From a virus, in IMG/VR virus record IMGVR_UViG_3300030616_000090, positions 1-21,057 of that record: DNA of 21,057 bases. One strand, 5' to 3'. Below the pieces are notes generated by a model that was not told where the DNA came from, searched no databases, and saw nothing but the letters and a program-made list of their open reading frames with translations. Of this stretch, positions 1 to 21,057 are shown in pieces. Position 1 is the first letter of the stretch; each line of letters opens with the position of its first letter. The position numbers were made by a program, and so were the translations under genes.

Positions 1-242
1 AAATGATATACTAAATCATCATTAGATACTACCTTATTATGATTATCAACTATAGATTTATTCATCTCTTGACATCTCTTTATCTTAACACTCTCACTAA
101 TCCATCTACCAGTAAGAGGATTAATATCCCCAATAGATAAATTACCTATCTTTGTGTATCTATAATGAAGATGAGGTCTATCGCAATATCTAATTATCTC
201 TGCATGGTCTAGATGATAATCAGCTGTAAAGTAAATATTGAT
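1..242 (-). CDS. Metallophosphoesterase, N-terminal part (runs off left edge)
   Basis: The minus-strand frame reads NIYFTADYHLDHAEIIRYCD, the typical opening of small phage-type calcineurin-like phosphoesterases (MNIYFTSDxHxGHxxII), with the first metal-binding Asp and His in DYHLDH. About 80 codons are present and the C-terminal half lies outside the window. Such enzymes hydrolyse phosphodiesters with two metal ions; the substrate here is unknown. There is no ATG, GTG or TTG at the conserved N-terminus. A good GAGGTG Shine-Dalgarno ends five bases before an ATC codon at 242-240, exactly where family members have Met, so an AUC start is proposed. An in-frame TGA lies four codons upstream of it. 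Confidence 0.8.
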   Translation of the reverse strand, partial: MNIYFTADYHLDHAEIIRYCDRPHLHYRYTKIGNLSIGDINPLTGRWISESVKIKRCQEMNKSIVDNHNKVVSNDDLVYH

Positions 243-256
243 TGTAACACCTCAAT

Positions 257-370
257 CTATATTCTCTTATAATAGATTTTATAAGGACAATGCCCAAAGT
301 GTTTTTCTATCTTATCCTTTACACTATCTATATTATCTTCGTCTACTTCTATCTCTAGAATTATTTTCAT
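257..370 (-). CDS. 37-residue hypothetical protein
   Basis: This short acidic-to-basic ORF begins MKIILEIEVDEDNIDSVKDK. The ATG overlaps the stop of the preceding gene as ATGA, and GGAG lies ten bases upstream, which supports translation by coupling. No domain is recognised. The start resembles the first beta strand and helix of a small alpha/beta fold, but it is too short to assign. Confidence 0.6.
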   Translation of the reverse strand: MKIILEIEVDEDNIDSVKDKIEKHFGHCPYKIYYKRI

Positions 371-519
371 TCTATCAACTCCGTTACTTCCCAAGAAAAT
401 CTATATCCATCCATATAATCAGAGTCTAGAATTAAACCTGTAGCACTTAATATTTTAATCACTTTGGCTTTCTTACCTGTTAAATCGTCTATTACAATAT
501 CACCAACAGCTATTTTCAT
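367..519 (-). CDS. Small beta-barrel-like protein, 50 residues
   Basis: The protein starts MKIAVGDIVIDDLTGKKAKV and alternates short hydrophobic strands with Gly/Asp turns, ending in SWEVTELIE. This is the pattern of SH3-like/KOW mini-barrels that are common in viruses (GDxVxDxxTGxxxxV). The start was chosen at 519 rather than an upstream ATG at 552, because GGAGAT lies six bases before it and it overlaps the previous stop as ATGA. Function is unknown; related-looking small barrels are encoded at 4650-4868 and 7937-8056. Confidence 0.7.
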   Translation of the reverse strand: MKIAVGDIVIDDLTGKKAKVIKILSATGLILDSDYMDGYRFSWEVTELIE

Positions 520-821
520 TGTATATCTCCGAAGCAGTAATCGAAGAGCCAAATATCATAGATTTCATTAAATCCATCTAACCCTTGCTCTTTTGTATAT
601 CCAAATTTATCTTCCATATATTTGTGAAACTTATCATATACCTTTTGTTCTTTCTCTTTGAGTAGAATTAGTCCCTTATGATATCTGTATTTCTTATAGA
701 ACTCAACAGCAGATTTGACATCTTCAAAACCAAAATAATGATAATCTGGTTCAAGACCACCCAATACTTTTTGTCTTTGTTTCTTTCCTCTTAATGGTTC
801 ACACATTATATCACTTTGAAT
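516..821 (-). CDS. Hypothetical protein, about 101 residues, probable AUU start
   Basis: The protein is charged and aromatic-rich, with a stretch KSAVEFYKKYRYHKGLILLK and a C-terminus IYDIWLFDYCFGDIQ. No family is recognised. The first ATG (806) has no Shine-Dalgarno at proper distance. GGAGATGA lies just upstream of an in-frame ATT at 821-819, which gives the usual seven-base spacing, so AUU is proposed as the start (reading M-QSDIMCEPLRG). An in-frame TGA sits two codons upstream of that ATT. Confidence 0.6.
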   Translation of the reverse strand: MQSDIMCEPLRGKKQRQKVLGGLEPDYHYFGFEDVKSAVEFYKKYRYHKGLILLKEKEQKVYDKFHKYMEDKFGYTKEQGLDGFNEIYDIWLFDYCFGDIQ

Positions 822-871
822 GTCTCATCTCCTTCAACCAGTGCATCCAGAATGTCCCCATTACGATAGTT

Positions 872-1081
872 TCATTCTTCAATCACTTCATAAACAATAT
901 TTACTTGTTTCAGAAATAAATCTCTTTTACATTTTGGGCAGATACTTTTACTATATTGCCAATCTTCAATCTCTGGATTACCATAAATATCCACCACAAT
1001 TGTTCTACCACATTCACAAGTATATCCAACACATTCATCATCAATCCAAATTATATTTCCCTTTGCTTTTTCAATTTTCAT
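872..1081 (-). CDS. Zinc-ribbon protein, 69 residues
   Basis: Two cysteine knuckles, YTCECGR near residue 20 and CPKC near residue 48, are separated by about 27 residues, a zinc-ribbon arrangement. A nucleic-acid or protein-binding role is likely but not shown. The start at 1081 was chosen over an ATG at 1108 because GGAGATG sits seven bases upstream and the preceding gene ends at 1086. Confidence 0.7.
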   Translation of the reverse strand: MKIEKAKGNIIWIDDECVGYTCECGRTIVVDIYGNPEIEDWQYSKSICPKCKRDLFLKQVNIVYEVIEE

Positions 1082-1085
1082 TCTA

Positions 1086-1259
1086 TCACATCTCCAAACC
1101 AAAATCATCTAATTGTGTTTGTGCTTTACCTAGATATTTAATACAAGATAGTCTAGGTTTACATTCTTCACTATATTTAAAGCAGTAAGTTCCACATCTG
1201 CCACCATCATGATAGTCAGGTATAGAGTATTTACAATGGTCTTCATCATAATCTTTCAT
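1086..1259 (-). CDS. Cysteine-rich 57-residue protein
   Basis: The protein contains five cysteines (C9, C22, C26, C33, C39), four of them clustered in RCGTYCFKYSEECKPRLSC, suggesting a small metal-binding fold. GGAG lies ten bases before the ATG. Its stop is four bases upstream of the next ATG, and its 3' end contains that gene's Shine-Dalgarno. It is not assignable to a known family by eye. Confidence 0.6.
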   Translation of the reverse strand: MKDYDEDHCKYSIPDYHDGGRCGTYCFKYSEECKPRLSCIKYLGKAQTQLDDFGLEM

Positions 1260-1265
1260 TCTATA

Positions 1266-1403
1266 TCAACTCCAATAAACTACACCAACAAAGAAACTAG
1301 CTACACTCACAATTAGATGTGTAGTTAAGTCAACATATATTCGTATCTGTCTAGGAAGATAGACTTCCCCACACTTAGGACATTTGAATACTATTCTTTT
1401 CAT
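1266..1403 (-). CDS. Small zinc-knuckle/membrane protein, 45 residues
   Basis: An N-terminal knuckle (FKCPKCGEVYLPR) is followed by a hydrophobic stretch LIVSVASFFVGVVYW that could span a membrane. The Shine-Dalgarno is GAGTGAT four bases before the ATG. It lies in a run of short membrane and zinc proteins between 0.9 and 1.5 kb. Function is unknown. Confidence 0.55.
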   Translation of the reverse strand: MKRIVFKCPKCGEVYLPRQIRIYVDLTTHLIVSVASFFVGVVYWS

Positions 1404-1408
1404 AGATA

Positions 1409-1510
1409 TCACTCAAAGAATATTTCTAGAATTATAACTATGAAGCCTAGACATGCTAGACCACCAGTTATAGCCCACTTAATACCATCTATTATCTTTT
1501 GTTTGTTCAT
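1409..1510 (-). CDS. Single-pass membrane peptide, 33 residues
   Basis: MNKQKIIDGIKW is followed by a hydrophobic segment (AITGGLACLGFIVIILEIFF), consistent with one transmembrane helix and an N-terminal basic flank. Its 3' end carries the Shine-Dalgarno of the next gene. A TATA-like sequence lies about 22 bases upstream of its ATG, so it may be the first gene of a transcript. Confidence 0.5.
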   Translation of the reverse strand: MNKQKIIDGIKWAITGGLACLGFIVIILEIFFE

Positions 1511-1531
1511 AATACCAGCCTAATCGTAAGG

Positions 1532-1539
1532 TTTATATA
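1532..1539 (-). promoter_or_regulatory. TATA-box candidate
   Basis: On the minus strand this reads TATATAAA, about 22 bases before the ATG at 1510, a distance compatible with a nearly leaderless archaeal transcript. On the plus strand the same site reads TCGTAAGGTTTATATA, sharing TCGTAAGGTTTA with the candidate promoter at 10351-10366. The direction of use is therefore uncertain. Confidence 0.35.
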
Positions 1540-1547
1540 GTACCTCT

Positions 1548-1650
1548 GATTTGAGAATAAGCCATTCTAAGGCGTTGTAATGTTAGGGGGTATAATACCA
1601 TTAGGTAAAATAGTTTTTGCCTTAGAGGGGCACTACAAGCAATCCTCAGC
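1548..1650 (-). repeat. Inverted-copy structured element, left copy
   Basis: On the minus strand this 103-nt segment aligns end to end with 11804-11906 on the plus strand, roughly 73% identical by hand alignment. Conserved blocks are GAGGATTGCTTGTA, GCAAAAACTATTT, TAATGGTAT, ATTACA and TTAGAATGGCTTATTCT. TTGTAGTG can pair with CATTACAA, and the last block forms a TTAGAAT/ATTCT(C)AA hairpin. It fills the gap between the genes ending at 1678 and starting at 1510. No ORF runs through it. It could be a structured RNA or a DNA element. Confidence 0.7.
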
Positions 1651-1677
1651 GATATTTAGAGGTACTCCTCGGTGCTA

Positions 1678-1896
1678 TTAATCGAACTCAACTAATGTCC
1701 AGACATCAGCTCTTTGACCTGTACTTCGTCTAAAGAGATTAGTGTTGGTTGGTCTAGACAATATTCGATTGGTTCGTGTTTCTGATACGCCAATTCCATT
1801 AGCTATTGTAGTTAGATGGGCAAATCTACTTTGTCCATTAGTCCTCCTTTGTCGGAAGAACTCTACAATATCATTCTTTCCACCATGTTTTGTCAT
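1678..1896 (-). CDS. Winged-helix/HTH candidate, 72 residues
   Basis: The protein has an arrangement DIVEFFRQRR - LTTIANGIGVSETRTNRIL - FRRSTGQRADVWTLVEFD, which fits helix 1, a helix-turn-helix with an Arg-rich recognition helix, and a beta wing ending in a tryptophan strand. It would be a compact DNA-binding regulator. The Shine-Dalgarno GGAGAG lies nine bases before the ATG. The left structured element lies directly downstream. No named family was identified. Confidence 0.6.
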   Translation of the reverse strand: MTKHGGKNDIVEFFRQRRTNGQSRFAHLTTIANGIGVSETRTNRILSRPTNTNLFRRSTGQRADVWTLVEFD

Positions 1897-1917
1897 AATA
1901 TTTTCTCTCCATTTAGT

Positions 1918-2184
1918 CTAATCAGTAATTAATTCTATCTTTCTACCACAGAATGGACAGTAGTGTATTCTTTTATGGTGACACCCTATTCCATAATCAG
2001 AATACTGTAAGGGCAGATTAATCTCACCAGTTATAGAACTAAATTCAAATGTTCTATAATCTTCGTAGCCTACTTTATCCTCTAAAGCATTCCTCATATC
2101 TCTACAACAGTACTTCTTAACTATTGCTTTAGATGTGGTTTCTACTACTATCTTCTTTTCTGATTTCTTAATAAGTATTTCCAT
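1918..2184 (-). CDS. Hypothetical protein with C-terminal zinc knuckle, 88 residues
   Basis: The N-terminal part is lysine-rich with a CC pair (VKKYCCRDM). The C-terminus has CHHKRIHYCPFCGRKIELI, typical of small viral proteins whose last segment is a YCPFCG knuckle paired with upstream Cys/His. GGAG precedes the ATG by ten bases. Function is unknown. Confidence 0.65.
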   Translation of the reverse strand: MEILIKKSEKKIVVETTSKAIVKKYCCRDMRNALEDKVGYEDYRTFEFSSITGEINLPLQYSDYGIGCHHKRIHYCPFCGRKIELITD

Positions 2185-2211
2185 AGATATTACTCCTGAT
2201 TAATAATATAT

Positions 2212-2352
2212 CTATAACTTTTGTAAATCTGATTGTTTAGTATTGGTGAGCTTTAGCATTTTACAATAAGCTCCTAGTAGAGTGGTACCATACGTGAGAA
2301 TAGGCATTTGTAATAATGCTTTCTCTCTACATACATTGGACATTAGTATCAT
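2212..2352 (-). CDS. Possible 46-residue protein
   Basis: The ORF begins immediately after the preceding TAG (sequence TAGATG) and contains several internal Met codons. There is no clear Shine-Dalgarno, so translation would depend on coupling. It has no recognisable motif beyond two cysteines. It fills an otherwise empty gap in a tightly packed cluster, which is the main support. Confidence 0.35.
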   Translation of the reverse strand: MILMSNVCREKALLQMPILTYGTTLLGAYCKMLKLTNTKQSDLQKL

Positions 2353-2475
2353 CTATAGTATTTTATCTAACTCTATGAGGAGTTCAGCTTTATCTTTACA
2401 ATAGAGTTCTGCATTAAACTTCTGGATTATGTAACCATTATTAATAACTCTTACAGTTACATCTCTAGTTGACAA
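2353..2475 (-). CDS. 40-residue protein, TTG start
   Basis: It reads STRDVTVRVINNGYIIQKFN and then a charged helix AELLIELDKIL, a plausible beta-hairpin plus helix. The initiator is TTG at 2475, nine bases after GGAGAG; no ATG is available in frame. It overlaps the 3' end of the 2465-2677 gene by eleven bases. Function is unknown. Confidence 0.5.
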   Translation of the reverse strand: MSTRDVTVRVINNGYIIQKFNAELYCKDKAELLIELDKIL

Positions 2476-2677
2476 CTTCTATCTCTCCTATTGGTGTAAA
2501 TCCACTACTCATATAAAAGTCTAATTCGAATAGTAGTCTAGCTCTTTTCCTTGTAATAAGTTGGTTAACATCAGCAACAATCCCAAAGTCCTCTGGTTCT
2601 ATTACTGGTAGTACTTTCCTAGCTCCATAGTTTAGAGTAAATCTATCTATGTAAACTCCTATAGTCCTCTTTACCAT
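2465..2677 (-). CDS. Hypothetical protein, 70 residues
   Basis: Start was set at ATG 2677 (MVKRTIGVYIDRF) because GAGGT lies five bases upstream; an earlier in-frame ATG at 2701 lacks one. The first 35 bases overlap the end of the ligase-like gene in another frame. The protein is mixed alpha/beta with an Arg-rich ITRKRARLLFELDFYMSSGF near the C-terminus. It could be an independent gene or a frameshift extension of its neighbour. Confidence 0.55.
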   Translation of the reverse strand: MVKRTIGVYIDRFTLNYGARKVLPVIEPEDFGIVADVNQLITRKRARLLFELDFYMSSGFTPIGEIEVVN

Positions 2678-3248
2678 AGCTAACCTCAACTTTAAATCCA
2701 TCTAAATTATCATCAGTATATGCTGGGTCTATTTTAAATACATACCCAACTATGCCTAGCTTTCTAGCTATCTGTTTATAAGTTAGAACATAATTATGAA
2801 GTGATGTTAGACTTTTAAACTCTATTACATTGAATGTATGTATAGGTCTAATACCACATCTAGAGAAGATAGATGTCTTGACTAATCGTCTTAAATAATG
2901 TCCTGTAGGGCTTCTGATATCTAATCCTACTAATGTGCTTATGGATTTATTAATCCAACAGCTAACACTAGGAATAAGTTCACAGATGAAATGAAATCCA
3001 GCATGTAAATAATCTACAGCATCTTCATTATTCCTAATGAGTTTATCGCAGATTATTTGAACAGGTCTAATGCTTAGATTACCATCTTTATCATAAGTTC
3101 TAAAGTATCCTGAATTAGATACTAATGTGGCTTCGTATCCATCTTCTTTAACTTCGTGGTATAATGGTACATTTAGATATCTCTTAAGATCTAGGCTATT
3201 AATATCCTTATAATCACGAAGTTTAGGATACATTTTCCATTTAGTCAT
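2643..3248 (-). CDS. Ligase-like nucleotidyltransferase, 201 residues
   Basis: Motifs of the DNA/RNA ligase and capping-enzyme superfamily occur in order. Motif I is VKEDGYEATL, with candidate nucleophile Lys34 in KxDG. Motif III is FICEL (Glu90). Motif IIIa-like is LVGLDIRS (109-112). Motif IV-like is GYVFK (168-172), but its usual Glu is replaced by Val167. Motif V-like is DGFKVEV (Lys186). It lacks an OB-fold or C-terminal domain and is shorter than cellular ligases, so it would be a minimal nucleic-acid ligase or a degenerate homologue. No Shine-Dalgarno is visible before its ATG. The virus encodes a second, complete ligase at 19051. Confidence 0.55.
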   Translation of the reverse strand: MTKWKMYPKLRDYKDINSLDLKRYLNVPLYHEVKEDGYEATLVSNSGYFRTYDKDGNLSIRPVQIICDKLIRNNEDAVDYLHAGFHFICELIPSVSCWINKSISTLVGLDIRSPTGHYLRRLVKTSIFSRCGIRPIHTFNVIEFKSLTSLHNYVLTYKQIARKLGIVGYVFKIDPAYTDDNLDGFKVEVSYGKEDYRSLHR

Positions 3249-3252
3249 AAGT

Positions 3253-3507
3253 CTAACAACTGATAGCTAGTTTAGTATTTAGCCCTAGAGATTTTAGTAG
3301 ACGACCTGTGGCTATAGTTCTACCTAGCTTTTTATTATAGGTATCTTTAACAGAACAATAAGCATGTCCTGATATTCTCTTGCCTTTATCATTTAGAATG
3401 TAGGCAATAGTTTCCCCACCTCTAGGTAGTGTTTTACCACTATCATCTTCTATTCTACAATGTATCCATCTAATTCGGCACTCTTGCCCTTTGATATCTA
3501 CATTCAT
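3253..3507 (-). CDS. Small viral protein with GRTIATGRLLKSL motif, 84 residues
   Basis: The C-terminal half, HAYCSVKDTYNKKLGRTIA followed by TGRLLKSLGL, matches a pattern I recognise from many short phage hypothetical proteins (HCxPKDxFxKxxGRxIAxGRALKxL). The molecular role is not established. The N-terminal half looks like a beta sheet with Arg/Cys pairs. AAGGG precedes the ATG. It sits between the ligase-like gene and the 3510-4385 gene with two-to-five-base gaps. Confidence 0.7.
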   Translation of the reverse strand: MNVDIKGQECRIRWIHCRIEDDSGKTLPRGGETIAYILNDKGKRISGHAYCSVKDTYNKKLGRTIATGRLLKSLGLNTKLAISC

Positions 3508-3509
3508 AA

Positions 3510-4385
3510 TTAACCCTTATTAAGTTCATCCATACAGTAGGAATGAAATCCCCAGAACTTAGCACCTCTCTTACGCCAATAAGTACTTAACTTACTAGGT
3601 TTGAAATGTTTTTGGTATCCATTCTCTATCATATCATCTAGAATTGTAAGATGGGTACAAGGTACTATCGTTTGACAGCGTAAAGTATTAGTAATTCTTG
3701 GATGGTAGGATGATATAGGTCTGATGTATTTGTAGTATAACTTCTTTGCTTTCTCATAATCAACAGTATCTATAATTTCTTTAATCTTCTTGTGGCTAAT
3801 AGCTTTTAGATATTTGGTGGCTAGTCTGTACTTATTACAATTAGTGTATTGATGATTACTTAAATCTACAACATCTCTTAGAAGTCCTAGTATTAGTGAA
3901 GTTAGTGGTGGTGATATCAGATAGAATGGAGATAATCCAGAGTAATATATTTCATATCTATTTGAATTAGTTTGATTTACTGTTGGTAGAGTAAGATTAT
4001 TATTATAGTTGTTAGTAGTATCTTTAATTACTGTGTATGGAGACTGGAATTTCTTATTACTTCTCCTATGTTTTTCTGTATCATCATGAGATAAGCATAT
4101 GCCTATTATACCTACATAGTAGTCTAGTAATTTCTTTAGTCTATTTAGGTCTTCTTTATATGTCCATAATCTTATACCTACGTTATTCACTGCTGGGTCA
4201 AAGTCTCTTAAGTGATTAGCTTTTGGTATAGGAATAGTATTTGCTCTTTTCATTCTAGCTTTGACTTGGCTTAATCTAGTCTCCCTACAATAACCAAAGT
4301 TAGTAGAGAATGCTAGTTTCTTTTTAGCAAATCTTCTTACTGGAGTTAGTAGGAAGTATTCAGAATCTATATATGTATCGGTTAT
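3510..4385 (-). CDS. Hypothetical protein, about 291 residues, probable AUA start
   Basis: The protein is basic and Asn/Tyr-rich and ends KRGAKFWGFHSYCMDELNKG. It has a helical region KAISHKKIKEIIDTVDYEKA and no catalytic motif I recognise. The first ATG (4253) has no Shine-Dalgarno. The open frame extends upstream with protein-like sequence (TDTYIDSEYFLLTPVRRFAK) to a TGA codon near 4412, without any ATG, GTG or TTG downstream of it. GGTGAT-aat-ATA at 4385 copies the GTGAT-aat-ATG start of the gene at 14880, so AUA is proposed. Distant similarity to the 412-residue protein at 10509 was considered but is unproven. Confidence 0.6.
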   Translation of the reverse strand: MTDTYIDSEYFLLTPVRRFAKKKLAFSTNFGYCRETRLSQVKARMKRANTIPIPKANHLRDFDPAVNNVGIRLWTYKEDLNRLKKLLDYYVGIIGICLSHDDTEKHRRSNKKFQSPYTVIKDTTNNYNNNLTLPTVNQTNSNRYEIYYSGLSPFYLISPPLTSLILGLLRDVVDLSNHQYTNCNKYRLATKYLKAISHKKIKEIIDTVDYEKAKKLYYKYIRPISSYHPRITNTLRCQTIVPCTHLTILDDMIENGYQKHFKPSKLSTYWRKRGAKFWGFHSYCMDELNKG

Positions 4386-4393
4386 ATTATCAC

Positions 4394-4510
4394 CTACTCT
4401 TGCTCTTTTGAATCACAGCATCCCTCACTATCTAATAGAATTGTAGGATTAGTACAAGTTCTATTGATATTGTGGATACATGATATATCATTACATTCTA
4501 CTAATGTCAT
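4394..4510 (-). CDS. DUF1540-like cysteine-rich protein, 38 residues
   Basis: MTLVECNDISCIHNINRTCT followed by a strand and GCC matches the small zinc-binding pattern VxCxVxxCxxNxxxxCxxxxIxI...C (DUF1540-like), with five cysteines. The ATG overlaps the preceding stop as ATGA, and GGAAG lies three bases upstream. Such proteins are common in viruses and firmicutes and have no known function. Confidence 0.65.
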   Translation of the reverse strand: MTLVECNDISCIHNINRTCTNPTILLDSEGCCDSKEQE

Positions 4511-4644
4511 AAGCTTCCTATTGTAATATGGTAAGTTGCTATTCCAAATAACTTACCTCTATCTCTGATAACTTTTACTTCACCCATAGAGAATAATCTA
4601 TCAGCTTCCTCATGGGTTAATTCAATAGCGTGTAAACTACTCAT
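4507..4644 (-). CDS. Hypothetical protein, 45 residues
   Basis: MSSLHAIELTHEEADRLFSM opens with an ELTxEEAxxL helix, then a short beta segment. Start 4644 was preferred over an ATG at 4695 because it avoids overlap with the upstream gene, which ends at 4650 and provides a GGTTGAT-like Shine-Dalgarno. Function is unknown. Confidence 0.55.
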   Translation of the reverse strand: MSSLHAIELTHEEADRLFSMGEVKVIRDRGKLFGIATYHITIGSL

Positions 4645-4649
4645 AAATA

Positions 4650-4868
4650 TCAACCAGCTTTTGTTAATTCTATCTCCCAAACTAGATAGTCCCAATCTGA
4701 TATTATGTATTCCATTTCAGATGGTCTACAACTATATGGGTTAGATGTTATTATAGTATGTAACTTACCTGTGTTTTTAAAGATAACCCTATCGCCTGGC
4801 TTGAACTTACCAATAGGATTATGATGTTTTCCCCAATCATCTAAACATGCATCTGTAATTATAGACAT
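4650..4868 (-). CDS. Small beta-barrel-like protein, 72 residues
   Basis: The core IGKFKPGDRVIFKNTGKLHT is the KPGDxVxxxxTGxxxxI signature of SH3-like mini-barrels, followed by three more strands and a C-terminal IELTKAG. AGAGGA precedes the ATG, which overlaps the upstream stop as TAATG. Function is unknown. Confidence 0.65.
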   Translation of the reverse strand: MSIITDACLDDWGKHHNPIGKFKPGDRVIFKNTGKLHTIITSNPYSCRPSEMEYIISDWDYLVWEIELTKAG

Positions 4869-5050
4869 TAGTGATTTCCTCTCTTACCAATATTTGTAAT
4901 TCCATATATTATTAATCCTAACCCCATCATAGCACCTATAATGCCTAATGCAAATAGAGTTGGGATTAGGAATTTAGTAAATCCTATGTATAATAATACT
5001 ATAATAGTTACTATTAATATAGAATAAACTATACTCTCTTCTAAATCCAT
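4868..5050 (-). CDS. Two-pass membrane protein, 60 residues
   Basis: An acidic N-terminus (MDLEES) is followed by two hydrophobic segments (about residues 7-26 and 29-50) and a basic tail GKRGNH. TAAGGATT precedes the ATG. It is placed just downstream of surface-protein-like genes, which would fit a virion-membrane, holin-like or envelope-associated role, but the sequence alone cannot decide. Confidence 0.6.
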   Translation of the reverse strand: MDLEESIVYSILIVTIIVLLYIGFTKFLIPTLFALGIIGAMMGLGLIIYGITNIGKRGNH

Positions 5051-5055
5051 AATCC

Positions 5056-5124
5056 TTAAGGTGGTGGTGGTGGTCTAGGTATGATAGCTATTCTAAATCC
5101 TACACTATCTGTTACTATATCCAT
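5056..5124 (-). CDS. 22-residue peptide with a pentaproline tail
   Basis: The ORF MDIVTDSVGFRIAIIPRP plus a run of prolines ends directly before the next gene. GGA lies six bases upstream of its ATG, just after the stop of the 5127 gene. Its first residues (D-V/I-VTDS) match the start of the CARDB-like protein at 5934-6248 (MVDVVTDS), so it may be the stub of a duplicated surface protein. Confidence 0.45.
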   Translation of the reverse strand: MDIVTDSVGFRIAIIPRPPPPP

Positions 5125-5126
5125 GT

Positions 5127-5684
5127 TTATTCCTCTAGAGTACCACTCTCAATATAATAAAATTCCATACTATCCCAGCTGATAGTGTTATAATAGATAG
5201 GACTATCATAGGTATTACTAATGATTACTTTATCTACCATAATATCACTAGCATTATCATCGTGTACTAATTTACTACCATATACTACAGATATTTCTGA
5301 TGATAGATAGGCTGAACTTATAAATGAGTATAGCCAATAGCCTGTGAATTCGTGGATAGTATCTGTCTCAACATAATCAGTACCATTATACCCCATTATT
5401 ATATCAGCAACATAGCCATTATCTACAGCTTGTTGCCAGCTATAACTATTACCTTGATAAGTAATAATTATATTCTGTTTAGAAGTTGTATCTGGTAAGC
5501 TAATTAAGTTCCATCCCTCAACCACATTGTAGCCTACCTCACCAGCAGGCAAGGTAAGACTACAAGGGTGGATGGGAATATCTGGTAGTTCCTCTCTTGG
5601 TGCATCACTAATTATAATGAATAATACTGTCATTAAAACTATCGCCACTATGTATAGTATCTTTTCTTTAATACTCATCGACAT
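5127..5684 (-). CDS. Surface/virion protein with signal anchor and GWNLISLP domain, 185 residues
   Basis: Residues 8-25 form a hydrophobic anchor (ILYIVAIVLMTVLFIIIS). The ectodomain contains EGWNLISLP and later FTGYWLYSF, the paired landmarks of a beta domain common in archaeal and bacterial S-layer or adhesin proteins (GWNxISxP...GYW). Several N-x-S/T sites (e.g. NGT, NAS) could be glycosylated. It is probably displayed on the virion or the infected cell surface. The start overlaps the upstream gene by 17 bases; ATG 5684 or 5678 are both possible. Confidence 0.65.
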   Translation of the reverse strand: MSMSIKEKILYIVAIVLMTVLFIIISDAPREELPDIPIHPCSLTLPAGEVGYNVVEGWNLISLPDTTSKQNIIITYQGNSYSWQQAVDNGYVADIIMGYNGTDYVETDTIHEFTGYWLYSFISSAYLSSEISVVYGSKLVHDDNASDIMVDKVIISNTYDSPIYYNTISWDSMEFYYIESGTLEE

Positions 5685-5922
5685 AACCTGCCTCTATTCT
5701 AATAACTGTTTGAGAATTAATAGCCATATTTATGGTAGTCTTTCTGATACCAAAGAAAAACCAATTAGTTTTAGCCTTTCTATGTACTAGGGTATCATCA
5801 GCAAATATCTTACTGAAGATATGATTGAATGGTAGAGTTAGATACCATATGTAATAAGTAATAGTGAATGTAGAATACTTATTAACGCTCTTTGGTACCT
5901 TAGCTCCCCATATTCCAATCAT
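5668..5922 (-). CDS. Hypothetical protein in surface cluster, 84 residues
   Basis: The protein is aromatic-rich (YYIWYLTLPFNHIF, TNWFFFGIRK) with beta-type periodicity and ends IEAGYVDEY. A virion surface or spike component is possible given the neighbours, but no family is recognised. AGGA lies eight to nine bases upstream of the ATG. Confidence 0.55.
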   Translation of the reverse strand: MIGIWGAKVPKSVNKYSTFTITYYIWYLTLPFNHIFSKIFADDTLVHRKAKTNWFFFGIRKTTINMAINSQTVIRIEAGYVDEY

Positions 5923-5933
5923 AGTATCTAGTC

Positions 5934-6248
5934 CTATTTAGTATACCCAACTTGTATAACTAGATTTTTAACACCTGTAGTGTTGATGTTTATAGTATGG
6001 GTACAAGCTCTAGTACCATTGTTGGGTATAGTTTCTTCCCATCTATCTAAATCAACAGATGGGTTAGCTTCATCGTATACTCTTCCATAGCAAGTATCTT
6101 CACCACCACTATTAGTGGCAACATATGTTACTACAAAATCCTCTCCTTGCCAACCTGTGCTAGGTGCATTGAGTTCAGATATTGTTACATTGCCATGCTC
6201 TAATATAGTTATGGTAAAGGTTTGGCTATCAGTTACTACATCTACCAT
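5934..6248 (-). CDS. CARDB-like Ig-fold protein, 104 residues
   Basis: The pattern GEDFVVTYVATNSGGEDTCY, then DRWEETIPNNGTRACTHTI and VKNLVIQVGY, is that of CARDB/Ig-like extracellular domains: a seven-strand sandwich with a conserved Asn-Ser-Gly turn. It has no anchor of its own. It probably serves as a virion decoration or adhesin domain. AGGAGAG precedes the ATG. The start MVDVVTDS resembles the 22-residue peptide at 5056-5124. Confidence 0.65.
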   Translation of the reverse strand: MVDVVTDSQTFTITILEHGNVTISELNAPSTGWQGEDFVVTYVATNSGGEDTCYGRVYDEANPSVDLDRWEETIPNNGTRACTHTININTTGVKNLVIQVGYTK

Positions 6249-6262
6249 AGTTTGTTTCTCTC

Positions 6263-7081
6263 CTATTCTTTAGCGTAAGTTTTTAATCTATTAATTAGTT
6301 TAGGATTTCTAATAAGGTCTCCCTCTCTAGGTATAGTAGACCTCTTCTTATACTTCCTAGAACTAAAGGTATTCTTTTTAATATGACTAACCAGCTCTTG
6401 CTCTTTATCAAAATTAGGATTACCATCTTTATCTTTAGCTAGTTCATTAGTAGGATATTGCCCATACTTACCATAAGTATCGTAAGTACCTGGCTTTTCG
6501 TACTTCTTATCTAACATCATTCTAGGATAGAGCTTTTTGTTATACTCTTTAAGTTGCCTAGATCTCCTAAAGTATTTATCCGAATTAGTCTCTTTAATAC
6601 TAATAGATGTATCATCATTAGGAATAGACATGCTCTCCCCACCACATTTCTTACAGTATTTAGTAGAAGAGTATTTAGTTAGAACTATCTCACCACACAA
6701 TACGCAGGTTACAGCAACAGTATATCCTCTATATTCCTTATTGGGTTTAGCATTTTTAAGAGTGAATTCATATTGACATCGTAGACATCTAGTGCTATTA
6801 GATATATTCCACGTACTCTCTCTCATTAGTTCTCCACAATCTACACAATATTTAGGCTTAATAGTAGATTTCTTTCGTTGTCTAGTCTCTTCTTGTCTTC
6901 TTCTCCTATACACCATTTGGCATTTCTTATGTCTAATAACTTGACTATGATTAGTTCCTACTATTTCACCACACTCTAGACATACTTTACCTATTATTAG
7001 TTCCTCATTATATAGAGTAATGTCCCTGTACCATGGTATCTTATCTATGTTACATTGCTTTCTAGATATAATAAACCCCAT
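6263..7081 (-). CDS. Multi-zinc-finger protein, 272 residues
   Basis: Paired knuckles occur as CLECGE (34-39) with HKKC, CVDCGE (79-84) with CLRC, and CVLCGE (126-131) with CKKCG. They are followed by a long, highly basic, probably extended C-terminal half rich in Lys/Tyr. The third finger (GYTVAVTCVLC...YCKKC) is paralogous to one in the 7186-7467 protein. It is likely a nucleic-acid-binding protein; its specificity is unknown. The Shine-Dalgarno is GTGAT three bases before the ATG. Confidence 0.7.
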   Translation of the reverse strand: MGFIISRKQCNIDKIPWYRDITLYNEELIIGKVCLECGEIVGTNHSQVIRHKKCQMVYRRRRQEETRQRKKSTIKPKYCVDCGELMRESTWNISNSTRCLRCQYEFTLKNAKPNKEYRGYTVAVTCVLCGEIVLTKYSSTKYCKKCGGESMSIPNDDTSISIKETNSDKYFRRSRQLKEYNKKLYPRMMLDKKYEKPGTYDTYGKYGQYPTNELAKDKDGNPNFDKEQELVSHIKKNTFSSRKYKKRSTIPREGDLIRNPKLINRLKTYAKE

Positions 7082-7116
7082 TATATCACTGGCTTTTTAG
7101 AATAAGTTTTCATTAG

Positions 7117-7190
7117 GGTAGGTGGTAGGGATTGAACCTACTCCACTAATAGCACCTACTAATAGTCTGCTCAATTACATCACACCTACC
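7117..7190 (-). tRNA. tRNA-like sequence, best read as tRNA-His(GTG), atypical
   Basis: The 7-bp acceptor stem (GTAGGTG with CACCTAC) and the T arm (GTAGG, loop TTCAATC, CCTAC) are perfect. T8 is present and the length from G1 to C73 is exactly 73. An additional G at -1 faces C73, the identity pair of tRNA-His, and GTG falls at anticodon positions 34-36 of the best anticodon hairpin. However, position 33 is G, not T, 37 is C, the anticodon stem has G-T pairs, and the D arm is weak. No CCA is encoded. It may be a divergent functional tRNA, a decaying one, or a tRNA mimic. Confidence 0.5.
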
Positions 7191-7467
7191 ATTTGCTTTT
7201 AGCTAAATCATGTAGTTGCTTATGTCTAGCTTGTCTTTTCTCACAATCCACGCAATATAATTTCCTAGCATCGTGAGTTATTATTAGACTATTACATTCA
7301 ACACAAGTAATAGCAACTGTTAAGCTAGTGTACTCTCTTTGTTTAGCTCTAGCTATCTTATTCCTTTTAGTTCTACACCATTTACATAGAGTTTCATCAG
7401 GTGAATCTACTCTATAACTATGGTTGCATTTAGAACAGATAGTTATGTGGTCAACGCTAGAATTCAT
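7186..7467 (-). CDS. Double zinc-knuckle protein, about 93 residues
   Basis: Two knuckle pairs, CSKC...CKWC and CVEC...CVDC, are joined by a basic linker. The second domain (LTVAITCVECNSLIITHDAR) is clearly related to the third finger of the 6263-7081 protein. Start is uncertain: several Met codons exist between 7512 and 7467 and none has a Shine-Dalgarno; 7467 limits overlap with the upstream gene. The stop TAG lies inside the 5' end of the tRNA-like sequence. Confidence 0.65.
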   Translation of the reverse strand: MNSSVDHITICSKCNHSYRVDSPDETLCKWCRTKRNKIARAKQREYTSLTVAITCVECNSLIITHDARKLYCVDCEKRQARHKQLHDLAKSKW

Positions 7468-7636
7468 AAACATAATAACCATAGAATTTGTTGTCTTTAT
7501 ATAGCTCACCACATCTATAAGGTACCTTTACTTTCTTTGTTAGACTATCTGGTACTTTACTATTGGTGAGTATCATTGGACAACCATTAGTTGCTAGTAT
7601 CTTTACTAGCTTTGGTTTCTTGCCTTTTAAGTCCAT
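7457..7636 (-). CDS. Hypothetical protein, 59 residues
   Basis: MDLKGKKPKLVKILATNGCP and a C-terminal YGYYVYEF suggest a small basic beta-rich protein. It has a TGAG half-site upstream. An in-frame TTG at 7645 is an alternative start. No family is recognised. Confidence 0.55.
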   Translation of the reverse strand: MDLKGKKPKLVKILATNGCPMILTNSKVPDSLTKKVKVPYRCGELYKDNKFYGYYVYEF

Positions 7637-7656
7637 TGTATTCAACTCATTAAATG

Positions 7657-7763
7657 TGAGGGGGAGAGTGTTTAAGGGCTAGAGGTACACTCTCCTAAAC
7701 CTCTCCTAGGCTTTTAGTTATATAGCTTGGTAAAGCCTAGCTAAAACCAGCTGTTAACCCTCA
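7657..7763. ncRNA. Candidate structured RNA, three-way junction
   Basis: Three perfect stems nest in an intergenic gap. P1 is TGAGGG (7657-7662) with CCCTCA (7758-7763). P2 is GGAGAGTGT (7663-7671) with ACACTCTCC (7687-7695). P3 is CTAGGCTTT (7706-7714) with AAAGCCTAG (7732-7740). P2 directly abuts P1, allowing coaxial stacking. The gap of about 130 bases has no ORF. The sense strand is not known; flanking genes are minus-strand, so a leader of the downstream gene at 7636 or a free RNA are both possible. Confidence 0.55.
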
Positions 7764-7764
7764 A

Positions 7765-7926
7765 CTAATAAGTTGCTTTAGTATCTGTTCTTGTAGTGGC
7801 TAGTAGTTTGTACCCACATAGAGGACACTTCAGCATTTTAACTGTATCTCCTGTAATGATTTTCATTATAGGATATCTTCCGTCATTGTTGGTACGCTTG
7901 TAGTGAAAACATCTAGGACATCGCAT
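7765..7926 (-). CDS. Zinc-ribbon protein, 53 residues
   Basis: CPRC near the N-terminus (MRCPRCFHYKR) and CPLCG near residue 35 form a classical two-knuckle zinc ribbon, with a basic Thr-rich tail. AGGTG precedes the ATG by seven bases. Probably nucleic-acid binding; its gene ends just beside the structured non-coding element. Confidence 0.65.
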   Translation of the reverse strand: MRCPRCFHYKRTNNDGRYPIMKIITGDTVKMLKCPLCGYKLLATTRTDTKATY

Positions 7927-7936
7927 AGGTATACAC

Positions 7937-8056
7937 CTAGTTTATAGTAATGATAGTTTCTGTTCTGTCTTTAGTTATAGATACTATCTTGCCTAATATG
8001 TAATCACCATCATGGTCTACTACCCTGATGGTGTTACCTACTTGTATTTTTGTCAT
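7937..8056 (-). CDS. Small beta-barrel-like protein, 39 residues
   Basis: MTKIQVGNTIRVVDHDGDYI followed by LGKIVSITKDRTETIITIN is four short strands with turns, like the other mini-barrels in this cluster. The gap to the upstream gene is four bases. The Shine-Dalgarno is weak. Function is unknown. Confidence 0.55.
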   Translation of the reverse strand: MTKIQVGNTIRVVDHDGDYILGKIVSITKDRTETIITIN

Positions 8057-8060
8057 AAGC

Positions 8061-8240
8061 CTAATCTTTCTTAACCATTTTAGAATGTGTCTTAACAGCC
8101 TCATGGACTATTATATTAGCCGTCATTGTTTGGCTAATAACATGCGATAGAGTGTTGGCTATGTGTGGTTCATTTAGCTTACCAGCTGTAAAGAACCTAG
8201 GATAGTCCGTAATAAGGTTGGTTTGTTTGTTCTTTTCCAT
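8061..8240 (-). CDS. Hypothetical protein, 59 residues
   Basis: MEKNKQTNLITDYPRFFTAG and then an alanine/threonine/isoleucine-rich segment (NTLSHVISQTMTANIIVHEA) that could be an amphipathic helix, with a basic end. GGTGAT sits directly before the ATG at 8240; an in-frame GTG at 8249 is the alternative. Function is unknown. Confidence 0.5.
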   Translation of the reverse strand: MEKNKQTNLITDYPRFFTAGKLNEPHIANTLSHVISQTMTANIIVHEAVKTHSKMVKKD

Positions 8241-8262
8241 AATCACCACCTAGTTATTAATA

Positions 8263-8475
8263 TCAATTATCTAGAACAGTTTTTAGATAACCTAATATAT
8301 GTCTATGTCTAGCTTCTATAAGTTGAGTTAGGTCGCCATCTCTATGTACTATAATCCTATCTACTATCATATCTTCAGATGGTCTAAATCCACCTTTCCT
8401 ATGATACTGATTATAGTATAGAACTGTGTCTATCACTACAACATTATCGTCTATGTATATATCATAGCAATCCAT
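8263..8475 (-). CDS. Hypothetical protein, 70 residues
   Basis: The N-terminal half is strand-like (MDCYDIYIDDNVVVIDTVLY) and the C-terminal half is a helix (LIEARHRHILGYLKTVLDN). GTGAT precedes the ATG at 8475, giving an eight-base gap to the stop of the upstream zinc protein; an ATG at 8499 would overlap it. No family is recognised. Confidence 0.55.
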   Translation of the reverse strand: MDCYDIYIDDNVVVIDTVLYYNQYHRKGGFRPSEDMIVDRIIVHRDGDLTQLIEARHRHILGYLKTVLDN

Positions 8476-8483
8476 TCTAATCA

Positions 8484-8630
8484 CTATCTCTCTGGACATT
8501 TAGATAGATTAACATGGTGTCCACATCTAGGACACTGTACCAGATAATCTATACCAGCTTTTTCATCTAGCGTAACTGCGAAAGGTTTACCACAATCGCA
8601 ACAGCTAAATCTTCTAGTTATAGTTGCCAT
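8484..8630 (-). CDS. Zinc-ribbon protein, 48 residues
   Basis: CCDCGK at 10-15 and CPRCGHH at 33-39, with a third Cys near the end, form a compact zinc ribbon. AGGT lies seven bases before the ATG. Likely nucleic-acid or protein interaction; function not known. Confidence 0.65.
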   Translation of the reverse strand: MATITRRFSCCDCGKPFAVTLDEKAGIDYLVQCPRCGHHVNLSKCPER

Positions 8631-8639
8631 TCTAATTAC

Positions 8640-8774
8640 CTAGTATATTCCAAATCTCTGGAGAGCTTTTATAGATATACCTGTCTTGTTAGATATGCTC
8701 TCATAATCCATACCTCTCTTCCTATACACTCTAGCCCTAATGAGTGCAAAGAGGTTAAACTTTTCTTTAGCCAT
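8640..8774 (-). CDS. Minimal HTH protein, 44 residues
   Basis: A basic N-terminal helix (MAKEKFNLFALIRARVYRKR) leads into MDYESISNKTGISIKALQRF, a helix-turn-helix with the usual S/T-Gly-I-S turn. It is too small for dimerisation domains and may act as a DNA-binding accessory factor. ATG 8774 follows the previous stop by seven bases; an ATG at 8825 lies inside the upstream gene. Confidence 0.55.
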   Translation of the reverse strand: MAKEKFNLFALIRARVYRKRGMDYESISNKTGISIKALQRFGIY

Positions 8775-8781
8775 AGTAACC

Positions 8782-8961
8782 CTAAATATTTGTCTTGCTA
8801 TTCCTAATAGTTTTAATCTGAACATCTAGACATTTAGTACACACAAATGAGCCTAATACTAGATACTTTTTAGACTTACTAGCATCAGCCCATCTATGTA
8901 CTAGGACATAGTTGTGCTCACAGCTATTCCTATCGTAAACTTTAATCTTATCTTTTTGCAT
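8782..8961 (-). CDS. Cys/His-containing hypothetical protein, 59 residues
   Basis: C14, H16, H23 and the CTKC knuckle near residue 43 could form one zinc site, with a basic strand-rich body. AGGT lies seven bases before the ATG. It is the second gene downstream of the presumed promoter region at 9.33 kb. Confidence 0.55.
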   Translation of the reverse strand: MQKDKIKVYDRNSCEHNYVLVHRWADASKSKKYLVLGSFVCTKCLDVQIKTIRNSKTNI

Positions 8962-8994
8962 AATTATTACCTAGTTAATCTAAAGAAGTAAGAG

Positions 8995-9030
8995 AGGCAC
9001 GAAAGCGTTGTGGCAATCGTGCCTATTGCC
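8995..9030. promoter_or_regulatory. Hairpin with competing stem (attenuator or pseudoknot candidate)
   Basis: AGGCACGA (8995-9002) pairs perfectly with TCGTGCCT (9017-9024). GGCAA in the loop (9012-9016) can also pair with TTGCC (9026-9030). The two pairings form either alternatives or a pseudoknot. It lies in the 75-base gap between the genes starting at 9321 and 8961, so it could control the leftward transcript. Confidence 0.45.
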
Positions 9031-9036
9031 TAAAAC

Positions 9037-9321
9037 TTATTTGGACTTCATAATGAAGTTGCCACTTCCCCAGAAGTTTTGTCTAGGCTTTAGGTCAATC
9101 CTATAGCCTTTACGACCAGACTTTGGAAAAGTTTTAGGCTTTGCAGAGGCTTGTAGAACTAGATTACCTATATGGATTTCGCAATCCACTTTAGGTGTAT
9201 CTGGCTCATCACTATCCTCTTTTCTGCCGTTGATGGGTACCCACTCACCTGCGAAGTATACCTCTTCGGTACCATCGTCTAGGGTTTGTGTGTCCCCCTC
9301 TGTTGGTTGGTTTTTTGCCAT
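9037..9321 (-). CDS. Hypothetical protein, 94 residues, first gene of leftward block
   Basis: The N-terminal half is acidic and disordered-looking (many Asp/Glu/Thr). The C-terminal half is basic with GNLVLQASAKPKTF, then SGRKGYRIDLKPRQNFWGSG, strands typical of a small nucleic-acid-binding fold, though no family is recognised. GGTGG precedes ATG 9321; GTG 9330 is the alternative. An AT-rich stretch (CTAAAATAAATAG on the minus strand) about 25 bases upstream could be its TATA box. Proximity to the start of the block suggests high expression. Confidence 0.6.
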   Translation of the reverse strand: MAKNQPTEGDTQTLDDGTEEVYFAGEWVPINGRKEDSDEPDTPKVDCEIHIGNLVLQASAKPKTFPKSGRKGYRIDLKPRQNFWGSGNFIMKSK

Positions 9322-9382
9322 AGTTTCCACCAGCTTTCTCTATTTATTTTAGTTGTGCACCCTAGAGAAGTAGGTGCGATAA

Positions 9383-9414
9383 GACTAGATAGATGGGATT
9401 GAAACTATCTAGTC
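9383..9414. repeat. 10-bp perfect inverted repeat
   Basis: GACTAGATAG (9383-9392) and CTATCTAGTC (9405-9414) flank a 12-base loop. It stands about 60 bases upstream of the leftward block, so an operator, RNA hairpin or terminator for rightward RNA are all possible. Confidence 0.5.
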
Positions 9415-9545
9415 CTAGGTGCTTAATATAGAAGTTAGTAAGGAGATAAATCTAAACAAGCACTTACCATTTCGGCTTTTCCTAATATAGTATCCACTAC
9501 TCTTAAGCTAGTATCCATAGTCTTAAGCAAAAAAGTAAGGGGAGG

Positions 9546-9652
9546 CTAGACTATGTAGCATACACCGAAAACTCTTTCGCAGAACTATACTAGGTCATTT
9601 ACCGTGGTAAGGCTAACTAGTACGCATTGTATCTAGTAATTAGAGTTGTGGG
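9546..9652. repeat. Diverged tandem element, copy A
   Basis: This copy has blocks CTAGACTAT (9546), CT(T)TTCGC (about 9573), TACGCA (9621) and GTTGTGGG (9645) in the same order as copy B, 203 bases downstream. GAGTT/AACTC form a small hairpin at its 3' end. No ORF is present. Confidence 0.45.
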
Positions 9653-9748
9653 TAAACTCAGGTTTTTGGATAGGAACTATTCTTTTTACTTATATAGTCT
9701 AGGAAAGTTTTTACCTATCATTAACAGTATCTGGTACTTGTGGAAAGA

Positions 9749-9845
9749 CTAGACTATCTAGGTATTCAGCTCATTCGCTATAACCTAGCTGTGCTCTAAC
9801 TATAATTAGCTCTAGCAATACGCACTATTATTATTTGGTTGTGGG
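9749..9845. repeat. Diverged tandem element, copy B
   Basis: CTAGACTAT (9749), CTCATTCGC (9770), TACGCA (9819) and GTTGTGGG (9838) repeat the order and spacing of copy A to within about ten bases. It is followed directly by a two-stem structure at 9845-9932. Confidence 0.45.
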
Positions 9846-9932
9846 AGATAGGGAGTAATCCAGCTAGACCATAGACTATTAAGCCTAATACTAGCTGGTA
9901 TTTCTAAAGCAAAATCTCCCCTCTCCTATCTC
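9845..9932. ncRNA. Candidate structured RNA, two nested 8-bp stems
   Basis: GAGATAGG (9845-9852) pairs with CCTATCTC (9925-9932), and CCAGCTAG (9860-9867) with CTAGCTGG (9891-9898), both perfect. The interior also has CTAAAGCAAAA, resembling GAAAGCAAAAA in the 11804-11906 element. Non-coding; strand unknown. Confidence 0.45.
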
Positions 9933-10054
9933 TAGTGTTGTTGTACACTGTATTGTTGTATTACTAGATTGCATAGTATTACCTGTAAGGTTTCTAGCCC
10001 GTACCTATATTATCTAGACTAGGTATGATTTAACTAGCTTATCAAAGGCTAGTA

Positions 10055-10149
10055 GGTACTTCTATCATAACCTACTTGATAGCATGAAGTACCAATCACT
10101 CTAGGTAGTACCTATCCCCTATTCTATGTAGGATAGAACAGTAGAATAG
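10055..10149 (+). ncRNA. Series of hairpins upstream of a terminator
   Basis: GGTACTTC (10055-10062) pairs with GAAGTACC (10086-10093), extended internally by TATCA/TGATA. CTATTCTA (10119-10126) pairs with TAGAATAG (10142-10149). With the terminator at 10155-10174 this looks like the 3' part of a rightward structured transcript. Confidence 0.4.
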
Positions 10150-10154
10150 ATAAT

Positions 10155-10174
10155 ACCAATCAAGATTGGTTTTC
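10155..10174 (+). terminator. Hairpin plus T-tract
   Basis: ACCAATC-AA-GATTGGT followed by TTTC resembles an intrinsic terminator for rightward transcription. It ends the non-coding hairpin series and precedes the promoter candidate at 10351. Confidence 0.5.
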
Positions 10175-10350
10175 TCCATAAGAGTGCCAAATTCAGCTTC
10201 TCATATTTAAATGTTTGTCGCACTTCTTGAAGGGATTGTGTATTTTTATGTGGTACATGTAGATAAAAATCATTTCAACAGGATACTAGAATAATCTAGG
10301 GATAGATTAATTGATATATTCTATAGGCTAGTATTGGCTAGTTCTCCTGT

Positions 10351-10366
10351 TCGTAAGGTTTAAATA
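10351..10366 (+). promoter_or_regulatory. BRE/TATA promoter candidate for the 412-residue gene
   Basis: TTCGTAAGG followed by TTTAAATA has the form of an archaeal BRE and TATA box. Transcription would start near 10385, giving a leader of about 125 bases before ATG 10509. TCGTAAGGTTTA recurs at 1524-1535. Confidence 0.4.
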
Positions 10367-10404
10367 CTTTGAAGTCGTAACAGGGTTGATGACCAATAGA
10401 ATAC

Positions 10405-10468
10405 TAGAGGACTTACGACCTCTATGTATGAGGCTAGTGATAACAGCTCTAGATAACCATTCAGAGCT
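10405..10468 (+). promoter_or_regulatory. Two leader hairpins
   Basis: TAGAGG (10405-10410) with CCTCTA (10419-10424), and AGCTCT (10445-10450) with AGAGCT (10463-10468), lie in the predicted leader of the 412-residue gene. They could regulate its expression or form part of a separate RNA. The direct repeat GCTAGTGAT flanks the second hairpin. Confidence 0.35.
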
Positions 10469-10508
10469 AGTGATTAAGATTGTTAGTATAGTGGTAGGTG
10501 GTTAGGAT

Positions 10509-11747
10509 ATGAATAGCATTGAGTATAAGCTAGATACAGGAAAGCAAGTACACCTAGAATATGATAGTGTGATTGGTTGCACTAATAAGCTAGGTGAAAC
10601 AATATCCTATGACAGAGGCAATTACAAAGGAGAGGCTAGTGTTAAGAAACATTCTAGGAAACAAGTGATTGATAAGTTGAGGAATAACTATAATGCTAAA
10701 CTAGATAGCCCTGCTGAAATTAAGGAGAAAGAGAGCAATCATACTCTAGTATTAGGAATTTCTAATAAACAGGCTATTAAGCTAGAACAGAATGTTGAGG
10801 AAATCGACACTATTATAGAAACTTATAGCTCATCTAAACATAGACCAGAGGTGAAGTGCAAAGTATTTAACAAGAGGGGTATAGATAGTAAAGTAAAAGA
10901 TAAGAAATCTATAGTTAAAGAAATACCTATTAGAAGTATAGTCCATTTGGGTGGCTATAATAGGAAATTACCAAATAATCCATCTTCTATAGATTTATCT
11001 CTAACTAGAAGTGAAAAAGTTCTTTACACTAGGAATACAAGTATAGGTACAACTGATAACTTAAATCCATTCGGTAGAGCTAGTGAAACATTGGGCTATC
11101 CTTATAGAAGATTACACAAATCCAAAACTTTGATAGATAGTAAAGAGAGGCTAGAGATTGATGTGATTACAGAACACCCTATCTATGTGTATGCTAGTCC
11201 AAAGATGAAGCATAAGGAAACCAAATGGATTATAGATAGTGTATTTGCCACTAGGGTAATGCAAATTTACATAGGCATACTATCTAAAGCTAGGAAAATA
11301 TCTAGTAGGAAAGTAAAGATACCACAATTTCAGGCTAGAACATTGAAAAGGAGAATTAAAACCATCACAGGAAGTCAGCTAATAGAATACCTAGAGAAGA
11401 TTAGGAAGCTAATGATAGAAAATCAATCCAAAACTTTGCACATTAATGGGCTATATAAGTATAATCTACATCAACTAGAATACACAATCAACGATATTAG
11501 AAAGCATGGCTATATTGGTGAATACAAAAAGATAAGAGCTAGGGATAAGAGATTACATAGATATAAAGATAGCATTGTTTGGATTGATAGCAAAATTAAG
11601 CTAGTTAATACAACATCTAGGAAAAAGCTATCGGACAGAGTGGCTATTAATGTAGATAGCGTAACAAAGTGGAACATGGAATACGAAAACCAAACTATGC
11701 AAACATCTAGTAATAATATATCAGATAGGTTTAGCTATATAGCATAA
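10509..11747 (+). CDS. Basic orphan protein, 412 residues
   Basis: The only long + strand gene in the central region. It is strongly basic throughout (for example RRIKTITGSQLIEYLEKIRK) and Ser/Thr/Asn-rich, with no transmembrane segment, zinc motif, or catalytic motif that I recognise. A segment EHPIYVYASPKMKHKE followed by helices is the most structured-looking part. AGGTGG lies ten bases before the ATG and codon use matches its neighbours, so it is genuinely coding. A nucleic-acid-binding role is inferred from charge only. Large non-coding stretches on both sides make an origin- or element-binding protein an attractive but unproven idea. Confidence 0.7.
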   Translation: MNSIEYKLDTGKQVHLEYDSVIGCTNKLGETISYDRGNYKGEASVKKHSRKQVIDKLRNNYNAKLDSPAEIKEKESNHTLVLGISNKQAIKLEQNVEEIDTIIETYSSSKHRPEVKCKVFNKRGIDSKVKDKKSIVKEIPIRSIVHLGGYNRKLPNNPSSIDLSLTRSEKVLYTRNTSIGTTDNLNPFGRASETLGYPYRRLHKSKTLIDSKERLEIDVITEHPIYVYASPKMKHKETKWIIDSVFATRVMQIYIGILSKARKISSRKVKIPQFQARTLKRRIKTITGSQLIEYLEKIRKLMIENQSKTLHINGLYKYNLHQLEYTINDIRKHGYIGEYKKIRARDKRLHRYKDSIVWIDSKIKLVNTTSRKKLSDRVAINVDSVTKWNMEYENQTMQTSSNNISDRFSYIA

Positions 11748-11750
11748 GCT

Positions 11751-11775
11751 AACCTCTCTCTCTTTTTCTATTCTC
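11751..11775 (+). terminator. Pyrimidine-rich tract after the 412-residue gene
   Basis: Directly after the TAA the + strand is almost pure C/T, including CTCTCTCTTTTTCT. T-rich tracts are the usual archaeal termination signal, so this is a reasonable end for the rightward transcript. Confidence 0.45.
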
Positions 11776-11803
11776 AATGAGGTCTAGGATATACTCTAGA
11801 TTT

Positions 11804-11906
11804 GCTTGAGGATTGCTTGTAATGGGGCTAGAAAGCAAAAACTATTTGGGGTAATGGTATAGGTAGGGTAGATATTACATAGGCTTAGAATGGCTTATTC
11901 TAAATC
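11804..11906 (+). repeat. Inverted-copy structured element, right copy
   Basis: Diverged copy, about 73% identical, of the element at 1548-1650, in opposite orientation. TGTAAT (11818-11823) pairs with ATTACA (11874-11879), and TTAGAAT (11885-11891) with ATTCTAA (11897-11903). Three CCC tracts of the left copy are replaced by GGG here. It follows the 412-residue gene and precedes an AT-rich tract. Confidence 0.7.
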
Positions 11907-11955
11907 TAGCTTTTCGCAACAGGATAATAATAATATTAATATAATATATATATTA

Positions 11956-12093
11956 GTACCTAGTACCTCTTTCTATGTACGTACCTCTATGTACCTATGT
12001 ACCCCTATGTACTGTACCTATAGAATGTACAGATAGATATGTTATAGGCTATGTACTAGATGTTATGAGAGTATCTGTACCTCTAGTAGGTAC
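11956..12093. repeat. GTAC-rich cluster with CTATGTAC repeats
   Basis: Twelve GTAC palindromes occur in 138 bases, partly as a degenerate tandem of CTATGTACC (about 10-12 bases per unit) between 11973 and 12020. It is preceded by an AT-only tract (11928-11954). No gene is present. Origin or protein-binding array are possible roles. Confidence 0.6.
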
Positions 12094-12339
12094 CGTTATA
12101 GGTATCGTATTCGTTATGATGAGAGGCTAGATAGTCTAATTTTATAAGCATAATTCTAAATCGCCATTATTGTGTATATTTCTAGCTAGTCCTAAACTAA
12201 GGATAATTTCACTATTGTTAATGATTTTATGGTGGATTAAAATACAAATGGTGAGATATTAATGGCTTGAATACTAGATGAAAGAATCAGATGACTAGCC
12301 CCTAGTAACATGATAACCAATCTGACATTCTGAATAGTA

Positions 12340-12500
12340 AATAGTAATTAAAGTATAATCTAGGCAAACCCTAAATTAAAAGCCCAATTTCAACTAGCCC
12401 TTTATCTATAAAACCCTAGCCCCTAAATCTCTAAATCTTAAGCCTAATTCTAGGAAAGCCTTATCTATAAATTAAGCCAATCTAGAACTAGCCCTTAATA
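12340..12500. other. Strand-skewed (C-rich, G-poor) non-coding tract
   Basis: The + strand has many CCC/CCTA units (AACCCTA, CTAGCCC, AAGCCTA) and few G. CTAGCCC and TTATCTATAAA are repeated. There is no credible ORF in 11748-12869 apart from short random ones. The skew may mark a replication-related region. Confidence 0.4.
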
Positions 12501-12671
12501 TACTAATGAGCTATGATAAATCTAGGTGGGTAAAGCCCAACCCAATACATAGCTGAATAGGTCAATACAACACTATAAAGTAATGTATAGGTAAAACTAA
12601 CACATAGAGGGTAGGGTGGGCGTACCCTATATATATTCTAGGTACCTAATGAATTCAAAAGAAAAGAAGAT

Positions 12672-12694
12672 AGGCTAGGTAATTAATCTAGCCT
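12672..12694. repeat. 7-bp inverted repeat
   Basis: AGGCTAG and CTAGCCT flank a nine-base AT loop in the convergent intergenic region. It may be a transcription terminator or a protein site. Confidence 0.4.
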
Positions 12695-12862
12695 GTTTGC
12701 CCTATCTATTAGGGGTGAAATTGAGCTATCCCTAGTAATGAGCAAATGCCCACTCTCTAGGGGTATTACTATTATACTAGGGGGATAGTAAACTTTGCCA
12801 ATCATCTTTTCACCTAGCTATTAACTAAGTATTATATATATACCTAGCTGTTCAGGTGAGGT

Positions 12863-12880
12863 GGGGTATTTATTTACCCC
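12863..12880 (-). terminator. Hairpin overlapping the stop of the 12870 gene
   Basis: GGGGTA-TTTATT-TACCCC is a perfect 6-bp stem that includes the TAA stop of the leftward gene. It could end that transcript. Confidence 0.4.
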
Positions 12881-13259
12881 TAGCCTTTAGAACATTTATT
12901 TGCTTCTGTAACTGTTTATTACTATCCTGTTGGGCTTTCTTCAGGCTTTTCAACTCACCCACTAGGTCGGACAGTAGGCTAGTTACTTCTGTATCTGTAT
13001 CACTATCCTTAGTATTCCTGTTGGCTCTCCTGTTGGACTTCTTTGGCTTGGGCTTATCGGTATCTAGGTCAATGCTCACCCCTAGAGCTTCCCATTCATC
13101 TAGAGAGAACAAGCCATCTGGCTTAATGTTCCCATTAGCCATCACTTTACCCCTAGTGATATAAACACTATCTTTACTGTCACTGTACCAGCTAGTATAT
13201 ATAGCTGTACGGTCATCACCAGCTTCCAATTCTATGCTATCTATCTCTGTGTTGGTCAT
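12870..13259 (-). CDS. Acidic/coiled-coil protein, 129 residues
   Basis: Residues 1-70 are acidic with SxDEWEALG-type turns (LFSLDEWEALGVSIDLDTDK). A basic hinge KPKKSNRRANRN follows, and the last 40 residues (SLLSDLVGELKSLKKAQQDS onward) are a coiled coil with leucine heptads. This is a possible scaffold, transcription or replication accessory protein; no family is recognised. ATG 13259 has GGTG ten bases upstream; GTG codons at 13271 and 13268 are alternatives. It has its own TATA box and lies alone on the minus strand between two large non-coding regions. Confidence 0.65.
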   Translation of the reverse strand: MTNTEIDSIELEAGDDRTAIYTSWYSDSKDSVYITRGKVMANGNIKPDGLFSLDEWEALGVSIDLDTDKPKPKKSNRRANRNTKDSDTDTEVTSLLSDLVGELKSLKKAQQDSNKQLQKQINVLKARGK

Positions 13260-13290
13260 CTCAAACACCACAGGGAGATAGTATAGGGGG

Positions 13291-13301
13291 GATATAAACT
13301 T
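13291..13301 (-). promoter_or_regulatory. TATA box for the 12870 gene
   Basis: On the minus strand AGTTTATATC is preceded by a purine-rich GAAAA BRE-like stretch. It lies about 32 bases upstream of ATG 13259, so the leader would be short. Confidence 0.5.
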
Positions 13302-13312
13302 TTCGAAATATT

Positions 13313-13331
13313 CAAATCCCTACGGGATTTG
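13313..13331. promoter_or_regulatory. Perfect 19-bp palindrome, operator candidate
   Basis: CAAATCCC-TAC-GGGATTTG lies just upstream of the leftward TATA box. It is the size expected for a dimeric HTH regulator site. A hairpin role is less likely because it lies upstream of the predicted transcript start. Confidence 0.5.
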
Positions 13332-13489
13332 TGATGAGGACATCAATACATAGCTTAGTAAACTAACAATAGGTAGACGATTGTTGCCTATAGCCTATTC
13401 AAGTTGTAAAGCAACTATAGACAAACTAAAAGCACAAATAGGAATTGCCATTGATTCATATAGCCCCTATATGTCTACATATAGAGCTA

Positions 13490-13690
13490 ATTGAAACAAC
13501 TAGGTTCTTATTGTTCACAACTAGCCTCATATTGAAACAACAAGCACCATCTAGTTCACATCTAGTCTACATCTAGATACATGTAGATAGCCTATTGAAA
13601 CAACAAGCTAACATCTAGTAGACAATTAATGCCTAATGCCTAGATACAACTAGTATACATCTAGTAACCTATTGTATACATCTAGTATCA
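13490..13690. repeat. Iteron-like direct repeats
   Basis: ACATCTAG occurs five times (13558, 13569, 13611, 13657, 13678). ATTGAAACAAC occurs three times (13490, 13531, 13594), the last two extended to ATTGAAACAACAAGC. There is no gene. The arrangement is reminiscent of a replication origin or a multi-site control region between divergent transcripts. Confidence 0.55.
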
Positions 13691-13807
13691 ATTAACATTA
13701 CCTAGCCTTAAATTCCTATTAACCTAGCCTACAACTTAGTTGTTTCCCAAAATTGTAACGGTACCCCTATTTAAACCTATCGTCTATGCCGTCCTCCTGT
13801 TGGATAC

Positions 13808-13823
13808 CGAAACACTTAAATAC
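13808..13823 (+). promoter_or_regulatory. Late-operon promoter candidate
   Basis: CGAAAC followed by ACTTAAATAC fits an archaeal BRE plus TATA box. Transcription would begin near 13845, just before the strong Shine-Dalgarno GGTGAGG at 13854. This would drive the packaging genes. Confidence 0.5.
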
Positions 13824-13864
13824 CCCAAACGCCGGAGGGGTTACACCTATTAGGGTGAGGATAT

Positions 13865-14002
13865 ATGGAAATAGTATGGTTTCTGTATATCATAATATGA
13901 ATATATATCGTCAAGCACGGAGCGCCAAGCTATGGCGGGAAGTTGGAGGGAACATTACCTATTAAGGAGGTTATAAATATATGGGACAAGTTAGTAAAAT
14001 AG
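13865..14002 (+). other. Short membrane ORF interrupted by in-frame TGA
   Basis: After a strong Shine-Dalgarno (GGTGAGG) the ATG opens MEIVWFLYIII, then TGA at 13898-13900. The same frame continues IYIVKHGAPSYGGKLEG and on to TAG at 14000. The hydrophobic segment runs smoothly across the TGA, suggesting a former or recoded 45-residue membrane protein. As written it makes an 11-residue peptide. The tail overlaps the start of the next gene. Confidence 0.4.
13923..13937 (+). promoter_or_regulatory. GC-rich hairpin before the small-terminase gene
   Basis: CGCCA-AGCTA-TGGCG forms a 5-bp stem in an unusually GC-rich stretch (13917-13948). It may shape translation of the downstream gene or be part of the interrupted ORF. 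Confidence 0.35.
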
Positions 14003-14532
14003 TTCAACATGGCCTCGAGGATGAGGTTAGACAATTAGCGAGAGCTGGGTTCAGTCGTGAGAATATTGCTTCTCATATTAATCATACCCATAATGATGTG
14101 CAGGTATCTCATATGGCTATCCAGAGATTCTTAGAGAGTAATGAGGTGCAAGAGATACGTAAGGAGCTAGATGCTGGGACTGATTTGGAATCTCAGCTTA
14201 GGGCTGAGCTTAGAGAGGGTATAGATGAGCAACTTAAGGAAACAGAAGAAATCTTTAAAATCATGAAAAAAGCATTAAAACGTATAGTAAAAGAGGGGGA
14301 TGACATTAAAACTATTAAAGCTGCTAAAGATACTCTAAGTGCTATAGACCAAACTGTAAAGGCTCTAAATACTAAAGTAGAATCAGGATATAAAAGATTT
14401 GCTAATATACAGAAAGCAGAAAAGATTAATTATGTTCAAATTAATAATTTACTAATAGATATTTCAGATAAGTTATGTGATAATTGTAGAAATAAAATAA
14501 TAGATATGATGACACAAAAGGAGGATATATAA
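13981..14532 (+). CDS. Terminase small subunit candidate, 183 residues
   Basis: The N-terminus carries a helix-turn-helix (ARAGFSRENIASHINH, then VSHMAIQRFLES), followed by a long charged helical region (residues about 65-150) likely to oligomerise. This is the architecture of terminase small subunits, which bind the packaging site and form rings. A CDNCRN motif near the C-terminus is unexplained. AAGGAGG lies ten bases before the ATG, the strongest ribosome site in the window. Position upstream of the large terminase supports the call, but sequence identity to a known family was not tested. Confidence 0.6.
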   Translation: MGQVSKIVQHGLEDEVRQLARAGFSRENIASHINHTHNDVQVSHMAIQRFLESNEVQEIRKELDAGTDLESQLRAELREGIDEQLKETEEIFKIMKKALKRIVKEGDDIKTIKAAKDTLSAIDQTVKALNTKVESGYKRFANIQKAEKINYVQINNLLIDISDKLCDNCRNKIIDMMTQKEDI

Positions 14533-14736
14533 ATGCCAGGTTCTAATTATGATTGGAAGATAACTGCAAAGAAATTCTTTACTGGGTTATTTATTACTGT
14601 AGCACCAGTAAGTATATTATATGCTATAGATTTTTGCGAAAGTCAATCATTTCCTGCAGAATATCTTTGGGTGGTACCATTTATCGTTGCTTTATTACAT
14701 GCAGCATTAAATGCTATCAAACACTGGAATGATTAA
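14533..14736 (+). CDS. Two-pass membrane protein, holin-like, 67 residues
   Basis: Two hydrophobic segments (FFTGLFITVAPVSILYAI and YLWVVPFIVALLHAALNAI) with charged ends fit the class of small phage holins. AAAGGAGG lies eight bases upstream and the ATG abuts the previous stop. In archaeal viruses the lysis role of such proteins is not established, so the name is by resemblance only. Confidence 0.55.
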   Translation: MPGSNYDWKITAKKFFTGLFITVAPVSILYAIDFCESQSFPAEYLWVVPFIVALLHAALNAIKHWND

Positions 14737-14879
14737 TAAATAACTGGGAAATAGTTACTTAGTGACATACCATGTAATACGCATATAACACATGCGAGAA
14801 TTCATAAATCTAGTAACGTCCACTGAAACTTATATCCCAACTCGTATGTGAAATAATGTTATTATAGTTACGTGATAAT
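14737..14879. other. 143-bp non-coding gap with two small hairpins
   Basis: TAACT/AGTTA and CGCAT/ATGCG form 5-bp hairpins. No ORF or clear promoter is visible beyond an ACTTATATCC stretch (about 14827-14836) that could be a weak TATA box for the downstream genes. Confidence 0.3.
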
Positions 14880-14993
14880 ATGGCAATGAAAGATATAGAT
14901 TGGAAGGATACAGCCTTTTGGTTCGTAATCGTTATTGGTATTCTTTTAATACTCAGTAAGGTATTAAATCTATCAATATCATTATCCCTATAA
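14880..14993 (+). CDS. Single-pass membrane peptide, 37 residues
   Basis: MAMKDIDWKDTAFWFVIVIG continues into ILLILSKVLNLSISLSL: one transmembrane helix with an acidic N-terminal flank. The ribosome site is GTGAT-aat-ATG. It shares an acidic/aromatic DWK start style with the holin-like protein (YDWKITAKKF), so the two may work together. Confidence 0.55.
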   Translation: MAMKDIDWKDTAFWFVIVIGILLILSKVLNLSISLSL

Positions 14994-15031
14994 GTAGGCT
15001 AGTATCTAATGATTACTTACTAAAATAATAT

Positions 15032-16540
15032 GTGGTGGTTAATATACCACCTTGTTTATTTATTATGACATTTATAAAGCAATTAGATAAGAAGCAACTG
15101 CAAATACTCAAATATGCTAATGACCCAGTAGCATTTACTACTGATTTATTAGGATTAAAATGTGAGGACTTTCATCAAGAGTGGTTAAATGCATTCAATG
15201 ATAATAGATTCACTCTATTATTAGCACCAAGAGGTCATGGTAAGACATCTTTGGTTGGTTCCTACATTCTATGGAGAATAGTAAGGAATAGAAGACTTAG
15301 ATGTATAATAGTAACAATTAATCAAGATAAAGCTAATGCAATGATGACATTCATCCAAGAAAATCTTGAGAATAATGATAGACTTAAGAGAGTATTTGGA
15401 GATTTCAAAGGACCTTTATGGTCTAGAAATGAAATAAGAGTTAAACAGCATGCTAAGGGAAAAATACCTCATAATGAACCTACCCTAAAAGTTCTAGGAG
15501 TTGGTTCTAGAATTATATCAGGTCATTATGAATTAATAGTATTAGATGATATTACTGATGATGAGAACTCTCATACAGAAACTCGTAGACGTAATCTAGA
15601 AAGTTGGTATAATAAAGAAGTAGTTGGAACATTTCTAGCTAATAGCAAAGTTATTGATATTGGCACTAGATGGCATGAAGATGATATTCATAATTACTTT
15701 ATTAATAAGGCTGGATTTAAAACTTTAGTTTATAAAGCTCTACTTAATGAGCAAGAAGTTAATGATGGTAAACCAGCTAAAGTTCTTTGGCCAGAACATT
15801 TACCTTGGGATAAGAATATGGCTAAGGAATATAATTTACCTGAAACAACATTAACTCTACAATTTATTAGAGAACACCAAGGAGAACTAGCATTTCAAAT
15901 GCAATATCAAAATAATATTATCCCTGCTGGTATTGCTAAATTCAAAGCTGAATGGCTAGATAATGCAGTTAATAATTATCGTAAACATGCGTTATCTGGA
16001 CCTATTGGCATGAGAAAATATATGGGAGTAGATATTGGTGGTGAGGATAGTATTAGTGATTGGTGTGTATTCACTGTAATTGGAATAGACTCTGATGGTC
16101 TTATATACACAGTAGAACAAATTAGAACACACGCATCTTTACAAAGACAAATAGATATTATCAGGGGATTAGATGAGAAACACCATGTTTCTAGAATAGG
16201 AATAGAAACTGCTGCACAACAGAAACTCATAGCATCTGATTGGATTAAGAACAATCCAGGATTACCAATTATGACTATTAAATCATCAAGAGCTAATGAT
16301 AAAGAGACTAGAACCGATAGACTTTCTATAATGTTTGAAACTAATAGAATATGTCTAGACCCAAAACTAATACATCTAATTGATGAACTAAAATTATATC
16401 CAAGGGCTAAACATGATGATTGCATAGATAGTTTATCTTTTGCAATTGAGAGTGCTCAGGATAAAGGATTCATTGATTGGTCTAAAGCTACTGATACTAT
16501 TATGACTAGGAAGAGAGATTACTCTATTGAGGTAATCTAA
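15032..16540 (+). CDS. terL: Terminase large subunit (ATPase-nuclease)
   Basis: This is the DNA-packaging motor. Numbered from GTG 15032: Walker A APRGHGKTS (65-73), Walker B ELIVLDD (167-173), coupling motif IDIGTRWHEDD (208-218). The RNase H-like nuclease has MGVDIGGEDS (Asp334), IGIETA (Glu392) and HDDCIDSL (Asp462/463/466). About 500 residues is the normal length. The start is uncertain: GTG 15032 has no Shine-Dalgarno, ATG 15065 none, but GGTGG-ttaat-ATA places AUA at 15044. The conserved region begins after 15065, so all options leave the domains whole. Confidence 0.93.
   Translation: MVVNIPPCLFIMTFIKQLDKKQLQILKYANDPVAFTTDLLGLKCEDFHQEWLNAFNDNRFTLLLAPRGHGKTSLVGSYILWRIVRNRRLRCIIVTINQDKANAMMTFIQENLENNDRLKRVFGDFKGPLWSRNEIRVKQHAKGKIPHNEPTLKVLGVGSRIISGHYELIVLDDITDDENSHTETRRRNLESWYNKEVVGTFLANSKVIDIGTRWHEDDIHNYFINKAGFKTLVYKALLNEQEVNDGKPAKVLWPEHLPWDKNMAKEYNLPETTLTLQFIREHQGELAFQMQYQNNIIPAGIAKFKAEWLDNAVNNYRKHALSGPIGMRKYMGVDIGGEDSISDWCVFTVIGIDSDGLIYTVEQIRTHASLQRQIDIIRGLDEKHHVSRIGIETAAQQKLIASDWIKNNPGLPIMTIKSSRANDKETRTDRLSIMFETNRICLDPKLIHLIDELKLYPRAKHDDCIDSLSFAIESAQDKGFIDWSKATDTIMTRKRDYSIEVI
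15034..15051 (+). promoter_or_regulatory. Hairpin at the terminase start
   Basis: GGTGGT-TAATAT-ACCACC is a perfect 6-bp stem whose 5' arm is also the only Shine-Dalgarno-like sequence for the gene. Folding would hide the ribosome site, so translation may be regulated or temperature-sensitive. Confidence 0.4.
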
Positions 16541-16568
16541 TGTATTATGTATCATAATTGAGGTTAAT

Positions 16569-16934
16569 ATGGCTGAAGAATCGTTGGAACAAATTAAGGT
16601 TGGCACTAAACCCATAGAACGATATGTATCTGCTTATCTATTCGCCAAAAGTGAAGATAAGGATGCAGTAAAGATAACAGGTAGAGGCCACAATATTAAA
16701 CGATGTATTGATGTGGCTGCTATATTACTTAGAAAATATTTAGAGCCTATAGATTGTAATTTACAAGATGCTTTATCAGCTCTAGAATCTAATGAGATAG
16801 ATAAGGCTAAAGATATTATTAATAAACTTCTAATATGTGAAGTTAATATTGGTAGTGAAGCATATGGGGAGAGATATGTTTCCACAATAGATATTATTAT
16901 AAGAGGAGATAATAAGCATGACAAGACTGACTGA
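16569..16934 (+). CDS. Alba-family chromatin protein, 121 residues
   Basis: IKVGTKPIERYVSAYL, then AVKITGRGHNIKRCIDVAAI and VNIGSEAYGERYVSTIDIII match archaeal Alba (VLIGKKPVMNYV, VIKARGRAISKAVDTVEI, RVGSQ...RVSTIEIAI). Alba dimers coat DNA and RNA. Of the lysine pair Lys16/Lys17 the first is Thr13 and the second, Lys14, is kept. An unusual insertion (residues about 62-88, LQDALSALESNEIDKAKDII) lies between the last helix and the final hairpin. GAGGT precedes the ATG. It overlaps the portal gene by 17 bases. It marks the host as archaeal. Confidence 0.88.
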   Translation: MAEESLEQIKVGTKPIERYVSAYLFAKSEDKDAVKITGRGHNIKRCIDVAAILLRKYLEPIDCNLQDALSALESNEIDKAKDIINKLLICEVNIGSEAYGERYVSTIDIIIRGDNKHDKTD

Positions 16935-18240
16935 TAGAATATTAGGTAAGATTAAATATCTAAGGGATGATGGTCGTCCTCAAACTCTAATAAGAACTGG
17001 AGGTAGTACTGGAGGTAGTGCTTTTGGGGATACTGATAGAACTACTCAAAAGCTAGAGGAATTTTGGAAATATTATAGAGGAGAAGGTACAGTATTTGCT
17101 TCTCTTAATTCAACTGCATATAATACTGTGATGGTAGGATATAATATTACATCTAAGAATCCAGAAGCTAAAAATTTAATATCAGATTCTTGTGATATGC
17201 TTAATCTAGAAGAATCTCTATGGGAAGCAACTAGAGATAGTCTAGTATTTGGAGATTCATTCATAGAGAAACGTAGGAATAGGAAAGGGGATGTAGTTAA
17301 ATTAAAACCAGTAGACCCACGTACAATAGTTATTAATTATAATCAATATGGAGATATTGAATCTTATAAACAGGTTATTGGTGGTAAGACAGTAAATCCT
17401 AAAATCCCTAAGGAAGATATTATCCATTTTAGATTTCTACCTATCCCAGGTTCACCTTATGGTGTATCTCTTATAGAACCTAATGTAGAAGTTATTAAGC
17501 GTAAAGTATCTGTAGAGGAAGCTCTATTCAATGCAATGAAGCGACATGGTACTGGCAAATGGGTTTTATATGTAGGTAATGAGAAGGATGGTCAAATTCC
17601 TCCAGATTCAGTTATGGATAGTATAGCTGAAAAGCTAGAGGATATTAATGACTTAAATGAAGTAGTACTCCCATGGTTTATGCATCTAGAAACTATAGAT
17701 GAGAAAGGTATAGAGGGAGTAGAAGAATATTATGATTATTTCCAAACTCAATTAGTTGTTGGTCTAATGTGTCCTGAGGAAGCCTTAGGTCAAGGTAAAG
17801 GATCCACAGAAGCGACAGCTAGAGTTAAGAGTGTTATGTATGAGAGAATGATTAAATCATACCAAAGAAGATTATCTAAAATTCTTCATGATGAACTATT
17901 TGAAGAGATTTTATTAAAGCAAGGATTTAAGAATGAAACTTATCCAGATTATGCAATTAAAGTTACATTAGAATTTAATTCTGTAACTGAAGAGGATGAA
18001 GCTCTAAAAGCTAAATGGTGGAGTAATATCATAAGAAGCTTTAGAGGTGATATACCATTAACTGGTAATGAGTTTAGAACTGTGTTTGGTTTTCCTACGA
18101 TGGATGGTCTTGATAAACTCATGACTAATCAATCTGATTCTGATGAAGAACCAGAAGAGGAGGAAGAGGAACCTGAGGAGGAAGAACCAAAAGAAGTTAA
18201 TACAGAAGAGGTATACGATGAAGAGACTAATGGAGTTTGA
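16918..18240 (+). CDS. Portal protein, 440 residues
   Basis: It forms the dodecameric portal ring through which DNA enters the capsid. The sequence shows the usual features: DSLVFGDSFIEKRRNRKGDV, LKPVDPRTIVINYN, IIHFRFLPIPGSPYGVSLIE, a long helical region EATARVKSVMYERMIKSYQR, and a C-terminal region ending in a strongly acidic tail (Glu-rich, residues 405-428). Length and position right after the terminase fit HK97-type tailed viruses. AAGAGGAG lies before the ATG, inside the end of the Alba gene. Confidence 0.88.
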   Translation: MTRLTDRILGKIKYLRDDGRPQTLIRTGGSTGGSAFGDTDRTTQKLEEFWKYYRGEGTVFASLNSTAYNTVMVGYNITSKNPEAKNLISDSCDMLNLEESLWEATRDSLVFGDSFIEKRRNRKGDVVKLKPVDPRTIVINYNQYGDIESYKQVIGGKTVNPKIPKEDIIHFRFLPIPGSPYGVSLIEPNVEVIKRKVSVEEALFNAMKRHGTGKWVLYVGNEKDGQIPPDSVMDSIAEKLEDINDLNEVVLPWFMHLETIDEKGIEGVEEYYDYFQTQLVVGLMCPEEALGQGKGSTEATARVKSVMYERMIKSYQRRLSKILHDELFEEILLKQGFKNETYPDYAIKVTLEFNSVTEEDEALKAKWWSNIIRSFRGDIPLTGNEFRTVFGFPTMDGLDKLMTNQSDSDEEPEEEEEEPEEEEPKEVNTEEVYDEETNGV

Positions 18241-18730
18241 TGCCACTGAAAAGTTCCTCACTAGACCTTTGGAGTACGATACTAATATACTCCAGAAGGG
18301 TGGTAAATACAAAGTCTATAAGAGTGCAGTAATACTCACACCAGGTATCTGGCATGATATGATGACTAGAGCTGATGTGAAGTGGTCTGAGATAAAGATT
18401 AAAGCATTTGCTACTAATTGGATTACTGATTATATTAATCTAGGTCATGAGCATCATCCAACTGATTTTGTTGGTAAAGTTGCTAATCCTAGATATATTG
18501 ATGGAGCTCTTAGAGGAGATTTATGCATCAACAAAAACCTATCTAGAGGTAAGGATGTCATCGAAGGAATTGATGAAGGCATTCTAAACCAAGTCTCAGT
18601 GGAGGTTATATCTGAAGATTATTGGGATTCTAATGAAATGATTAGATGTGCTGATAATCTCAAATTCATGGGAGTTAGTATTATAGGCCCATATCCACCT
18701 CCAGCATGCAAGGATGTAAAGATTAGATGA
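18218..18730 (+). CDS. Prohead maturation protease, 170 residues
   Basis: The core LGHEHHPTDFVGKVANPRYI, DGALRGDL and EGILNQVSVEVISEDY matches the HK97-type capsid protease: catalytic His in the HEHH segment (77-80), and Ser127 in NQVSVEV. It would cleave scaffold or capsid protein during maturation. ATG 18218 was chosen because GAGGT lies five bases upstream; a longer frame from 18143 runs antiparallel in sense through the portal's acidic tail and has only Lys/Arg-rich junk. It overlaps the portal gene by 23 bases. Confidence 0.82.
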   Translation: MKRLMEFDATEKFLTRPLEYDTNILQKGGKYKVYKSAVILTPGIWHDMMTRADVKWSEIKIKAFATNWITDYINLGHEHHPTDFVGKVANPRYIDGALRGDLCINKNLSRGKDVIEGIDEGILNQVSVEVISEDYWDSNEMIRCADNLKFMGVSIIGPYPPPACKDVKIR

Positions 18731-19050
18731 AGCAATTCGACCATATTCTAATTAGAGGATGTCCATTATGTGATATCTTTCTAGAACCGGAGAAACATAT
18801 ACATACTAAGTTGTATCACCCATCAAAGGACCAGATACCATTCAATGATTTCATTATCATAGATTGTGAAACTTGCAAAATACCTATGGTGGTAGTAAGA
18901 GATCATGTAATGGAGATATCTAATGAGTTATGGGGACGAATACTATATAGATGTAGAAAGTTATTTGGTAATAACATTCGTCTGAGAACTACTCAGAGGA
19001 AAATACATGACCATATTCATTTTCATGTTATGATACCTAAATATGATTAA
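18727..19050 (+). CDS. HIT-like protein, 107 residues
   Basis: The C-terminus has DHIHFHVMIP, the His-x-His-x-His-x-x motif of the HIT superfamily (nucleotide hydrolases/transferases, His96/98/100). An N-terminal CPLC and DCETC (47-51) may bind zinc, as in Hint-type members. Another His (60) lies in VVVRDHVMEI. The ATG overlaps the protease stop as ATGA, so it is co-translated with head genes. Possible roles include removing AMP from adenylylated DNA ends made by the adjacent ligase; that is inference. Confidence 0.7.
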   Translation: MKQFDHILIRGCPLCDIFLEPEKHIHTKLYHPSKDQIPFNDFIIIDCETCKIPMVVVRDHVMEISNELWGRILYRCRKLFGNNIRLRTTQRKIHDHIHFHVMIPKYD

Positions 19051-21057
19051 ATGCCTACACATTGTGGTTTAAAAGACTCTAAAGGTTATTTCTGCAGATG
19101 GGGTTCATCTGGAAAGAAATATTATTATACAAAGGATAACAAACAATCTATGGAGAGAGCAAGAGCTAAGGCTAATGCACAAGGTGCAGCTGCTCATGCT
19201 TCTGGATATAGTGGTGCTGAAAAGAGTTTAAATCCAGATTACTATTCTAGAGCTAAACCATATTATAGATTTGAGGCAAATACACTTAAGGATGAATTAA
19301 AATCTAATGATTGGACTAATAAGAAACTCCTTGTAGATATTAAATGTGATGGACTTAGATTAAGTCTAGGTAAGATTGGTGGTAAACCATTTTGTTATGT
19401 AGACCCTGACACTCTAAAACAGAAATCACCTGACGTATCTAAAAGATTACCTCTAATCATTAAAGAATTAAATACTATACCTGATAACACTATATTGGAT
19501 GGTGAATTTATTGCAGTTAAAGGAAATGAAATCTTACACCGTACAACAGCTAATTCGCTACTTAATGCAACTAAATTTGCACCAGAGAGATTGGCAAGAT
19601 ATGCTCACGTATTTATCTTCGATATCTTATATTTCGATGGAGAGGACATACGCAATCAGCCACTTCATGAAAGGGTTGAGTATCTCCAAAGAATTGATTC
19701 AACTAAACATATCTGGATAGAACGAATGTCTACTTCCCTTGATAAGGAAGCAGATGCTTATATCATCAATGGTTCTGATATAGATTCTATTATGAATGCT
19801 GTTGGTAAGATAATGCATGATAAGATTGGTCGTCCTAAATTCATTGCAGAGGGTGTAATGCTCAAGGATATTAATCATCAATATGAGCAACCACAAAATC
19901 ATGGATGGGGCAAACTAAAGGAATTCTATGAAGTAGATTGTGTTGCATGGGATAAGAAATTAGTTAAGGGACAAGATGATGTCTGGAATTATTTCTTAGG
20001 CATTAATGTAGATAAAGATATCTATACTCATCTACCTGATGAATATAAGGTACCAAAGCAATTAATGTCTTATTATGGTAAGACGAATAGTACATCTATC
20101 AAAGCTGATATAGGAAAGGTATTAAGAGTTGCATCTGAGGAAGTTATTAAATATGATAATGATGGTTATCCCTATTATAGAGGATATATCAGTAGAGCAC
20201 TAGAACCTGTTCCTGAAAAGAATATTTCTGATACCTATGAAGTATTAGAGAAACTATCTCAATTTCAACCTAAGAGAATGCCAATAGAAGAGATATCTAG
20301 ATTAGAGAATACAGAACACCCAACAACTCAAGAGGAGGTAGTAAGTCCTCCATCAGGTTCGAGAGATCCAGAACCAAGAACTGAAACACCTGGAGAAGAA
20401 ACTATACAATCTAAAATGCTCTCTTATAAATATCCACAACAGATGGCTGATATAGTTAGATTAGCTGAGATAGTTAATGATGAGATATTAGAATGGGTAG
20501 ATAAGAAGAGAATACCAAAGAAGATATATACAGAATTAGCTAAGCCCAATGAACCTCTACCAAAGAGATTATATATAGATCCTAAGGCTGGTAGGGCATG
20601 GGCACAAATGCATTTCAGAGGTATAGAACCTGAGAAGTATGAGGCTTTTAAAGATAAGAAGATGCCTCTATGGAAAACACTAGTAGGACAATCTGTTCAT
20701 ATAGATTTACGAATTGATTATCCAGGAATGGATAAATTAGTTCAATATGTAATAACAGAGAATGATGTACAAGGTATGATTAGAATGATGCTTGGTGAGA
20801 AGAGAGAAACTGCTGGTGGAGTTATGAATGTCCAACATTCTATGGTAGTATCTAAACCTAGTGGAGAACCTCCAGAAGGCCCTGAGAAGTTCTACAAATC
20901 TGTAGATCCTGAATCTACCAACCCAGAAGATTTCGCACCATCTATTAATGAGGAGGGTGCTAAGATGGCTGAGGAAATAGATTTAGGAGATCCATATACT
21001 GAAGAGAATTCATATTGGATTAAACCAGGGGGTATAGGAGCTACCAAGAATACCTAT
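19051..21057 (+). CDS. ATP-dependent DNA ligase fused to a LigD-type phosphoesterase-like domain (open at right edge)
   Basis: 669 codons without a stop. Residues 1-54 hold a small Cys/aromatic domain (CRWGSSGKKYYYT, then a helix RARAKANAQGAAAHASGY). Residues 90-300 form the ligase core: motif I DIKCDGLR (Lys98), III ILDGEF, IIIa FIFDILYFDG, IV EGVMLK (267-272), V WGKLKEF (Lys288/290). An OB-like region follows and a Pro/Glu linker (about 395-425). Residues 500-669 include VHIDLRI (His550, Asp552, Arg554) and IKPGGIGATKNTY, resembling the 3'-phosphoesterase domain of LigD. Start ATG follows the HIT stop with no gap. Confidence 0.82.
   Translation, partial: MPTHCGLKDSKGYFCRWGSSGKKYYYTKDNKQSMERARAKANAQGAAAHASGYSGAEKSLNPDYYSRAKPYYRFEANTLKDELKSNDWTNKKLLVDIKCDGLRLSLGKIGGKPFCYVDPDTLKQKSPDVSKRLPLIIKELNTIPDNTILDGEFIAVKGNEILHRTTANSLLNATKFAPERLARYAHVFIFDILYFDGEDIRNQPLHERVEYLQRIDSTKHIWIERMSTSLDKEADAYIINGSDIDSIMNAVGKIMHDKIGRPKFIAEGVMLKDINHQYEQPQNHGWGKLKEFYEVDCVAWDKKLVKGQDDVWNYFLGINVDKDIYTHLPDEYKVPKQLMSYYGKTNSTSIKADIGKVLRVASEEVIKYDNDGYPYYRGYISRALEPVPEKNISDTYEVLEKLSQFQPKRMPIEEISRLENTEHPTTQEEVVSPPSGSRDPEPRTETPGEETIQSKMLSYKYPQQMADIVRLAEIVNDEILEWVDKKRIPKKIYTELAKPNEPLPKRLYIDPKAGRAWAQMHFRGIEPEKYEAFKDKKMPLWKTLVGQSVHIDLRIDYPGMDKLVQYVITENDVQGMIRMMLGEKRETAGGVMNVQHSMVVSKPSGEPPEGPEKFYKSVDPESTNPEDFAPSINEEGAKMAEEIDLGDPYTEENSYWIKPGGIGATKNTY

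Follow-up and report, generated by a model that had tools for sequence, protein, structure and literature searches.

The window, a stretch of viral DNA of 21,057 bases, contains two similar non-coding stretches in inverted orientation (copies A and B), which look more like remnants of mobile DNA than like a special viral RNA. They belong to a family of about 18 distinct imperfect palindromes, 114-160 nt each, dispersed in a lineage of head-tailed viruses that have TerL and the MCP in common. We consider it reasonably probable that both are decayed members of a non-autonomous repeat family of the MITE or ERIC kind, one that was moved by a transposase in trans.

Copies A and B in the window

Within the window, the two longest inverted matches are positions 1548-1661 on the minus strand and 11794-11906 on the plus strand (74% identity, E = 3.9e-13 by blastn). 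The best local match of copy A in the window is copy B, with a score of 95 against 36 for the runner-up, and the likeness of the two is far above chance. The initial annotation, made from the letters of the window, had reported this inverted pair, and the pair is real. Also correct were its 13-nt core GCAAAAACTATTT, its identical block CTTAGAATGGCTTATTCT, the exchange of C-runs for G-runs between A and B, and the non-coding character of both copies, as no ORF of at least 50 aa overlaps either. It had called the element nameless, and neither copy matches any Rfam family at the gathering threshold. The ends given for the element were too narrow; the copies and the genes around them are as follows.

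1539-1666, minus strand: copy A of the repeat, 128 nt (blastn match to B, both arms in the arm (TIR) profile, fold energy)
1666-1658 and 1547-1539, minus strand: closing ends of copy A, AGTACCTCT and AGAGGTACT
1589-1620, minus strand: core of copy A, GCAAAAACTATTTTACCTAATGGTATTATACC; the core consensus of the family is GCAATATCTTTTCTTCCTAATGGTATTATACC (18-member alignment; L317, L318, L313, L315)
11780-11909, plus strand: copy B of the repeat, 130 nt (blastn match to A, 5' arm in the arm profile)
11796-11803 and 11902-11909, plus strand: inner closing pair of copy B, CTAGATTT and AAATCTAG
11835-11869, plus strand: core of copy B, GCAAAAACTATTTGGGGTAATGGTATAGGTAGGGT, with TAATGGTATAGGTAGGGT in common with copy G008c (18-member alignment)
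1678-1896, minus strand: ORF of 72 aa on the strand of copy A, ending at a stop about 11 nt ahead of it (no PHROG or Pfam match)
10509-11747, plus strand: ORF of 412 aa on the strand of copy B, ending at a stop about 32 nt ahead of it (no PHROG or Pfam match)
15032-16540, plus strand: terminase large subunit (TerL), the lineage-defining gene (phrog_38, E = 3e-82; relatives 60-65% and 42% identical)
16918-18240: portal protein

The arms of copy A score 31.7 and 7.4 bits in the arm profile and the 5' arm of copy B scores 23.1 bits. The 3' arm of copy B alone is too diverged and was missed by the profile; homology of copy B to related copies extends to 11780 at its 5' end. The element had also been described as duplicated, which is not established. 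Copy A scores 79 against copy B and also 79 against copy G008f of another virus, so A and B need not have arisen by duplication within one virus.

Several other features of the window were observed. Next to copy A, positions 1409-1538 on the minus strand hold, as read from the sequence, a TATA-like CTATATAAA together with an ORF of 33 aa, MNKQKIIDGIKWAITGGLACLGFIVIILEIFFE, that contains a single hydrophobic stretch. Non-coding positions 12641-12820 form a strong multi-branched hairpin region (fold energy -56 kcal/mol). Ahead of the late genes, non-coding positions 13490-13690 carry several imperfect units like ATTGAAACAAC and ACATCTAGTA; this part may serve replication or regulation. At positions 19051-21057 on the plus strand, among the structural genes, an ORF open at the window end carries an ATP-dependent DNA ligase domain.

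A dispersed repeat between genes

Alignment of the family revealed that, in nearly all members, the 5' arm and the reverse complement of the 3' arm are versions of a single inverted repeat (AGGATAYMCTCTAGATTTGCYTGAGGATTG...). Thus, the repeat is a short element with terminal inverted repeats, as MITEs are, and its arms align to one consensus. Patterns taken from the 5' arm alone matched mainly coding sequence of unrelated phages and were discarded. A first profile, covering the 5' portion of the six members found first, yielded further copies, and an arm profile was then built from the aligned arms. We used a sequence profile rather than a covariance model because the alignment had no consensus structure. 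At a threshold of at least 12 bits, the arm profile matched 30 times in 0.70 Mb of lineage sequence; the two controls, 3.5 Mb of first-order Markov shuffles and 2.1 Mb of unrelated phage contigs, had no match. Correctly spaced arm pairs numbered 17 in the lineage and 0 in each of the two controls, and the arm-to-arm span of pairs found by the profile was about 120-148 nt. Copies outside the building set were recovered in G008 (9175, 56004-56132, 84086 and 103331) and in G011 (27783-27907 and 37370). A search of related viral contigs, as the initial annotation had proposed, therefore does bring up the element again. One exact pattern run against genome contigs gave 16 matches, all in bacterial records and none in archaeal ones, and searches of phages and plasmids with the element returned short matches only (E of at least 0.4).

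Copy number among the lineage viruses ranges from none to six, and most lineage contigs examined had no detected copy. There are six copies in G008, four in G011 and two each in the window, in G002 (one of them weak) and in L180. Other records with a copy are L036, L125, G013/L158, L276, whose copy is near-identical to one of those in L180, and L128, where a single arm is clear. The closest relative of a copy is often in a different virus, and arms are strongly diverged between copies within one virus. The core and the full length are kept despite 26-50% divergence.

Placement of the copies is intergenic. All 20 copies tested had less than 15% ORF cover, where 3.05 would be expected at random and 2000 trials of random placement reached a maximum of 8. 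For most copies, an adjacent ORF is no more than about 40 nt away, and several, A and B included, directly follow a stop codon. From virus to virus the copies occupy different positions, and they face the flanking genes in either orientation. The copy shared by L180 and L276 lies beside the MCP module, in a gap whose orthologue is empty in other viruses. In three distant viruses (L036, L037/G002 and L161/G011), a shared gap upstream of a tail-fibre-like gene does contain a copy, though not always in the same orientation; among the upstream sequences listed for other viruses with an orthologous tail-fibre-like gene, no copy was found. As with MITEs, there are multiple copies at non-orthologous intergenic places.

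Two other explanations were weighed. The first makes the repeat a DNA site that serves recombination, replication or packaging. The shared gap adjoining the tail-fibre-like genes speaks for such a site, as does the finding that the first two copies found were inverted in four contigs. Against it, the six copies of G008 and the four of G011 are scattered and occur in both orientations, most lineage contigs examined show no copy, and arms are strongly diverged among the copies of one virus. We regard a DNA site of this kind as highly improbable. The narrower suggestion of the initial annotation, a replication or packaging element, is unlikely because copy number runs from none to six, positions vary and most lineage contigs are without a detected copy. 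The idea of inverted copy pairs flanking the late genes was abandoned in view of the two orientations in G008 and G011.

The second is that the copies are remnants of a small protein gene, or a repeat readable in frame like the Rickettsia palindromic elements. A 64-aa ORF spans the copy in L122/G008b, open frames of 50-55 aa occur in G008a and L180b, and one frame of several copies gives an S[NH]ADAISFLPNG-like reading. Stops interrupt that frame in several copies (A, B, L185 and G008c among them), the open frame of G008a is another one, and the differences between L122 and L185 fall mostly at first and second codon positions. The 64-aa ORF has no Pfam, PHROG or phage tblastn match, and it was dropped as a possible parent gene. 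No copy lies within an ORF of at least 80 aa, the arrangement that in-frame insertion in protein genes would give. Taken together, a coding origin seems to us very unlikely.

If the repeat is mobile DNA, it would have moved through the genomes of the lineage in the manner of non-autonomous MITE- or ERIC-like elements. The transposase recognising its arms would have acted in trans, with the host or a co-resident element as its source. Insertions would have been tolerated only between genes, often after a stop codon or before the first tail-fibre-like gene, and the inserted copies would have diverged afterwards. The folding of single copies would then be a by-product of the inverted-repeat arms.

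We looked for direct traces of such movement. Direct repeats near the copy ends averaged 6.1 bp, compared with 6.0 bp at random places, which gives no sign of target-site duplication. In ten virus records there was no Y1 transposase and no TnpB-type domain above the cut-off, and the Pfam matches listed for the ORFs of G008 and G011, one list holding the best 25 of 49 families, include no transposase. Since neither a transposase nor target duplications were found, we infer mobility by a trans-acting transposase, and the repeat works like a MITE with formal membership unproven. Near-identical copies that would suggest movement were not found, and G007 and G008, two records of one virus, do not differ in the presence or absence of any copy; thus, recent movement is not demonstrated. 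Empty sites were found only in distant viruses. Persistence of the core and full length at this divergence is not required of a dead element and counts against the mobile reading, as does the failure of the one exact pattern run against genome contigs to bring up a cellular copy.

Folding of the repeat

The initial annotation had proposed a structured RNA with changes that keep pairing. The reading that bears on this takes the repeat for a functional RNA structure or a hairpin at the 3' end, transcribed together with the upstream gene and folded through an inner CTRAGGC/GCCTYAG stem; it would signal processing, stabilisation or termination, or be a small regulatory RNA. It agrees with the position of most copies within about 40 nt of an ORF and of several, including A and B, after a stop codon, and with the kept orientation and length of the core. 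Single copies can fold well: relative to shuffles, copy A has z = -4.5 and -5.8 on its two strands, L036 has -3.3 and L158 -3.6. The inner stem keeps more pairs than the remainder of the repeat, and its pair 55-130 is A-U in 9, G-C in 5 and G-U in 3 of the 18 sequences.

Other results oppose it. RNAalifold returned no consensus structure for the 18 members. The fold of copy B is no stronger than those of its shuffled versions (z = -0.7), and the same holds for L185 and L125. Neither strand is favoured by the fold energies of the copies (A, -33 and -37; L036, -36 and -49; L122, -43 and -36; L180b, -27 and -35), nor are arm mismatches skewed to G-U over A-C (21 vs 15, with 89 others). The claim of a structured RNA with pair-keeping changes is not supported. 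The pairing of TGTARTG with ATTACA is present in A and B as had been described but is not visible in the other aligned members. Mixed orientation to the flanking genes and the lack of a detected copy in most lineage contigs examined likewise speak against an RNA function.

The 3' arm of a copy is rarely the top match for its own 5' arm, with a mean score of 22.9 for own arms and 20.6 for arms of different copies. Given these near-equal scores and the mismatch counts, the complementarity of the arms is mostly inherited from the shared arm. Covariation, which the initial annotation had put forward as a check, gave a weak excess over shuffles when folds were imposed, but no alifold consensus. With the fold of A imposed on the alignment, 51% of cells were paired, where shuffles gave 48.7%. 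As many paired cells occurred in 10 of 500 shuffles, and 17 of 500 reached the covariation score. With the fold of G008b, the corresponding counts were 22 of 500 for paired cells and 7 of 500 for covariation. An excess of this size can occur in unconstrained relatives.

We keep a hairpin role as a possibility because the inner stem retains more pairs than the rest, and consider the functional RNA as a whole unlikely. In a variant of this reading, the repeat is a selected, conserved hairpin that the viruses themselves spread through their genomes as a portable RNA module for 3' ends or regulation, its core and length kept despite the strong divergence of the arms; we think it quite unlikely.

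A sliding fold-energy scan of intergenic DNA turned up other strong hairpins, unrelated to the present repeat. A small hairpin (YYYAAWGCA, 16-34 nt, YGCTTRRR) was also noticed, mostly upstream of a tail-fibre-like gene and with a stretch like TATGTT(T)TTTTTGTTAG after it. It lies at these positions:

L036, 7907, plus strand
L320, 2256, plus strand (G002, 18256)
L155, 12516, plus strand
L162, 15555, plus strand
L166, 10280, plus strand
L170, 6740, plus strand
L171, 14964, plus strand
L174, 15246, plus strand
L177, 18036, plus strand
L178, 17337, plus strand
L181, 6926, plus strand
G008, 67463, minus strand

The outer stem of this hairpin varies on both sides between viruses (CCCAA/TTGGG, TCCAA/TTGGA, TCTAA/TTAGA and TTCAA/TTGAA) and, for this reason, the hairpin may be a real conserved RNA. 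A second hairpin, AGAGATAGG.ATA ... TATCCTATCGARTT.CTG, is common to L125 (about 861-1040) and L128 (about 1521-1700), in long non-coding stretches upstream of TerL.

Carrier viruses and known palindromic repeats

The MCP was located in L036 and L128 and at 30 more loci, and it is 24-28% identical to the MCPs of haloarchaeal tailed viruses. G008 (115 kb) and G011 (48 kb) both contain the lineage TerL, and their pooled ORFs match models of RadA/RadB, archaeal Xpf and Hef, and family-B polymerase. From this MCP likeness and these matches, the host of the lineage is probably archaeal. G008 (L313-L315) also carries a long series of nucleotide-sugar, epimerase, sulfotransferase, radical-SAM and methyltransferase genes and a ribonucleotide reductase. 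In L127 (2027-4081, plus strand), the portal ORF aligns to its relatives in two pieces, residues 1-301 and 632-685; about 330 residues are thus inserted, possibly as an intein.

Interspersed palindromic repeats are well known from cellular genomes and giant viruses, and a family with at most six copies per record would extend the pattern to probably archaeal tailed viruses. We found no reports of such repeats in archaeal tailed viruses in the open-licence papers searched. Were the arms to match a host transposon, the repeat could tie uncultivated viruses to their hosts. A more general lesson is that, in a comparison limited to two sequences, worn copies of a palindromic repeat can pass for an RNA with covariation.

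Among known systems, MITEs resemble the repeat in being short (<500 bp) and AT-rich, with inverted-repeat ends, several intergenic copies, no transposase gene and stem-loop folding; they differ in that the present repeat was found with neither target duplications nor a partner transposon. The direct repeats of MITEs fade with age (PMC10969869). That paper sets out the architecture of prokaryotic MITEs and names the Rickettsia palindromic elements. In viruses, PMC6004678, a survey with an emphasis on pandoraviruses, reports ten MITE families from 5170 viral genomes, among them families in pandoraviruses and polydnaviruses. The SMN1 and SM3A MITEs of Sulfolobus islandicus (PMC3718332) are likewise archaeal and non-autonomous, at 164-320 bp, but are chromosomal and tied to the transposases ISC1733 and ISC1058; we set them beside the present repeat by description only. 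Rickettsia palindromic elements are palindromes of about 150 nt with an open frame in some copies, as here, but they lie in frame within protein genes, whereas the present repeat is never inside a long ORF. Palindromes of the ERIC, REP and RUP type are also imperfect, about 100-150 nt long, intergenic, often near stop codons and strongly diverged between copies; they are bacterial and chromosomal, whereas the present repeat is viral, with at most six copies seen per record.
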